64,000 bases of DNA, from positions 2,790,001 to 2,854,000 of the forward strand of contig NZ_CP080376.1 in the NCBI RefSeq assembly GCF_019443405.1, given 5' to 3'. Position numbers and translations under genes: made by a program. This document shows positions 1 to 64,000 of the stretch, one piece after another (within the stretch, counting starts at the first letter, position 1; the number at the start of each line of letters is the position of its first letter). The notes under the pieces are model-generated. The model saw only the letters and a list, made by a program, of their open reading frames with translations. It was not told the origin of the DNA and did no database searches. This DNA is from Brevundimonas sp. PAMC22021. GTDB lineage: Bacteria > Pseudomonadota > Alphaproteobacteria > Caulobacterales > Caulobacteraceae.

Positions 1-894
1 GCTGGCCGCCCGGGCGCCAAGTTCATCGCGGGCGGCACCAACCTGCTCGATCTGATGAAGCTGGAGATCGAGACGCCGGAGCACCTGGTCGATGTTCAGG
101 ATCTAAGGCTGGACCGGATCGAGGATACGGAGGAGGGCGGTCTCAGGATCGGCACGCTGGTGACCAACACCGCGCTCGCCAGCCATCCGCGCGTGCGGCG
201 CGACTATGGCGTACTGACCAAGGCCATTGTCGCCGGCGCATCCGGCCAGCTGCGCAACAAGGCGACCACAGGCGGCAACCTGTTGCAGCGCACGCGGTGT
301 CCGTATTTCTACGACACCGATCAGGCCTGCAACAAACGCGAGCCGGGCACGGGCTGTTCGGCCATCGGCGGCTTTGCTCGTCAGCTCGCCGTGGTCGGCG
401 TCAGCGAGTCCTGCATCGCCACCTATCCCGGCGACATGGCGGTGGCGATGCGGGTGCTGGACGCCGTGGTCGAGACCGTGACGCCGCGCGGCGAGACGCG
501 CAGCCTTGCGATCAGCGAGCTCCACCGCCTGCCCGGCGACGCGCCCCACAAGGACGTCAATCTGGAGCCGGGCGAGCTGATCACGGCGGTGACCCTGCCG
601 CGCCCGATCGGCGGAACGCACAGCTATCACAAGGTGCGGGACCGGTCTTCCTACGCCTTTGCGCTGGTCTCGGTGGCGGCGGTGCTGCAGCCGGACGGAA
701 GCGGACGCGTCGCCTTCGGTGGCGTGGCGCACAAGCCCTGGCGGATGGAGGCGGCGGAAAGCGCGATGCCTGACGGTGCATCGGCCGTGGCCGACCGGGT
801 TTTCGCCGATGCGCGACCCCAGCCCGACAACGCCTTCAAGGTGACCCTGGCCAAGCGCACCCTGGCCGCAGCGATTTCGGAGAGCCGGGCATGA
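1..894 (+). CDS. paoB: Aldehyde oxidoreductase FAD-binding subunit PaoB (5' truncated by window edge)
   Basis: This is the FAD subunit of a PaoABC-type molybdenum aldehyde oxidoreductase, which passes electrons from the molybdenum subunit to FAD. The reading frame is open from base 1, so the true start lies upstream. The visible part opens with an [15 protein letters not shown] FAD-binding loop (visible residues about 10-20). Cysteines at visible residues 100, 110, 119 and 138 lie where PaoB carries an extra [4Fe-4S] cluster that ordinary xanthine dehydrogenase FAD subunits lack. The stop overlaps the paoC start by 4 bases (ATGA), so the two are translationally coupled. The 2Fe-2S subunit PaoA is expected just upstream, outside the window. 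The identification rests on close resemblance to the E. coli protein and on the neighbouring paoC. Confidence 0.9.
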
Positions 895-3086
895 AGTTCG
901 AACAACCCGCCGGCGCCAATCCCATCGACCAGATGAAGGTCGTGGGACGCCCCCATGATCGCATCGACGGGCCGCTGAAGACCACCGGCCGCGCGCTGTA
1001 CGCCTATGAGCACCGCCAGGGCGTGGAGAACGCCGCCTATGGCTATGTGGTCGGCTCGGCCATCGCCAAGGGGCGTATCCGTTCCATCGACGCCGCCGCC
1101 GCGCTCGCCTCGCCGGGCGTGCTGGGCGTCGTCACCGCCGAAACGGCGGGCGAACTGGGCAAGGGGCAGTACAACACCGCCAGGCTGCTGGCGGGGCCGG
1201 AGGTGCAGCACTATCACCAGGCGGTGGCCGTGGTCGTGGCCGAGACCTTTGAGCAGGCGCGCGCCGCCGCCGCGAGTCTCAAGGTCGGCTATGCCCGCGC
1301 GCAGGGCCGCTTCAGCCTGGAAAACCAGCGCGCATCGGCCAAGGAGCCCGACGGCGGAAACGAGGACAAGACCTCCGGCGATTTCGACACCGCCTTCGCC
1401 GGCGCCCCGGTCACCCTGGACGAGGAGTATCACACCCCCGACCAGAGCCACGCGATGATGGAGCCGCACGCCTCCATCGCGCGCTGGAACGGCGACGAGC
1501 TGTTTGTCTGGACCTCCAACCAGATGATCGATTGGGGACGCAGCGACCTGGCCGCCACGTTGAAGATGCCCAAGGAGAAGGTGCGCATCTCGTCGCCCTA
1601 TGTGGGTGGCGGTTTCGGCGGAAAGCTGTTCCTGAGAGCGGACGCGCTGCTTGCCGCCCTGGCCGCGCGCGAGGTGCGCCGACCGGTCAAGGTCGCGCTG
1701 CCGCGGCCCTTCATGGGCAACAACACGACCCATCGGCCGGCGACGGCCCAGCGCATCCGCATCGGGGCAGGGCGCGACGGTCGGATCACCGCGCTGTCGC
1801 ACGAAAGCTGGAGCGGCGACCTGCCGGGCGGCGGACCCGAGACGGCGACGGGCCAGACCCAGCTGCTGTATGGCAGTCCCGCCATCGTCACCCGCCTGCG
1901 CCTGGCCGAACTGGACCTGCCGGAGGCCAACGCCATGCGCGCGCCGGGCGAGGCGCCCGGTCTGATGGCGCTCGAGATCGCCATGGACGAAATGGCCGAA
2001 AAGCTGGGCATGGACCCGGTCGCCTTTCGAGTCGTCAACGACACCCAGGTCGATCCGATGAAGCCCGAGCGGCCCTTCTCCCAGCGCCAGCTGGTGCGGT
2101 GCCTCGAGGAAGGGGCCGAGCGGTTCGGCTGGAGCCGCCGCGCGGCGCCGGGCTCAACGCAGGATGGCCGTTGGCTGGTCGGCATGGGCGTGGCCGCCGC
2201 CTTTCGCAACAACATGAACATGAAGTCCGCTGCCCGCGTGCGCCTGAGCTCGGACGGGCGGGTCACGGTTGAAACCGACATGACCGACATCGGCACCGGC
2301 AGCTACACCATCATCGCGCAGACGGCGGCCGAGATGCTGGGCGTCGATCTGGATCGCGTTTCGGTGGTGCTGGGCGACTCCAGCTTTCCGGTGTCCGCCG
2401 GTTCCGGCGGTCAGTGGGGCGCCAACAGCGCGACGTCCGGCGTCTATGCGGCCTGCGTCAAGCTGCGGCGTACGGCGGCGGAACGCCTGGGCCTGAACCC
2501 GGACGACGTCGTCTTTTCCGGCGGCCGGGTGCGCAGCGGGCGTCGCTCGACGCCGCTGGGCCAGGCCGCTCGCGACGGCGATCTGGTGGTCGAGGACACG
2601 ATGGAGTGGGGCGACCTGGCCGAACGCTATCAGCAGTCCACCTTCGGCGCACACTTCGTCGAGGCGGTGGTTGATCGCTTCACCGGCCAGACCCACATCC
2701 GGCGCATGCTGGCGGTCTGCGCGGCCGGGCGCATCCTCAATCCGAAGACCGCCCGCAGCCAGGTCATCGGCGCCATGACCATGGGCGTCGGCGGCGCCCT
2801 GATGGAGGAACTCGCCGTCGACAAGCGCGTCGGCTTCTTCGTCAACCACGACCTGGCCAGCTATGAGGTCCCGGTCCACGCCGACATCCCGCACCAGGAG
2901 GTCGTCTTCCTGGAAGAGGCCGACGACAAGGTCTCGCCGATGAAGGCCAAGGGCGTGGGCGAACTGGGCCTGTGCGGCGTCGGCGCGGCGGTGGCCAACG
3001 CGATCTACAACGCCACGGGCGTGCGCATCCGCGAGTATCCGATCACGCTCGACAAATATCTTGATCGGTTGCCCGAGGTGGCGTGA
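891..3086 (+). CDS. paoC: Aldehyde oxidoreductase molybdenum-binding subunit PaoC
   Basis: This is the large catalytic subunit, binding molybdenum cofactor and oxidising aldehydes (aromatic aldehydes in the E. coli enzyme) to acids. At 731 residues it is almost the same length as E. coli PaoC, and it matches from the N-terminal [19 protein letters not shown] through to the C-terminus. The glycine-rich [13 protein letters not shown] motif of the xanthine-oxidase fold is near residue 240. The base-catalyst glutamate lies in [10 protein letters not shown] (about Glu691). The start ATG overlaps the paoB stop. No PaoD-type insertion chaperone follows; the next gene is an unrelated chemoreceptor after a 130-base gap. 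E. coli PaoABC is periplasmic, with the Tat signal carried by PaoA, which is not visible here. Confidence 0.93.
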
Positions 3087-3218
3087 CGCTGACGGCATCG
3101 GGCCGTCTGGCGCCGCTTAATCAATAAGTTGCGGCGTCAGTCTATGCAATCCAGGGTAGAAACGGTCTGGAAACCTCTTCCGTCCTAGCCTCCAGGCTCC
3201 TTGGGGAAGGGGGACGAC

Positions 3219-4682
3219 ATGATGATGCAGATGCTGCGCAGACAAGGCATGGCGGCGGAACGGGCCAGAGCGGCGCAGGCTCGGCTCGACGCCATTCAGC
3301 GGTCCCAGGCCGTGATCGAATTCGACATGGACGGCGTCATCCTTGACGCCAACGCCAACTTCACCGAGGCCATGGGCTATGCGCTGAACGAAATCAAAGG
3401 CGCACACCATCGGATGTTCATGCCGCCGGGAGAGGCCGCCAGCGGCGACTACGCGGACTTCTGGCGTCGCCTCAACGCCGGAGAGTTCGTGGCGGCGCGT
3501 TTTCGCCGCGTGGCCAAGCACGGCCGCGAAGTGTGGCTGCAGGCGTCCTACAATCCGGTGCGAGACGAGACGGGCGCGCCGAAAAGCGTGATCAAGCTGG
3601 CGATCGACATCACCGCCGAGCAGCAGTCGGCCGCCGCCGGAGAGGCGGCGCGCACGCTTGGCGAATCTCAACAGGCCGATCTGATCGCGCTTCTGGAAAC
3701 CAAGCTGGCGCGCCTGTCGCAGGGCGATCTGACCAGTTGCATCGACGAACCGCTATGCGAGGCGCACCGGCAGGTCGGCGGTGACTTCAACCGGGCCGTG
3801 GAAAGTCTGCGCGGCGCCATGCACCAGGTCCTCGACGCGGCCGGGGCTCTCGGCGGCAGCGCCGACGAAATCTCCATGGCGTCCGATGACCTGTCCCGAA
3901 GAACGGAGCACCAGGCGGCGAGCCTGGAGGAAACCGCCGCCGCGCTCGATCAGGTGACCGCCACTGTCTCGCAGAGCGCCGAGCGTGCGCGTCTGGCGTC
4001 GGTCGCCGCCGCGCGCGCCGGCGAGGCGGGAGAGCGTTCGCGCCAAGTCATGCAGGCCGCAGTGGCCGCCATGAGCGGCATCCAGGCCAGCTCCAGCAGC
4101 ATCAACGACATCATCGGCGTGATCGACGAAATCGCCTTCCAGACCAATCTTCTAGCCTTGAACGCTGGAGTCGAGGCCGCGCGGGCGGGCGAAAGCGGCC
4201 GTGGCTTCGCCGTTGTCGCCTCCGAGGTGCGGATGCTGGCCCAAAGGTCCGCCGACGCGGCTAAGGAGATCAAGGGCCTGATCTCCGCATCCTCGCGCGA
4301 GGTCGGCCGGGGCGTCGATCTGGTGAGCGAGGCCAGCAGCGCCCTCAACGGAATGACAGACCAGGTCGCGGAAATGGACCGCCTCGCCGCCGAGATCGCG
4401 GCCTCGGCGCACGAACAGGCGATCGGGTTGCGCCAGGTCAACGGCGCGGTCAATGAGATGGACCAAGTCACCCAGCAGAACGCCGCCATGGTCGGACAGA
4501 CCACCGCATCGGCCATGTCCCTGCGAGCGGAGGCGAACCAGCTGGTTGCGCTTGCCGGACAGTTCACCACGCAGACGCAGGGCGCGAGACCTGAGCTGAG
4601 GGTCCTTCCAGGCGGCGCCGGAAACACCCCGCAATGCGAAGCCGAGGCGCCCGCGTGCCGGCCGCCGGCCCGAGTCGCGTAG
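3219..4682 (+). CDS. Soluble PAS-domain methyl-accepting chemotaxis protein
   Basis: This is a chemoreceptor with no transmembrane segment, so probably a cytoplasmic sensor coupling to CheA/CheW. A PAS domain covers about residues 28-134 ([16 protein letters not shown] through [11 protein letters not shown]). After a linker comes a coiled-coil signalling domain whose hairpin tip is visible at about residues 297-325 ([20 protein letters not shown], then [12 protein letters not shown]), the most conserved MCP segment. The start was set at the ATG at 3219 because GGGGAAGGGGG lies just upstream; an in-frame TTG at 3201 would add six residues but would swallow that ribosome binding site. The ligand is not predictable, though the PAS domain could bind haem or FAD to sense redox or oxygen. 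There are no other chemotaxis genes in the window. Confidence 0.9.
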
Positions 4683-4726
4683 GTCGTCGCGCTAGACGTT
4701 CGGCTCGACCGCCTGACTCGGCTCGG

Positions 4727-6544
4727 CTAGGCGCGCACGGCGGGCATGGCGATGGTGCAGTGGACGCCGTCGGGGGTGATGTCGAAGGTCGTGCGCGCGC
4801 CCAGCTGATAGGGCAGGGCGCGCTCGATCAGTTCGCGGCCCTGCCCCCCGCCGACGGTGGCCTGTGCGGGCATCAGGCCGCGCATGCCGGTCTCGCGCCA
4901 GTCGACATAGAGCCACGTCTCGTTATCGACAGGATCGACCTGTTCGCGCCAGCTGAGGATCAATCGGCCGCTGTCATGGCTCAGGGCTCCGTATTTCGCG
5001 GCGTTGGTGGCCAGTTCGTGCAGGGCCATCGAAAAGGTCTGCAGCGTCCGCGAGCGCAGCCTGGCGTCCGGCGAGCCGTTCAGGATGATGCGGTCCGGCG
5101 CGCCGTCGAAGGCGCCTATGGCGCCCAGTTCGCTGCGGATCAGGGCGTCCAGCGTCACCCGTTCGCCGTCGCTCAGTCTCGACAACAGCCCCTGCACCCG
5201 GGCCAGCAGCGCCAGGCGGTCGCGGAACACCGGCTCGAACTCCTCCAAACTGCCGCTGGCGCTCAGCGTCCGGTCGGCCATGGAGCGGACGACGCCGATC
5301 AGATTGCGCGTGCGGTGCTGAAGTTCGTTGACCAGCAGGCTTTGTCGCTGCTGCATCTCCTTGACTTCCTGCATGTCGGTGCTGGTGCCGAGCCACTCGA
5401 CCTCACCATCCTCTCCGATCGGCAGCGAACGGGTGTGGTGCCAAATCCACGCGCCGTCGTCCGCGCGGCGGATGCGGAACTCGGCCTCGAACACGCCATT
5501 GGCCCGGGCCTCGCTCCAGGCCGCCATGGCCGGCGCGCGGTCGTCCGGATGCACCACCTCGAGCCAGCCGAGATTGAGGCTCTGCGCCTCGCTCTGGCCC
5601 GTAAACCGCGACCATTGCGGACCGGCCCAGGTCCAGCGGCCCTGACCTTGGGCGCGCCACACCAGTTGCGGAATGCCCTCGGCCAGCCGGCGCAGCTTGG
5701 CCTCGCTGTCGGCCAGCGCCTGTTCCGCCAGCTTGCGTGCGCTCAGGTCTGCGGTGACCACCAGAATGTTGCCGGGTCGCCCGTCCGCGTCGAACAGGCG
5801 GGCGGCGCTGGTGTTGACCCAGATGGGCGGGGTGTTGGGGGGCTGATATCGTTTGTCGAAGCCCGTCGCGCGGCCGGTCGACAGCACCTCCTCGAGCGCG
5901 CGCGCAGTCAGCCACAAGTCCTCGGGATAGGTGAGATCCTGGATCGTAAGGCCGAGCAAGTCCTCGCGAGTCAGGCCCATGATCCGGCAAAGCTCCTCGT
6001 TCACGCGCGCGAAGCGCCCTTCCAGCGTGATCTCGGCGAGCCCGACGGACGCCGTGTCGAAGATCGCCGAAAGTCGTTGGCGTCCGATCGCCGCGTTTTC
6101 GTCCGGCTGCGGATCGGGATCGTCAGGCCAGTCGGCGAACAGATGAAGGAGGCCGACGATCGCGCCGAGCTCATCCACGATCGGCGACAGGGTGGAGCCA
6201 TCGCCGAGGATCGCGGTCGTTCCCGTCAAGGCGCGGTCGATCGCGCAACGGAGATCGTCCTCGACCGGCCTCCACCCTTCACCGAACCGGCGTGAATAGC
6301 CGACGGCGCCCAGCCGATAGGCGTCGTTGTAGATCTGGATCCGTTCCGGTCCCCACAGCACCGCCATCGGCAGCGTCGTGCGCAGACATAGCGCGACGGC
6401 GTGACGCAGGGCCATCGGCCAGTGGCTGACCTCGCCCAGGGTCGAAGACCAGTCGTGCTCGCGCAGACGCCGTCCCATCTCGCCGCCGCCCCGCGTAAAG
6501 GCGGAGAAGCGTTCAGGCGGCTGAGGTTTCAAGCTCGATCTCAT
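4727..6544 (-). CDS. HWE-family sensor histidine kinase with PAS domains
   Basis: This 605-residue soluble sensor kinase begins with a GAF/PAS-like domain (a WPMALRHAV ... MAVLWGPERIQIYNDAY block). Two PAS domains follow, at roughly residues 150-275 and 280-400. The C-terminal HWE kinase core has the phospho-acceptor His410 in LLVNELQHRTRN and the WRE signature in LYVDWRETG. HWE kinases typically signal to single-domain response regulators, and one is encoded divergently 118 bases away. The start at 6544 was chosen because GGAG lies six bases upstream; an ATG at 6550 abuts that GGAG directly. It converges with the chemoreceptor. Having no membrane segment, it probably senses an intracellular cue such as light, redox or oxygen through PAS. 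A similar but shorter kinase lies at 16748. Confidence 0.9.
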   Translation of the reverse strand: MRSSLKPQPPERFSAFTRGGGEMGRRLREHDWSSTLGEVSHWPMALRHAVALCLRTTLPMAVLWGPERIQIYNDAYRLGAVGYSRRFGEGWRPVEDDLRCAIDRALTGTTAILGDGSTLSPIVDELGAIVGLLHLFADWPDDPDPQPDENAAIGRQRLSAIFDTASVGLAEITLEGRFARVNEELCRIMGLTREDLLGLTIQDLTYPEDLWLTARALEEVLSTGRATGFDKRYQPPNTPPIWVNTSAARLFDADGRPGNILVVTADLSARKLAEQALADSEAKLRRLAEGIPQLVWRAQGQGRWTWAGPQWSRFTGQSEAQSLNLGWLEVVHPDDRAPAMAAWSEARANGVFEAEFRIRRADDGAWIWHHTRSLPIGEDGEVEWLGTSTDMQEVKEMQQRQSLLVNELQHRTRNLIGVVRSMADRTLSASGSLEEFEPVFRDRLALLARVQGLLSRLSDGERVTLDALIRSELGAIGAFDGAPDRIILNGSPDARLRSRTLQTFSMALHELATNAAKYGALSHDSGRLILSWREQVDPVDNETWLYVDWRETGMRGLMPAQATVGGGQGRELIERALPYQLGARTTFDITPDGVHCTIAMPAVRA

Positions 6545-6662
6545 CGCCATCTCCGGCGCCGAGCCGCGTGGGGCGAGACATCATAGCATGGCGGACCTTG
6601 ATTGCACGGCACGACGTTTGCATCTGAACCAGCCGCGCCGCACGTGATCGTGGACATCTCGA

Positions 6663-7040
6663 ATGACCCAGCCCGAAGCCTTGGACCGTCTCGCCGGCAA
6701 ACATATCTTTCTCGCCGAAGACGAATACATGATCGCCGACGACATGCGCCGGCTTCTGGAGCGGTCGGGCGCCCACGTCATCGGACCCGTCGCCACAGTG
6801 ACGCAGGCCTTGCAGTTGCTCGACGCTACGGACGAGGTGGACTTGGCCGTTCTGGACCTCAATCTTGGAGGCGAAAAGGCCTTCGTCATCGCCGACCGCT
6901 TACGGGATCGAGGCGTACGCTTCGTGTTTGCGACCGGTTATGATCAGAGCGCCACCCCGCCGCGCTTTTCGGACGTGCCTCACTATGAGAAGCCGCTGGA
7001 CGTTCGGCTGTTTCTGCAAGCCCTGGATAGCGGCCCCTAG
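6663..7040 (+). CDS. Single-domain response regulator (receiver only)
   Basis: This 125-residue CheY-like receiver has no output domain. It has the acidic pocket LAEDE near residues 17-21, the phospho-acceptor Asp65 in VLDLNL, the switch residue in FVFATGY, and the conserved lysine in YEKP. Such proteins are usual partners of HWE kinases, and it is divergent from one at 4727-6544. It could act as a phosphate sink or feed a phosphorelay. A paralogue with the same layout is at 18662. No strong promoter was identified in the 118-base divergent region. Confidence 0.88.
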   Translation: MTQPEALDRLAGKHIFLAEDEYMIADDMRRLLERSGAHVIGPVATVTQALQLLDATDEVDLAVLDLNLGGEKAFVIADRLRDRGVRFVFATGYDQSATPPRFSDVPHYEKPLDVRLFLQALDSGP

Positions 7041-7096
7041 CCGACGGCTCCAATGGTCCTCGCCGGCACGGATCCGTTTAGCAATTGACGTGATCC

Positions 7097-7121
7097 GGAA
7101 CGCTCGTCCGACTAGCTGGTT
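7097..7121 (+). promoter_or_regulatory. Possible EcfG-type general stress promoter
   Basis: GGAAC at 7097-7101 is followed after 16 bases by GGTT at 7118-7121, 27 bases before the Crp/Fnr start. Alphaproteobacterial EcfG sigma factors recognise GGAAC-N16/17-CGTT, so this matches except for the first base of the -10 element. A match this short can arise by chance in GC-rich DNA. Confidence 0.35.
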
Positions 7122-7148
7122 CAGCTTGCCAACGATGGGGGTGACACC

Positions 7149-7952
7149 ATGATGCACGTAGAGTTGGCTTCAACGCCGTTGAAGCGGTCTCTGCCGTCGG
7201 TTCCGGAGACGGTTCGCAGAGCGACAGTGCGGCCTACCCTCAAGGCGCCCAGCGAGGCGGTGGCCATCCGGGTTCTGGAAAGCGTCTGCACCCTCACCGA
7301 GGAAGAACGCGCCCTGATCCGCCGGCTGAGTGTTTTTCGTGAAACGATCCAGGCCGGACGCCCATTCTGGCGTCCGGGCCAGTCGGTCGGCGCCAAGATC
7401 ATCCTGAGCGGCTGGGCGGCGCGCCAGCGAACCCTGCCGGATGGTCGGCGCCAGATCTTCGGCTTCCTGCTGCCGGGCGACTCGATCGGCCTGCTGGGCG
7501 GCTCGTCGCCGCTGGACGAGGTTTCCACCGTCGCCCTGACGCGCGTTGAATGCATGGACGCGTTGATGCTGAGAGAGATCCTGGCGGTGGGCGATGTTCG
7601 CCACGCGCGTCTCGCCGAGTCGCTGAAGGGGCTGCGTCGGCAGGAAGACGCGGGATTGCTGGACCACATCATGCGGCTGGGCCGGCAGTCTGCGCTGGAG
7701 AGAACCGCGCACCTGTTCATGGAGATGCGCCAGCGGACCCGCGCCGCCGGTCTGTCCGAAGGCGACCGTTTTCCGCTTCCGCTGACCCAGGAAGTGCTGT
7801 CGGACGCCTTGGGCCTCAGCATCGTTCACCTGAACCGCACGCTTCAGCAGATGAAGCGCGACGCCCTGATCGAGATGCGCGCCGGCTGGATCACCCTGCT
7901 GGATGTGGGTTGCCTGAAGAACCTCGCGGACTACGGTCAGCACGACTACTGA
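7149..7952 (+). CDS. Crp/Fnr-family transcriptional regulator
   Basis: This 267-residue regulator has an N-terminal cyclic-nucleotide-binding-type beta-roll (residues about 50-150, including LSGWAARQRTLPDGRRQ and GFLLPGDSIGLL). The C-terminal winged helix contains LTQEVLSDALGLSIVHLNRT, the recognition helix region typical of Crp/Fnr proteins. There is no N-terminal cysteine cluster, so it is not an oxygen-sensing Fnr of the classical kind. It starts at ATG 7149 after GGGGGTGAC. A paralogue at 17758 shares the same signature stretches. It lies between a kinase/response-regulator pair and the Fap-like locus; regulation of that locus is an inference from position only. Confidence 0.9.
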   Translation: MMHVELASTPLKRSLPSVPETVRRATVRPTLKAPSEAVAIRVLESVCTLTEEERALIRRLSVFRETIQAGRPFWRPGQSVGAKIILSGWAARQRTLPDGRRQIFGFLLPGDSIGLLGGSSPLDEVSTVALTRVECMDALMLREILAVGDVRHARLAESLKGLRRQEDAGLLDHIMRLGRQSALERTAHLFMEMRQRTRAAGLSEGDRFPLPLTQEVLSDALGLSIVHLNRTLQQMKRDALIEMRAGWITLLDVGCLKNLADYGQHDY

Positions 7953-8054
7953 CCTCGGCGCATTTTCGTGGCCGCTCCTGTCCTTTGATAAGGGATCATC
8001 AGCCTGCCGCGACTAGCATGCTGTTTCCGGGGGAGACCGGGAGCGGAGGATGCG

Positions 8055-9365
8055 ATGGCGAGGCGGACCTTCAGGAGCGCAGTGGCCGCGGCGACGGCCT
8101 TGACCATGCTGGTCGCCCCGGTGGCGGCCTTCGCCCAGGATGAGGACGTGTCCGCACGTCTGGCGCGTCTCGAGGCGCTCGTCGCCAGTCAGCAGGCGCG
8201 CATCGAGGCGCAGGAAGCCCTGCTGGCGCAGCGCGCCGCGCCGGCGACGCAAGCCGCGACGCCGGGCATCCTCGACGCCTGGCGGGTTCAGCCCGAAGCC
8301 GTCCTGGCGAGCGAAACCGGCCGAGGACTGGCTCAGGAAGAAGGATCGACGCCCAGTGTAGTCGCGGCGACGCCCGCGGCGGGCGCGTCTTTGGCGGCCT
8401 CGGCCGACGACACGCCGCAGGCGCAGGCCGCGCCACCGGCGTTGAGCCGCCAGCGCGCAGAACTGGCCGCCATCCCCGAAGGCATGACGGTGCTCAGCCG
8501 CCCGGGTCGGTTCTCGTTCGACCTGTCGACCGACTACACGCGATCCTCGTCAAACCGGCTGGTGTTTCGCGGCATCGAAATCGTACCCGGCATCCAGATC
8601 GGCGTGATCGAGGCCAACGAAGCCGATCGCGACACCATCGGCGCGACCGTGGCCGGGCGCTTCGGCCTGACCGACCGGCTCGAGGTGGAAGCGCGCGTTC
8701 CGTATGTTCGTCGCAGCGACATCATCACCACCGTGCAGCAGCGAGATGAGGCGGTCACCCGCACCATCGACCTGAAGGGCGACGGCGTCGGCGACGTCGA
8801 GGCCGCCGTCCGATATCAGATCAATCGTGGCGAACGTGGCCGCCCTATCTTTGTCGGCACGCTTCGGGTCAAGAGCGACACCGGCGAAGGCCCGTTCGAC
8901 ATCGACCGAGACGAGTTCGGCGTGGCCACGCGCCTGGCGACCGGCTCGGGCTTCTGGGGCGTCGAGCCCAGCGTCTCCATGCTGTTCCCCAGCGACCCGG
9001 CGGTGATCTTCGCCAACCTGTCCTATTTCGCGCACCTGCCCAAGGACGTGAACATGCAGGAGGGCGACATCCTGGTGGGAGAGGTCGATCCGGGCGACAG
9101 CATCGGGGCGGCCATCGGCTTCGGCTTCGCCATGAATCAGAACTTCTCCTATTCGCTCGGCTACCGGCACAACTACATTCTGTCCACGACCAGCCAGCTG
9201 AACAACATCACGGAAGAGTCGGACGAACTGCAGGTCGGCACGCTGCAGTTCGGCATGTCCTACCGGTTCAACGACCGCTTCAGCCTGAACGGCAACTTCG
9301 AATTCGGCGTGACCGAGGATGCGCCGGACATGCGCTTCGTGTTGCGGGTGCCGCTGGTTTTCTGA
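8055..9365 (+). CDS. FapF-like outer membrane protein: coiled coil plus beta-barrel
   Basis: This exported 436-residue protein has a signal peptide (residues 1-28, ending AAFAQ). A short heptad-rich coiled coil follows at residues 32-60 (VSARLARLEALVASQQARIE). Next is an Ala/Pro-rich linker to about residue 130, and then a predicted transmembrane beta-barrel to the end. The protein ends in LRVPLVF with a terminal Phe, a usual BAM-recognition ending. Signal, trimerising coil, linker and 12-strand-type barrel match the architecture and approximate length of FapF, the Pseudomonas amyloid exporter. The linker holds ALSRQRAELAAIPEG (Glu136, Leu137, Ile140), similar to motifs in the neighbouring exported proteins. 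It converges with the peptidase operon and shares a bidirectional terminator with it. A generic MetA-pathway type barrel porin remains the alternative. Confidence 0.72.
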   Translation: MARRTFRSAVAAATALTMLVAPVAAFAQDEDVSARLARLEALVASQQARIEAQEALLAQRAAPATQAATPGILDAWRVQPEAVLASETGRGLAQEEGSTPSVVAATPAAGASLAASADDTPQAQAAPPALSRQRAELAAIPEGMTVLSRPGRFSFDLSTDYTRSSSNRLVFRGIEIVPGIQIGVIEANEADRDTIGATVAGRFGLTDRLEVEARVPYVRRSDIITTVQQRDEAVTRTIDLKGDGVGDVEAAVRYQINRGERGRPIFVGTLRVKSDTGEGPFDIDRDEFGVATRLATGSGFWGVEPSVSMLFPSDPAVIFANLSYFAHLPKDVNMQEGDILVGEVDPGDSIGAAIGFGFAMNQNFSYSLGYRHNYILSTTSQLNNITEESDELQVGTLQFGMSYRFNDRFSLNGNFEFGVTEDAPDMRFVLRVPLVF

Positions 9366-9390
9366 TCGGCCGGAGCGCCCCCAACGAAGA

Positions 9391-9425
9391 ACGGCCGCCG
9401 GGACAACCCGGCGGCCGTTTCCTTT
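9391..9425. terminator. Bidirectional intrinsic terminator
   Basis: A 12-base GC-rich inverted repeat (ACGGCCGCCGGG / CCCGGCGGCCGT) with a 4-base loop is followed by TTCCTTT on the plus strand and by TTCTTCGTT on the minus strand. It lies between two convergent genes and could stop transcription from both sides. Confidence 0.8.
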
Positions 9426-9443
9426 ATGTCGGCTGGGAAGGCC

Positions 9444-10052
9444 TCAGCGTCCGAGCAGCGAGGCGGCAGCCAGATCGCTGCTCATCTGGGCGCTCAGCCG
9501 ATCCCGGATCGATCCGGCCTGAAGCGCGTCAAGCTGCGGCAGGGCGAGATTGATCTCGACCTCCTGCCGCAGGTTGCGACCGTCGGCGTTGTTGACGATG
9601 ACGTTCTGGATGCCGTCGCGCCCGATGTTCTGGATCAGGGCCGTGGCGCCGGAGCCGTCGGCCAGCAGCACGCCTTGACCGGAACCCAAGGCCTGGATGT
9701 CCAGACCCGCCTTCAGCGCCTGGTCCATGGCTCCGGCCAGATCGACGGCTCCGGGCACCGAGCCGAGACTCTGGCTCGTCACAGCGCCCTGGTCGGTCCA
9801 CTGCAGGCGCGACTCCAGCGCCAGCTGCCCATCGACATAGGTGCGCACCACCGCTCCGAAATCCAGCTGTATGCCGCCCGCGACAAGAAAGCCGCCGCGC
9901 AACTCCGCGAGTTCAGCCGACGCCAAGGGAGCAGCCGACGGTATTTGCGCGATGACCGCCGGCGCCGACGCGTCCTGCGCCTGGGCGCCCGCGCCGAAGC
10001 CGGCCAGCACGGTTCCGGCAAGAAGAAGCCGGATGAGGCGATTGGGTGTCAT
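9444..10052 (-). CDS. Exported Fap-locus protein with double-glycine-type motif
   Basis: This 202-residue protein has a signal peptide ending GAGAQAQ (residue 26). It then has PLASAELAELRGG at residues 42-54, which matches the LSxxELxxIxGG leader motif recognised by C39 peptidases. The rest (FLVAGGIQLDFGAVVRTYV onward) is predicted to be beta-rich in its first half and amphipathic in its second. The start at ATG 10052 follows GAGGTGAGCCTG, only five bases after the C39 gene's stop, so the two are co-transcribed. I know no named family for it. Its place beside the C39 peptidase suggests it is a FapE-like accessory or minor subunit processed by the peptidase. Confidence 0.7.
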   Translation of the reverse strand: MTPNRLIRLLLAGTVLAGFGAGAQAQDASAPAVIAQIPSAAPLASAELAELRGGFLVAGGIQLDFGAVVRTYVDGQLALESRLQWTDQGAVTSQSLGSVPGAVDLAGAMDQALKAGLDIQALGSGQGVLLADGSGATALIQNIGRDGIQNVIVNNADGRNLRQEVEINLALPQLDALQAGSIRDRLSAQMSSDLAAASLLGR

Positions 10053-10057
10053 CAGGC

Positions 10058-10777
10058 TCACCTCAGGTAGCTGTCGAGCGAAAAGCTGGTGCTGATCTGG
10101 TAGAGGGGGGGCAACTGGAGCGTCATCGCGGACAGGGAATTGTCCGGCAGGGCCGTCGCCATCGGCGCCGGCGCCCAGGGCTTCCATTCGCCGTCCTGGT
10201 TGTAGCGATCCGCCGGATCACGGATCATGAAGGCCACGCCGTTCCACATCTCGGTGAACTGCTCGTGGGTGTAGATCTTCAGCCCCAGGGCGGGATCGCC
10301 AACCAGGACGCGGGTCGCATCCACGCCCTTCAGCACCACGAAATGCTTGTAGCCATTGGTGTTGACCATGACGATCGCCGGCGAATGGCTGTCTTCCAAC
10401 TCCTTCAACGTCAGGCGAAAGCCGTCAGAGGCGAAGCCGTGGACGTCTAGAAACCGCTTCATGTCCAGAAGCGAAAAGCCGACGCGGGTGATTTCTTCCT
10501 GATTGCCGGTGTCGTACATCGCCTTGAAGACGGTCTTTTCATCGACATCGCGGTCGTAGTGGAAGCGCAGCAGCGTCGCCAGGGCGGCCGAGCCGCAGGA
10601 AAAATCGTACTGCTGGCGCACCACGGTGCGGAACGGCGTGTCGCGATAGCTGACGACATTGACGCTCATCTGGCCGGGCGCGGTGTTCAGCAACACCTGG
10701 GCATGGGCCGACGGGGCCTCCAGGGCAAGTACGCCAACCGTCAGGGCGCAGATTGCGATCTGGAAGGCCGTCCGCAT
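10058..10777 (-). CDS. Exported C39-family peptidase-like protein (FapD-like)
   Basis: This 239-residue protein has a signal peptide (about residues 1-27, ending SAHAQ) followed by a papain-like C39 domain. The catalytic set is complete: Gln and Cys61 in RQQYDFSCGSAA, His145 in GYKHFVVLKG and Asp161 in VLVGDPALG. C39 domains of ABC transporters cut double-glycine leaders in the cytoplasm, whereas this one carries an export signal and no transporter domain, as FapD does in Pseudomonas. GFSLLDMKRFL and the MWNGVAFMIR ending are features I associate with FapD-type proteins. The ATG at 10777 overlaps the upstream stop (TGATG), showing translational coupling. Likely substrates are the neighbouring exported proteins with GG-like motifs. 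Confidence 0.82.
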   Translation of the reverse strand: MRTAFQIAICALTVGVLALEAPSAHAQVLLNTAPGQMSVNVVSYRDTPFRTVVRQQYDFSCGSAALATLLRFHYDRDVDEKTVFKAMYDTGNQEEITRVGFSLLDMKRFLDVHGFASDGFRLTLKELEDSHSPAIVMVNTNGYKHFVVLKGVDATRVLVGDPALGLKIYTHEQFTEMWNGVAFMIRDPADRYNQDGEWKPWAPAPMATALPDNSLSAMTLQLPPLYQISTSFSLDSYLR

Positions 10778-11184
10778 CACGGGAAGGTCACCGGGGCCTG
10801 AATGTTGACGGTCAGCGCGCCCTGAAGGTTGTTGTTCTGGCCGCTGTTGATGACGAAATTGCCGACACCGGCGAAGCCGTCGAAGGCGCCGGGACCGATG
10901 GAGATCTGGCCGGCGGTGACGGTGTTGGCGTTGATGGTGTTGCCCTGACTGATCGCCGTCAGCTCCTGGCTGCTCAGGATGTTGTTGGTGGTCACGCCCT
11001 GCTTGCCGTGAAGGTCGGCGAGTTCGTCCAGGGCCAAGGGCTCCGGCGTCTTGGTGGGCGTCGAAACAGAAGCGGGCGCCTTGGCCGTGACGGACGCCTG
11101 CGGCGTCGCCTCCAGAACCTGGGCGTAGAGGGATGTCGGGGCCGCGATCGCGATCGCCGCCAGCATTAGGGCCGTGGTTCGCAT
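10777..11184 (-). CDS. Small exported Fap-locus protein, possible minor fibre subunit
   Basis: This 135-residue protein has a signal peptide ending SLYAQ (residue 22). A Thr/Pro/Ala spacer follows, then PLALDELADLHGK (residues 49-61), with E, L, L and G spaced exactly as in the double-glycine motif of the protein at 9444. The mature part is uncharged and Asn/Gln/Gly-rich (NNILSSQELTAISQGNTINA; INSGQNNNLQGALTVNI), typical of amyloid-type subunits. Its GAFDGFAGVGNFVINSG segment resembles GAYAGFAGIQTVTNNTG in the C-terminus of the large repeat protein, so the two probably share an assembly module. It is translationally coupled to the C39 gene. The start ATG at 11184 follows GAGG. I propose a nucleator or minor subunit role (inference). 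Confidence 0.7.
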   Translation of the reverse strand: MRTTALMLAAIAIAAPTSLYAQVLEATPQASVTAKAPASVSTPTKTPEPLALDELADLHGKQGVTTNNILSSQELTAISQGNTINANTVTAGQISIGPGAFDGFAGVGNFVINSGQNNNLQGALTVNIQAPVTFP

Positions 11185-11201
11185 GAGAGCCTCCTGAACT
11201 A

Positions 11202-11239
11202 GAAAAAAGAAGGGTCGGAGCCCGCGAAGGCTCCGACCC
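11202..11239 (-). terminator. Intrinsic terminator downstream of repeat-protein gene
   Basis: On the minus strand, GGGTCGGAGCC, a six-base loop and GGCTCCGACCC form an 11-base perfect stem followed by TTCTTTTTT. It sits just after the stop of the 11250-12683 gene and before the start of the 135-residue protein gene. It would give an abundant monocistronic subunit mRNA with limited readthrough into the assembly genes. Confidence 0.88.
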
Positions 11240-11249
11240 TCCGTTGGGT

Positions 11250-12683
11250 TTACTGACCCGAGCCGCCGCCGAAGCTGACGTTGGCGTTGGCCGTGACCGC
11301 CGTCGCCGCTTGGCCCAGCGAGCCGAAGCCGGTGTTGTTGGTCACCGTCTGGATACCCGCGAAGCCGGCGTAGGCGCCGCCTTCGGCGACGATCGCGCCG
11401 GTGTTCAGGCTGCCGTTCTGATCGCCTTCGCCATCACCGCCGAGGCCGGCGCTGATGTTGCTGACCGAGCCGCTCAGCTCCTGCATCGACATGGCCGTGC
11501 GGGTGCTGGAGTTGTCGGTGTTGACCGAGTTGTCGTTGCCCGAGCCGTCCACCGAGTTGTCGTTGTACGAGTCGGCGACGTCCACCGAGTTGTCGGAGTT
11601 GTCGTCGTTCGAGGAGTTGTCGTCGTTGCTCGAGTTGTCGGTGTTCGTCGAGTTGTCGTCGTTGCTCGAGTTGTCGTTGAACGAACCGTCAACCGAATTG
11701 TCGGTCGTCGAGTTGTCCGAGCTATCCGAGTTGTCGTCGTTGCTCGAATTGTCGTTGAACGATCCGTTGACCGAGCTGTCGTTGCCCGAGTCGGCAGTGG
11801 AGTTGTCGTTGCCGGAGTCGGTGACGTCGTTGCTCGAATTGTCGTTATAGGAGCCGTTCACCGAACCATCGGTGGTCGAGTTGTCGTCGTTGCTGGAGTT
11901 GTCGGTGTTGGTCGAGTTGTCATTACCCGAATCCGCAACCGAGTTGTCGACGCTCGAGTTGTCGTCGTTGCTCGAATTATCGGTGTTCGTCGAGTTGTCG
12001 TCGTTGCTCGAGTTGTCATTGAAGGACCCGTCGATCGAGCTGTCGTTGCCGGAGTCGGCCGTCGAGTTGTCGTTGTTCGAGTCGCTCACGTTGGTCGAGC
12101 TGTCGTTGCCCGAGTCGGCGATGTCGGTCGAGTTGTCGTTGCCCGAATCGGCGACGTCGTTGCTCGAGTTGTCATTGCCCGAGTCGGCGATCGAGTTGTC
12201 GGTCGTGGAGTTGTCCGCGTAGGTCGAATTGTCGTCGTTGCTGGAGTTGTCGTTGCCGGAGTCCGCCACCGAGTTGTCGGTCGTGGAGTTGTCCGCGTAG
12301 GTCGAGTTGTCGTCATTGCTCGAGTTGTCGTCGTTGCTCGAGTTGTTGTCGTTGCTCGAGTTGTCATCCATGCTCGAGTTGTCGGTGTTGGTCGAGTTGT
12401 CGTCCATGCTCGAATTGTCGTTGAACGATCCGTTGGTCGAGCTGTCGTTACCCGAGTCGGCAACCGAGTTGTCGTTGCCGGAATCCGCCGTGCTGGTGGA
12501 GTTGTCGGAGTTGTCGTTGCCCGATCCGTCAGCCGAGGCGTCGTTGCCCGAGTTCGACGTGTTGGTCGAGTTGTCGTTATAGGAGTCCGTAGGCGACGGG
12601 GTCGTCGACTGCGCGGAAGCGACTTGGCCGTAGGCCAACAGCGCGGTCAGCGCCATTGCCGAGGTCATGAGTCTGGCTTTCAT
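11250..12683 (-). CDS. Exported Asn/Asp/Ser-repeat protein, putative major extracellular fibre or matrix subunit
   Basis: This 477-residue protein has a signal peptide (residues 1-25, ending VASAQ). About 360 residues (31-392) follow that are built almost only from Asn, Asp, Ser, Thr, Gly and Val, with rare Ala, Tyr, Phe, Ile and Met. The motif DNS recurs every 6-9 residues (units such as DNSSND, DNSTNT, DNSVADSGN). I see no Lys, Arg, His, Glu, Gln, Cys, Trp or Leu in this block, so it is very strongly acidic. The C-terminal 85 residues (from about 393) are ordinary sequence with MSMQELSGS, GAYAGFAGIQTVTNNTG and a final TANANVSF, related to the C-terminus of the 135-residue neighbour. Position and C-terminal kinship suggest the secreted structural subunit of the Fap-like locus. 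A calcium-binding or adhesive matrix protein is the alternative. Confidence 0.75.
   Translation of the reverse strand: MKARLMTSAMALTALLAYGQVASAQSTTPSPTDSYNDNSTNTSNSGNDASADGSGNDNSDNSTSTADSGNDNSVADSGNDSSTNGSFNDNSSMDDNSTNTDNSSMDDNSSNDNNSSNDDNSSNDDNSTYADNSTTDNSVADSGNDNSSNDDNSTYADNSTTDNSIADSGNDNSSNDVADSGNDNSTDIADSGNDSSTNVSDSNNDNSTADSGNDSSIDGSFNDNSSNDDNSTNTDNSSNDDNSSVDNSVADSGNDNSTNTDNSSNDDNSTTDGSVNGSYNDNSSNDVTDSGNDNSTADSGNDSSVNGSFNDNSSNDDNSDSSDNSTTDNSVDGSFNDNSSNDDNSTNTDNSSNDDNSSNDDNSDNSVDVADSYNDNSVDGSGNDNSVNTDNSSTRTAMSMQELSGSVSNISAGLGGDGEGDQNGSLNTGAIVAEGGAYAGFAGIQTVTNNTGFGSLGQAATAVTANANVSFGGGSGQ
11505..12590. repeat. Tandem degenerate short-repeat block inside the acidic repeat gene
   Basis: On the plus strand GAGTTGTCGTCGTTGCTC-type 18-base units and GAGTTGTCGTTGCCCGAGTC-type longer units recur with synonymous changes (GAG/GAA, TTG/CTG), encoding the DNS repeats on the minus strand. 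Near-identical units, such as the repeated GAGTTGTCCGCGTAGGTCGA at about 12209 and 12287, could allow length change by recombination or slippage. The repeat keeps the plus strand open too, which explains a spurious long antisense reading frame. Confidence 0.9.
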
Positions 12684-13298
12684 CGTGGTGGCCTTTCAAT
12701 GAATGAATCTCAAGGAAGGCCCCTCGGCCTCCTGTCGCTAATCATCAACAGGAGGTAAACACGGTCCAGCGTAGCCATACGCAGAGCACTGCGCGTGTTT
12801 TGGGTTACAGCCTGGACAATTCAGACCGAGCCCAATCAAAGGATGTTAGGTGATGCGGCTGCCGCGTCAGATCTGCGTCAAATGATCGAAAACGCGTGAC
12901 AAAGAAATGCCGCGATCTCGGGCAGGCGACGGTCCGATAAGCGGTTTTGAGCATGTCAAAAGCTGCATTTCCGACGGTAACCGCCTGATGCGGCTGATGT
13001 CGCCGCGGCGATAATCTTAATGCGCCCGAGCGAAAAGTATCAAAGGACAATGCGCCTTTCGCTTGCAGCATGCTGTCTGGGGGCCACAGGCATGCTGATC
13101 GTCCACCTGCTGGCTGACGCTTTGCGATGCGATCAAGGCGAAAGACGTTCATGGATACGCTCTGTGTCATAGAGGCCCCGCGGGTGACGGCCGGCCGATC
13201 GCTTCGCGCGGCGCGATCACTGCGAAGGATCATGGCGTTGCAGACGCCTCGTCCAGGGCGAAACCCGCGACCCGTCGCCCGAACCGAAAGGAAGTTTG
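12684..13298. other. 615-base intergenic region upstream of repeat protein and GT2 genes
   Basis: I find no convincing gene here. The region is less GC-rich in places than its neighbours and lies upstream of two divergent genes (repeat protein on minus, GT2 on plus), so it should hold both promoters and regulatory sites. Two short direct repeats are visible: TGATGCGGCTG at about 12852 and 12987, and ATCAAAGGA at about 12836 and 13038. No clear GGAAC or FixK-type box was found. Short reading frames here lack ribosome binding sites and recognisable sequence. Confidence 0.5.
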
Positions 13299-14729
13299 AT
13301 GAACATCGCGGATGACGGCGGATTGACGCTGCTTTGGATCGTCGTGCTGGCCGTGGCGCAGATCCTTTACGGCCTCGCCTTTCTGGTGGACCTCTATCAC
13401 TTCACCCGTCCGGTGAATCGCGTGGACATGAGCCGCGCCGATTCAGATGCGCTGGTCGATGCGCCGTTCATTATCCTGTTCTATCCGGTGCTGAACGAGC
13501 TGGAAGCGACGATGCACACGACGCTCGCGGCGCTCGCTCACATCGACTACCCCAGGGATCGCTACGCCATCGTGGCCGTGCCGAACTGGGACGATCACGA
13601 CACCATCGCCTCGCTGCGGCGCCTCCAGGGTGAGTTCGGCTTCCTGCAGATCAGCGAGACCCCGCCGACCACCGACCCCAGCTGGGACGCGGTCTGGGCG
13701 GCCTGGGAGGCGAACCCCAAGGCCTACTGGTGGCACCGGGGCCGCTACGCCGGCGTGCGCGACCTGCCGCCCAAGAAGACGCGGCAGATGATCCACGCCT
13801 TCTATCAGGCGCGCCGCACCTTTGCCGACAAGGGCGACTTCCTGGTCAACTACATCGACGCCGACAGCGCGCCGCCGCGCGATCACTTCAAGGCCGGCGC
13901 CATCGGCATGCGCTCCTTCGACGTGCTGCAGTCGACCAACGTCGCCGGCAACCTGAACGCCAGCCTGGCGGCCAGCTGGCACGCCTTTGACCACATGGCC
14001 TGGGACGGCATGAAGTATCCGCACCAGTCGGCCGATGGCCGCCATCCCTACTGGATGCTGGGGAAGGGCCTCTTCTTCCGCTCCAACGACCTGGAGCAAC
14101 TCGGCGGCCTGCATCCTTGGGTCGCGATCGAGGATCCGGAAGTCGGCATGCGCTTCTGGGCCGCCGGCAAGAAGCTCGGCATCATCGAGAACCCCTTGAT
14201 CGAGGAGGTGCCCGAGACCTTTGGGCGCGGCGTGACGCAGCGCAAGCGTTGGGTCTGCGGCTTCTTCCAGAGTCTGAGCATGCCCCTGACGGAACTCGGC
14301 TTCACGCCTTGGGAAAAGCTGAAGGCGTGGATGAACTTCCTGCCGTGCATGTCACTGTGGGTCAACGCGATCGGCTTTCCGATCGGCGTCTGGGCCATCG
14401 TGCAATGGATACGCGACGCCGACGTGATTCCGCTGTGGCTGACCGTACTGTGCACCATCAACGTGGTGGCCTATGTGCTCTCCATGGCGGCGCTTTACGT
14501 CAATACGTGGAAGCGCACCGGCCTGGTGCTGACGCGGACGTCCGACCGCATCCTCTACCTGCTGCGGATCAATCCGCTGTTCCTGATGGTGTGGTGGGTG
14601 ATCTGGCTTGTGCCGCTGTTCATCGGCCTGCGCATGTATCTGGCCGGCGGCGGACTGGTGTGGGAGCGCACCGAGAAGATCAACGCCAACGAGGACCTGA
14701 TCATGCACCAGGTGGTGCAAAAGGCCTGA
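13299..14729 (+). CDS. Membrane GT2 glycosyltransferase, cellulose-synthase-like
   Basis: This 476-residue inner-membrane family 2 glycosyltransferase has an N-terminal membrane helix (residues about 8-30, LLWIVVLAVAQILYGLAFLV). A cytoplasmic GT-A domain follows, with a DADSA acidic motif (about residues 187-191) for the nucleotide sugar and metal, and EDPEVGMRF as the second catalytic acidic site. TQRKRWVCG matches the Q/RxxRW motif of processive synthases. Three to four more membrane helices follow in the C-terminal third. ATG 13299 with AGGAAG upstream was preferred to the TTG at 13296. It probably makes or initiates a polysaccharide; the sugar cannot be told. It sits between the Fap-like locus and a xylanase/BcsS-like pair. 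Confidence 0.82.
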   Translation: MNIADDGGLTLLWIVVLAVAQILYGLAFLVDLYHFTRPVNRVDMSRADSDALVDAPFIILFYPVLNELEATMHTTLAALAHIDYPRDRYAIVAVPNWDDHDTIASLRRLQGEFGFLQISETPPTTDPSWDAVWAAWEANPKAYWWHRGRYAGVRDLPPKKTRQMIHAFYQARRTFADKGDFLVNYIDADSAPPRDHFKAGAIGMRSFDVLQSTNVAGNLNASLAASWHAFDHMAWDGMKYPHQSADGRHPYWMLGKGLFFRSNDLEQLGGLHPWVAIEDPEVGMRFWAAGKKLGIIENPLIEEVPETFGRGVTQRKRWVCGFFQSLSMPLTELGFTPWEKLKAWMNFLPCMSLWVNAIGFPIGVWAIVQWIRDADVIPLWLTVLCTINVVAYVLSMAALYVNTWKRTGLVLTRTSDRILYLLRINPLFLMVWWVIWLVPLFIGLRMYLAGGGLVWERTEKINANEDLIMHQVVQKA

Positions 14730-14734
14730 TCAGG

Positions 14735-15814
14735 TCAGGCCAGCAGGGAGGCGTGGATGGCGCGGTGCATGGGCTTGGGTTCCAGCACCGCGTCATAGGG
14801 CAGGCCGCGGTTCAGGGCCGCGCCCTTGGCGCCCGTGGGCTGGAGCCATGAATGCTCGTCGCTGAGACCCCAGGTCGTGACGCCCTTCACCTTGGGCTCG
14901 TCCAGCACGATGTCGAGGTAGCGACGCACTTCATCGGCGACACGAGCGTCGCGTTCCCGCAGAGACAGACGGCGATCGTGTTCGTTGACGTCGAGCTCGG
15001 TGATGGCGATGTCCAGGCCCATGCCGGCGATCTCGGCCAGGAATGGCTTGAGAATTTCGGGCTTGAGTGGGCCCTTGGACAGGTCGAGGTGCGCCTGCAG
15101 GCCAACCGCGTCCAGCGGCGTTCCCGCCGTCTTCAGGCGTTCCAGAAGCTTCAGGAAGGCCGTGCGGCGGACCTGTTCAGTGGAATTGTCGTATTCAAAG
15201 CTGTAGTCGTTGATGGCCAGCCGCGCCTTCGGGGCCGCCGCATGGGCCGCCTCCAGAGCGCGGGCGATATAGCTCGAGCCATAGCTGCGCATGAAGACGT
15301 TGTCGCGCAGTCCATCCGTCGATCCGTCGGCGTCGATGGGCTCGTTGACCACGTCCCATTCCTCGACATGGTCGCGGTAGCGCCCGGCCACGGCCTCGAT
15401 GTAGCGGCCGACCGTGTTCCAGTTCCGCTCTCGCACGATCTCGTCCTCGGCCCAGTGCGGCGTGCTGTTGTGCCACAGCAGAGCGTGACCGCGAACACGC
15501 AGTTCGTTCGCCTGGGCGAAGCGCACCAGCCCATCCGCGGGGCCGGGCGTCCAATGGTCCCGCGCCGGCTGCAGCGCGTTCCACTTCATGTGAATTTCAG
15601 GGGTCAGGAAGCCGCAGTCGTTCAGCACGGCCTGGCGCAGACGCGGGCTCGCCTCGATCTGATCGATCCGCACGGCGGTTCCGAAATAGCGGCCCTTTTC
15701 GGTCGCCGCCGTGGACAAGGACGCCGTCATGGCGCCTCTGGCCGGGCGACCGACGCCCATGGCCGCCAGTCCAGGGGTCGCCGCCATCCCGAAAAGTAAC
15801 GCACGCCGGTTCAT
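14735..15814 (-). CDS. Exported GH10 endo-beta-1,4-xylanase
   Basis: This 359-residue protein has a twin-arginine-like N-terminus (MNRRALLFGMAATPG...) and a GH10 TIM-barrel. The acid/base glutamate lies in EEWDVVNEPID and the nucleophile glutamate in AITELDVNEHD. HALLWHNSTPHW and the final GLSDEHSWLQP are also GH10 hallmarks. GH10 enzymes cut beta-1,4-xylan internally. Here the gene converges with a GT2 synthase five bases away and is near a BcsS-like protein, so it may trim a self-made polysaccharide rather than digest plant xylan; that is inference. Export is probably by Tat. Confidence 0.9.
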   Translation of the reverse strand: MNRRALLFGMAATPGLAAMGVGRPARGAMTASLSTAATEKGRYFGTAVRIDQIEASPRLRQAVLNDCGFLTPEIHMKWNALQPARDHWTPGPADGLVRFAQANELRVRGHALLWHNSTPHWAEDEIVRERNWNTVGRYIEAVAGRYRDHVEEWDVVNEPIDADGSTDGLRDNVFMRSYGSSYIARALEAAHAAAPKARLAINDYSFEYDNSTEQVRRTAFLKLLERLKTAGTPLDAVGLQAHLDLSKGPLKPEILKPFLAEIAGMGLDIAITELDVNEHDRRLSLRERDARVADEVRRYLDIVLDEPKVKGVTTWGLSDEHSWLQPTGAKGAALNRGLPYDAVLEPKPMHRAIHASLLA

Positions 15815-15986
15815 GAGCGCAACGATCCCCGTGTCCTTGCGAGGAAGATCGCCGTTCGTTCCTAAAGATCTCTGAACGGCGAGGGTTACCGGTTCCGAAT
15901 CTTATCAAAAGCAAAAGAAGATGTCAGGTCTATCATGCAAGCGTGATGTGAGCCCGAGCGTTTGGGCCCTTCTCCAGGAGCCTGCC

Positions 15987-16709
15987 TTGCTTCGCGCCTT
16001 TTCGCCGGTGCTCGCCGCCACCGTTTTCGCCATGGGCCTGCTCGCCTCGACGGCGCCCGACCGCGCGGAGGCGCAAAGCGCCATGGCGCCTTCGACCACC
16101 CTTTACGGTGGCGGCGAGGTGGGCGGCGACAGGTCGGCTTACCTCGGCGTGGTGGCGCCGCTGCCGGGTGCGACCCAGACGCAAGGGTGGGCCGTTCGCG
16201 GCGTCGTCTCCGGCGGGCGCTATGATTATGAAACCCAGGGCGTCGAGATCGAGGGCGAGTACGTTCAGGGCGATGTCTTCCTGGTGCGGCAGAACGCCGG
16301 GGCTTGGGGCTACGTCAACTTCGGCGTCGGCGCGCGCTACACCGACACCGATCTCAGCCCGAACGATCCCGGAAACGACCGCAACGGCGCCGAGGCGGAC
16401 GCCGTGTTGACGGCCGACGGCGTTCGCCGGTTCGGTTCGTGGGAAACGGGCGCCTATGCCGAATACGGGGTGCGCATGCAGGCCTACTTCCTGCGTGCGG
16501 ACGTGACCCGCGCGGTGGGCGGCGGCGGTCTGCGCCTGGGTGTCGAGGGCGCGATCGAGGGCGACGAGAACTATGACAAGCAGCGCGTCGGCGCGGTGGC
16601 CGTGCTGCAGCGGTCCGACGGCCTCTCGTTTCGGGTCTCCGCCGGCGTCAAGACCAGCGACATCGGCGACGACGGCTATGTCGGGCTCGGCTTCGTCAGG
16701 AGCTTCTAG
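15987..16709 (+). CDS. BcsS-like outer membrane beta-barrel protein
   Basis: This 240-residue exported protein probably starts at TTG 15987, because CAGGAG lies six bases before it and translation there gives a clean signal peptide (LLRAFSPVLAATVFAMGLLA ... AEAQS). The mature part repeats amphipathic strands (TLYGGGEVGGDRSAYLGVV, GWAVRGVVSGGRYDYET, GYVGLGFVRSF). It ends in Phe, as outer membrane barrels do. The YGGGE start and the GxYDYE block resemble BcsS, an outer membrane protein found with cellulose synthesis genes in Alphaproteobacteria. With the nearby GT2 and xylanase it supports a polysaccharide export or anchoring role. The assignment is from memory of the family pattern and could be another small barrel. 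Confidence 0.6.
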   Translation: MLRAFSPVLAATVFAMGLLASTAPDRAEAQSAMAPSTTLYGGGEVGGDRSAYLGVVAPLPGATQTQGWAVRGVVSGGRYDYETQGVEIEGEYVQGDVFLVRQNAGAWGYVNFGVGARYTDTDLSPNDPGNDRNGAEADAVLTADGVRRFGSWETGAYAEYGVRMQAYFLRADVTRAVGGGGLRLGVEGAIEGDENYDKQRVGAVAVLQRSDGLSFRVSAGVKTSDIGDDGYVGLGFVRSF

Positions 16710-16747
16710 GGGCGGGGCGGGTCGTCTCGCGCCCGGATGATGCGCTG

Positions 16748-17761
16748 ATGTCCGGCCAAGCCATGCAGACGCCCCCAGGCAACGGCGACATCGTCGCCTC
16801 CGGCCATGACGGCTTCGTGCCCGAGCAGGCGTTTGCGGCCCTTGACCTTGCCGGCGTCGGCCTGTGGGCGCTGGAGCCCGCGTCGCGCAGGTTGCGCCTG
16901 TCGCGCCGCGCGGCCGAGCTGCTGAAGACGGGCGACCTCTGGATCGATATCGAGGCCCTGGCGACCGAAATCCTGGCCGAGGACCGGAACCGGCTGGCAG
17001 GTCTGTTCGTGGATGCGGCGGCGGCGGATCATGAGATCGAGGCCGTCGTTCGCCTGGAGGGGCCCGGCTGGCCCCCGCGGCTGTTGTTCCAGCGTCGCGC
17101 CTGGGGCGAGGGAATCTTTGGCGTGGTCAGCGACGTGACGGAGCAGCACGCCGGCGACGAGCGCCGCCGCGAGCTGATCCAGGAACTGCAGCACCGCATC
17201 AAGAACATGTTGGCCGTGATCCGATCCTTGGCCAATCGCACGCGGTCGAACAGCCGCTCGCTGGAGGATTTTTCGGCCCATTTCGACGGGCGGCTGGCCG
17301 CGCTGGCGCATGTGCAGACGGCGCTGGCGCGGTCGCCCGACGGCGCGGCGGACCTGCAGGACCTGGTCCGCGAGGAGCTGCTGAAAAGCGCGGGCGAAGT
17401 GGGCGAGGCCGTCACCATCGAGGGACCGGACATCGGGCTGAAGGGCCGCACCGCCGAGCTGATGGCCATGGCCCTGCACGAACTGGCGGTCAATGCGGTC
17501 AAGTTCGGCTCCCTGTCGAGCGAGGGCGGCCGGCTGTCGGTGTCCTGGCGGATCGAACCATCGGAGATGGGCCGGGCGCTGCGGCTCGACTGGTTCGAGG
17601 CCGACATCGGTCCGGTGGCGCCGTCCGGCGCCGGCTTCGGCTTTGAGCTGCTGCGGCAGGGGCTTCCGTACGAGCTGGCGGCGGATGTCGATATCCGCTT
17701 CGAGGCCGGCGACTTCCGCTGCGTGATCCGGACGCCGCTCGCCGACGAGGCGGTCGGATGA
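16748..17761 (+). CDS. HWE-family sensor histidine kinase
   Basis: This 337-residue soluble kinase has an N-terminal PAS-like sensor (about residues 20-130, FAALDLAGVGLWALEPASRR) and an HWE core. The core has phospho-acceptor His149 in LIQELQHRIKNMLAVIRSLA, the ATP-domain box MALHELAVNAVKFGSLS and the WFE signature in LRLDWFEADIG. It overlaps the downstream Crp/Fnr gene by four bases (ATGA), so kinase and regulator are made together, and a single-domain response regulator follows. It is shorter than, but closely related in its core to, the kinase at 4727. No membrane segment is present. Confidence 0.9.
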   Translation: MSGQAMQTPPGNGDIVASGHDGFVPEQAFAALDLAGVGLWALEPASRRLRLSRRAAELLKTGDLWIDIEALATEILAEDRNRLAGLFVDAAAADHEIEAVVRLEGPGWPPRLLFQRRAWGEGIFGVVSDVTEQHAGDERRRELIQELQHRIKNMLAVIRSLANRTRSNSRSLEDFSAHFDGRLAALAHVQTALARSPDGAADLQDLVREELLKSAGEVGEAVTIEGPDIGLKGRTAELMAMALHELAVNAVKFGSLSSEGGRLSVSWRIEPSEMGRALRLDWFEADIGPVAPSGAGFGFELLRQGLPYELAADVDIRFEAGDFRCVIRTPLADEAVG

Positions 17762-18513
17762 CGGCGCGGTACAGGGCGCCGTCGCGCCGCGCCGGGCCGC
17801 AGCTGGCTGTGGCGCGGCTGCGTCGCTATGGGGCGATCGGCGCGGCCGAAGAGGCGCTGATCGGCTCGCTCGAGGATTGGCGACCCGATCCGCCGGGCGT
17901 CGAGCTGATCCGCGACGTCCGCAGCGCCACGCCGCGCCTGCTGCTGAGCGGCTGGGCGGCCAAGGTGCGCTGGCTGTCGGACGGCCGACGCCAGATCGTC
18001 AGCTTTGTTCTGCCCGGCGACGGCCTGGCGCTGCACCAGCGACCGCATCCGCTGGGCCTGTGTCCGGTAATGGCGCTGACCCCGGTGCAGACGGTGGACG
18101 CCGCGCCGCTGATCCGGGCCGTGACGCAACTGCCGCAGACGGCTCCGCTGCGCCAGGCGCTGGACGTGGCGGCCAGCCTGGAAGAGGTCTGGGTGCTGGA
18201 CCAGGTGATCCGGCTGGGACGGCTGGCGGCCTATGAGCGGATGGCGCATCTGATCATGGAGCTGCGCTGGCGGCTGACGGCGGTGGAGCTGGGCGTCGGC
18301 GACCAGTTCCCGTTTCCCCTGACGCAGGAGACGCTGGCCGACGCGCTGGGGCTCAGCATTGTTCACGTCAATCGCACGCTGCAGCAGATGAGGCGCGAAA
18401 AGTTGATCGAGCTGCAGAACGGCCGGCTGCGGGTGCTGGACCCCGTCGCCATGGCGCAACTGTGCGACTTTCGCGAGCCGCAGCCGCAGACCTGGCTTGA
18501 AGCCGCGGCCTGA
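17758..18513 (+). CDS. Crp/Fnr-family transcriptional regulator (paralogue)
   Basis: This 251-residue regulator has a beta-roll (LLSGWAAKVRWLSDGRRQ, SFVLPGDGLAL) and a winged helix (LTQETLADALGLSIVHVNRT). It is plainly paralogous to the protein at 7149: the two share the SGWAA, DGRRQI, LPGD and LSIVH-NRTLQQM stretches. The ATG overlaps the kinase stop by four bases. The effector is unknown; no cysteine cluster is seen. Position in a kinase/regulator/receiver set suggests it acts in the same signalling circuit, perhaps as the transcriptional output that the receiver lacks. Confidence 0.9.
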   Translation: MTARYRAPSRRAGPQLAVARLRRYGAIGAAEEALIGSLEDWRPDPPGVELIRDVRSATPRLLLSGWAAKVRWLSDGRRQIVSFVLPGDGLALHQRPHPLGLCPVMALTPVQTVDAAPLIRAVTQLPQTAPLRQALDVAASLEEVWVLDQVIRLGRLAAYERMAHLIMELRWRLTAVELGVGDQFPFPLTQETLADALGLSIVHVNRTLQQMRREKLIELQNGRLRVLDPVAMAQLCDFREPQPQTWLEAAA

Positions 18514-18661
18514 TCGGCCGCCGCTTCAAGCGGCTTAACGTGGGTGAAGGTTTTCCCCTATCTTTCGTCTATGGTTAAAGGATCGAAGGATAGCGACGTT
18601 CGGCGGGACGATGCGCAAGCGGGCATGGCCCGCCGCGCGTCCTGGGATCGGGAAGGCGATC

Positions 18662-19063
18662 ATGGGACAGGTCAATCGCGCGCTCCCCAGGCGGCCTTCG
18701 CCCGCGCCGTCGCTTCACGGGCTCCGCGTCCTGATCGTCGAGGACGACTGGCTGCTGGCCGATGAGATCGCCAAGGCCCTGGCCCGAGAGGGCGCGGCTG
18801 TGGTGGGGCCGGCCGGCTCGATCGACGCGGCGACGCGGCTGGTGGCCGGCGAGGACGGGCTGCACGCCGCCGTGCTGGACGTGAAGCTGCGCGACGGCGA
18901 CATCTACGACCTGGCCCGCCGGCTGGACGAAAGCGGCGTGCGCCTGCTGTTCGTCAGCGGCTGGGACCCCGAGGCCGCTCCGTCCGACCTGCATCACTGC
19001 GCCCGTCTGGAAAAACCGGCGGCCCCCGCCCAGGTCGTGCAGGGCCTGAGCCCCGCCGTCTGA
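18662..19063 (+). CDS. Single-domain response regulator (paralogue)
   Basis: This 133-residue receiver has VEDDWLLADE (acidic pocket), phospho-acceptor Asp73 in VLDVKL, LLFVSGW (switch) and LEKP (lysine). Start ATG 18662 follows GGGAAGGCG; an upstream in-frame start at 18611 would add 17 residues without a good ribosome binding site. There is no output domain. It resembles the receiver at 6663 in size and in HWE-kinase context, completing a second kinase/Crp/receiver set. Confidence 0.85.
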   Translation: MGQVNRALPRRPSPAPSLHGLRVLIVEDDWLLADEIAKALAREGAAVVGPAGSIDAATRLVAGEDGLHAAVLDVKLRDGDIYDLARRLDESGVRLLFVSGWDPEAAPSDLHHCARLEKPAAPAQVVQGLSPAV

Positions 19064-19566
19064 CGCGCGCGCGAAGGCGCCGGATGCGGGCATCCGGTTC
19101 GGAGGGCGGGCGGGGCGCCGGGCCTTCGCCCGGAGTAGGAGTAGTGGTTACCGTTTCGACGAAAGCTGACGCCCCGCGCGGGTGGTTGGCTGCAAGCTCG
19201 GGGCGGAGGATGGTGGCGGTCGTATCGCCTAACCCCATAAGCCTGCGCCCCCGGGTCAAGCCCGAGGGTGGACGTGGGCGGGCAGGGCTGCGACCCTGTC
19301 CCCGGACCGGCCGAGTATCCCCCTCGACCCTCTCGGCGCTGAACCGAGTTCAGCACCGGCGGCCGCAAAGGCGAACCCCTGCGACCTCCCGCTCCATCCG
19401 CTCCCGTCGCTCGCAAGGTCGCAGGCCAGGCGAGCCCTCCAGTGCGACGAGACGGATGCAGGGTGGCATGAGTTTGAACTCAGGCGGGGAAGTCGGGGCG
19501 AGGTTTGGCTAGAGAGTTGATGCGCCGAGGTTTTGTCACTGCTGATGCGCTGTCTGCGACTTTATT

Positions 19567-19691
19567 CCCGTCATCCTCGCCCTTGTGGCGAGGATCCAGA
19601 CTCCCGGTGCGAGCCGGCAGAGACCGGGAGTCTGGACCCTCGGGTGGAGCCAAAGCTCGCGTGCGAGCGACGCGACGGCCCGAGGGTGACG
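19567..19691. repeat. Compound intergenic palindromic element
   Basis: A GTCATCCTCG... hairpin opens the element and a ...CCCGAGGGTGACGGG arm closes it. Inside is a 13-base perfect stem (CCAGACTCCCGGT at 19596, ACCGGGAGTCTGG at 19623). The outer arms are the same family as the element at 33225-33342. It looks like a REP/BIME-type dispersed repeat. Confidence 0.75.
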
Positions 19692-19733
19692 GGGGGAAGG
19701 GAAAGGGAACGAAGTGGCGGCGAGGCGTCGGTT

Positions 19734-19757
19734 CTCCCTCCCCGTTCGGGGAGGGAG
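19734..19757. repeat. Short perfect palindrome (10-base stem)
   Basis: CTCCCTCCCC and GGGGAGGGAG form a perfect stem around GTTC. Related C/G-run palindromes occur at 20930, 55297 and about 57799. It is not followed by a T run, so it is unlikely to be an intrinsic terminator. Confidence 0.6.
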
Positions 19758-19822
19758 AGGGGTGCACTGGCCCTGCGAACGGCGGTCGGCTTAAGGTGGC
19801 GGCAGAACCGCAGGAGCCCGCC

Positions 19823-20182
19823 ATGTCTGACCAGGCCCATTATCTGGCCGTCTTCACCTCCGACAAGACCGGCCCACGCTGGCGCGCCTGGTATGCGATG
19901 ACGGAGGAAGAGCAGCGCGCGACCGACGCCGCCGGCGTGGCCGCCGTCGCGGAATGGGAGGCCAAGCACCGCGACAGCATCGTCTATGGCGGCGGCGCGC
20001 TGGGGCCGACCAAGCGGCTGACGGAAGAGGGTCTGGCGGACATCATCAACCTGCTGACCGTCTTCATGGTCGTGCGCGCTCCGTCCCACGACGCCGCCGC
20101 CCGCCTGTTCGAAGGCCACCCCCACATCACGATCTGGCCCTGCGACGGGGTGGAGGTGATGCCGGTTATGGTGGGGGCGTGA
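19823..20182 (+). CDS. YciI/YCII-related domain protein
   Basis: This 119-residue protein begins MSDQAHYLAVFTSDKTGPRW with CAGGAG upstream. It has the small ferredoxin-like YCII-related fold pattern, including a WEAKHRDSIVYGGGALGPTK segment and a C-terminal IWPCDGVEVMPV strand. YCII proteins are small enzymes or dimerising domains whose role here is unknown. Its stop overlaps the GTG start of the next frame by four bases. A diverged second copy of its last third lies about 630 bases downstream. Confidence 0.75.
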   Translation: MSDQAHYLAVFTSDKTGPRWRAWYAMTEEEQRATDAAGVAAVAEWEAKHRDSIVYGGGALGPTKRLTEEGLADIINLLTVFMVVRAPSHDAAARLFEGHPHITIWPCDGVEVMPVMVGA

Positions 20183-20637
20183 GCGCCAGTTCCGACCCAT
20201 CCGAGCGTGACACGCGAGCGGCCGTTCGGGCGTTCGTGGATGAGCTGTGGGGGCCGCTCGGCAGGCTGGCCGACGACGACGACCTGTTCGGTACGCTGGG
20301 GATCGAGGGCGACGATGCGTAGGAGTTCATGGACGACTTCTCGGAACGCTTCGAAGTCGATGGCGCGGATTACCTTTGGTACTTCCACCATGGCGAAGAG
20401 GGTTGGAGCCTCGGCGCCTTGTTCTTCAAGCCGATTTATCGACGTGTCGCGCGCATTCCGATCACCCTGGCCACCTTGACCGAAGCAGCGCGCACTCGGC
20501 GTTGGCCGGTGGTTTATCCGCCCCATCATGTGCCGCGCCGCCGATGGGACATCCTGATCAATCGCGCTGTTATCGGCGTTTGGCTGGCTTGGACGGCGAT
20601 GTGGGCCGTCACGCGTCTCATCGATTGGCTCAGATAG
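20179..20637 (+). pseudogene. DUF1493-like gene interrupted by an in-frame TAG
   Basis: Reading from GTG 20179, which overlaps the YciI stop, gives 47 codons ending LGIEGDDA, then TAG at 20320-20322. The same frame continues with EFMDDFSERFEVDGADY for a further 104 codons to 20637. Joined, the frame reads LGIEGDDA-x-EFMDDFSERF, the core pattern of DUF1493 proteins (an acyl-carrier-like IDGDDAxEFL motif). A C-terminal membrane-like segment (NRAVIGVWLAWTAMWAVTRL) follows. One substitution, such as GAG to TAG, explains the break. It is a recent pseudogene, a sequencing error, or a gene split into two products; ATG 20329 could restart the second part. Confidence 0.7.
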
Positions 20638-20660
20638 TTCTCAAGGTCCCAGCCCATCAG

Positions 20661-20816
20661 CAGCAAGATGCGACCGACATCACCAACCTGCTAACCGTCT
20701 TCATGGTCGTGCGCGCCCCGTCCCACGACGCCGCCGCCCGCCTGTTCGAAGGCCACACCCACAAGAGGATCTGGCCCTGCGACGGGGTGGAGGTGATGCC
20801 GGTGATGGGCCAATGA
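20661..20816 (+). pseudogene. Duplicated 3' fragment of the YciI-like gene
   Basis: Bases from about 20680 to 20816 repeat the 3' end of the gene at 19823 almost base for base. The frame encodes NLLTVFMVVRAPSHDAAARL, then FEGHTHKRIWPCDGVEVMPV, then a stop, against NLLTVFMVVRAPSHDAAARL and FEGHPHITIWPCDGVEVMPV in the intact copy. There is no 5' part and no start. It is probably the relic of a tandem duplication spanning the YciI and DUF1493 genes. Confidence 0.85.
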
Positions 20817-21105
20817 CGGCCAGCCGCCTGACACCGCGCGCCACCCGGCGTCAGCCGCGTCGCGGCCGGTGCGACGGCTTACGCCGACTGGACCGTCCGA
20901 CCCTCACCCGACCCGGCTCCGCCGGGCCACCTTCTCCCAATGGGAGAAGGATCAGGGGGGCGGCAGTGCAGGTAGTTCAAGGGCGTGCCAACTTAGCTGA
21001 CCTGACCGCCCTGTTTGGCCGACCGAAGCGCCCGGTCGTGAGGCGCCGCATCCGGATGTTTCGACAGGCGCCAGGCGCTACAAGACGGCCCTACTCCCCC
21101 CGCAC
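20817..21105. other. Intergenic stretch with short palindromes
   Basis: No gene is seen. It contains CCCGGCTCCGCCGGG at about 20912 and a 21-base palindrome CCTTCTCCC-AATG-type at 20930-20950. Both lie downstream of clpB on the minus strand and of the yciI fragment on the plus strand. Confidence 0.5.
20930..20950. repeat. Short palindrome of the CCTTCTCCC family
   Basis: CCTTCTCCCA and TGGGAGAAGG form a perfect inverted repeat separated by a single base. It belongs to the dispersed intergenic palindromes of this genome and has no T run. Confidence 0.6.
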
Positions 21106-23679
<2,574 letters not shown>

Positions 23680-23882
23680 CGGTTCTTCTGGTTCCCCTGG
23701 ATCAGGCGGAGGTCGGCGCCAGCCCCCTGAAGCGGGCGACCGGCTCTTGATGGAGGAAGTGGGCGCGTCGATCCGGCCCCACAAGAGGAAGGGCGGCCCG
23801 AGATTCCTTGCGGTCAAGCTGAGACCAAACAGCGGTTGGTCGGTTCATCTGCGGGGGAGAACGCAAGATGGAGGAAACCGTC

Positions 23883-24536
23883 ATGACCAAGACCCTCGCT
23901 GTGGCCCTCGCCGGGCTGCTGACCACGGCCAGCCTGCCTGCGCTGGCCCAGACCACCCCGCCGACCCTGCCGCAGGAGCCCGCACGCGAGCCGGCGCAAA
24001 GCACGACCGGCCAGACCCCGACCAATCCGGCCGCGCCCGCCATGCGGCCGAACCAGCCGGGCACGGGCTCGACCACCACCACCACGCCGACGACGCGTCC
24101 GGCCGCCCAGGCGCCGAACATGCAGAACCGCCCGGCGACGGGATCGATGACGCCGGGATCGATGGCTCCCGGTTCGATGTCGCCCGGTTCGATGTCGCAG
24201 CCGCCGATGAGCGGACAGAGCGGCGCCACCAGCCGACCGGCGTCGGGCGCCGCGCCGGGCATGACCGGCACGCCGCGCCCCTACATGTCCGAACCGGGCG
24301 TGCAGGGATCGATGGCCGGCGGCATGCAGGGGTCCGGCACGCAAGGGCAGGCCTCGACCTATGGCCGCTGGGAGACCAGCTGGGGCCCGCAGCCGCCGGC
24401 GCCGCCGTCCGGCTACGCCAACAGCGGCAACTGGTACGCCCACGTCCGCGCCTGCCAGCAACGCTACAAGAGCTATAATCCGCGCACGGACATGTTCGTG
24501 CCGCGTGCGGGCCAGACGGCGCGCTGCACGCTTTGA
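23883..24536 (+). CDS. Exported Pro/Thr-rich protein with BA14K-like C-terminus
   Basis: This 217-residue protein has a signal peptide (MTKTLAVALAGLL ... ALAQT) and a long low-complexity middle rich in Pro, Thr, Gly and Ser. That middle contains PGSM tetrapeptide repeats (about residues 85-105). The C-terminal ACQQRYKSYNPRTDMFVP ... RCTL resembles the BA14K domain, whose two cysteines flank an R-Y-x-SY-P core. The ATG at 23883 follows GGAGGAA; an ATG at 23868 overlaps that site. BA14K proteins are surface-associated and of uncertain function. A strong terminator follows. Confidence 0.65.
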   Translation: MTKTLAVALAGLLTTASLPALAQTTPPTLPQEPAREPAQSTTGQTPTNPAAPAMRPNQPGTGSTTTTTPTTRPAAQAPNMQNRPATGSMTPGSMAPGSMSPGSMSQPPMSGQSGATSRPASGAAPGMTGTPRPYMSEPGVQGSMAGGMQGSGTQGQASTYGRWETSWGPQPPAPPSGYANSGNWYAHVRACQQRYKSYNPRTDMFVPRAGQTARCTL

Positions 24537-24558
24537 GCCACGGCTGACGCCCGAGCCG

Positions 24559-24588
24559 AGCCCCGCGACCGCAAGGCGCGGGGCTTTT
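24559..24588 (+). terminator. Intrinsic terminator after BA14K-like gene
   Basis: AGCCCCGCG and CGCGGGGCT form a 9-base stem with a 9-base loop followed by TTT, 20 bases after the stop codon. Confidence 0.8.
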
Positions 24589-24652
24589 GCTTGGCGGCGG
24601 ACGAGCGGCGCCTTAGCGTCCGCGCATCGATCCTCGGGGAAGCCGCCTGCCT

Positions 24653-26269
24653 ATGTCCGTTCGCCTGTCGCGCCGTTCCGCCCTGTTCGCATCCGGAGGC
24701 GCGGCGGCGCTGGCCTCCCGCCCCGCCTGGGCGCAGACGCCCGCCAACGACGATGCGGACCTGGCGCAGGCCGTGGACGCCTTTGTCCAGCAGTGCATGG
24801 CCGCCTGGCCCGAGCAGCCGGCGCTGGGGATCGCGGTGGTCAGGGATGGCCGGTCGGTGCTGGCGCGCGGCTACGGCGTCAAGCGTCAGGGGCAGGCCGA
24901 CCGCGCGGACGAGCACACCCTGTTCGCCATCGCCTCCAACACCAAGAACGTCACCGCCGCCGCGCTCGCCATCCTGGTGGACGAGGGCAAGGTGAAGTGG
25001 GACGAGCCGATCCGGACCCATATGCCCGGCTTCCGCCTGGCCGATCCCTACATCACCGAGCACGCGACGGTGCGCGACGCGCTGAGCCATCGGGCGGGCT
25101 TTGGCCTCGGCGCGGGGGACCTGCTGTTCTGGCCCAACAGCGACCGCACGCGCGCCGAGGTGATCCAGCAGGCGGCCTTTGTGCCGATCGCCAACGGATT
25201 TCGCGCCAAGTACGACTATTGCAACCTGATGTTCGTGGTCGCGGGCGCGGTGATCGAGGCGGTGTCCGGACAGACGTGGGAGGATTTTGTCCAGACGCGC
25301 ATCCTGGACCGGGTCGGCATGAGCGAGACCGTGCCGCTGGCCAGTCGCGCCACGCCCGCGCGCTCGGCCCTGCCGCATGGGCGGGTGGGGCCGCCGCTGC
25401 GCTATCAGGGCCGGATGGTCCCGATCGCCGACAGCATCGTGGAGGTGTGGAACTGGGATTCCGCGGCAGCCGCCGGCGGCATCTGCACCACCGCGACGGA
25501 CTGGGCCAAGTGGATGACCGTGCGGCTGAAGGAAGGCGTGCTGCCCGACGGCTCGCGTCTGTTCTCGGAAGCCGCCGCGCGCGAGATGTGGCGGCCCAAC
25601 ATCATTGTGGGATCATCGCCCGGGCCCACGGCCGAACTGCCAGGCCGGGCCATCGCCTCGACCTACGCCATGGGGTTCCAGGTGCAGGACTATCGCGGCG
25701 AGCGGCTGATCAGCCACGGCGGCGGCTCGCCGGGCGGCATCTCGGCGACCGTGCTGCTGCCGGCACGCAACATCGGCTTCTCGATCTTCTCAAATGCGGA
25801 GGAGAGCCTGCTCTTGCGCGCGCTGCGCTCCGGCATCGCCGATCTGTGCATGGACAAGGGCGGTTTCGACTGGATCGCCGACTCCAAGAAGCTGGAGGCG
25901 GAAGGCACGCAGAAGTCGCTGGCCGCCGCCGCCGAGATCGACGCAAAGCAGAAGGCGGGCGCCCGGCCGTCGCTGCCGCTGGACCGATATGTCGGGACCT
26001 GGCGCGATCCCTGGTACGGCGACATCGTCATCTCGCGGCAAGGGCGTGGGCTGTGGCTCGACTTCACCCACACGCCGGCGCTGAAGGGGCCGCTGGAGCC
26101 CTATGACGGCGAAACCTTCCGCACCCGCTTCCCCGACAAGCGGGAAGAGGACGCCTTTATCACCTTTGCGCTGCGGGACGGGCGGCCGGAGACGGCGACG
26201 ATGAAGGGCGTGTCGCCCGACATCGACTTCTCCTACGACTATCAGGACCTTCGGCTGACGCGGGTCTGA
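24653..26269 (+). CDS. Exported serine hydrolase, beta-lactamase/penicillin-binding family
   Basis: This 538-residue protein has a twin-arginine signal (SRRSALFASGGAAALASRP). Its class C beta-lactamase-type domain has the SxxK nucleophile in AIASNTKNVT (about residue 98), the YxN motif in KYDYCNLMF and the third box HGGGSPG. The C-terminal 130 residues (about 410-538) form an extra beta domain of the DUF3471 type. Such enzymes include D-amino-acid peptidases and esterases, and true beta-lactamase activity cannot be inferred. It is exported to the periplasm, probably by Tat. It converges with the DUF4893 lipoprotein gene seven bases away. Confidence 0.87.
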   Translation: MSVRLSRRSALFASGGAAALASRPAWAQTPANDDADLAQAVDAFVQQCMAAWPEQPALGIAVVRDGRSVLARGYGVKRQGQADRADEHTLFAIASNTKNVTAAALAILVDEGKVKWDEPIRTHMPGFRLADPYITEHATVRDALSHRAGFGLGAGDLLFWPNSDRTRAEVIQQAAFVPIANGFRAKYDYCNLMFVVAGAVIEAVSGQTWEDFVQTRILDRVGMSETVPLASRATPARSALPHGRVGPPLRYQGRMVPIADSIVEVWNWDSAAAAGGICTTATDWAKWMTVRLKEGVLPDGSRLFSEAAAREMWRPNIIVGSSPGPTAELPGRAIASTYAMGFQVQDYRGERLISHGGGSPGGISATVLLPARNIGFSIFSNAEESLLLRALRSGIADLCMDKGGFDWIADSKKLEAEGTQKSLAAAAEIDAKQKAGARPSLPLDRYVGTWRDPWYGDIVISRQGRGLWLDFTHTPALKGPLEPYDGETFRTRFPDKREEDAFITFALRDGRPETATMKGVSPDIDFSYDYQDLRLTRV

Positions 26270-26276
26270 CACAAGG

Positions 26277-27023
26277 TCAGCGCGTCAGCTCCAGCAGCTC
26301 CAGCTTGGCTTCGACGCGGGGCCACGGCAGGGCCAGGCGCCAGCGGTTCGGGCCGACGCGCTCCAGCACGCCGATCTGGTTACGCTCGTTGCGATCGCCG
26401 TAGTCGGGGAAGCCGGTCTCGTCGCCCAGCGCCTGGGCGCCGAGATAGACCAGGCGGCGCTCTCCGTCCGGATAGAGCAGGCCGCGCGTGCGCTGCGAAC
26501 CGGTGGTCTTGGTCAGAACCAGATCGCCGCCGGGCGTCAGCTCGACCGTGCAGCGGAAAGGCGGATAATCGACATAGGCCAGGCCCTGGCCCTCGACCTT
26601 GCGCCCGAGCTTGATCGTGCGGCAGCGATAGGCGCCGGGCGGCGGCTGAAGCTGGCCGTTCTGGGCGGCGTTCGGATCGACCAGGGGACCCAGCGCCTCG
26701 ACCTGGGCGGCGAAGCCGGCGTCCTCGGCCTCGGCGCGGCCGAGACGCCAGGCCTGGTCCAGCCGGCCCAGCAGGCTGGCGTCGGCGGCGCGGGCGACGG
26801 TGCGCCAGTCGGCGCTTCCGCCCTGGAGGCCCTGATCGGGCGCGACGGGCGCAACGGCCGGCGGCGTGGCGGAGGCGCTGTCGTCGGCGACCTGCTCGCC
26901 CTGTGTCGGGTCTGTGGGCGACGACGCCACCTGCGCATCCTGCGCCGTCCGGTCATCGGATGCGCCGCAGGCCGCCGTCAGCAGCAAGGCGGAGGACGCG
27001 AGCAGGGGGATGAAGGCGCGCAT
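26277..27023 (-). CDS. DUF4893-domain lipoprotein
   Basis: This 248-residue protein has a lipoprotein signal ending LLLTAAC, so it should be anchored in a membrane facing the periplasm. After an Ala/Pro/Asp-rich spacer the DUF4893 domain starts at DWRTVARAADASLLGRLDQA. It carries the family hallmarks PPGAYRCRTIKLG, TGSQRTRGLLYPD and RNQIGVLERVGPNRWRLALP. The function is unknown. ATG 27023 was preferred to TTG 27035. Confidence 0.8.
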   Translation of the reverse strand: MRAFIPLLASSALLLTAACGASDDRTAQDAQVASSPTDPTQGEQVADDSASATPPAVAPVAPDQGLQGGSADWRTVARAADASLLGRLDQAWRLGRAEAEDAGFAAQVEALGPLVDPNAAQNGQLQPPPGAYRCRTIKLGRKVEGQGLAYVDYPPFRCTVELTPGGDLVLTKTTGSQRTRGLLYPDGERRLVYLGAQALGDETGFPDYGDRNERNQIGVLERVGPNRWRLALPWPRVEAKLELLELTR

Positions 27024-27097
27024 GACAGGATCCAACCGTCGTCAACAGGAACGACGCAGGTCCAAACGGCCACGCTGGCCTTCGGTTCAGCCGTCAA

Positions 27098-27661
27098 TCA
27101 GGCGCTCAGCGTTTCCACCGTCAGATTGCCGTTGGTGTAGACGCAGACTTCGGCCGCGATCTTCATGGCCTTGCGGGCGATGGTCTCGGCGTCCAGGTCG
27201 GTTTCCTCGATCAGGGCGCGGGCGGCGGACAGGGCGAAGTTGCCTCCGGAGCCCACGGCCGCGACGCCATGTTCCGGCTCCAGCACGTCGCCGACGCCGG
27301 TCACGGTGAAGATCGAATGGGCGTCGGCCACCAGCAGCATGGCCTCCAGCCGGCGCAGATAACGGTCGGTGCGCCAGTCCTTGGCCAGGTCGACGCAGGC
27401 GCGGGCCAGCTGGTCCGGATACTGCTCCAGCTTGGCCTCCAGCCGCTCGATCAGGGTAAAGGCGTCGGCGGTGGCCCCGGCGAAACCCGCCAGCACGCGT
27501 CCGTTCGCCAGGGTGCGCACCTTGCGCGCGGCGCCCTTGACGATGGTGGGGCCCATGGAGACCTGGCCGTCGCCGGCGATCACGGTGCGGCCGTTCTTTC
27601 GCACCGCCAGGATGGTGGTGCCGTGCCAGCCGGGAGAGGCGGTGTCGGTCGAGGTGTTCAT
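27098..27661 (-). CDS. hslV: ATP-dependent protease proteolytic subunit HslV
   Basis: This is the peptidase half of the HslUV (ClpYQ) two-ring protease in the cytoplasm. The catalytic threonine lies in [11 protein letters not shown] and becomes N-terminal after processing. [13 protein letters not shown] and [14 protein letters not shown] are conserved family blocks. The start at 27661 gives 187 residues, close to the usual length; a start at 27697 would add 12 residues. The unfoldase gene hslU, commonly adjacent, is not next to it in this window. The gene is divergent from a BLUF photoreceptor. Confidence 0.93.
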
Positions 27662-27795
27662 GTCCGGGCAGATGGCGATGTCCGCCGTCCGCATCAAGGC
27701 GCGCCCGCCTCGCCCCGCCTCGCCAGCAAGCGGCGCCGATTTGTTAAGGGCTCGTCGGCAGAGTGTGGATAACCGATTGGCACACGAGGTTCTCC

Positions 27796-28215
27796 ATGGA
27801 TCTGTTCCGCATCGTCTATGTCAGCGAGGCTGTGGGCGCGGCGAGCGACGGCCTGATGCCGTTGATCGACATCGTCGGCGCTTCCGATCGCAACAACCGC
27901 CGCGACCGGCTGACCGGCGTGCTGCTGCGTCACGAGCGACGCTTTCTGCAGGCCATCGAGGGCACGCGGGCGGACCTGGACCGCCTGATGGCGCGGTTGG
28001 CCGGCGACAAGCGTCACAAGAACATTCGCATCCTCAGCGACGAGCCGATCCAGCAACGGCTGTTCCCCGACTGGGGCATGGCGCGGGTCGATCCTACGCC
28101 GGAGGTCGCTGATTTTCTCGACCGCGCGATGGACGCCATGAACGGCGTCGAGGCCGGGGAGCGGGCCGAGCGGCTGCTGGTGAACGCCAGCCGGTCCATG
28201 GCGGTCGCGCCCTGA
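27796..28215 (+). CDS. Short BLUF-domain blue-light photoreceptor
   Basis: This 139-residue protein is a single BLUF domain, which binds FAD and senses blue light. The key tyrosine is in LFRIVYVSE (residue 8), the asparagine in [15 protein letters not shown] and the glutamine in RRFLQAIEG, the three residues of the BLUF photocycle. A C-terminal helix pair follows (residues about 100-139). There is no output domain, so signalling must go through a partner. The start at ATG 27796 follows GAGG. It lies divergent from hslV, and no obvious partner is adjacent. Confidence 0.9.
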
Positions 28216-28260
28216 GGCCACGGGTCTCGCCTCGCGCGGCGTGAGCGGCTAGGAGGGCCT

Positions 28261-29001
28261 GTGCCCTTCTCCGATGACGAAGTCGAACGCTACGCCCGCC
28301 ATCTGGTGCTGCGCGAGGTCGGCGGGCCAGGCCAGCAGCGGCTGGCGCGCGCGCGCGTGCTGATCGTCGGCGCGGGCGGCGTGGGCAGCCCGGCGGCCCT
28401 GTATCTGGCGGCGGCGGGCGTGGGAACGCTGGGTCTGATCGACGAGGATGTGGTGTCGCTGTCCAACCTGCAGCGGCAGGTGCTGTTTGACACGGCGGAC
28501 CAAGGCCGTCTCAAGGTCGAGGCGGGCGCCGAGCGGCTGAGCGCCCTGAACCCGCATGTGGAGGTGCGGACCTTTCCCGAGCGGCTGACCGTGGCGAACG
28601 CCGCGGCGGTGGTCGGGGCTTTCGACCTGGTGCTGGACGGCACGGACGACTTTGAAACGCGCCTGTTGGTCAATCGGGCCTGTGTGGCGGCCGGCAAGCC
28701 GCTGGTGTCCGGGGCGCTGGGCCGCTGGAGCGGACAGATCGGCGTGTTCGCAGGCCGGCCCTGCTATCAGTGCCTGGTGCCGGAGATCCCGCCGGACGCC
28801 GAGACCTGCGCCCGCGTCGGCGTGATCGGGGCCCTAGCCGGCGTGATCGGAACCCTGGCGGCGCTGGAGACGATCAAGATCATCACCGGCGCCGGCGAGC
28901 CGCTGACCGGCCGGCTGATGCTCTACGACGGCCTGGCGGGCGAGGCGCGGACCGTCAGGGTGGCGGCCGATCCGACGTGTCCGGTGTGCGGTCAGCCATA
29001 G
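28261..29001 (+). CDS. ThiF/MoeB-type E1-like adenylyltransferase
   Basis: This 246-residue E1-like enzyme adenylates the C-terminal Gly-Gly of a sulfur-carrier protein (ThiS or MoaD) in thiamine or molybdopterin synthesis. The nucleotide-binding loop is VLIVGAGGVGSPAALYL, followed by SNLQRQVLF and LDGTDDFETR. Two zinc cysteine pairs are visible in CYQCLVPE and CPVCGQP. It has no rhodanese domain, so it fits MoeB/ThiF rather than MoeZ. The GTG start at 28261 follows AGGAGGGCCT. Molybdenum enzymes (paoBC) occur in the window, but no thi or moa genes are nearby. Confidence 0.87.
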   Translation: MPFSDDEVERYARHLVLREVGGPGQQRLARARVLIVGAGGVGSPAALYLAAAGVGTLGLIDEDVVSLSNLQRQVLFDTADQGRLKVEAGAERLSALNPHVEVRTFPERLTVANAAAVVGAFDLVLDGTDDFETRLLVNRACVAAGKPLVSGALGRWSGQIGVFAGRPCYQCLVPEIPPDAETCARVGVIGALAGVIGTLAALETIKIITGAGEPLTGRLMLYDGLAGEARTVRVAADPTCPVCGQP

Positions 29002-29094
29002 TCGCGACGGGCCGCCTGGCGTCACGAAGCGACGATTGTCGAACGCCGCGCTTTGTGATCTCGTTCTCTGGCAATCCTTGCACGGAGACTCGTC

Positions 29095-29847
29095 ATGCTG
29101 TCCTCTCGTCGTCTCATCGCCGGCCTGTCGACCGGATGTCTGGTCCTCAGTTCCGCAGGCGCAGCCCTGGCGCAGACGCCGTCGGCGCTGCAGGACCTGG
29201 TGGGCGCACGGGCCGGGCAGTCCGAAGGCGAGCTGCAGCGGCGGGGCTACCAGGCCACCGACCGATCCGAAGCCTTTGGCGACGGGCGCATGACCTACTG
29301 GCGGCGCGGCGACGAGTGCGTGAGCATCATGACCCGCGACGGGCGCTACGCCTCGATCAATCAGGCAGGGCGCAGCGAGTGCGGCGACGCGGGCCGTTCC
29401 GGTTCGAACGCGGCGGCGATCGCGGCGGGCGTGGCCATTGTCGGCTTGGCGGCGGCCATTGCGGCCCACAAGCAGCGTCACGGCGACTCGGGCGCCGAGC
29501 ATGACCGGGAATACGAGCGGGGCTATCAGGCCGGGCTCTACGGCGCCGACTACGACGACCGTCACGAGAGCGAGGGCTATCACGAAGGCTATCTGGCCGG
29601 CGAGGACGAGAACCAGAACCGCAGGCACGCCGGCAGCCGCTGGGTGCGCGGGGCGCCGATGGCCGCGCAGACCGCCTGCGCCGCACGGGCGGACGCCTTT
29701 CAGAACCGGCCCGAAGGCTCCAGCGTGCCGGTCAGCATGCGCGATCTCGGGCGCGGCGAATACGAGCTGACCATGGCGACCGGCCCCTACCGCTCGATCT
29801 GCCGCGTGTCCGCCTCCGGCGAGGTACGGGCGATGGAGCCGTTCTGA
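29095..29847 (+). CDS. Exported or membrane protein of unknown function
   Basis: This 250-residue protein has a signal peptide (MLSSRRLIAGLSTG ... ALAQT). Next is an N-terminal domain with two cysteines (GDECVSIM, SECGDAG), then a hydrophobic glycine/alanine segment (AAAIAAGVAIVGLAAAIAA, residues about 103-121). A charged region follows with repeated GY..G motifs (ERGYQAGLYG, EGYHEGYLAG). The C-terminal domain also has cysteines (ACAARADAF, SICRVS). I recognise no family. Start ATG 29095 follows CGGAGAC. It converges with a membrane protein gene. Confidence 0.7.
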   Translation: MLSSRRLIAGLSTGCLVLSSAGAALAQTPSALQDLVGARAGQSEGELQRRGYQATDRSEAFGDGRMTYWRRGDECVSIMTRDGRYASINQAGRSECGDAGRSGSNAAAIAAGVAIVGLAAAIAAHKQRHGDSGAEHDREYERGYQAGLYGADYDDRHESEGYHEGYLAGEDENQNRRHAGSRWVRGAPMAAQTACAARADAFQNRPEGSSVPVSMRDLGRGEYELTMATGPYRSICRVSASGEVRAMEPF

Positions 29848-29859
29848 GACGTCGGCGTC

Positions 29860-30528
29860 TCAGATCAGCCCCACGGGGATCAGGATCAGGACCAGATAGA
29901 CCAGGGCGCTGAGGTCGGCGCTGACGGCGACCCACGCCGCGCGCATCATCGGCAGGTTCAGCTTCTTGGCGAACCAGGCCGTTTGGATGATAACGAACCA
30001 GGCCGCGCCGGCCGCGATGATCGCAAGCCCCCAGGCATTCGACATGTCCGGCCGCTGCAGCATCACGCCGCCGGCCGAGACGCAGGCGGCGCACGGGGCG
30101 GCGAGATAGCACTGGGCGTAGAAAGACGCGCGCAACGTCTCGCGGGCGATCCGCTTGTTCTGGCGGCGCAGCAGAACCAGCGCCGAGATCAGCGGCACCA
30201 GGCTGAACACCAGGGAGCGGAACAGGACCAGGTTCTGCTGGGAGCTGGTGACGGCCTTCAGCAGGTCGGACTCGTTCGGCGGCAGCGGCACATGGGCGGC
30301 GCTGGAGATCACGTTGCACAGGACAATGGTGACCAGAAGGACCAGCGGCGGGCTGAGCGCGTCGTCGTAGCGGTGGTCCTCGACGTCCGTCTGCTCGCGG
30401 TCGGAGTATTCCATCGTGGTCAGCGGCCGACGGATGATCCGCCACATCGTCAGCGGATAGAACAGCAGCCAGCTGGCCGCCTCGAACAGGAACTCCTCGA
30501 AGCTGCGCAGGATCTTCAGGAAGTCCAT
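29860..30528 (-). CDS. Inner-membrane protein of unknown function
   Basis: This 222-residue protein has about five predicted membrane helices (around residues 60-80, 100-120, 135-155, 165-183 and 200-222). A cytoplasmic N-terminal segment carries WRIIRRPLTTMEYSDREQTD. The layout recalls Yip1/YIF-type membrane proteins, which also begin with such a loop, but I cannot assign it. It converges with the preceding gene and is divergent from an SH3-domain protein gene. Confidence 0.65.
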   Translation of the reverse strand: MDFLKILRSFEEFLFEAASWLLFYPLTMWRIIRRPLTTMEYSDREQTDVEDHRYDDALSPPLVLLVTIVLCNVISSAAHVPLPPNESDLLKAVTSSQQNLVLFRSLVFSLVPLISALVLLRRQNKRIARETLRASFYAQCYLAAPCAACVSAGGVMLQRPDMSNAWGLAIIAAGAAWFVIIQTAWFAKKLNLPMMRAAWVAVSADLSALVYLVLILIPVGLI

Positions 30529-30723
30529 CGGGCTCCTCGGTCGGGCGGTCGATGGTGCGACCCTACCTTGATGGCGTTGTTTGATGAAAGACGGTCCGGG
30601 CGCGGCGCCGCGTCTGGCCGCTTGGGCGGGTGTCTGGTTAACGCGGCCTTAAGCTTGCGAGCCGACATTGGCGCCTTCGGGTTCGCGGGGCTGGCGGCTC
30701 GTCTTTCGTGAAGACCAAACGCG

Positions 30724-31299
30724 ATGGGTTCACCTCTGGTGTCGAGCAAGGCTGCAAGCAGGATCAAGAGGATCGCCGTGGTTGCGGCCGTTCTGGCCGG
30801 CGGCGTCATGGCGGCGGCGGGGAACACCATGCCGGACGGTCGGCCGACGCCCACGGGGCTGGAGGTGCCGCGCTGGGTTTCGCTGAAGTCCTCGCACGTG
30901 CGGGCGCGGCAGGGCCCGGGGCTGGATTATCCGATCCTGTGGGAATATCGCGCGGCCGGCCTGCCGGTTCAGGTGATCGCCGAAACGCGAGAGTGGCGAA
31001 AGATCTGCGACGCGCAAGGCTCGGTGTCGTGGATCCATCGCACGGTGGCGTCGGGCCGGCGCAGCGTCTTCAACGCCTCCGCCCAAGAGGTGATGATCCA
31101 CGCGGGCCGCACCCAGGCGTCGGGCGTCCGTGCGCGCCTTCAGCCGCGCTCCATCGTGTCGCTGGACGAGTGCGAAGAGGGCTGGTGCCGGGTGCGGGCC
31201 AGGAAGACGCGCGGCTGGGTCAGCCAGCGGGCGGTGTTCGGCGCCCAGGAGCGGGCCCTGTGCAACGCCGCGCGGCCGGCCGGGCGGGGCCGCACCTGA
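30724..31299 (+). CDS. Exported SH3-like domain protein (COG3807-type)
   Basis: This 191-residue protein has an N-terminal membrane or signal segment (IKRIAVVAAVLAGGVMAAAG) and two bacterial SH3-like repeats. The first begins VPRWVSLKSSHVRARQGPGL and carries the WEYRAAGLPVQVI, EWRKICD and GSVSWIHRT motifs of COG3807. The second begins about residue 120 (MIHAGRT ... VRARLQPRSIVSL). Such domains bind peptidoglycan or mediate envelope protein contacts. The ribosome binding site is weak, and the start at 30724 is chosen because it gives a positively charged signal. fabA follows in the same direction. Confidence 0.8.
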   Translation: MGSPLVSSKAASRIKRIAVVAAVLAGGVMAAAGNTMPDGRPTPTGLEVPRWVSLKSSHVRARQGPGLDYPILWEYRAAGLPVQVIAETREWRKICDAQGSVSWIHRTVASGRRSVFNASAQEVMIHAGRTQASGVRARLQPRSIVSLDECEEGWCRVRARKTRGWVSQRAVFGAQERALCNAARPAGRGRT

Positions 31300-31382
31300 T
31301 CCCGAGCCGTTAGCGCTCGCTGTTGAGCCGTTCGGCCGGGTCGTGTAACCCGACGGCAACAACAGAGAGAAACGGAAACGCC

Positions 31383-31916
31383 TTGAGCCAGTCCCAATAC
31401 CCCTCGTCCTTCGACAAGGAGGCGCTGCTCGCCTCGGGACGCGGCGAGCTGTTCGGTCCCGGCAACGCCCAGCTGCCGGCCCCGCCGATGCTGATGTTCG
31501 ACCGGATCACGACGATCAACAGCGACGGCGGCGCGCACGGCAAGGGCTACGTCGAGGCCGAGCTGGATATCCATCCGGACCTCTGGTTCTTTCAGTGCCA
31601 CTTCATCGGCGATCCGGTGATGCCGGGGTGCCTGGGCCTGGACGCCATGTGGCAGCTGGTCGGCTTCTACCTGGGCTGGATCGGCGGGCCGGGACGCGGG
31701 CGGGCGCTGGGCGTCGGCGACGTGAAATTCACCGGCCAGGTCACGCCGGACATCAAGAAGGTGGTCTACAAGATCGACCTGAAGCGGGTCATCAACCGCA
31801 AGCTGGTGATGGGCATCGCCGACGGCGTGCTGGAGGCCGACGGCGAGGTCATCTACACCTGCAACGACATGCGCGTCGGCCTGTTCGGCGCAAAGGATGA
31901 AGCGGCGGGCGGCTGA
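31383..31916 (+). CDS. fabA: 3-hydroxydecanoyl-ACP dehydratase/isomerase FabA
   Basis: This bifunctional dehydratase/isomerase introduces the cis double bond for unsaturated fatty acid synthesis in the cytoplasm. The active-site histidine is in [14 protein letters not shown] and the aspartate in [11 protein letters not shown], the hallmark of FabA rather than FabZ. At 177 residues the length is normal. The start is TTG 31383, with the family-like N-terminus [20 protein letters not shown]; no ATG is nearby. fabB follows after about 70 bases, the usual fabA-fabB operon. Confidence 0.95.
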
Positions 31917-31988
31917 CGCCCCCATATGAGCCGCGAGAACTCGCGGCCGGCTCTGCTAAAAGAGCTCACAGCACAAGAAGGACATACC

Positions 31989-33218
31989 ATGCGTCGCGTC
32001 GTCGTCACCGGCCTGGGCATCGTTTCCTCCATCGGCACCGGGGTGGAAGAGGTCACGCAGTCGCTGCGCGACGCCCGCTCGGGCGTGGTCGCGGCGCCCG
32101 ATCACATCACGCACGGCTTCCGCAGTCAGGTGTGGGCGCCGCCTGCGCTGGGCGCGACGGCCGAGGACTGGGCGCCGTTGGTGGACCGCCGGGCCTCGCG
32201 CTTCCTCGCCAACGGCACGGCCTGGGGTCACATCGCCTTTGAGGAGGCGCTGAAATCGTCGGGCATGACGGCCGAGGAGATCAAGGACGACCGCATCGGC
32301 CTGATCGTCGGCGAGGGCGGCCCCTCGACCCAGGTGATCCTGCAGGCGGCCCAGACCACGGTGGAAAAGGGCTCGCCCAAGCGCATCGGCCCGTTCGCGG
32401 TGCCCAAGGCCATGGCCAGCGGCCCGTCGGCGGTGCTGGCCACCTGGTTCGGCATGCGGGGCATCAACTATTCAATCTCCTCGGCCTGTGCGACCTCGGC
32501 CCACTGCATCGGCGCGGGCGCCGAGCAGATCCAGTGGGGCAAGCAGGACGTGGTGTTCGCCGGCGGCTGCGAAGACATCGACTGGTCTATGTCGAACATG
32601 TTCGACGCCATGGGCGCCATGTCTTCGGACTTCAACGAAACGCCATCGGTCGCTTCGCGCGCCTATGACGCGGCGCGCGACGGCTTTGTCATTGCGGGCG
32701 GCGCGGGCATCGTGGTGCTGGAGGAGTACGAGCGGGCCAAGGCGCGGGGCGCGACCATCTATGGCGAGGTCGTGGGCTACGGCGCCAACTCCGACGGCTA
32801 CGACATGGTGGCTCCGTCGGGCGAAGGCGCCCAGCGCTGCATGAAGATCGCCATGGAGCAGGCGGGCGGGCGCAAGATCGACTATCTGAACCCGCACGGC
32901 ACCTCGACCCCGGTGGGCGACCTCAAGGAGATGGAGGCGGTGCGCGCGGTGTTCGGCGACGACATGCCGCTGATCTCGTCCACCAAGTCGCTGACGGGCC
33001 ACAGCCTGGGCGCGGCGGGCGCGCAGGAGGCGATCTATTCGCTCTTGATGCTGCACAACGGCTTTGCGGCCGAAAGCGCGCATATCGAAAACCTCGACCC
33101 GGCGTTCGAGGGCATGCCGATCCTGCGCGAACGCCGCGACGGCGAACTGACCACGGTGATGTCCAACAGCTTCGGCTTCGGCGGCACCAACGGGACGGTG
33201 GTGTTCTCGAAGGTGTGA
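31989..33218 (+). CDS. fabB: 3-oxoacyl-ACP synthase I FabB
   Basis: This condensing enzyme elongates cis-unsaturated acyl-ACPs made by FabA. The catalytic cysteine is in SISSACATSAHCIGAG, the two histidines are in LNPHGTSTPVGD and LTGHSLGAAGAQE, and the C-terminal FGFGGTNGTVVF loop is present. At 409 residues the length is usual. Start ATG 31989 gives the typical MRRVVVTGLGIVSS N-terminus. It forms an operon with fabA, and a palindromic repeat follows its stop. Confidence 0.96.
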   Translation: MRRVVVTGLGIVSSIGTGVEEVTQSLRDARSGVVAAPDHITHGFRSQVWAPPALGATAEDWAPLVDRRASRFLANGTAWGHIAFEEALKSSGMTAEEIKDDRIGLIVGEGGPSTQVILQAAQTTVEKGSPKRIGPFAVPKAMASGPSAVLATWFGMRGINYSISSACATSAHCIGAGAEQIQWGKQDVVFAGGCEDIDWSMSNMFDAMGAMSSDFNETPSVASRAYDAARDGFVIAGGAGIVVLEEYERAKARGATIYGEVVGYGANSDGYDMVAPSGEGAQRCMKIAMEQAGGRKIDYLNPHGTSTPVGDLKEMEAVRAVFGDDMPLISSTKSLTGHSLGAAGAQEAIYSLLMLHNGFAAESAHIENLDPAFEGMPILRERRDGELTTVMSNSFGFGGTNGTVVFSKV

Positions 33219-33224
33219 CCCCCT

Positions 33225-33342
33225 ACCCGTCATCCTCGGGCTTGACCCGAGGATCGGGCGTGGGAACGATCATGCGTCGCTCGTTCGCACCGAGCGCCGG
33301 ATGATCCAACCCTCGGGTCAAGCCCGAGGGTGACGAACGGGT
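33225..33342. repeat. Inverted pair of CCTCGGGCTTGACCCGAGG hairpins
   Basis: The left unit at about 33230-33254 (CATCCTCGGGCTTGACCCGA) and the right unit at 33309-33335 (CCCTCGGGTCAAGCCCGAGG) are each a hairpin and are inverse copies of one another. They are flanked by ACCCGT and ACGGGT. This makes a nested structure between fabB and truA, which end convergently here, so it may serve as a bidirectional transcription stop. The element at 19567 belongs to the same family. Confidence 0.8.
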
Positions 33343-33357
33343 GACGGTGCTGGGGCT

Positions 33358-34101
33358 TCACGCGTACCTGACCCCGGTCAGATAGAGCCCCGCCGAGGGT
33401 GCGACGGGTCCGCAGGCGCTGCGATCCCGCGCCGCCAGAGCTGTCTCAATGTCCTCGGCCGTCCAGTGGCCCAGGCCGACCTCGACCAGGGTGCCGGCCA
33501 TGGAACGGACCTGGCGGTGCAGGAAGCTGCGGGCCTCGAACACCAGGTGGACCTCGTCGCCATGGCGTTCGACGCGGGCGACGTCCAGCGTCTTGATCGG
33601 CGACTTCGACTGGCAGCCGACGTCACGAAAGGTGGTGAAGTCGTGCTGGCCGACCAGCCCTTGCGCCGCCGTGTGCATGGCCTCGGCGTCCAGCGGCTTT
33701 CGCACATGCCAGACGCGACTGCGCTCCAGCACCGGCTGGGCCTGTCGGTTCAGGATGCGATAGCGGTAGGCGCGTCCCACGGCCGAAAATCGCGCGTGCC
33801 ACTCGGGATCGGGCGCCAGCGCGCAGTCCAGCACGCAGACGCCCTCGTGCACCAGGTGCGCGTTCATGGCGTTCATGACGGTGGCCGTCGGCCAGGCGCG
33901 CGCCAGGTCGGCGTGGACCACCTGGCCTGTCGCATGCACGCCGGTGTCGGTGCGGCCGGCGGCGGCGATGCGGATTTGCTCGCCCGAGAAGGCGTGGATC
34001 GCCGTCTCCAGCGCGCCCTGCACCGTGGGCTGTTCAGCCTGGGCCTGAAAGCCGTTGTAGGCCGTGCCGTCGTACTCGACCGTCAGCCGATAGCGCGGCA
34101 T
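33358..34101 (-). CDS. truA: tRNA pseudouridine synthase TruA
   Basis: This enzyme makes pseudouridine at positions 38-40 of tRNA anticodon stems. The catalytic aspartate is in AAAGRTDTGVHATGQ (about residue 51). The N-terminus RYRLTVEYDGTAYNGFQ and the C-terminal RSFLHRQVRSMAGTLVEVG are standard. At 247 residues the length is normal. Its ATG overlaps the fmt stop by one base (TGATG), so it is coupled to fmt. Confidence 0.96.
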   Translation of the reverse strand: MPRYRLTVEYDGTAYNGFQAQAEQPTVQGALETAIHAFSGEQIRIAAAGRTDTGVHATGQVVHADLARAWPTATVMNAMNAHLVHEGVCVLDCALAPDPEWHARFSAVGRAYRYRILNRQAQPVLERSRVWHVRKPLDAEAMHTAAQGLVGQHDFTTFRDVGCQSKSPIKTLDVARVERHGDEVHLVFEARSFLHRQVRSMAGTLVEVGLGHWTAEDIETALAARDRSACGPVAPSAGLYLTGVRYA

Positions 34102-35024
34102 CAGCCGAGCACGGCGCCGGCGGGCAGGGAAAAGCCGCGCAGCATGTCGTCAGTCGATTGCGCCGCGCGGCCCTCGCGCTGGACACGCAGCAGACGCACG
34201 GCGCCCGAGCCGCAGGCGACGGTGAGGCGGTCGTCAATCACGGTTCCCGAGGTGGCCGACCCATCCGCCAGCATCGAAAGCAGCGCCTTGATGCGCACGG
34301 GGCCCTCGGCGGACGGCGCCTCGAACCAGGCGCCGGGGAAGGGGGACAGGCCGCGGATGTGGGCGTCGACCTCGGCGGCGGGGCGGCTCCAGTCGATGCG
34401 CGCCTCGGCCGGGGTGATCTTTCGGGCGTAGGTCGGCTCGCCCGTCTGTTCGGTCGGCGTCGCGCCGCCGCGTTCGATGGCGGCGAGCGCACGGGGCCAC
34501 AGGGCTGCGCCGGTATGGGCCATGCGGTCGGAGAGGGAGGCGGCGGTGTCGTCGGGGCGGATACCCATCACCTCGCCCAGCAGGATGGGGCCTTCATCCA
34601 GGCCCTCGCTCATGCGCATGATCTGAACGCCCGTCTGGCGATCGCCGGCCATGATGGCGCGCTGGATGGGCGCGGCGCCGCGCCACCGCGGCAGCAAGGA
34701 GCCGTGCAGGTTGAAGCAGCCCAGACGCGGCGCCTCCAGCACGGAGGGCTTCAGGATCTGGCCGTAGGCGACGACGCAGGCGGCGTCGAGATCCAGGCTC
34801 CCGAACACCTCGATGGCCTCGGACGCCTTCATGGAGGCGGGGGTGAAGACCGGCAGGCCCATGGTCTCGGCAAAGGCGTGAACCGGCGAAGGCGTCAGCT
34901 TCTGGCCGCGCCCCTTCGGCTTGGGCGGTTGCGAATAGACGGCGACGACGTCGTGGCCCGAGGCGATCAGCTCGGCCAGCGACGGCACGGCGAAGTCGGG
35001 AGTTCCCATAAAGGCGAGGCGCAT
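34101..35024 (-). CDS. fmt: Methionyl-tRNA formyltransferase Fmt
   Basis: This enzyme formylates initiator Met-tRNA using 10-formyl-tetrahydrofolate. The N-terminus [19 protein letters not shown], the catalytic block [20 protein letters not shown] and the second motif EGLDEGPIL are diagnostic. The C-terminal domain binds tRNA. The start is set at ATG 35024 by family alignment (GTG 35030 is two codons upstream). It lies in an operon with def, a small membrane protein gene upstream and truA downstream. Confidence 0.96.
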
Positions 35025-35051
35025 GGGCACGCCTTTAGAGGGTCGTGGCGG

Positions 35052-35327
35052 TTACTGCCAGCGGGTGGAGACGCCGCCGCCCTCGTCCCACTCGCCGCCC
35101 GCGTCCAGAGCGTCGTCGAAATCCAGAAGACGATCGAGCAGCAGACCCGCCACCACGCCCAGCAGGGCCACGCCCGCCAGGGTCGCCACGCCGGCGACGC
35201 CGGCCTTCTGGCTGCGGGTCAGGCGGCGACGGCCGGTGGTGTCTATGACCAGCGAACGGCCGCGACGCGAGATGCGGGCGGCGGTGCGGGGGAGGTCGTT
35301 CGCGAGCTCGTCGGAGGGCAGGCGCAT
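35052..35327 (-). CDS. Small single-pass membrane protein in the def-fmt operon
   Basis: This 91-residue protein of unknown function has a charged N-terminus ([20 protein letters not shown]). A basic stretch (TGRRRLTRSQK) precedes one hydrophobic segment (VAGVATLAGVALLGVVAGLL, residues about 44-64), and the tail is acidic and Gly-rich. The ATG overlaps the def stop by one base (TGATG), and fmt begins 27 bases after its stop, so it is a genuine coupled member of the formylation operon. The basic residues before the helix suggest an N-in orientation. Confidence 0.75.
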   Translation of the reverse strand: MRLPSDELANDLPRTAARISRRGRSLVIDTTGRRRLTRSQKAGVAGVATLAGVALLGVVAGLLLDRLLDFDDALDAGGEWDEGGGVSTRWQ

Positions 35328-35902
35328 CAGGCGGCGATCCTTTCGCGGGCGGCCTTCTTGACCTTGGTCACGGCGCGCTCGCGCTTCAACCGCGACAGGT
35401 GGTCGATGAACAGGACGCCGTTCAGGTGGTCCATCTCGTGCTGGATGCAGACGGCGTAGAGGCCGGACGCCTCTTCCTCGACCGAGACGCCGTCGCGGTT
35501 CAGGTAGCGGATGCGCACGCGGGCCGGGCGCTCGACCTTGTCGAAATATTCCGGGATCGACAGGCAGCCTTCCTCGTAGACGAACAGCTCGTCGGACGAC
35601 CACAGGATTTCGGGATTGGCGAAGAAGCGCGGATTGCGGCGGGCCTCGGCGTCTTCCGCCTCTTCCTCTTCGGTCTCGGGGACGTCGCCGTCGCGGTCGC
35701 CCAGATCCATGACGATGACGCGGTCCAGGGCGCCGATCTGCACGGCGGCCAGACCGATGCCGGGGGCGGCGTACATGGTCTCCAGCATGTCGTCCATCAG
35801 GGTGCGGACGGCGTCGTCCACGGCCGGAACCGCCTGGGACACCTGTTTCAGGATCGCCAGATCGGCGGGGTTGTCGATGGTGAGGATGCGACGGACGGCC
35901 AT
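35327..35902 (-). CDS. def: Peptide deformylase Def
   Basis: This metallo-enzyme removes the N-formyl group from nascent proteins. All three motifs are present: [18 protein letters not shown] (metal cysteine) and [12 protein letters not shown] (two metal histidines and the catalytic glutamate). At 191 residues it is slightly long because of a highly acidic insertion ([15 protein letters not shown], about residues 76-90) between motifs 1 and 2. It starts the def, membrane protein, fmt, truA operon. Confidence 0.96.
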
Positions 35903-35974
35903 GGGCGGGACGTAGGGCCGCCCCGCCGCGAGGTCAAGATTTCCCAGCGGACCGAAGGGTCTTCACGCCTTGCC

Positions 35975-36376
35975 TTACGCCTTGCCCGGCAGGGGGCGGG
36001 GCTTCCGCTCGCCGTCGATGGCGACATAGGTGAAGACGCCCTCGGTCACGCGCACCGAGGCGACCTGAGGCTGGTTGCGCGACCGCTTCCAGGCCTCGAC
36101 ATGGACGCGAATGGAGGTGCGGCCCGTGCCCACCACCTGGGCGTAGATCGAGACCTCGTCGCCGACCGACACGGGCTGGTGAAACACCATGCCGTCCAGC
36201 GCCACGGTGGCGCAGCGGCCGCAGGCGAGCTCGAACGCAGGCGTGGCGCCGGCGAGGTCCATCTGGGCCAGCAGCCAGCCGCCGAAGATGTCGCCCTCGG
36301 GATTGGTGTCGCCGGGCATGGCGATGACGCGGCCGACCGGCTGGCCGGAAGGGGGCTGGGGGACGGCGTCGGACAT
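35975..36376 (-). CDS. YciA-like hot-dog acyl-CoA thioesterase
   Basis: This 133-residue single hot-dog domain carries GDTNPEGDIFGGWLLAQMD with the catalytic aspartate, as in YciA, and MVFHQPVSVGDEVSIYAQV as the second strand pair. YciA-type enzymes hydrolyse a broad range of acyl-CoAs in the cytoplasm. It is a stand-alone gene between def and a polysaccharide operon. The substrate is not predictable. Confidence 0.88.
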   Translation of the reverse strand: MSDAVPQPPSGQPVGRVIAMPGDTNPEGDIFGGWLLAQMDLAGATPAFELACGRCATVALDGMVFHQPVSVGDEVSIYAQVVGTGRTSIRVHVEAWKRSRNQPQVASVRVTEGVFTYVAIDGERKPRPLPGKA

Positions 36377-36439
36377 GAGGAGGCGCTCGGGAGGAAGACG
36401 GGGAGGAGGGGCGTCCTCTACAGCGGTGCGGGGCGCCTG

Positions 36440-37018
36440 TCAGCGTTTGCGCCGACGCCTGGGCTTGTCGGGCGGCCGAAGCGCGAGCGGCGGACGCAGC
36501 GGCTCGGTCGGTGAGGGCGTCTCGGGCTCTGCGGCGCGAGGCGCGGTCAAGGAGCGCCAGGCCTGGCCCAGGCGGATGGCCTCGGCAAGGTCGTCGGCGT
36601 CGGCCGAGGCGCGGTTCAGCCGAAGGCGCGAACAGGCGTTCAGCAGTTCGGAGGCGACCTCCACCTCCGGATGGTCGCGGTGACGCGCGCCCAGATCCTC
36701 GAGCCGGGCGAAGCGCCAGCCCTGTTCCGGCGGATGCTCCAGCATCAGCTCGAAGCGTCGGGCGGGCGACAGACGCTCGGCGATGAAGCGCCACTCGCCA
36801 TCCGCCGGATCGAAGACATAGTGGCCGATCCGGGTCGGCAGGCCGTGACGATCATAGACGGCGAGCGCCCCGGCCTGGATTTCCCCAAGCAGCAGCGACA
36901 GGGCGTCGTCCTCGGGCGGGGGCTCGAAGTCGGCCGGCGGCGTGAACGGATCCGGCTCGGCCGGGACCGGAGGCGTGCTCCGGCGGCTAGGCAGCCAGGC
37001 GCGCCAGCGACCGGCCAC
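36440..37018 (-). CDS. Protein of unknown function at the end of a polysaccharide operon
   Basis: This 192-residue soluble protein starts at GTG 37018. It has a Pro-rich N-terminus and a central domain with YDRHGLPTRIGHYVFDPADG and WRFIAERLSPARRFELMLEH. The C-terminal tail is basic (RPPDKPRRRRKR). I recognise no family. It lies seven bases after the stop of the Wza-like export gene, so it is probably co-transcribed with the operon, though its role there is unknown. Confidence 0.6.
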   Translation of the reverse strand: MAGRWRAWLPSRRSTPPVPAEPDPFTPPADFEPPPEDDALSLLLGEIQAGALAVYDRHGLPTRIGHYVFDPADGEWRFIAERLSPARRFELMLEHPPEQGWRFARLEDLGARHRDHPEVEVASELLNACSRLRLNRASADADDLAEAIRLGQAWRSLTAPRAAEPETPSPTEPLRPPLALRPPDKPRRRRKR

Positions 37019-37025
37019 GGCGGCG

Positions 37026-38225
37026 TCAGTCGTTGTTCAGCGTGCTGGTGACCGAAACGTCGTAGACGACGCGCGTCAGGCTCTGCACGACCTCGAAGAA
37101 CTTGCGCATCTCGGCCGCACCGGCCAGCGGCACATAGATCACGTCTTCCGGCATGATCTCCATGTTGGTGGCGGCGAAGACGTTGGCGGCGTCGTTGAAG
37201 TCGAGCTCATAGACCACCGGCACGCCGCGGGGCGTCGCCGGCTGGCTGATCCCCAGCGCCTGGGCGACCTCGGGCCGCTCGAAGCGGAACACCAGCACCC
37301 GGCGCGGATTGGCGGTGTTGGTGTTCAGGCCGCCGACGCGCGACATGGCGCCCGTCAGGGTCATCGGACCGGCGGGCATGTCGATCTGGGTCACCGCGTT
37401 CAGCGCCCCGAAGGTCGAGATGCGACGCGGCTTGTACTGGACATTGACCACATCGCCGCGCTGCAGCCGCACGTTCTCGACGAACTGGGTGGTGACGGCG
37501 GTCAGGGGCGCGGTGAAGGTCTCGCCGCCGCGCTGAATGCTGATGACCAGGTCGTCATTGGTCCGGGCCGAGCCGCCGGCCGCGGCGATGACGTCCAGGA
37601 TGCGGTCGCTGTTGACGCCCAGCGGTGCGCGGCCTGGCTGGCGTACGTCACCCAGGACGTTGACGGTGTTGGAGACGTTGCCGGCGACCGAGACCAGCAC
37701 CTGCGGATTGGCGACCTTGCCGACCAGCGAGCGGCGAATGGCGGCGGCGGCCTGGGTCGAGGTCAGGCCCTGCACCCGCACGGGGCCGCCGTAGGGCACG
37801 CTGACGGAGCCGTTCCTGTCCACAACGACGCCGTTAAAGTTCTGATTGGACCCTTGCAGCGTGGCCGCACGATTGGCGCTGGCGCCGCCCAGGGTTCCCG
37901 AGCCGCCAAAAAGGACGCCGGAGGGATCATAGATGGACACCGCCAAGGTGTCGCCCTCGCCGATGACGTCAGAGGGCTGGTCGCTGGAGGACAAGGCCAG
38001 GGTGCCGAAGAACTGCGGCGGCACCGCCCTGATCCGCTCGGTCACCTCATAGGTCAGCGGAACCAGCGCGTAGCTGCCCAGCGCCTCCGGTGTTGTCGCG
38101 CCGGCGTTGACCGAGGCGCCCGACGGGCCGTCGCGGGGGAGGGTCGAGCAGCCCGCGAGGACCGCGGTCAGGGCCAGGGCCGAGACCCGAAGCGAGAGGC
38201 GGGGAAGAAGCGCGCGCGTTTGCAT
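37026..38225 (-). CDS. Wza-like polysaccharide export lipoprotein
   Basis: This 399-residue outer-membrane polysaccharide secretin has a lipoprotein signal (MQTRALLPRLSL ... AVLAGC). The polysaccharide export domain begins near residue 75 (IGEGDTLAVSIYDPS ... DRNGSVSVPYGGPVRVQGLT). Then come SLBB-type repeats (VNVLGDVRQPGRAPLG; ISTFGALNAVTQIDMPAG) and a C-terminal segment (NMEIMPEDVIYVPLAG). It would form the outer membrane channel for capsule or exopolysaccharide. The ATG at 38225 gives a proper lipobox. It follows a GT4 glycosyltransferase gene. Confidence 0.9.
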   Translation of the reverse strand: MQTRALLPRLSLRVSALALTAVLAGCSTLPRDGPSGASVNAGATTPEALGSYALVPLTYEVTERIRAVPPQFFGTLALSSSDQPSDVIGEGDTLAVSIYDPSGVLFGGSGTLGGASANRAATLQGSNQNFNGVVVDRNGSVSVPYGGPVRVQGLTSTQAAAAIRRSLVGKVANPQVLVSVAGNVSNTVNVLGDVRQPGRAPLGVNSDRILDVIAAAGGSARTNDDLVISIQRGGETFTAPLTAVTTQFVENVRLQRGDVVNVQYKPRRISTFGALNAVTQIDMPAGPMTLTGAMSRVGGLNTNTANPRRVLVFRFERPEVAQALGISQPATPRGVPVVYELDFNDAANVFAATNMEIMPEDVIYVPLAGAAEMRKFFEVVQSLTRVVYDVSVTSTLNND

Positions 38226-38291
38226 GAAGTCTCTGATTTCCGTGCTGCTTGTCCCATACCGGGCTTCAGCGAAGACAGCCATAGGCAAGCG

Positions 38292-39569
38292 TCAGAGGGC
38301 GGGGGGTGCGGTCAGACCGAGAACCTGCTCGACAACGGCGAAGTGGCTTTTCCATGTCGGAGCGTCATAGGCGGGACCCGATCCGGCGGGCGCCTTGGCC
38401 CGGCTCTCGATGGCTTCGATCCAGCCGGGGCCGTCCAGCGGATCGACCAGGCGGGCGTGCCCGATCAGTTCCCGGTGAACCGGGATGTCGGACGCGATCA
38501 GCGGGCAGCGCATGGCGGACGCCTCCACCGCCGGCAGGTCGAAGCCCTCGACCGACGACGGCGCCAGGACCGCGCGGGCGTCGCGCATCAGCGTCGCCAG
38601 GGCGGCGTCCGGCAGATCCTCGGCCTGATGCACCAGGCCCTGCAGGTTGGGCGAACGCTGCAGATGGTCCAGCACCGCCTCGTTCTCCCAGCCATAGCGG
38701 CCGACCAGCACCAGGCGCGGACAGGCGTCGCCGTTGCGCTCCTCCAGCCTGCGCCACAGCGTCAGCAGAAAGGCCAGATTCTTGCGCGCCTCGATGGTGC
38801 CGATGTGAACAAAGAAGGGGACGGCCGGCTTGGGCTTGCGGGTCTGGAGGAAGTCCGGCTCCAGCCCCAGATGGGCGACATGGACCGGCGGGCAGGGCAG
38901 GCCTTCGGCCTGCGCAAAGGTCGCCAGCTCATGGCCGGTGTAGGCCGAGTTGACGATGATGCGGCTGGAATGGCGCAGGACATTGCGGACGCGCGCCTTG
39001 TGCTTGTCGCCGTCGCCGGGGCGGCAGAACTCGGGGTGGGTGACGGGGATCAGGTCGTGGATCAGCACCACCCGCTCCATGCCGCGCGCCTTCAGGTCCG
39101 CCAGGATGGACGGCGTGTGCAGGCCGGTGTGGCCGACGCTGACATAGAGATCGCCGGCGGGCGCGGGGGCGCGAGCCGGCTCCGAGCGGAAATACTGACG
39201 CCACACCCGCCATGGCGCGGTCTTGCGCGGCTTGGGCGGCGTTGGAGGCGGCGGGTCGCCGATCACAGAGGCGACCGGGCGGGACGGCGACAGCAGGGCC
39301 GCGAACAGGCGCCGCTGATGCTCGGTCTCGGGCTGGTCCGCAACCCCGCCGCTCCAGCGGGCGCGCAAGCCCCGCATCTTGCGTTCGAACCAGGCGGGAT
39401 CGACCGCGACCAGCCGATCCTTGCGTCCCCGCACCGGGATCATGTCGACACCCGGATGGTCCGACAGCCATTCGGCATAGGCCAGGCAGACGCGGTCGAC
39501 GCCGGTGGGCGATCCGCGATCGATCCGGCTCATCAGCCGGCTGACGTCGAACAGGACGCGCGTGGTCAT
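38292..39569 (-). CDS. Family 4 glycosyltransferase
   Basis: This 425-residue cytoplasmic GT-B enzyme adds sugars during polysaccharide or lipopolysaccharide assembly. The N-terminal domain begins VLFDVSRLMSRIDRGSPTGV. The C-terminal nucleotide-sugar domain has FVHIGTIEARKNLAFLL and the E-x7-E motif in PSSVEGFDLPAVEASAM. The start ATG 39569 lies one base after the stop of the upstream isomerase gene. Donor and acceptor cannot be told. Confidence 0.88.
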   Translation of the reverse strand: MTTRVLFDVSRLMSRIDRGSPTGVDRVCLAYAEWLSDHPGVDMIPVRGRKDRLVAVDPAWFERKMRGLRARWSGGVADQPETEHQRRLFAALLSPSRPVASVIGDPPPPTPPKPRKTAPWRVWRQYFRSEPARAPAPAGDLYVSVGHTGLHTPSILADLKARGMERVVLIHDLIPVTHPEFCRPGDGDKHKARVRNVLRHSSRIIVNSAYTGHELATFAQAEGLPCPPVHVAHLGLEPDFLQTRKPKPAVPFFVHIGTIEARKNLAFLLTLWRRLEERNGDACPRLVLVGRYGWENEAVLDHLQRSPNLQGLVHQAEDLPDAALATLMRDARAVLAPSSVEGFDLPAVEASAMRCPLIASDIPVHRELIGHARLVDPLDGPGWIEAIESRAKAPAGSGPAYDAPTWKSHFAVVEQVLGLTAPPAL

Positions 39570-39570
39570 G

Positions 39571-40566
39571 TCAGGAGACGTAGCCGGCCTGCATCAGTTC
39601 GGCGATGTGGACGATGGCGACGGGGCGTTCGTCCTCGACCACGAACAGGTTGGCGATCTTGTTGGCGGTCAGCAGGTCGACCACGTCGCTCATCCGCGCC
39701 TCTGGCGAGACGGTGATCGGGTGGGTGCTCATGATGTCGCGGGCATGGAGGCCCGAGATGTCGCGCTGGAACGCCCGGCGGATGTCGCCGTCGGTGACGA
39801 TGCCGGCGAGCCGGCCATTGCCCTCGATCACCGCGACGGCGCCCTTGCGCCCTTCGGTCACGGCCGAGACCACCTCGCTGAAGCCTGCGTCCGGCGAGAC
39901 GGCGGCGGGGGCGGCGGCGTTGTCGCCCATCCATTCGCGCACGCTTTGCAGGCTCATGCCCAGCGACCCGCCCGGATGGTGCAGGCCGAAGTCCATGGCG
40001 GTGAAGCCTCGACGATCCATCAGCACCATGGCCAGGGCATCGCCCAGCGCCAGGGTCATCAGGGTCGAGGTGGTGGGGGCCAGGCCGTTGGGACAGGCCT
40101 CGGCCACGCTTGGCATGGTCAGGCACACGGCGGAATGGCGACCCAGGAAGCTGGACGCCCGCTGGGTCAGGCCGATCACCGGGATGTCGTTGCGCTGGCA
40201 ATACAGCAGCGGGTCGCGCAGTTCGCGGCTCTCGCCCGAGTTGGAGATGGCCAGCAAGGTCACGTCCGGCCGCAGCATGCCGAGATCGCCGTGGCTCATC
40301 TCGCCCGGATGGACGAAAAAGGCGCTGGTCCCGGTTGAGGCGAGGGTGGCGGCGATCTTGTTGCCGATGTGGCCCGACTTGCCCATGCCGGTCACCACCA
40401 CATAGCCCGGCCGGCCCATGATGATGTCGCAGGCGCGCGCCAGCGAGACGTCGATCGATCGTTCAAGCGCCTCCAAGGCCTCGATGTTCAGCCGCACCAC
40501 CTCGCGGGCGCGATCGCTCATGGAGGCGATCTGATCAGGGGAGGACGGAACGATGTTCGACAGCAT
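39571..40566 (-). CDS. kdsD: KpsF/GutQ-type arabinose-5-phosphate isomerase
   Basis: This 331-residue sugar isomerase converts ribulose-5-phosphate to arabinose-5-phosphate, the first step to Kdo. An SIS domain (VVTGMGKSGHIGNKIAATLA; SGESRELRDPLLYC) precedes two CBS domains (from about residue 205, then GIVTDGDIRRAF). Start ATG 40566 follows GGAAGGGG; the frame stays open further upstream but is not homologous there. As first gene of an operon with a glycosyltransferase and Wza-like exporter it could be a capsule-specific KpsF copy rather than the housekeeping KdsD, so the symbol is tentative. Confidence 0.9.
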   Translation of the reverse strand: MLSNIVPSSPDQIASMSDRAREVVRLNIEALEALERSIDVSLARACDIIMGRPGYVVVTGMGKSGHIGNKIAATLASTGTSAFFVHPGEMSHGDLGMLRPDVTLLAISNSGESRELRDPLLYCQRNDIPVIGLTQRASSFLGRHSAVCLTMPSVAEACPNGLAPTTSTLMTLALGDALAMVLMDRRGFTAMDFGLHHPGGSLGMSLQSVREWMGDNAAAPAAVSPDAGFSEVVSAVTEGRKGAVAVIEGNGRLAGIVTDGDIRRAFQRDISGLHARDIMSTHPITVSPEARMSDVVDLLTANKIANLFVVEDERPVAIVHIAELMQAGYVS

Positions 40567-40696
40567 ATGAGGCCCCTTCCACAAGCTCGACGGCGAATGT
40601 GGGGCGCTTTCTGAACGCCCAAGTCGTTTCGGCGTCAACCTTTGCCGCATTTTGGCGTTACAAGGCGGGCCTCCTCCCCGTCGCACCGAGTTTCTG

Positions 40697-41452
40697 ATGC
40701 CGTCTTCCGCCGGAGTCGACCTCCTGTTGCCCCCGCCGCCCATCCGCGCCGAGGGCATGGCCCTGTTCCTGGATCTCGACGGCGTGCTGGCGCCCATGGC
40801 GCCGACGCCGGACGCGGTGGTCCCCACCTCGCGCCGGACCGCGGTGCTGCGGGCGCTGGACCAGCGTCTTGACGGACGCGTCGCCATCGTCAGCGGCCGA
40901 ACCATCGCCGAGATCGACCGGATCGCCGATCGCGCCATGCCAACGGCATCGGGCGTGCACGGACTGGAACGCCGCCGCCGCGACGGCTCGGTGGTGCGGC
41001 CGCCGGCCGACGAAGGCGTGGTCGAGGCCCTGCGCGCCTTCAAGGCCTTCGCCGCCGACCGGCCGGGGGTGATCGTCGAGGACAAGGGGATTTCCGCCGG
41101 CCTGCACTATCGCCTGGCGCCGGAGGCCGAAGACGAGGCGGCGCGGCTGGCGCAACAGCTGGAAGCAGACACCGGCCTGTCGCTGCAGCCCGGGCACATG
41201 GTGCTGGAACTGAAGACGCCAGGCGCCACCAAGGGCACGGCGGTGCAGGCCTTCATGGCCGAGGCGCCGTTCCGGGGCGCGGTTCCGGTGATGCTGGGCG
41301 ACGATCTGACGGACGAGCACGGTTTCCGCGCGGCCGAGGACCTCGGCGGCTTCGGCGTTCTGGTCGGCCCGGTCAGGGAAACGGCGGCCCGGTATGGACT
41401 ATCGGGCGTTGATGCGGTTCTGGACTGGCTGGAAGCGGTGACCAAGGCGTGA
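40697..41452 (+). CDS. otsB: Trehalose-6-phosphate phosphatase OtsB
   Basis: This 251-residue HAD phosphatase releases trehalose from trehalose-6-phosphate. The nucleophile motif is LFLDLDGVLAPMAPTPD (residues about 23-39). AIVSGRTIAEID is motif II, and MLGDDLTDEHGFRA is the metal-binding motif IV. It is the first gene of an otsB, GH15, otsA operon in the opposite order to E. coli otsBA, and divergent from kdsD. Its TGA overlaps the GTG of the next gene. Confidence 0.93.
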   Translation: MPSSAGVDLLLPPPPIRAEGMALFLDLDGVLAPMAPTPDAVVPTSRRTAVLRALDQRLDGRVAIVSGRTIAEIDRIADRAMPTASGVHGLERRRRDGSVVRPPADEGVVEALRAFKAFAADRPGVIVEDKGISAGLHYRLAPEAEDEAARLAQQLEADTGLSLQPGHMVLELKTPGATKGTAVQAFMAEAPFRGAVPVMLGDDLTDEHGFRAAEDLGGFGVLVGPVRETAARYGLSGVDAVLDWLEAVTKA

Positions 41453-43239
41453 GCATGACCCCCAACCTCGACCTCTTTCCCATCGGCAACTGCTCGATCA
41501 GCGCGCTGATCGACCGCCAGGGCCGCTATGTCTGGGCCTGTGCGCCGCGCGTGGACGGCGATCCGGTGTTCTCGGCCCTGATGAACGGCTCGGAACCGGC
41601 CCACGGCTACTGGGCGGTCGATCTGGAAGGGCTGGAAAGCGTCGAACAGGCCTATGTCCGCAACACGCCGGTGCTGCGCACCGTGTTGACCGACAAGGAC
41701 GGCGCCCAGGTCGAGATCATCGACTTCGCCCCGCGCCATCCGAAGCACTCGCGCACCTATCGCCCGCTGGCGTTGGGACGGATCGTGCGGCCGCTGAAGG
41801 GCACGCCGCGCGTGGCCATCCGGCTGAAGCCCAGCGCCGACTGGGGCGCGCGCGAAGCCGAGCACACGTCGGGCTCGAACCACATCCGATACCGCTGCCC
41901 GGACGTGACCTTCCGCCTGACCACCGACTGCCCGGTGTCGCACGTGCTGAACGAACGCACCTTCCGGCTGGAACGAGAGCTGACCTTCTTCTTCGGGCCG
42001 GACGAGGGCTATGACCAGGACGTCGGGCCGGGCGTGCAGTCGGCGCTGGATCGCACGATCGCCTATTGGCAGGACTGGGTGCGCAAGCTGTACCTGCCGC
42101 TGGACTACCAGGAAGCGGTGATCCGGGCGGCGATCACGCTGAAACTCTGCGCCTATGAGGAAACGGGCGCCATCGTCGCGGCCATGACCACCTCGGTACC
42201 CGAGTTCCAGAACAGCGGGCGCAACTGGGACTATCGCTACTGCTGGATTCGCGACGCCTATTACACGGTGCGTGCGCTGAACCGGCTGGGCGCGGTGGAC
42301 ATCCTGGAGGGCTATCTCGTCTATCTGCGCAACCTGGTGGATGATGCGGCCGGCGGGCACGTTCAGCCGGTCTATGGCGTGGGGCTGGAGCCCGGCATCG
42401 GCGAAAGCATCGTCGAGACGGTCGAAGGCTATCGCGGCATGAAGCCGGTGCGCATCGGCAATCAGGCGCACGAGCACCTGCAACACGACGTGTACGGACA
42501 GATCGTGCTGCCGCTGGTTCAGGCCTTCTATGACCAGCGTCTGCTGCGTCCCGGCACGATCGAGGATTTCCGGGCCTTGGAAAAGGTCGGCGACCGCGCC
42601 TTCGCCATGCACGACCAGACCGATGCGGGGCTGTGGGAGTTCCGCACCATCGCGCGTGTGCACACCTATTCTTCGGTGATGTGCTGGGCCGCCTGCGATC
42701 GTCTGGCCAAGGCGGCGGACTATCTGGGTCTGGCCGACAGGGCCGAGTTCTGGAACGAGCGGGCGGCGATCATCCGTGAACGGATCGAACGCGAAGCCTT
42801 CCTGCCCGACGAGGGCCGGTTCGCCGCCAGCTTCGGCAATCGCGAGCTGGATGCGTCCCTGCTGCAGATGACCGATCTGGGCTTCCTGGACGCCCACGAT
42901 CCGCGTCAGGTCGCCACCTTTGACGCCATCGAGCGCGACTTGAAGAAGGGCGCCTTCCTGTTCCGCTATGTCGAGCCGGATGATTTCGGCGAGCCAGAAA
43001 CCGCGTTCAACTTCTGCACCTTCTGGTTCATCGAGGCTCTGGCGCAGAACGGGCGCATCGACGAGGCGCGGCAGATCTTCGACGAAATGCTGGCCCGGCG
43101 GACCTCGGCGGGGCTGCTCAGCGAGGACATTTCGGTCGAGGACGGCGAACTGTGGGGCAACTATCCGCAGACCTATTCGCTTGTGGGCATCATCAATTGC
43201 GCGGTGCTGTTGAGCCGTTCCTGGACGGACGTGCGTTGA
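41449..43239 (+). CDS. GH15 family glycoside hydrolase (glucoamylase/trehalase-like)
   Basis: This 596-residue cytoplasmic protein has the typical N-terminal beta-sandwich (LFPIGNCSISALIDRQGRYV) and an (alpha/alpha)6 GH15 domain. Motifs include GRNWDYRYCWIRDA, the substrate-binding GNQAHEHLQHDVYG and the glutamate-bearing DAGLWEFR. Related proteins hydrolyse trehalose or alpha-glucans. The start is GTG 41449 (GTGA overlap with otsB), with ATG 41455 as an alternative. Its place between otsB and otsA suggests trehalose turnover or use of an alpha-glucan. Confidence 0.88.
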   Translation: MSMTPNLDLFPIGNCSISALIDRQGRYVWACAPRVDGDPVFSALMNGSEPAHGYWAVDLEGLESVEQAYVRNTPVLRTVLTDKDGAQVEIIDFAPRHPKHSRTYRPLALGRIVRPLKGTPRVAIRLKPSADWGAREAEHTSGSNHIRYRCPDVTFRLTTDCPVSHVLNERTFRLERELTFFFGPDEGYDQDVGPGVQSALDRTIAYWQDWVRKLYLPLDYQEAVIRAAITLKLCAYEETGAIVAAMTTSVPEFQNSGRNWDYRYCWIRDAYYTVRALNRLGAVDILEGYLVYLRNLVDDAAGGHVQPVYGVGLEPGIGESIVETVEGYRGMKPVRIGNQAHEHLQHDVYGQIVLPLVQAFYDQRLLRPGTIEDFRALEKVGDRAFAMHDQTDAGLWEFRTIARVHTYSSVMCWAACDRLAKAADYLGLADRAEFWNERAAIIRERIEREAFLPDEGRFAASFGNRELDASLLQMTDLGFLDAHDPRQVATFDAIERDLKKGAFLFRYVEPDDFGEPETAFNFCTFWFIEALAQNGRIDEARQIFDEMLARRTSAGLLSEDISVEDGELWGNYPQTYSLVGIINCAVLLSRSWTDVR

Positions 43240-43279
43240 TTGTCCGCTCCGGGGCTGGAGCGTCGCCTGAAGTGAAGTC

Positions 43280-44767
43280 ATGAGCCGCCTGATCGTCGTA
43301 TCCAATCGCGTGTCCGCCCCTGCCGATCCGGCGGCGGGTTCGGCGGGCGGGCTGGCCATGGCGCTGTCGGCGGCGCTCAGGAAATACGACGGCCTGTGGT
43401 TCGGCTGGTCCGGGGAGACGACGGATCACTGGACCGGCGAGATGAAGATCGAGGACCGCGCCGGCGTCACCGTCGGCCTGGTCGATCTCGAGGCGCAGGA
43501 CGTCGACGAATACTACAACGGCTACGCCAACAAGACGCTGTGGCCGCTGTTTCATCACCGTGTGGACCTGACCCAGTACGAGCGGTCCTACGGCGAGGGC
43601 TATGAGCGGGTGAACCGCCGCTTCGCCGAGGTGCTGGCGCCGGCGATCCAGCCGGACGACGTGATCTGGATCCACGACTACCACATGATCCCGATGGCGC
43701 GGGACCTGCGCCGGCTGGGCATCACCAACCGTATCGGCTTTTTCCTGCACACGCCTTGGCCGACGCGGCAGCTGCTGGTCACCCTGCCGCACCATCGGCG
43801 GCTGGTGGAGTCGATGTTCGACTTCGACCTGATCGGATTCCATACGCGCGAGTGGATGGACCTGTTCACCGACTATGTGGTGACCGAGGCGCGCGGCGAG
43901 GTGGATGGGCGCGGCGGGCTGGATTGTTTCGGCCGGCACGTGCAGACGGGGGTGTTCCCCATCGGCATCGACGTGGACGGTTTTCTGGAGGCGCGCAGAT
44001 CGACGCTCGGCACGCGCACCTACGACCGCATGGCCGCCTCGGCCCTGTTCCGTTCGATGATCGTGGGCGTGGACCGGCTGGATTATTCCAAGGGTCTGGA
44101 AGAGCGGCTGCTCGGCTATGAGCAGTTCCTGCAGGACAATCCGGACCAGCGGGGCGAGGTGTTCCTGCTGCAGGTCACGCCGATTTCGCGCGACGATGTC
44201 GACAGCTATCAGGACATTCGCGCGCGGCTGGATGCGCTGGCCGGGCGCATCAACGGCGCCTTCGCCGACATGGACTGGGCGCCGATTCGCTATCTGAACC
44301 GCACCTATCGCCGGGACCAGCTGGCGGGCATCTATCGCGCCTCGCGCGTCGGGCTGGTGACGCCGCTGCGCGACGGGATGAACCTGGTGGCCAAGGAATA
44401 TGTGGCGGCGCAGAACCCGGACGATCCGGGCGTGCTGATCCTGTCGCGCTTCGCCGGCGCGGCCGAGCAGATGGGCGAGGCCCTGCTGGTCAATCCCTAC
44501 AGCCGCGAGGAGCTGTCGGAGGCGATCCAGAAGGCGCTGACCATGCCGCTGGCCGAACGCATTCGCAAATGGACGGCCCTGATGGACGTGGTGCGAAAGA
44601 CCGACGTGGCGATCTGGCGCGACAACTACGTCAAGGCGCTGGTCGGGGCGCCGGTGTCGGACGACGGGGTGACGCTGGAGCGGGCCCGAGAGCAGGCTCA
44701 GTCGACGTCGAAGCCCAGGAGCAAGGTGCGCTGGGCCGGATTGAAGTTGTCGTCCGAAAGAACATAG
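43280..44767 (+). CDS. otsA: Trehalose-6-phosphate synthase OtsA
   Basis: This GT20 enzyme makes trehalose-6-phosphate from UDP-glucose and glucose-6-phosphate. The N-terminus RLIVVSNRVS, the ligand motifs IWIHDYHMIPMA and LHTPWPT, and the GVDRLDYSKGL block are diagnostic. At 495 residues it is a little longer than most, since the C-terminus continues 23 codons into the convergent phytase-like gene (overlap 44698-44767). It is the third gene of the trehalose operon, whose product is an osmoprotectant. Confidence 0.95.
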   Translation: MSRLIVVSNRVSAPADPAAGSAGGLAMALSAALRKYDGLWFGWSGETTDHWTGEMKIEDRAGVTVGLVDLEAQDVDEYYNGYANKTLWPLFHHRVDLTQYERSYGEGYERVNRRFAEVLAPAIQPDDVIWIHDYHMIPMARDLRRLGITNRIGFFLHTPWPTRQLLVTLPHHRRLVESMFDFDLIGFHTREWMDLFTDYVVTEARGEVDGRGGLDCFGRHVQTGVFPIGIDVDGFLEARRSTLGTRTYDRMAASALFRSMIVGVDRLDYSKGLEERLLGYEQFLQDNPDQRGEVFLLQVTPISRDDVDSYQDIRARLDALAGRINGAFADMDWAPIRYLNRTYRRDQLAGIYRASRVGLVTPLRDGMNLVAKEYVAAQNPDDPGVLILSRFAGAAEQMGEALLVNPYSREELSEAIQKALTMPLAERIRKWTALMDVVRKTDVAIWRDNYVKALVGAPVSDDGVTLERAREQAQSTSKPRSKVRWAGLKLSSERT

Positions 44768-45675
44768 AGGCGCGTTCGGCCGTTCAGCCGTTCGGCCGAG
44801 ACGCCTTCGAAATTGTCGGTCGTGCCCGGCAGCTTCAGCGAGATCAGGACCGGGCCAAGCGCGCCGTCAGGCGTCATGCGCCGGACCTGGGCACGCATGT
44901 CGATGGGTGCGCGATACAGGCGCTGCACCACGAACCAGCCGTCGCCGGCGGGATCGCGATCCAGGGCGGTGATGCGGAACTCGCCGTCCGGGATGGGCGC
45001 GGCCGGGGGCGGCTGAACCGTGCGGCAGGCGTCCGGGTCGCAGTCCCACAGGCCGCCGCCTTCGCCCGCCACGCGCCAGCCGCCGCCGGGCGCGCTCGCC
45101 AGCCCCTCCATGCCGGCGTTTTCGTCAAAGGCGGCGTCGGGCTTTCGCATCGCGGTGGGGCGCGACGACAGGCGGGCAAGCGGGCCATAGCTCCAGATGC
45201 GGTGATCGCGCTCGAACGACACCAGCAACTCGCCCTGATCCGTCAGCAGCAGGCCCTCGGCGTCGCCGGCCGCCTTGTCCCCGATGGGCAGGCCGTCGAG
45301 CCCGGTCAGGCGGAGGCTGCGCAGAGCCTCCAGCCCGACCAGCCGGCCGGAGCCGTCCAGCCGCAAGTCGGCGCGGATCAGGTCGCCGGTGTCCGAAACG
45401 CTGACGAGGCCCCGCTCGCCGACGCGCTTCAGGTCCGACAGGCTGTGGATCGGCGAGCCGGGCGGGGCGCTGATCTGCAGGCCGCCCGCGAACCGGACAC
45501 CGGGGGCGAGCTCGGCGCCGCCGGGAAGACCCAGGCTGACGGCGCGGGTCTGAACGACCTGAGACGTCCAGCCGTCTTCGGCCGGCGGGATCGGGCGCTG
45601 GGTGCTGCCGACGGCGGCGCAGGCGGCGAGCGCCAGCGCGGCGCCCGGGCCCAGCAGGCGACGCAGGCGGATCAT
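44698..45675 (-). CDS. Phytase-like esterase domain lipoprotein
   Basis: This 325-residue exported protein has a lipobox (ALALAACAA). Its beta-propeller of the esterase-like phytase type (PF13449) shows [29 protein letters not shown] and the C-terminal [37 protein letters not shown]. Actual phytase activity is unproven in this family. Its start overlaps the cobT stop by four bases, and its 3' end overlaps otsA on the other strand by 70 bases. Confidence 0.85.
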
Positions 45676-47567
45676 GCGGCGATGCGCCGACGACCGCGCG
45701 TGCGGCCCTGTGCGCGACTGGGACCGGCCGGCTCGCTTTCGAACAGCTCGGCCAGCTTCTCGGTCATGGCGCCGGCCAGCTGCTCCACATCGACGATGGT
45801 CAGGGCGCGGCGGTACCAGCGGGTCACGTCGTGGCCGATGCCGATGGCCAGCAGCTCCACCGGCGAACGTTCCTCAATGTCGGCGATGACGCGGCGCAGG
45901 TGCTGGTCGAGATAGAGCGCGGCGTTGGCCGACTGGGTCGAGTCGTCCACCGGAGAGCCGTCGGAAATGACCATCAGGATGCGACGCTGTTCAGTCCGCG
46001 CCAAGAGGCGGTCGTGCGCCCACAGCAGGGCCTCGCCGTCGATGTTTTCCTTCAGCAGGCCTTCGCGCATCATCAGGCCGAGGTTCTTCTTGGCCCGGCG
46101 CCACGGCGCATCAGCGGCCTTGTAGATGATGTGGCGCAGGTCGTTGAGGCGCCCCGGGTTCGCCGGCTTGCCGGCGGTGATCCAGGCCTCGCGGCTCTGG
46201 CCGCCCTTCCAGGCGCGGGTGGTGAAGCCCAGGATCTCGACCTTGACGCCGCAACGCTCCAGCGTGCGCGCAAGAATGTCGGCGCAGACCGCCGCCACCA
46301 TGATCGGCCGACCCCGCATGGAGCCCGAATTGTCCAGAAGCAGCGTCACCACCGTGTCCCGGAACGGGCTCTCGCTCTCGGCCTTGAAGCTGAGCGGCGC
46401 GGACGGATCGGTGACGATCCGCGTCAGGCGCGCGGTGTCCAGCACCCCTTCCTCAAGGTCGAAGATCCAGGACCGGTTCTGCTGGGCCAGAAGGCGCCGC
46501 TGCAGCTTGTTGGCCAAGCGCGAAACCACGCTGGACAGCACCGCCAGCTGGCCGTCCAGCAGGCTGCGCAGCCGGTCCAGCTCCATCGGGTCGCACAGGT
46601 CGGAGGCGTCCACCACCTCGTCATAGGCCTGGGTGAAGACGCGGTAGAGATCGACGGCGCGGCCGTCGTCGCGCGTCTGCTGGCGGTTCGGCTGGTCGCC
46701 CTCGTTCAGCTCGGGGCCGTCTTCGGAGGCGTCGCCGTTCGGATCGGCGGGGGCGCCTTCGGGGCGGCTGTCGCGCTCCTGCTCGGAGGATTGGTCGTCG
46801 GCCGAGCCCTCCATCGACTGGTCGCCTTCGCCGCCGTCCTGCTCCTCGTCCTCGTCGGGCTGGTCCTGGGCTTCGGGTTCCTGCGGGTCGGGTTCCTCGT
46901 CGCCGGGATCGTCGGCGCTGTCTTCGCCCTGGCCGTCGCCGGGATCGAGGTCGAGCGCGCGCAGCACCTCTCGCATCCGGGCGGCGAAGGCGGACTGATC
47001 GGCGGCGACCTCGGACAGGGCGTCGATCTGGCGGCCGGCCTTCAGCTCCAGCGGTTCGCGGACCAGGTCCAGCATGGCCCCGGCGCCGTCGGGCGTACGC
47101 TGGCCGGTCAGGCGCTCGCGCACCAGAAGCGCCACGGCCTCGGACACCGGGACACGGTCGGGGTCGTTGACGCGCAGGGCGCCGGTCTTCTCCAGACGGG
47201 TCAGCAGGGCGGCCGTCATGTTGGCGCGCACGCCAGCCAGGGCGGTCGAGCCCACCGCCTCGACGCGCGCCTGTTCGACGGCGTCGAACACCTCGGCGGC
47301 GGTGGCGTCGACTGGGCGCAGGCGCGCGTTCACCGCGGCGTCGTGGTTGGCCAGCCGCAGGGCCAGCCGGTCGGCCTGCCCCCTCAGCGAGGCGCTTTCC
47401 GGCACGGACGGATCGCGCGGCGGATGGGGCAGGGTCAGGACGCCGTTCGCCAGACGCGGGCCGTCCGTGCCGAACAGAACCTCCAGCTCCGGCTGCTCGG
47501 CCAGGGCGCGGGCGGCGTGGGACAGGGCGCGCTTGAAGGTCTCGGCGGGCGTGTCGGGAGCGGCCAT
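45672..47567 (-). CDS. cobT: Cobaltochelatase subunit CobT
   Basis: This 631-residue subunit belongs to the aerobic CobNST cobaltochelatase that inserts cobalt into hydrogenobyrinic acid diamide. The N-terminal domain begins [21 protein letters not shown] highly acidic linker (about residues 205-290, Asp/Glu/Gln/Pro-rich) follows, then a C-terminal von Willebrand A domain with the MIDAS motif [11 protein letters not shown] (DxSxS). The AAA+ partner CobS, usually next to it, is absent here; the upstream gene is a DUF418 protein. It overlaps the phytase-like gene by four bases. Confidence 0.95.
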
Positions 47568-47608
47568 GCCTTGTCGTTAGCCGGTGAAGCCGGCGGGGAA
47601 AAGGCGGA

Positions 47609-48835
47609 TCAGCCGGCGCGGCGGATCGGCAGACGCTGTCCGACCGTCAGCGAGCGCCACAGCCACTCCAGCGGCCCCATCTGGAACCGCCGGAGCCACA
47701 GCACCGACCACGCCAGCTGCAGCACCCAGACGGCGGCGACGATCGCCCACAGAGCCGGCCGATCGACCTGGCCCATCAGCCCAAGACCGCGACCGCCATA
47801 GAACAGGGTCGTCATGATCAGGGACTGGGTCAGATAGTTGGTGAAGGCCATGCGTCCGGCGGCGGCCAGCGGCGACAGGGCGCCGGCGCGCCCCGCCTTC
47901 CACAGCAGGATCAGGCACGCGGCGTAGCCCACGCCGATCAGCGGGTTGAGCAGGAACTCGATCCCGCCGGCCACCAGGATGTCTGCGCCCTCCATCGTCT
48001 GGCGCCAGCTCAGCCAGGCCACCACCGCGAGCGCCAGAGCGCCGGCGGCGGCTGTGGCGACATAGACGCGGGCCGAGCGTGCGCCGCCGAGAAAGCCCGA
48101 CTTTAACAGCGCCAGGCCGATCATCATCAGGCCCACGGTCGGAAAGACAAAGAACATGACGCTGGGCCCCTGAAGCGAGGTCCAGCCCTTCAGGTTCTGG
48201 CGGTAGGCGCCGGCGAGCGAGCCGCGCGCATCGGCCGTCTCGGCCTGGACGGCGGCGATCCGCTCCGGCGTCGGGTGCATGGAGGCCATGACCTCGGCCT
48301 GGGTCTCGGCCGGGGCGAACTGCAGCGCCAGCGGGCCCAGAATCTGCAGGCCGGCGAACAGGCCGAACAGCAGGGCGCCGACCACGGCCAGCCGCCGCAC
48401 CGGCCACGATCGCGCCAGCATCACGAACAGCCCGGCCCAGGCGTAGAGCAGCAGCACGTCGCCCCACCACAGCGCCAGGCCATGGAACAGGGCGAAGACG
48501 AACAGCCAGAACAACCGGCGACGCAACCGCCGTCCCCGCTCCTCGGCTCCGCGCTCGTCGCGTTCTCCGCCCACCAGAAAGATGGAGGCGCCGAACAGCA
48601 TGGAGAACAGGCTGATGAACTTCTGGTGGAAGAAGGCGTCGATGATCCATTTGGAAATCGCCGTCGCGCCTTCGTTCGGGAAGGGCCACAGGTCGGCCGA
48701 GCCATAGGCGCCGAAGGTCGCGGCGAAGCCGTCGGCGTTGACCGCCAGAATGCCCAGCACCGCGAGCCCCCGGATCAGGTCCAGAGTGGCGATGCGCGCT
48801 CGCGGCGCGGCCGTGACTGAAGCATCCATCGTCAT
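47609..48835 (-). CDS. DUF418-domain inner-membrane protein (YeiB-like)
   Basis: This 408-residue protein has about 9-10 membrane helices. It opens with ARIATLDLIRGLAVLGILAV, the N-terminal pattern of DUF405/DUF418 acyltransferase-like membrane proteins. The C-terminal half holds the DUF418 block (GRMAFTNYLTQSLIMTTLFY, GPLEWLWRSLT). The function is unknown. An ATG at 48829 is an alternative start. It lies between cobT and a membrane protein gene. Confidence 0.87.
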   Translation of the reverse strand: MTMDASVTAAPRARIATLDLIRGLAVLGILAVNADGFAATFGAYGSADLWPFPNEGATAISKWIIDAFFHQKFISLFSMLFGASIFLVGGERDERGAEERGRRLRRRLFWLFVFALFHGLALWWGDVLLLYAWAGLFVMLARSWPVRRLAVVGALLFGLFAGLQILGPLALQFAPAETQAEVMASMHPTPERIAAVQAETADARGSLAGAYRQNLKGWTSLQGPSVMFFVFPTVGLMMIGLALLKSGFLGGARSARVYVATAAAGALALAVVAWLSWRQTMEGADILVAGGIEFLLNPLIGVGYAACLILLWKAGRAGALSPLAAAGRMAFTNYLTQSLIMTTLFYGGRGLGLMGQVDRPALWAIVAAVWVLQLAWSVLWLRRFQMGPLEWLWRSLTVGQRLPIRRAG

Positions 48836-48874
48836 CGTCCTTGTCCCCCAACAAGGCGCCGGACGGGCCGGCGA

Positions 48875-49423
48875 TCAGATGGTGCGGCGCACCACCCTGT
48901 TCATGCGATCCGGCGCCTCGGCCTGAGGCTCATAGGCGATAAAGGCCGCGCACAGGCCGGCCCACAGGGCGTAGCTGATCCCCACCATCACCGCGACCGG
49001 CAGAAAGCCGACGCCGAAGATCAGCAGGGTCGTCTCGGTGAAGCCCAGCGCCTGGGCGGGATCGCCCGCCTCCAGCCAGCCGGCGACAGCCATGGCCAGG
49101 GCGACCAGCGCCTGCAGCCCGGCCGCGAGCAGCCCGCCGTAGAAGACAAAGCGCCACACCACGCCCAGCCGCGTCGCCGGCCGACCGTGACGCTCGCGCT
49201 CGCGCGCCAGCCGCCACAGGCACAGCGGCGTGGCGATCAGCCCGACCAGCAGGATCATCAGCCGCCAGTCCATCTCCGGCCCGGGCGTCCAGGTGCTGGG
49301 CGGCCAGAACGGCAGAGTGAGGATCAGCGGCGGCCAGGCGGCGCCGGCCACCGCCGCGGCGACGCGCGCCGAGGTCTGGCGGCGCGGCGCGACGGCGACC
49401 TGGCCCGGCAGCACCACCCGCAT
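48875..49423 (-). CDS. Inner-membrane protein of unknown function
   Basis: This 182-residue protein has about four membrane helices (near residues 22-40, 52-70, 90-115 and 130-165) and a charged loop with ARERERHGRP. I recognise no family. Its ATG at 49423 overlaps the stop of the dehydrogenase gene by one base (TGATG), so it is translationally coupled to that gene. Confidence 0.65.
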   Translation of the reverse strand: MRVVLPGQVAVAPRRQTSARVAAAVAGAAWPPLILTLPFWPPSTWTPGPEMDWRLMILLVGLIATPLCLWRLARERERHGRPATRLGVVWRFVFYGGLLAAGLQALVALAMAVAGWLEAGDPAQALGFTETTLLIFGVGFLPVAVMVGISYALWAGLCAAFIAYEPQAEAPDRMNRVVRRTI

Positions 49424-50304
49424 CACCGGGTCGGCGCCGGCGTCTCGCCGGAATAGTCGTAGAAGCCGCGTCCGCTCTTGCGACCCAGCCAGCCGGCCTC
49501 GACGTATTTCACCAGGAGCGGACAGGGCCGATATTTGCTGTCGGCCAGGCCGTCATAGAGCACGTTCATGATGGCCAGGACCACGTCCAGCCCCATGAAG
49601 TCCGCCAGTTCCAGCGGGCCCATCGGATGATTGGCGCCCAGCTTCAGCGCCTTGTCGATGGAGGCGACGTTGCCGACGCCCTCGTACAGGGCGAAGATCG
49701 CCTCGTTCATCATTGGCACCAGAATGCGGTTGACGATGAAGGCGGGGAAATCCTCGGCGTCGGTGGTGGTCTTGCCGAGCGACTCGGCAAAGGCGACGGC
49801 GGCGGCGTGGGTCTCGGCCGAAGTGGCGATGCCGCGAATGATCTCCACCAGGCGCATGGCGGGCGCCGGCTTCATGAAGTGCAGGCCGACGAAGCGGTCC
49901 GGCCGGTCCGTCGACGAGGCCAGCCGGGTGATGGAGATCGACGAGGTGTTGGAGGCGATCAGGGCGCCGGCCGACAGGTGCGGCGCCACCTCGGCGAGCA
50001 CAGCCTTCTTGACCGCCTCGTCCTCGACCGTGGCCTCGATGACCAGATCGGCGCCGGACACGGCCTCGGCGACCGAGGCGGCGGGCGAAACGCGCGACAG
50101 GGCGGCGTCGGCGTCCGCCTGACTCACCAGGCCGCGGCCCGTCTGGCGCGACAGGCTGGCGGCGATCAGCCCCTGCGCCTGCGGCAGCCGGTCGGGCGCC
50201 ACATCGAACAGCCGCACCGCATAGCCGCCCAGCGCCACCGCCTGGGCGATGCCGGAGCCCATCTGCCCGGCGCCGATGACGGCCACTGTCTTGATCGTGC
50301 TCAT
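49423..50304 (-). CDS. hbdA: 3-hydroxybutyryl-CoA dehydrogenase
   Basis: This 293-residue soluble NAD(P)-dependent enzyme oxidises or reduces 3-hydroxyacyl-CoA in butyrate, PHB or fatty acid metabolism. The Rossmann loop is VAVIGAGQMGSGIAQAVALG. IASNTSSISITRLA and the catalytic histidine in GLHFMKPAPAM follow. The C-terminal domain has NRILVPMMNEAI and GLGLD-type helices with GRKSGRGFYDY. Length is normal for the short, monofunctional form. The symbol is the generic one for the family. Confidence 0.93.
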   Translation of the reverse strand: MSTIKTVAVIGAGQMGSGIAQAVALGGYAVRLFDVAPDRLPQAQGLIAASLSRQTGRGLVSQADADAALSRVSPAASVAEAVSGADLVIEATVEDEAVKKAVLAEVAPHLSAGALIASNTSSISITRLASSTDRPDRFVGLHFMKPAPAMRLVEIIRGIATSAETHAAAVAFAESLGKTTTDAEDFPAFIVNRILVPMMNEAIFALYEGVGNVASIDKALKLGANHPMGPLELADFMGLDVVLAIMNVLYDGLADSKYRPCPLLVKYVEAGWLGRKSGRGFYDYSGETPAPTR

Positions 50305-50437
50305 AGAAGGCGAACCCGGAGGGACCTGCTGCAGGAAGGGCCGGCCACCTTGGGCAGGCGATGGCCGGGGCGCAAGGCCGCAACGCCGATGCGCCGCCAG
50401 ATTCCCGCGCAGGCGTGTCCCGGCGTCAACGCGCGTC

Positions 50438-50743
50438 TCAGCCCAGCAGCATGATCAGCGACGGGGCGGCCATGTTGTTGAACAGGATGCGGACGAACTG
50501 CAGCAGCAGCAGCACCACGATCGGCGAGATGTCGATGCCGCCCAGCGGCGGAATGATGCGGCGGAACGGCTCCAGGATCGGCCGGGTCACCGTGTCCAAA
50601 AAGGTCGCCAGCTGGTTCACGAACCGGTTGCGGTGGTTGATGACGTCAAAGGCGAACAGCCAGCTCAGGATGGCCGAGCCGATGATGGCCCAGACCAGCA
50701 GGGTGATGACGGCGTTGACCAGCCAGACAATGGCTTCGCCCAT
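50438..50743 (-). CDS. YggT-family membrane protein
   Basis: This 101-residue inner-membrane protein has two hydrophobic hairpins (MGEAIVWLVNAVITLLVWAI and ISPIVVLLLLQFVRILFNNM) around the conserved NQLATFLDTVTRPILEPFRR. It starts at ATG 50743 by homology. YggT proteins are linked to cell division and membrane processes in several bacteria. Confidence 0.9.
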   Translation of the reverse strand: MGEAIVWLVNAVITLLVWAIIGSAILSWLFAFDVINHRNRFVNQLATFLDTVTRPILEPFRRIIPPLGGIDISPIVVLLLLQFVRILFNNMAAPSLIMLLG

Positions 50744-50923
50744 GAACGCTCTCCAAATATCGTGCGTGAGCCGGCGTTCTAGCGCGGCCGTGCGCCCGGC
50801 GACAATGATTTGCGAGCGTGGGCGGCGGCGAGGGCGCTTTCGCCGCATCCCCCGGTTGACACGCGGACCCCCGGCCTTCTATGTCCCGCCCCTGCCTGGA
50901 GGCCCGACCAGCCCGCTGGAACC

Positions 50924-50999
<76 letters not shown>

Positions 51000-51017
51000 G
51001 GCGGTCTTTCCCCAAAA

Positions 51018-51398
51018 TCAGCTTTTCAGCGTCACATAGCCTCGCTCCACCATGCGGCGGATGGCTTCGTAGGCTTCGGTGAGTTCGTCGAAGGCGGTGC
51101 GGGCGCTGGTCAGGCGGGCGGCCTGGTCGGGGGTGACGGGGGAGCCGGAGTGGGCCAGGCGCAGCGCCTCGGCGGCCCAGCGGGCGCGGGCGCCGGCGGT
51201 CAGGACCGCGAGCTTCTGCAGGGACGCGGGATCGAGCGAGGGCAGGGTCTGGCCGATCACCTCGCGGTTGGCGACATAGGCGGCGTAGTCGATGGCCTCG
51301 AGCTGGCCGCGCAGGCGGCGCTGCTCGTGCGGATCGGCGTCCTGCGGCTCGAAATGATCGCTATGGCGGCGCGAGCCGCCCGTCACCTTGGTCGACAT
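51018..51398 (-). CDS. Small soluble protein of unknown function
   Basis: This 126-residue, mostly helical protein ([40 protein letters not shown]) has no signal or membrane segment. It lies between the tRNA-Ala and pnp. I recognise no family. Codon use is normal for this genome and the frame is uninterrupted, so it is probably real. Confidence 0.6.
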
Positions 51399-51467
51399 GG
51401 CCGTCCCTCCCTCAAGGGCGTTTGTGATGGGAGCGTGCGCCGCTTTGGTTAAGCGAGGTTCAACACC

Positions 51468-51501
51468 GAAAAAGGCCCCGCCGGATCGCTCCGGCGGGGC
51501 C
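51468..51501 (-). terminator. Intrinsic terminator of pnp
   Basis: On the minus strand, GGCCCCGCCGG and CCGGCGGGGCC form an 11-base perfect stem with a 6-base loop followed by TTTTTC, about 28 bases after the pnp stop. Confidence 0.93.
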
Positions 51502-51529
51502 TCTTCATCTTAGCGGGTCAGCGATGCGA

Positions 51530-53767
51530 TCAGTCGCGACGGCGACGGCCGCGGTCACCGCCCCGATCGCCGCCGCCCTCGCGCTTGGGACGACCGCCGG
51601 TGTCTTCCGACAGCGGGGCCTCGCCGCGCTCGGCGCGCTCGGCGTTGATCTTGTCGGTGATGTCCTCGCCGGTTTCCTGATCCACGACCTTCATCGACAG
51701 CTTGGTCTTGCCGCGATCGTCGAAGCCCAGGAACTTGACCTTGACCTCCTGGCCTTCGCTCAGGACGTCGGCCGGGTTGGCGACGCGCTCCAGGCTGATC
51801 TGGGACACGTGAACCAGGCCGTCCTTGGCGCCGAAGAAGTTCACAAAGGCGCCGAAGTCGACGACCTTGACCACCTTGCCGGTGTAGATCGTGCCCATCT
51901 CCGGTTCGGAGGCGATGGACTGGATCCAGGCCTTGGCGGCGTCGATCTTTTCCTGGTCGTTGGCGGCGACCTTGATGGTGCCGTCGTCGCCGATGTCGAT
52001 CTTGGCGCCGGTCTTTTCGACGATCTCGCGGATCACCTTGCCGCCCGAGCCGATCACTTCGCGGATCTTGTCGACCGCGATCTTGATCGTCTCGATCTTG
52101 GGCGCGTGCTCGCCCAGTTCGGCGCGCGGCGCGTCCATGGCCTTGGACATCTCGTCCAGGATGTGGAGGCGACCGGCCGAGGCCTGGGTCAGGGCCTGCT
52201 GCATGATCTCCTTGGTGATGCCGGCGACCTTGATGTCCATCTGAAGGCTGGTGATGCCTTCGGAGGTGCCCGCGACCTTGAAGTCCATGTCGCCCAGGTG
52301 GTCTTCGTCACCCAGGATGTCCGACAGGATGGCGAACTCGCCCGAGGGCTCAAGGATCAGGCCCATGGCGATGCCCGAAACCGGACGGACCAGCGGCACG
52401 CCGGCGTCCATCAGGGCCAGCGACGACCCGCACACCGTGGCCATCGAGGACGAGCCGTTGGACTCGGTGATCTCCGAGACCAGGCGGATGGTGTAGGGGA
52501 AGTCTTCCTTGGTCGGCAGCATCGGACGGATCGCGCGCCAGGCCAGCTTGCCGTGACCGATCTCGCGGCGGCCGGGCGAGCCCATGCGGCCTGCTTCACC
52601 CACCGAATAGGGGGGGAAGTTGTAGTGCAGCAGGAAGCTTTCCTTGTAGGTGCCCTGCAGGCTGTCGATGTACTGCTCGTCCTCGCCGGTGCCGAGGGTG
52701 GCGACGACCAGGGCCTGGGTTTCCCCACGCGTGAACAGGGCCGAGCCGTGGGTGCGCGGCAGGACGCCGACTTCCGAAACGATGGCGCGGACCTTGTCCA
52801 GGGCGCGGCCATCGACGCGGTGGCTGTTCTCGATGATGTCGCGACGCAGGACCTCGGCCTCGCATTCCTTGAAGGCGGCCGAGAACTTGGACGAATCGAC
52901 GCCGTCGGGGTTTTCGTCGGTCTTCACCAGCTTGGCGGCGGCGGTCTTCTTGGCCGCGTCGACGCCCGAGCGACGGTCGTACTTGCCGGGGTGGGTGTAG
53001 GCGGCCTTGATGTCCTCGCCGACCAGCGACTTGATCGAGGCGACCACGTCGGAGTGGTCTTCGCCCTGGAAGTCGAACGGCTCCTTGGCGGCGTGTTCGG
53101 CCAGGTCGATGATGGCGTCGATCACCGGCTGCATGCCCGCGTGCGCGAACATCAGGGCTTCGAGCATCTTCTCTTCCGAAAGCTCCTTGGCTTCGGATTC
53201 AACCATCATCAGGGCGTCCTGGGTGCCGGCGACCACCAGGTCGAGGTCCGAGGTCGGGATCAGGTCAACGGCGGGGTTCAGCACCAGCTCGCCGTCGATC
53301 AGGCCGACGCGCGCGGCGCCGATCGGGCCCATGAAGGGCACGCCCGAGACGGTCAGGGCGGCGGAGGCCGCGACCATGCCCAGAACGTCAGGGTCGTTTT
53401 CCATGTCGTGCTGCAGCACGGTGACGACGACCTGGGTCTCGTTCTTGAAGCCCTTGACGAACAGCGGGCGGATCGGACGGTCGATCAGGCGCGAGACCAG
53501 GGTCTCCTTTTCGGAGGGACGGCCCTCGCGCTTGAAGTAGCCGCCCGGGATCTTGCCGGCGGCGAAGGTCTTTTCCTGGTAGTTGACGGTCAGGGGGAAG
53601 AAGTCCAGGCCGGGCTTGGGCGCGCGGCCGTAGACGACGGTGGCCAGGACCACGGTCTCGCCGTAGGTCGCCAGAACGGCGCCGTCGGCCTGGCGGGCGA
53701 TGCGGCCCGTTTCCAGCGTCAGCGGGCGTCCGGCCCACTCGATCGTCTTGCGTTTGATGTCGAACAT
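51530..53767 (-). CDS. pnp: Polyribonucleotide nucleotidyltransferase (PNPase)
   Basis: This 745-residue 3'-5' phosphorolytic exoribonuclease takes part in RNA decay. Two RNase PH-like domains begin at residue 1 and about residue 320 ([20 protein letters not shown] is in the first). KH ([20 protein letters not shown]) and S1 ([20 protein letters not shown]) domains follow, and the tail is Arg/Gly/Asp-rich ([14 protein letters not shown]). Length is slightly longer than usual because of this tail, which may bind RNA or the degradosome. It follows rpsO in the conserved rbfA-truB-rpsO-pnp order. Confidence 0.97.
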
Positions 53768-54004
53768 GTTTCGTCTTTCGTCTCCCGCGGGCGTATTCCC
53801 GTCGGGGGTGTGCGGAGCGTCAGGCGTTCAGTCCCTCGGTCCCGGTGAACCCGGCGACATGCCGGGGGTGGTGAGAGCCATTTCAGCCCTCGCGTCTTTG
53901 CGCCGTTCAGTGCCGCGGCGCGCGGGTCGTATCTAGTTACGGAACGAGGCGCGGACGTGACCGCCCGCGCCTCGCCGATGCGTTTCCGCTCTGGACGCCC
54001 CGCC

Positions 54005-54274
54005 TTAGCGGCGCAGGCCCAGCTTGGTGATCAGCGTCTGGTAACGCTCGCTGTCGACCTTGTTCAGGTGGTCAAGAAGGCGACGACGCTGCGACACCAT
54101 CTTGAGCAGGCCGCGACGCGAGTGGTTGTCCTTCTTGTGGGTCTTGAAGTGCTCGGTCAGGTTGGCGATGCGTTCCGACAGGATCGCGACCTGCACCTCG
54201 GCCGAGCCGGTGTCGCCGGCGCCACGGGCGTTATCGGCAATGATCTCTTGCTTGCGTTCAGCAGTAACCGACAT
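54005..54274 (-). CDS. rpsO: 30S ribosomal protein S15
   Basis: This 89-residue small-subunit protein binds 16S rRNA early in assembly. The family sequence is clear ([40 protein letters not shown]). It sits between truB and pnp. A 9-base stem (GAGGCGCGG / CCGCGCCTC, 53946-53973) follows its stop but lacks a T run, so it is not a clear terminator. Confidence 0.98.
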
Positions 54275-54345
54275 CTTGTTCTCCCTTGGTAGCCCATAGC
54301 GCTTCGCGCGACTTGAGGCCGGGTTGGAGTCTCCGGACTTGAGCG

Positions 54346-55290
54346 TCAGGAGAGATTGAAAACGCGGTCGGGTTCAAGCCGGCCGGCCCGCAACTGACAA
54401 AGCGCGACGAGGGTCTGGTCCTGAAAGGCGGACACCGTGCGGGAGCCTTCGGAAAGACGGCTCTTCAGGGTTTCCACCTGGCGGGGGAGCAGAACGATCG
54501 GTCGTCCCTGCCGAAGCGAGAAGGCGTCTTCGGTCGTCACGGCCAGCTCCGGGATGTCGTCCAGGGCGGTCGCGACGGGAAGCAAGCCTTCCGAGGCGGC
54601 GCCCCTATGCACCAGATCCTCGAGAAAAGCCAGAGTGACGGCGTTTTCCGTGCTGAACGGCCCGACACGCTCGCGCCGCAGCGCCGAAACGTGGCCCTCG
54701 GTGCCCAGGGCGGCGGCGAGATCGCGGGCCAGGGAGCGGACATAGACGCCCTTGCCGGTGCGGATGGTCAGCTCGACCCAATCCTGTTCCTTGGCAGCAT
54801 CCGGCGCGGCTGTCACCTCGGCGGAATGGATCACCACCCGGCGGCTGGCCAGCTCGAACTCGGCGCCGTCTCGGGCCAGATCATAGGCGCGCTGCCCGTC
54901 GACCTTGATGGCCGAGAAGCGCGGCGGGACCTGCTCGATCTCGCCAACAAAGGCGGGCAGGGCGGCCTTCACCTGATCCAGCGTCGGCCGCACTTCGGAG
55001 CGGGCGATGATCTCGCCCTCGCGGTCCACGCTGTCGGTGGAGACGCCCCAGGCGATGGTGAAGCGATAGACCTTTTGCGCTTCCATCATCATGGGCACGG
55101 TTTTTGTCGCCTCGCCGAGCGCGATGGGCAGGATGCCGCTGGCGAGCGGGTCCAAGGTGCCGGCGTGCCCCGCCTTCTGGGCGTTGAACAGGCGGCGGAT
55201 GCGGGTGACGGCTTCGGTCGATCCCATCTCGTAGGGCTTGTCCAGGCAGACCCAGCCGTCGACCACGTCGCCCTTCTTCCTGCGCGCCAT
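54346..55290 (-). CDS. truB: tRNA pseudouridine-55 synthase TruB
   Basis: This 314-residue enzyme makes pseudouridine 55 in the T loop of tRNAs. The catalytic aspartate is in [20 protein letters not shown]; the N-terminus [17 protein letters not shown] and the [16 protein letters not shown] block are standard. It lies between rbfA and rpsO. A 9-base palindrome (55297-55317) precedes its start. Confidence 0.97.
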
Positions 55291-55296
55291 CCTAAA

Positions 55297-55317
55297 TCCC
55301 CCTCTCCCAGAGGGGGA
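55297..55317. repeat. Short palindrome between rbfA and truB
   Basis: TCCCCCTCT and AGAGGGGGA form a 9-base stem around CCC. It is of the same G/C-run type as those at 19734 and 20930, and occurs inside an otherwise conserved operon. Confidence 0.6.
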
Positions 55318-55329
55318 GGATCAGAGGGG

Positions 55330-55779
55330 TCATTGCTCGACCTCGTCGTCGGCCTCGAGGTCGGCGCGGACGCGGGGGTCGGCGAACAGACGGTCGATGC
55401 GGCTGGCGGCGTCGAAGCTTTCGTCGTGGCGGAATTTGAGGTCGGGCGTGAACTTCATGTCCAGCTTGGGCCCGAGCCGACCACGGAGGAATTTGGCGTG
55501 GGCGTTCAGCGCCTTGATGATCTCGCTCTCGTGGCCGGTGGTCGGGGCGGCCTCGACGCCGGCGCCGAGGGGTTCGACAAAGCAGGTGGCGTGCTTCAGA
55601 TCGGGCGAAAGACGCACCTCGGTGACGGTGATGGAGACGCCGGCCAAGGCCTCGTCGTGGATCTCCTCCTCGCGCAGGATGTCGACCAGGGCGTGGCGGA
55701 TCAGCTCGCCCGCGCGCAGCTGGCGCTGGCTGGGGCCGACGGGGCCGGAGGCGTTGCGGGTATGTTGTTTCCTGGCCAT
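55330..55779 (-). CDS. rbfA: Ribosome-binding factor A
   Basis: This 149-residue KH-type protein is needed for late maturation of the 30S subunit. Family blocks include RQLRAGELIRHALVDILREE, VSITVTEVRLSPDLKHA and the helix-kink-helix LNAHAKFLRGRLGPKL. The start ATG 55779 is set by homology. The upstream nusA-infB genes usual in this operon are not adjacent; a DUF2459 gene lies there instead. Confidence 0.95.
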   Translation of the reverse strand: MARKQHTRNASGPVGPSQRQLRAGELIRHALVDILREEEIHDEALAGVSITVTEVRLSPDLKHATCFVEPLGAGVEAAPTTGHESEIIKALNAHAKFLRGRLGPKLDMKFTPDLKFRHDESFDAASRIDRLFADPRVRADLEADDEVEQ

Positions 55780-55844
55780 GAGAGCCGTCCTTTCGTGCCG
55801 CTCGCCGGGGCTCGGACCCGGCTGGAAAAGCGAAGGGGCGGGGT

Positions 55845-56543
55845 CTAGGCGGCGGGGCCGCCGCTGTCCAGCGGAGCGGCGCGCCGAACGGTCCGCATCA
55901 CCTCGCCGGAGGTCAGGCTGCGGACCGGACGCACCGCAAGGCCCGCGGCGTACAGCACCTGACCGGTCCAGTGATTGCACAGGTGCAGGATCGAAAAGGT
56001 TTCGCGGCTCCTGAAGAAGCGGGCGTCGTCACCGGGCCTTTGTGCGGCGATGCGCGGTGCGCCCGAGGACAGGTCCAGCGACGCCTCGATGCGATCCGCC
56101 ATTCGGGCAAAGGCGGCGGGCGACAGGCGAAGGGCGGCGCGGCCCTCGGTCGGGTACATCTCGGCGGGATCGCGCGTCTCCGGATCCAGCATCAGCACCG
56201 ACGGATTGTTCGGGCGGAAGAAGGCGCGGGCGCCGTCGGGCAGGCGACTGGAGATCGGGCTCTGGTCCACATAGAAGCGGGCGTCGCCCCAGCCGATGAA
56301 GATCCAGTCTCCCGGCGCGAGCGGCTCGACGGCCTGCGCCAGCGGACCGCCTCGCCGGGTCAGAAGGGCGCGGGGCAGCGCCAGATCGGTATGAAAGCCG
56401 TTGTCGAGCAGGTGGACGACCACCGTCTGTTCGCCGGCTCCCGGCCCAACTGGATCGCCCGCTCGGGTCCAGGTCCACAGGGCCGCGCCTGCGCCGATCA
56501 TCGCGGCGAGGATCAGGATCAGGGGAAAACGCCAGACGCGCAT
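55845..56543 (-). CDS. DUF2459-family exported or membrane-anchored protein
   Basis: This 232-residue protein has an N-terminal membrane anchor (FPLILILAAMIGAGAALWTW). It has the DUF2459 pattern (TIGR02117-like): NGFHTDLALP near residue 50, DWIFIGWGDARFYVD, and the C-terminal HLCNHWTGQVLYAAGLAVRP. This conserved N-x-HT and CN-W layout recalls papain-like NlpC-type folds, though activity is unproven. It starts at ATG 56543, five bases after the upstream gene's stop, so it is co-transcribed with it. Confidence 0.82.
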   Translation of the reverse strand: MRVWRFPLILILAAMIGAGAALWTWTRAGDPVGPGAGEQTVVVHLLDNGFHTDLALPRALLTRRGGPLAQAVEPLAPGDWIFIGWGDARFYVDQSPISSRLPDGARAFFRPNNPSVLMLDPETRDPAEMYPTEGRAALRLSPAAFARMADRIEASLDLSSGAPRIAAQRPGDDARFFRSRETFSILHLCNHWTGQVLYAAGLAVRPVRSLTSGEVMRTVRRAAPLDSGGPAA

Positions 56544-56548
56544 GGATG

Positions 56549-57172
56549 TCAGCGGCGCCAGAGCAGGCGGGCGCAAGGCGCGGCGCCGTCCGTCGTCAAG
56601 GGGAGCAGGATCAGCTCGCGCGCGGTCTGCACCATGGCGAGGCGAGCCACTGGACGGCCGTCGCACAGGGCCGCGCCGGCTTGCGGCCGCGCCAGATCGC
56701 GAACCTCTACCTGCACATTGGCCGGCACCCGCAGGGCGCGGGCGTAGGTGTCGGCGCCCGCGAGCGGCTCTCGCGCCTCCAGCAGACGATAGGGCGTGGT
56801 GGCGAACGGGGCCTGGCGGGCGAGGCGCAGGTCTGCGCCCTTGATCGTCAGGGCGTCGGACAGGGCGCGGGTCCGCTCGTCGGAAGCGGTCCAGACGCCG
56901 TCGGGCGACAGATCGTTGACCGGACGCGGACCCGCCTCAGCGGGCGTGACGTCGATGGCGCGCGTTTCCAAGACGGCGCGATCCGCCACCGCGCGGGCGG
57001 CGTCGTAGGCATGGACCAGCGCGCCCTGTTCGGCCAGGCGGTTCAGCATGGGCTCGACCAGCAGGGCGCCGCTCAGCACCGCCGCCACGCCGCCGATGGC
57101 CAGCGCGACGGCTGGTCCGGCAGCGAATAGGGGGGCGGGACGTCGCGGCGACGGATGCAGGGCGGCGGTCAT
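56549..57172 (-). CDS. Membrane-anchored protein of unknown function
   Basis: This 207-residue protein has one N-terminal membrane segment (AVALAIGGVAAVLSGALLVE, residues about 20-40). An extracytoplasmic domain follows, with two cysteines (AALCDGRPVARL; APCARLLWRR) at the C-terminus. It is probably co-transcribed with the DUF2459 gene. I recognise no family. Confidence 0.65.
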   Translation of the reverse strand: MTAALHPSPRRPAPLFAAGPAVALAIGGVAAVLSGALLVEPMLNRLAEQGALVHAYDAARAVADRAVLETRAIDVTPAEAGPRPVNDLSPDGVWTASDERTRALSDALTIKGADLRLARQAPFATTPYRLLEAREPLAGADTYARALRVPANVQVEVRDLARPQAGAALCDGRPVARLAMVQTARELILLPLTTDGAAPCARLLWRR

Positions 57173-57227
57173 GGTCGGAGCATAGCCCGCGACGCCGGCG
57201 TCCAGAAGCCGCTTCGCCCCGCAGGCG

Positions 57228-57722
57228 TTACTGGCCGGCAGGGCCTGACGGCGGCCGCGTCGCCCACTCGCCGCGCCATTCGTAAGCCAGGGCCGCGCAG
57301 TGGCGGTACTTGCCGTCGGGCCAGCGGCCGACCGCCTGCATGGACAGCGGCCGCGCGGCGCGAACGCGGCCTATGGCCAGCCAGACCTGATCGGCGGCGG
57401 GGCACAGGGCGCGGGCCAGGCCCCTGCCGTCTCCGACCTGCTGCACCTCATACAGGTCGCCGGATGCGCCGGACGGCAGCACCGACAGCGCCTCGGCCGG
57501 GCCGCCGCGCTCGAATGTCGCCGACCCTCGCGAGGTGGTGGAGAACAGGCGGTTGACGCGGATCGAGCCGAACAGCCCGCGCTCGACCTCCAGCGTCACG
57601 CCGCGCGTCAGCGACTGGGTCAGCCGGTCATTGGCGTCAAAGGCGAGGTAGCGGACATCGGCCAGGGCGGGCGTGGCCGCGGCGAGAAGCGACAGGGTCA
57701 GCAGGACGGCGGATGGGCGCAT
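57228..57722 (-). CDS. Exported protein of unknown function
   Basis: This 164-residue protein has a signal peptide (MRPSAVLLTLSLLAAATPALAD) and a small mature domain with two cysteines (RALCPAADQVW; KYRHCAALAYEW). Start ATG 57722 was chosen because AAGGA lies nine bases upstream; ATG 57731 lies on top of that site. No family is recognised. It may form an exported-protein cluster with the genes at 55845 and 56549. Confidence 0.65.
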   Translation of the reverse strand: MRPSAVLLTLSLLAAATPALADVRYLAFDANDRLTQSLTRGVTLEVERGLFGSIRVNRLFSTTSRGSATFERGGPAEALSVLPSGASGDLYEVQQVGDGRGLARALCPAADQVWLAIGRVRAARPLSMQAVGRWPDGKYRHCAALAYEWRGEWATRPPSGPAGQ

Positions 57723-57856
57723 GAAGGTCATCCTTCAACAGCGTTTAAGGCGGCACCGGGGCGACCCCTCCGTCACGAGGCTTCCGCCTCGCGCCATCTC
57801 CCCCGTGAAGCGGGGGAAGAGAGCCGCTTGCGTTCTTCTCCCTGCGCGCAGCGGTG

Positions 57857-58855
57857 TTACACCTGTTCCGGTCCCGTCGATGCGACCTGTTCGGCCAGCG
57901 CCTCGAACTCCCGGAAAGCCTCGGCGCGAAGATCGTCGCGCTCCATCAGCACCTCGTGCTGGGCGCCGCCGATCTCGACATAGCGGCCGTGCGGCAGGCG
58001 CTTGGTCGCCCAGCGGCTGGTCTGCTTCCAGATCCGGTCGTCGTCAGCCGCCTGCACCACCGTCACCGGAATCCGCACCGATTTCAGCGCCTTCAGCTTC
58101 AGCGCCCGCTCGCCGGCGTCCAGCGCGAACGCGAGCCAGCCCCAGGTCGTGCCGCCGATCGCCAGATGCGGGCACGCATACAGTTGCTGGCGCCACAGGT
58201 CGTAGCGCCCCTCGTCCGAGGTCAGGGCGTCCTTTTCAAAGGTGTGGCCAAACGGATCGTCCGGTTCGTCCAGCACATAGTCGCCCGCCTTGCCGTGGCG
58301 GATGTTCCAGCGCACCGCCAGCTTGACCGACCACATGGAATGCTTGCCGGTCTTGATCCGCAGCATGGGGCTGGACAGCAGCGCGCCCGCGAACCGGTTC
58401 TCTCCCGCCTCCAGGCTCAGCAGGTTCAGCGCCGCGCCCATGGAGTGGCCGACCATGATCCAGGGCTTGGGACAGCGCGCCTCGAAGGCGTTCAGCAGGC
58501 GCGCGTAATCGTCCAGGAACTCCTCGACCGCACGCGCATGGCCCTTCAGCCGGTCGGGCAGCAGCCGCGCAGACAGCCCCTGCCCGCGCCAGTCGTGCGC
58601 CAAGACGCACCATCCGCGCGCCAGGAAGTTGCCGATCACCTCGAAATATTTCTCGATCGGCTCGGTGCGGCCGGGGCTCAGCACCACCGTGCCGCGCGGT
58701 TCGGCGCCCGCGAGCGCGGGAGGCGTCCACAAGGCGGCGCGCAGGCGCAAGCCCCCTGCGCCGCGATACCACTCGCCCTGTCCGCCCGGCGGAGACGCGG
58801 CGTCCGGCGTGCCCATCAGCGGAGCTTCGGCGGCATAGGCTTGGGCGCGGTTCAC
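57857..58855 (-). CDS. Alpha/beta hydrolase, lysophospholipase/monoacylglycerol-lipase type
   Basis: This 332-residue hydrolase has the nucleophile serine in IMVGHSMGAALNLLSLE, an upstream VLAHDWRGQGLS block typical of the Hydrolase_4 family, the catalytic aspartate region VVQAADDDRIW and the histidine in GAQHEVLMERDD. It starts at GTG 58855, overlapping the stop of the methyltransferase-like gene by four bases with AGGAAG upstream. An ATG at 58816 is the alternative. Coupling to an exported methyltransferase-like lipoprotein gene is notable. The substrate is likely a lipid ester (inference). Confidence 0.87.
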   Translation of the reverse strand: MNRAQAYAAEAPLMGTPDAASPPGGQGEWYRGAGGLRLRAALWTPPALAGAEPRGTVVLSPGRTEPIEKYFEVIGNFLARGWCVLAHDWRGQGLSARLLPDRLKGHARAVEEFLDDYARLLNAFEARCPKPWIMVGHSMGAALNLLSLEAGENRFAGALLSSPMLRIKTGKHSMWSVKLAVRWNIRHGKAGDYVLDEPDDPFGHTFEKDALTSDEGRYDLWRQQLYACPHLAIGGTTWGWLAFALDAGERALKLKALKSVRIPVTVVQAADDDRIWKQTSRWATKRLPHGRYVEIGGAQHEVLMERDDLRAEAFREFEALAEQVASTGPEQV

Positions 58856-59775
58856 TCGGGCTTCCTGAACTTCAAGGTCATGCGGTCGGACTCGCCGATC
58901 GCGTCGTACGGCGTGCGGTCGAACTCGGGATCGGCAGGCTGGCCGGCCGGCGCGGTCAGCCGCACGGGCGGCAGGGTGTCGACGCCGAAGGGGTGGTCCT
59001 TGGTGTCGGCCTCGTTGGCGTTGATCTCGGAGCCGGCCACGAACTGGAAGCCCGCTTCCTCCGCCAGCTGGCGCACGAACGCCTCCTGCACATAGCCGTT
59101 GGCCGCGACCGGGTCCTGATCCTCCTCCGGCTCCAGCCGGTGCTGGACGATGCCCAACACGCCGCCGGGTCGCAGGGCCACAAAGGCGTCGGCGAACGCC
59201 TTTTCGGCAATTCCCGCGGCCATCCAGGCGTGCAGGGTGCGGATGAACAGGCACAGGTCGGCGGTTCCAGGCGGCGCGACCGCGCCCGTGCCCGCACCGA
59301 ACTGGGTGAACTGGATCTCGCCGTAGAGGTCCCGGTCCGAGGTGAAGCGCGCCTGAAAGGCCGCATTCAGCGCCGCCTGCGCCGGATCGGCCGCCGGTCC
59401 CCGCGCAAAGGTCGCGGCGAAGTAGCGGCCGCCGCCCTTGGCCAGATAGGGCGCGATGATCTCGGTGTACCAGCCGCCGCCCGGCCAGAACTCCACAACC
59501 GTCATCGCGGGCTGAAGACCGAAAAAGCGCAGCGTCTCCATCGGGTGGCGCGCGGCGTCCCGGTCCTTGTCCTTGTTGCGCCAGGCGCCGGCCACAGCCC
59601 ATTCCAGCGAGCCTTCGGGCGGCCCCGCGGGCGCCGCGTCGGGCGCGGGCGTCGTCGGGGTCGCCTCGTCCCTGCGGCCGCATCCGCCCAGGCAAGCCGT
59701 CAGCCCCAGCCCCGCGCCCGCCAGCAGCAGGCCGCGACGCGACGCGAACGGAAAGCCATGCGGATCATCAGCCAT
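58852..59775 (-). CDS. Exported COG4798-type class I methyltransferase-like lipoprotein
   Basis: This 307-residue protein has a twin-arginine and lipobox N-terminus ([20 protein letters not shown], then GGC). The class I methyltransferase fold has motif I in [20 protein letters not shown] and a later [13 protein letters not shown] block. It ends [17 protein letters not shown], almost the same as the next gene's end. Export of a SAM-type enzyme is odd, because SAM is cytoplasmic; it may have another ligand. It is paralogous to the gene at 59885 and coupled to the lipase-like gene. Start ATG 59775. Confidence 0.85.
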
Positions 59776-59884
59776 ACGGTACCCTTGCCGGACGTGCGGC
59801 GCCCCGCAGGCCGCCATCCCTGACCCTTCGCTTAGACAGCTTCGCCCCACCGGTCAAAACGGGATCGGTGACGTTTGTGCGAGC

Positions 59885-60670
59885 CTACTCGGGCTTGCGC
59901 AGCCGCAGCGTCATGCGGTCGCTTTCGCCGATGGCGTCGAATGCGGCGCGCTCTTCGGGCGTCAGCACGCGGGCGGCCTGATCGCCGCGCCCCTGCGACT
60001 GACGGATCGGCGGCAGGGTCCAGACGCCGAACGGATGGTCGTGGTCGTCCTTTGGGTTGGCGTTCAGCTCGTTGCGCGCGTCCAGCACGAAGCCGGCGTT
60101 CTGAGCCGCACGAATGACGTAGCTTTCGGGCACATAGCCGGTCGGCGCCACGTCGGCGGCGTTCAGCCCCTCGGCGCTGCGATGCTGCTCAATCGCCAGG
60201 ATCCCGCCCGGCTTCAGCGCCCGAAAGAAGGCCTGCATATAGGGCTCGGTGCGCCCGTCGCGAGCCCAGTTGTGAAAGGCGCGGGCGACCAGCACCATGT
60301 CCGCCGATCCGTCTTCGACCTGCATCCCCTCCGAGGGGCGGTTCACGGCGACGTAGCGTCCGCCGGTCGCCTGCAGGTAGGGCTGCAGGATCGCGCTCCA
60401 CCAGCCGCCGCGGCCCGGCTCGATCTCGACCACGGTCATGCGCGGCTGCAGGCCCCAGAAGGTCAGGCTCTCATAGGGATGACGCGCGGCGTCGCGGGCG
60501 CGGTCCGTTTCCGGACGGCTGGTCGACGCCACCGCCGCCTTCAGCGCCTCATCCTCCTGGAACACCGGCGGCGTCATGGCGAGCGCCGAGCGTGTCTGAG
60601 GCGTCGTCTGGGCGGCGGCGTCGGCCGCTCCGATCAGAAGAAGGGCGGCGGCGGGCACGATCAGGCGCAT
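59885..60670 (-). CDS. Exported COG4798-type methyltransferase-like protein (paralogue)
   Basis: This 261-residue protein has a Sec signal ([20 protein letters not shown]). It shares the class I motif [20 protein letters not shown], the HNWARDG block, and the C-terminal GVWTLPPIR ... [17 protein letters not shown] with the paralogue at 58852. The start at ATG 60670 follows GGAGC. It is separated from that gene by about 110 bases. Tandem duplication is the likely origin; the function is unknown. Confidence 0.83.
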
Positions 60671-60771
60671 GGAACAGCTCCGGCAAGGGTCCTGGCCTTC
60701 CTGCCTGCGGATGCGACGGCGCGCCAGCGTCGAAGCCTCGCCAGCGACCATTTCACGCGCATCTGCCCCCT

Positions 60772-60800
60772 CTTGAACGGCCGAAAGCGCCTCCCACATT
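60772..60800 (+). promoter_or_regulatory. Probable sigma-32 heat-shock promoter of hsp20
   Basis: CTTGAA at 60772-60777 and CCCACATT at 60793-60800 are separated by 15 bases, close to the sigma-32 consensus CTTGAAA-N11-15-CCCCATNT. The position about 105 bases before the hsp20 start is reasonable. No experimental support is available. Confidence 0.55.
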
Positions 60801-60904
60801 CCTTTGCGAAGGCGCCGATGTCGGGCCTTCCAGCCAGGCGGCGCCGGTTTCGGGCCGCTCGACTGACACCTTGTGACCTTGCTGATCCTCAGGAGGATGC
60901 TTCC

Positions 60905-61369
60905 ATGCGTACCTACGACTTCTCGCCGCTGTACCGTTCGGCCGTCGGCTTCGACCGCCTGGCCAACCTGCTCGAAAGCGCCGCGCGCACGAGCCAGGAA
61001 GGCGGCTATCCGCCCTACAATATCGAGACCACGGGCGAGAACGCCTATCGCATCGAGATCGCCGTCGCCGGCTTTACGCCCGACGAGCTGAACATCGAGG
61101 TGAAGGAGAACCTGCTCACCGTCTCCGGCCGCAAGACGGCCAACGACGACGGCGCGGCGCAGAAGACCTATCTGCATCGCGGCCTCGCCGAGCGCGACTT
61201 CGAGCGCCGCTTCCAGCTGGCCGACTATGTGATCGTCACCGACGCCAATCTGTCGAACGGCCTCTTGTCCATTGCCCTGAAGCGCGAACTGCCCGAGGCG
61301 CTGAAGCCCCGCCGCATCGAGATCGGCACGGGCCCGGCCCTGATCGAGGGCGAAGCCAAGGCGGCGTAA
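60905..61369 (+). CDS. Hsp20-family small heat-shock chaperone
   Basis: This 154-residue alpha-crystallin chaperone binds unfolding proteins. The N-terminus [20 protein letters not shown] is the IbpA-like form, followed by the alpha-crystallin domain ([40 protein letters not shown]) and a C-terminal extension with RRIEI as the I-x-I motif. AGGAGG precedes ATG 60905. A likely sigma-32 promoter lies upstream and a terminator downstream. Confidence 0.95.
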
Positions 61370-61397
61370 TCGCTTTTCGCCTGCTGAACTGACTAGG

Positions 61398-61426
61398 GGG
61401 GCGGCGCTTCGGCGTCGCCCCTTTTT
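61398..61426 (+). terminator. Intrinsic terminator of hsp20
   Basis: GGGGCGGCG and CGTCGCCCC form a 9-base stem (one G-U) around CTTCGG, a very stable loop, followed by TTTTT. It also separates hsp20 from convergent rppH. Confidence 0.9.
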
Positions 61427-61915
61427 CTATGCCCCCAGATGGGCGAAGGCGCGGACCACCTGGGCGTAGGCGTCACGCTTGAACGGCACGATCAGGTCGC
61501 AGGCTTCGTCCAGCCGCCCCCAGCGCCAGGCGTCGAACTCGACCTCGCCGCCTTCGTCGATATGGCTCTTCAGATCAATTTCGCTGTCTGGGCCGATCAG
61601 GCGAAAGGCGAACCAGCGTTGCTTCTGGCCGGTGAAGCCGCGCCAGGCCTTGGCGTTGTTCATGGCCTCGGGCGGAAAGTCGTACAGGATCCAATCGTCG
61701 GTCGCCGCCAAGAGTTCAGCGGACACGACGCCGGTCTCCTCGCGCAGTTCGCGCCGCGCCGCCGCCTCCAGGTCTTCGCCCTCGTCCACGCCGCCTTGCG
61801 GAAACTGCCAGTTCCAGGGCGGCGGCGTGGCGTGGCGCTGTCCGTACCAGACTTGGCCCTCCCGGTTGAACAGGACGACCCCAACGTTCGCCCGATAGAG
61901 ATCGAGATCGGTCAC
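61427..61915 (-). CDS. rppH: RNA pyrophosphohydrolase RppH (Nudix)
   Basis: This 162-residue Nudix enzyme removes pyrophosphate from mRNA 5' ends to start decay. The Nudix box GGVDEGEDLEAAARRELREE is complete, with the N-terminal YRANVGVVLFNREGQVWYGQ and WNWQFPQGG characteristic of RppH. Its start overlaps the stop of the deacetylase gene by four bases. Confidence 0.95.
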   Translation of the reverse strand: MTDLDLYRANVGVVLFNREGQVWYGQRHATPPPWNWQFPQGGVDEGEDLEAAARRELREETGVVSAELLAATDDWILYDFPPEAMNNAKAWRGFTGQKQRWFAFRLIGPDSEIDLKSHIDEGGEVEFDAWRWGRLDEACDLIVPFKRDAYAQVVRAFAHLGA

Positions 61916-63108
61916 CGCCCCGGCCGCTGCGTCATGGCGGATGCGGGCGCCAGCTGCAGCCCGCGCTGCTCCAGACCGGCGGTCCAGCGCGCGGCTGCCT
62001 CCACCGTCACCGGATAGGAGAAGCCGGTCCCGAGCGCCGAGCCCCGAATCTTGGCCTGGGCCTCTAGGCTGTTCAGGGCGGCGATGATGGCGGCGGGCGA
62101 CTGGGTCTGGTCGATCACCTTGTCGGCGCTGGCGCGCGCCCAGGCGCCGGGCCGCCGCTGGAACGAGCCGTCGTCGAGGAAGGCGACGCCGCGCTGGCGC
62201 AGCGTGGTCAGAAAGGCGTTCATGCCCGCATCCGACGCCGAGAACCGGTCGCCCAGATAGTTGGTGACGCCGAAATAGCCGGTGGCGCGGCCCAGGAGCC
62301 AGTTCATCTTGGCGCCGATGTCGTCGGCCCCGCCGTCGGCCAGCAGGGTGTAGGGACCGGGGTCGTTGTTGGGATAGCCGGTCGGCTCCATCGGCATCTC
62401 GAGCATGACCTCGTGGCCCTGGGCTCGCGCCTGGTCGATCCAGCCCTGAAGGTTCTCGGCATAGGGCACGAAGCTGAGCGTCACATCGGCCGGCAGTCGC
62501 TCGATGGCCGCCTTGGTGGTCACGGCGTTCAGCCCGAGGCCGCCGACGATCAGGGCCACGCGCGGCTTGCCGTTGGAACGGAACGGCCGGGCATAGGCCT
62601 GCGCGGGCACCCGCCCGTCCGGCGCGATCACCGGCAGCGGCCCGTTCGGTCCCGGTCCCGAAAGACCGGCAAGCGGCGCCTTGGCGAGCGGAGACGCGAC
62701 CTGCATCGGCGCCGAATAGCTGGAGCCGCCGCCCGCCACCGTGGCTCCGTCCGGCAGGGTGATCAGCGCCTCGCCGCCGGCCGCGCCGCTCAGCGGATCG
62801 CCGGTCCCGGTCAGGTCCTGGTACAGTCCCATGGCGCCCATGGAAAAGGCGTCGAAGCCCGAGGGAGCCGGGGTCTCGGCCGCGGCCTCGCGCTTCAGGG
62901 CGATGCGCGCCGACGGCGTTCCCGCGCGCGGATCGCCCAGCACCGTCAGAAACAGCGCGCCGGTGGACAGCAGCAGCAGGCCCGCCAGCCCCGCGATCAC
63001 CGGCGGCTTGCGCACGGCCGCCTTTAGCACCTCGACCGGCTTCAGGGCGCGATCGGGCGGCGGGCTGCCGGCGGCGGCGGCGAGGGCGGACTGGCGTTTG
63101 GCGAACAT
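61912..63108 (-). CDS. Divergent polysaccharide deacetylase family protein (YibQ-like)
   Basis: This 398-residue protein has one N-terminal membrane segment (VIAGLAGLLLLSTGALFLTV, about residues 38-57). After a variable linker comes the divergent deacetylase domain, with PRVALIVGGLGLNAVTTKAA, HEVMLEMPMEPTGYPNNDPG and DDGSFQRR. The usual catalytic aspartate/histidine set is degenerate in this family. It belongs to the ctpA, deacetylase, rppH run, which suggests a cell-wall role. Confidence 0.9.
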   Translation of the reverse strand: MFAKRQSALAAAAGSPPPDRALKPVEVLKAAVRKPPVIAGLAGLLLLSTGALFLTVLGDPRAGTPSARIALKREAAAETPAPSGFDAFSMGAMGLYQDLTGTGDPLSGAAGGEALITLPDGATVAGGGSSYSAPMQVASPLAKAPLAGLSGPGPNGPLPVIAPDGRVPAQAYARPFRSNGKPRVALIVGGLGLNAVTTKAAIERLPADVTLSFVPYAENLQGWIDQARAQGHEVMLEMPMEPTGYPNNDPGPYTLLADGGADDIGAKMNWLLGRATGYFGVTNYLGDRFSASDAGMNAFLTTLRQRGVAFLDDGSFQRRPGAWARASADKVIDQTQSPAAIIAALNSLEAQAKIRGSALGTGFSYPVTVEAAARWTAGLEQRGLQLAPASAMTQRPGR

Positions 63109-63200
63109 GATGCGAGCTTTGGGACCGAACGGAATCCTTCGACCGCCACTCTCGCGCGGGGCGGGTTAAGAAACCCTAACGCCCGTTCACCACGTTATCG

Positions 63201-64000
63201 CTATCGCTGGGGCTCGGGCCGAGGCTCGTTGCCGGGCGTGATCTCGGGCGTGCGCGCCGGCGGCTCGACCGGATCGGCTGGCTCGGTCGCGGGAGCAGCC
63301 TCGTCCGTCGCATCCTTGCTCTTTTCGGTCACCACCACAGTCTCGGGCGGCGCCGACACCCTGGACACGTCGCCGCCGGCGCGCAGCACGTCCAGCGCCC
63401 GCTCCAGCTGATAGTCCGTGTCCTTGTCATAGTCTTCGCCCGGCGCCTCGCGCGGGGTGTGCGGTCCCTTGCGCTCGGCCCCGATCGAGGAGTCCAGCGC
63501 CGTGGCGTAGGCGGCTTCCGAATAGATGAAGCTGGAGCGCGAGACGATGCGCGCCTCGGCTTCGGAACGGGCGACCTCCAGGTCCGGCTCGATGCCGATC
63601 TTCTGGATCGAGGCGCCGGACGGGGTGTAGTAGCGCGCCGTCGTGATCGACACCGCGCCGTCGCGCCCCCCGCGCAGCGGGATCACCGTCTGCACCGAGC
63701 CCTTGCCGAAGCTGGTCAGGCCGACCACCGACGCCCGCTCGTGGTCCTTCAGCGCGCCCGCCACGATCTCGGACGCCGAGGCCGAGCCGTAGTTGATCAG
63801 CACCACCAGCGGCAGGCCGCCGATCAGGTCGCCCGGCTTGGCCGCATAGCGTTCGATGTCCTCGGCCTTGCGTCCGCGCTGGCTGACGATCTCGCCGCGC
63901 TCGAGGAAGGCGTCCGACACGTCGATGGCGGCGTTCAGCAGGCCCCCGCCGTTGTTGCGCAGGTCCAGCACATAGCCCTTCACGCCGGGCTTCTCGGCCT
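63201..64000 (-). CDS. ctpA: S41-family C-terminal processing peptidase CtpA (5' part outside window)
   Basis: The last 266 codons are visible. This exported serine peptidase cuts C-termini of envelope proteins. VLDLRNNGGGLLNAA, the catalytic serine in NYGSASASEIVAGAL and the lysine in TSFGKGSVQTVIPL are all present, followed by IQKIGIEPDLEVA. The tail is Pro/Glu/Thr-rich and likely disordered. The signal peptide and PDZ domain lie beyond the window. Confidence 0.95.
   Translation of the reverse strand, partial: AEKPGVKGYVLDLRNNGGGLLNAAIDVSDAFLERGEIVSQRGRKAEDIERYAAKPGDLIGGLPLVVLINYGSASASEIVAGALKDHERASVVGLTSFGKGSVQTVIPLRGGRDGAVSITTARYYTPSGASIQKIGIEPDLEVARSEAEARIVSRSSFIYSEAAYATALDSSIGAERKGPHTPREAPGEDYDKDTDYQLERALDVLRAGGDVSRVSAPPETVVVTEKSKDATDEAAPATEPADPVEPPARTPEITPGNEPRPEPQR

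Follow-up and report, generated by a model that had tools for sequence, protein, structure and literature searches.

The described systems that come closest to the locus in this report are Fap of Pseudomonas (fapABCDEF), the putative pilus system Fil (FilA/B/C), and the C39-ABC exporters. In the Fap system, the peptidase FapD is periplasmic, and the C38A substitution abolishes secretion of FapC (Rouse et al. 2017, PMC5557850). In the passages of that paper that deal with its target, FapD was said in 2017 to have an unclear target and the Fap proteins to be without canonical C39 sequences, while FapE and FapF were noted to contain GG and GA motifs. The same passages report no peptides from the first ~70 residues of FapE, propose that FapE loses a FapF targeting sequence, and read the peptides seen throughout FapA as no processing. 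A 2023 paper speaks of FapC as the FapD substrate (PMC10638192), and a review of December 2025, in the section concerned, describes FapD as thought to process the FapE N terminus and the periplasmic region of FapF and leaves the site unnamed (PMC12822426). In open-licence PMC papers we found no published periplasmic double-glycine or FapD cut site; in a search of open-licence PMC papers for Fap in related alphaproteobacteria, none of the matches listed had FapC.

The window analyzed here, a 64-kb stretch of DNA, contains at 8055-12683 what is, judged by its proteins' sequences, an alphaproteobacterial Fap-like amyloid-secretion system that is not canonical Fap (Table 1). Genes for a long repeat protein, a small exported protein (S2), a C39 peptidase, and a second small exported protein (S1) are transcribed in that order from the minus strand, and the gene for an outer-membrane barrel lies on the plus strand. 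In common with Fap of Pseudomonas, a Sec-exported C39 peptidase is encoded beside a FapF-type barrel gene, and a small exported protein directly after fapD has the same motif in the same place. The locus differs from Fap in that the barrel gene has the opposite orientation, S2 has no FapA profile match, and the candidate amyloid is an N/D/S repeat protein for which no Pfam or NCBIfam match was found; this protein is a probable amyloid subunit by its position and composition. We call the system Fap-like because the barrel and peptidase matches all fall below the NCBIfam cut-offs (equivalog cut-offs for FapD and FapF): the peptidase scores 151.2 bits against FapD (cut-off 330) and 133.8 against FilB (475), and the barrel, in addition to its FapF score, 82.2 against FilC (630). 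The pair FapD and FapF that would mark canonical Fap is thus absent at those cut-offs, and so is the pair FilB and FilC that would mark Fil. S1 and S2 have no FilA match in NCBIfam, although in FilA-like proteins the signal peptide is followed by a related motif. Immediately upstream of the barrel gene lies a gene for a Crp-type regulator (7149-7952; cNMP_binding and HTH_Crp_2), which may control the Fap-like system.

Table 1. Features of the Fap-like locus, in positions of the window.
Feature	Position	Strand	Basis
FapF-like outer-membrane barrel	8055..9365	+	NCBIfam FapF NF058560, 132.9 bits (cut-off 700)
S1, FapE-like small Sec-exported protein, 202 aa, start MTPNRL	9444..10052	-	core family, 80 non-redundant members
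S1 Sec signal peptide, ~residues 1-25	9978..10052	-	by inspection
S1 second leader motif LASAELAELRGG, residues 43-54, predicted cut after Gly54	9891..9926	-	family conservation, profile score, predicted helix 45-52
FapD-like C39 cysteine peptidase, own Sec signal (by inspection), without ABC part	10058..10780	-	
S2, small Sec-exported protein, 135 aa, directly upstream of peptidase gene	10777..11184	-	core family, 96 non-redundant members
S2 Sec signal peptide, ~residues 1-21	11122..11184	-	by inspection
S2 second leader motif LALDELADLHGK, residues 50-61, predicted cut after Lys61	11002..11037	-	family conservation, profile score
Long N/D/S-rich repeat protein, probable amyloid subunit, without leader motif	11250..12683	-	position and composition

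The peptidase matches Pfam C39 at 73.8 bits (cut-off 22), the sole domain above a Pfam cut-off in this 240-aa protein and the sole C39 match in the whole genome from which the window comes. The peptidase gene, whose product has a Sec signal by inspection, lies between those for S1 and S2, in favour of the original prediction for these two proteins. Its catalytic cysteine is correctly given there as Cys61 when counted from the ATG at 10777, and is residue 62 from the GTG at 10780. In the latter numbering, the catalytic C62, H146, and D162 are invariant in 40 aligned peptidases, which were drawn from a list requiring SCG, one of the searches for relatives having used a pattern that included this cysteine. 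Without the SCG filter, the peptidase frames of all 137 loci other than the window show the Cys, His-Phe, and Asp-Pro, identified by pattern or, in exceptional cases, by eye. The modelled fold resembles those of double-glycine peptidases, the nearest in a fold search being PCAT1, ComA, and the leader-bound structure 6mpz. The C39-ABC exporters share with the present system this peptidase fold and the leader consensus, LSX2ELX2IXGG (as cited in PMC3897388). They differ in that the window peptidase is Sec-exported and is not fused to an ABC permease and ATPase, and in that a Sec signal precedes the leader in its putative substrates. Because of that order, and because the peptidase has a Sec signal of its own, a cut would be periplasmic. 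The best match to the window peptidase among named records is from a Brevundimonas MAG (64% identical).

S1 carries PLASAELAELRGG, with GG at residues 53-54, and S2 carries PLALDELADLHGK, with Gly60-Lys61. As originally claimed, both carry, after the signal peptide, a motif of identical internal spacing, with Leu at positions -12, -7, and -4, Glu at -8, and Gly at -2. S1 conforms to the double-glycine pattern (-12, -8, -7, -4, -2, and -1, ending in GG, GA, or GS) throughout, and S2 does so at every position except -1, which is Lys. With a profile trained on named loci only, the two highest scores among the 73 signal-peptide-like open reading frames (ORFs) in the window, as picked by our own heuristic and not by SignalP, are those of S1 (24.4) and S2 (18.1); the next is 9.5. 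A smaller profile of 51 motifs from a second set of loci gives 23.9 for S1, but for the window S2 its highest score (8.7) falls outside the motif, whereas the profile of 117 motifs from the named loci places the best score there. The S1 model has a predicted helix at 45-52 between a low-confidence N terminus and a folded core that is confident from about residue 55-60, and the fold search with this model found nothing in the PDB with an E value of 0.001 or below. S1 and S2 have a C-terminal stretch of 30 columns in common (97% by profile comparison).

The families of S1 and S2 were collected with profiles started from the window sequence downstream of the motif, so that the motif itself was outside the query. 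The pool searched comprised 1912 signal-peptide-like ORFs around 138 FapD-like loci, the window included, some genes being missed or cut owing to wrong heuristic starts; it gave 80 non-redundant members of 86 for S1 and 96 of 103 for S2. In the S1 family, where the counts omit matches whose core alignment began after profile position 5, position -7 is Leu in 75 and Met in 4 of 79, -3 is Arg in 75/79, -2 is Gly in 72 and Ala in 7 of 79, -1 is Gly in 78/80, and +1 is Phe in 66/80; Glu at -8 is found in 46/79. At -4, which is hydrophobic in classic leaders, only 45/79 have Leu or Met. Columns -7, -3, -2, and -1 hold 3.1 to 3.9 bits and column +1 holds 3.7, against at most 1.15 in upstream columns 20-45 (n=80), and in a 54-row alignment four of the five columns conserved at 90% or more, Met1 aside, are motif positions. 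The 96 members of the S2 family have Leu (85) or Met (11) at -7 and Gly (74) or Ala (22) at -2; at -1, 41 of 92 have Gly, 31 Arg, and 11 Lys. The stretch preceding the motif is poorly conserved in both families, and the distance from the estimated end of the signal peptide to -1 is variable, with a median of 28 in S1 and 35 in S2.

Two further comparisons were made across loci. A pattern of six points, set in advance according to the published leader consensus and passed at five points or more, is found in genes directly downstream of fapD in 34/49 cases in the second set and 47/65 in the named set (shuffles, 17.7 and 19.0%), compared with 16/97 distant signal-peptide ORFs. Directly upstream of fapD it is found in 24/55 and 23/71 genes (shuffles, 13.5 and 15.8%), only a moderate signal in the named loci, and in long FapC-like upstream genes in 2/18, against 9.3% in shuffles. 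Profiles were also trained on one set of loci and tested on the other at a threshold passed by 1% of shuffles. With overlapping loci removed (L119 is L032, and L189 is close to L096 and L097), 64/70 and 23/26 S1 proteins pass, as do 50/65 and 25/28 S2 proteins; with overlaps kept, the figures are 65/71 and 27/30 for S1 and 53/66 and 26/29 for S2. Several of the failures are cut gene starts or near-threshold variants. Only 4/144 long upstream ORFs, mostly of FapB, FapC, or repeat type, score above 8, all four of them in the outgroup loci described below. Absence of conservation at the E, L, and G positions had been named beforehand as an argument against leaders; both family columns and held-out profiles show these positions kept in S1 and S2 and the upstream flank not, so that argument falls away, and at the level of sequence the double-glycine-type motif in S1 and S2 is real and conserved.

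The original prediction listed four strings as possible leaders, one for each of four proteins, and all four are present in the sequence. The two in S1 and S2 stand as candidate C39 substrate sites, and the two in the repeat protein and the window barrel do not. MSMQELSGS in the repeat protein, aligned by eye, coincides with a conserved strand of that protein's own C-terminal module, which is found also in the S2 core; the module is conserved in neighbours, and the whole protein reaches a motif profile score of only -2.8. The C-terminal module of the repeat protein, viewed by eye, looks like the S2 core. At ELAAIPEG in the barrel linker (profile score, 3.3), neighbours keep A-[AS]-[ILV]-P or similar, followed by VLT or VLS, and have no conserved Gly. 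The original prediction also passed over the Fap-like nature of the locus and with it the motif in FapE, to which we now turn.

FapD exceeds its NCBIfam cut-off in 9/397 phylum-wide genomes, and the loci of 4 of these 9 were fetched. Among 20 loci fetched, we call canonical-type the 13 with FapD at 204 bits or more, 4 of which are above the cut-off. In one of them, L081, the first gene matches NCBIfam FapA (171.8; cut-off 110), and the gene after fapD matches FapE, its first 130 residues scoring 214 bits against a cut-off of 250. Downstream of fapD, 11 of the 13 canonical-type loci yielded a FapE, none being picked in L090 and L091, and all 11 have the motif after the signal peptide. Here the motif ends in G-R or G-K followed by Tyr or Phe; ten of the 11 have Arg or Lys and no Gly at -1, and Lys occurs in the eleventh as well. 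These basic residues at -1, which many S2 proteins share, distinguish the sites from classic C39 sites. A search with the FapE core gave 38 matches, of which 26 are upstream and represent drift to FapB/C-like proteins; the 12 downstream of fapD (the 11 canonical-type proteins and that of L044) all carry the motif. The S1 family profile matches that of FapE (95.6%, E 1.3e-8) across the signal peptide, the motif, and the start of the core, mainly in the first two. The window S1 itself has no FapE match, and among 54 members of its family there are 8 that match FapE with an E value of 0.1 or less, the best at 2.3e-6. Since the same signal marks the FapE of canonical-type fap operons, the motif is probably the site that FapD recognizes and cuts.

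A relationship of S2 to FapA was considered and is not supported, the profile comparison with nine FapA proteins giving a probability of only 0.3%; one of 48 S2-family members weakly matches each of two FapA models (E 0.025 and 0.046). By eye, LSDxDF...SG or a near form is seen in 7 of 9 aligned canonical FapA proteins and another form in two, which weakly suggests that FapA bears a weaker form of the motif, weakly because only 2/9 are above the motif profile threshold.

Among 149 genomes of the same family, 40 have a FapD-model match, which is at least 136 bits in 17; most of the matches below 136 bits sit in frames of ABC-transporter size. The S1 profile matches in 17 of the 149 genomes. Sixteen of these matches have E below 1e-32, and each of the 16 is in a genome with the stronger FapD match; the seventeenth (3e-4) is in a 1113-residue frame. 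In G071 (locus L044), the one genome with FapD of at least 136 bits and no S1 match, the protein encoded after fapD still bears EMDKQDMSEQRGGY. In a sample of 20 fetched loci, relatives of S2, peptidase, S1, and barrel occur together in 14, five loci have peptidase and barrel only, and L032 is cut by a contig end. L096 has S2- and S1-type genes twice, with two equal FapD matches, and L085 has two FapD matches with repeated FapB/C-like genes.

The motif extends to an outgroup of 11 loci with weaker FapD matches (85-122 bits), 10 of which encode at least one signal-peptide protein bearing it; no signal-peptide ORF in the remaining locus, L111, passes the motif profile. Overall 18/51 outgroup ORFs pass, compared with 6/197 control ORFs at a distance of over 4.2 kb from the peptidase gene; at least two of these six (the FapE of L085 and a FilA-like protein of L116) belong to such systems themselves. 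Among the outgroup proteins with the motif are a FilA-like DUF6160 protein and small proteins encoded in tandem, whose motifs are of the LxDxxMDxxTAG type. Arrays of small Sec-exported proteins, each with such a motif just after the signal peptide, lie near a distant FapD-like peptidase in L048 (five proteins, -2298 to -185 from the start of the C39 match, oriented) and L117 (four proteins, -2426 to -639); the four array proteins scanned had no NCBIfam match better than E 0.04. Among barrel proteins, 21/120 pass the motif profile within the first 190 residues, where about 1 is expected, suggesting lineage-specific processing of the pore by FapD, which agrees with an earlier proposal that FapF may be a target of FapD. 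The motif lies in the N-terminal or linker part of the FapF-like proteins of L192, L170, L168, L180, L098, L101, and others.

Conservation, position, genetic linkage, the C39 fold, and the catalytic residues together point to S1 and S2 as proteins with two leaders, and we infer that the second is kept for a periplasmic C39 peptidase. The Sec signal would bring both proteins to the periplasm, where the Sec-exported FapD-like peptidase would bind the second leader, L-x3-E-L-x2-L-x-G-[G/K], which in S1 is predicted to form a short helix before the folded core. Cutting after G-G in S1 or G-K in S2 would release residues 55-202 of S1 and 62-135 of S2 as cores, and the freed cores would act with the FapF-like barrel in secreting the repeat amyloid protein. 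We consider this course of events quite probable as a whole. Published results in its favour are the loss of FapC secretion with C38A and the lack of peptides from the first ~70 residues of FapE. Counting against it are the FapA peptides that Rouse et al. saw along the whole protein, the naming of FapC as substrate in the 2023 paper, the Arg or Lys at -1 in FapE and many S2 proteins, the low share of Leu or Met at -4 in S1, the moderate signal directly upstream of fapD in the named loci, the FapD and FapF scores below cut-off, and a FapE profile match that lies mainly in signal peptide and motif.

An unlikely alternative, in our judgment, is that the motif stays uncut at the Gly pair and is a signal for docking or for targeting to the outer membrane, directed to FapF or to FapD in the role of a chaperone. 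The variation at -1 (G, R, or K) would fit such a role, as would the conserved aromatic residue at +1, which a pure cut site does not need, and inactive C39-like domains exist, 3zua being among the fold matches; the removal of a FapF targeting sequence from FapE, suggested by Rouse et al. (PMC5557850), can be read in the same direction. However, the catalytic Cys, His, and Asp are kept, the C38A substitution described in the same paper abolishes secretion, and the pattern matches that of the substrate leaders of active C39 enzymes (consensus cited in PMC3897388). Still less likely is a structural N-cap retained for the folding of S1 and S2. The motif does sit immediately ahead of the core, and the S1 model has a short strand beginning at residue 55, but both proteins have the motif and yet share only the 30-column C-terminal stretch by profile, other outgroup proteins have it too, and the model is less confident at the motif (blocks of 75 and 65) than in the core (mostly 87-97). 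Chance resemblance in Ala-rich exported proteins is hardly credible: the string is short, and shuffles reach five of the six points in 13-19% of cases, but the held-out tests, the controls, and the conservation counts all stand against it.

With processing at the second leader as the preferred reading, the proteolytic activity of FapD, which is needed for the secretion of functional amyloid, gains a specific candidate site in the FapE motif. A site conserved at the level of residues in FapE and in S2-type proteins makes the target of FapD testable with a few loss-of-function point mutants. Cleavage by FapD at this motif would carry the processing of double-glycine leaders beyond the cytoplasm, into the periplasm. 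It is possible, though we hold it somewhat less probable than its opposite, that Sec export followed by a double-glycine step is a general outer-membrane route, built from a periplasmic C39 peptidase of the FapD or FilB type and a barrel of the FapF or FilC type, and serving, in addition to FapE- and S2-type proteins, the LxDxxMDxxTAG arrays and, in certain lineages, the linker of the barrel itself. Cargo on such a route would be tagged by a Sec signal and a second leader, whose removal would open or complete secretion.
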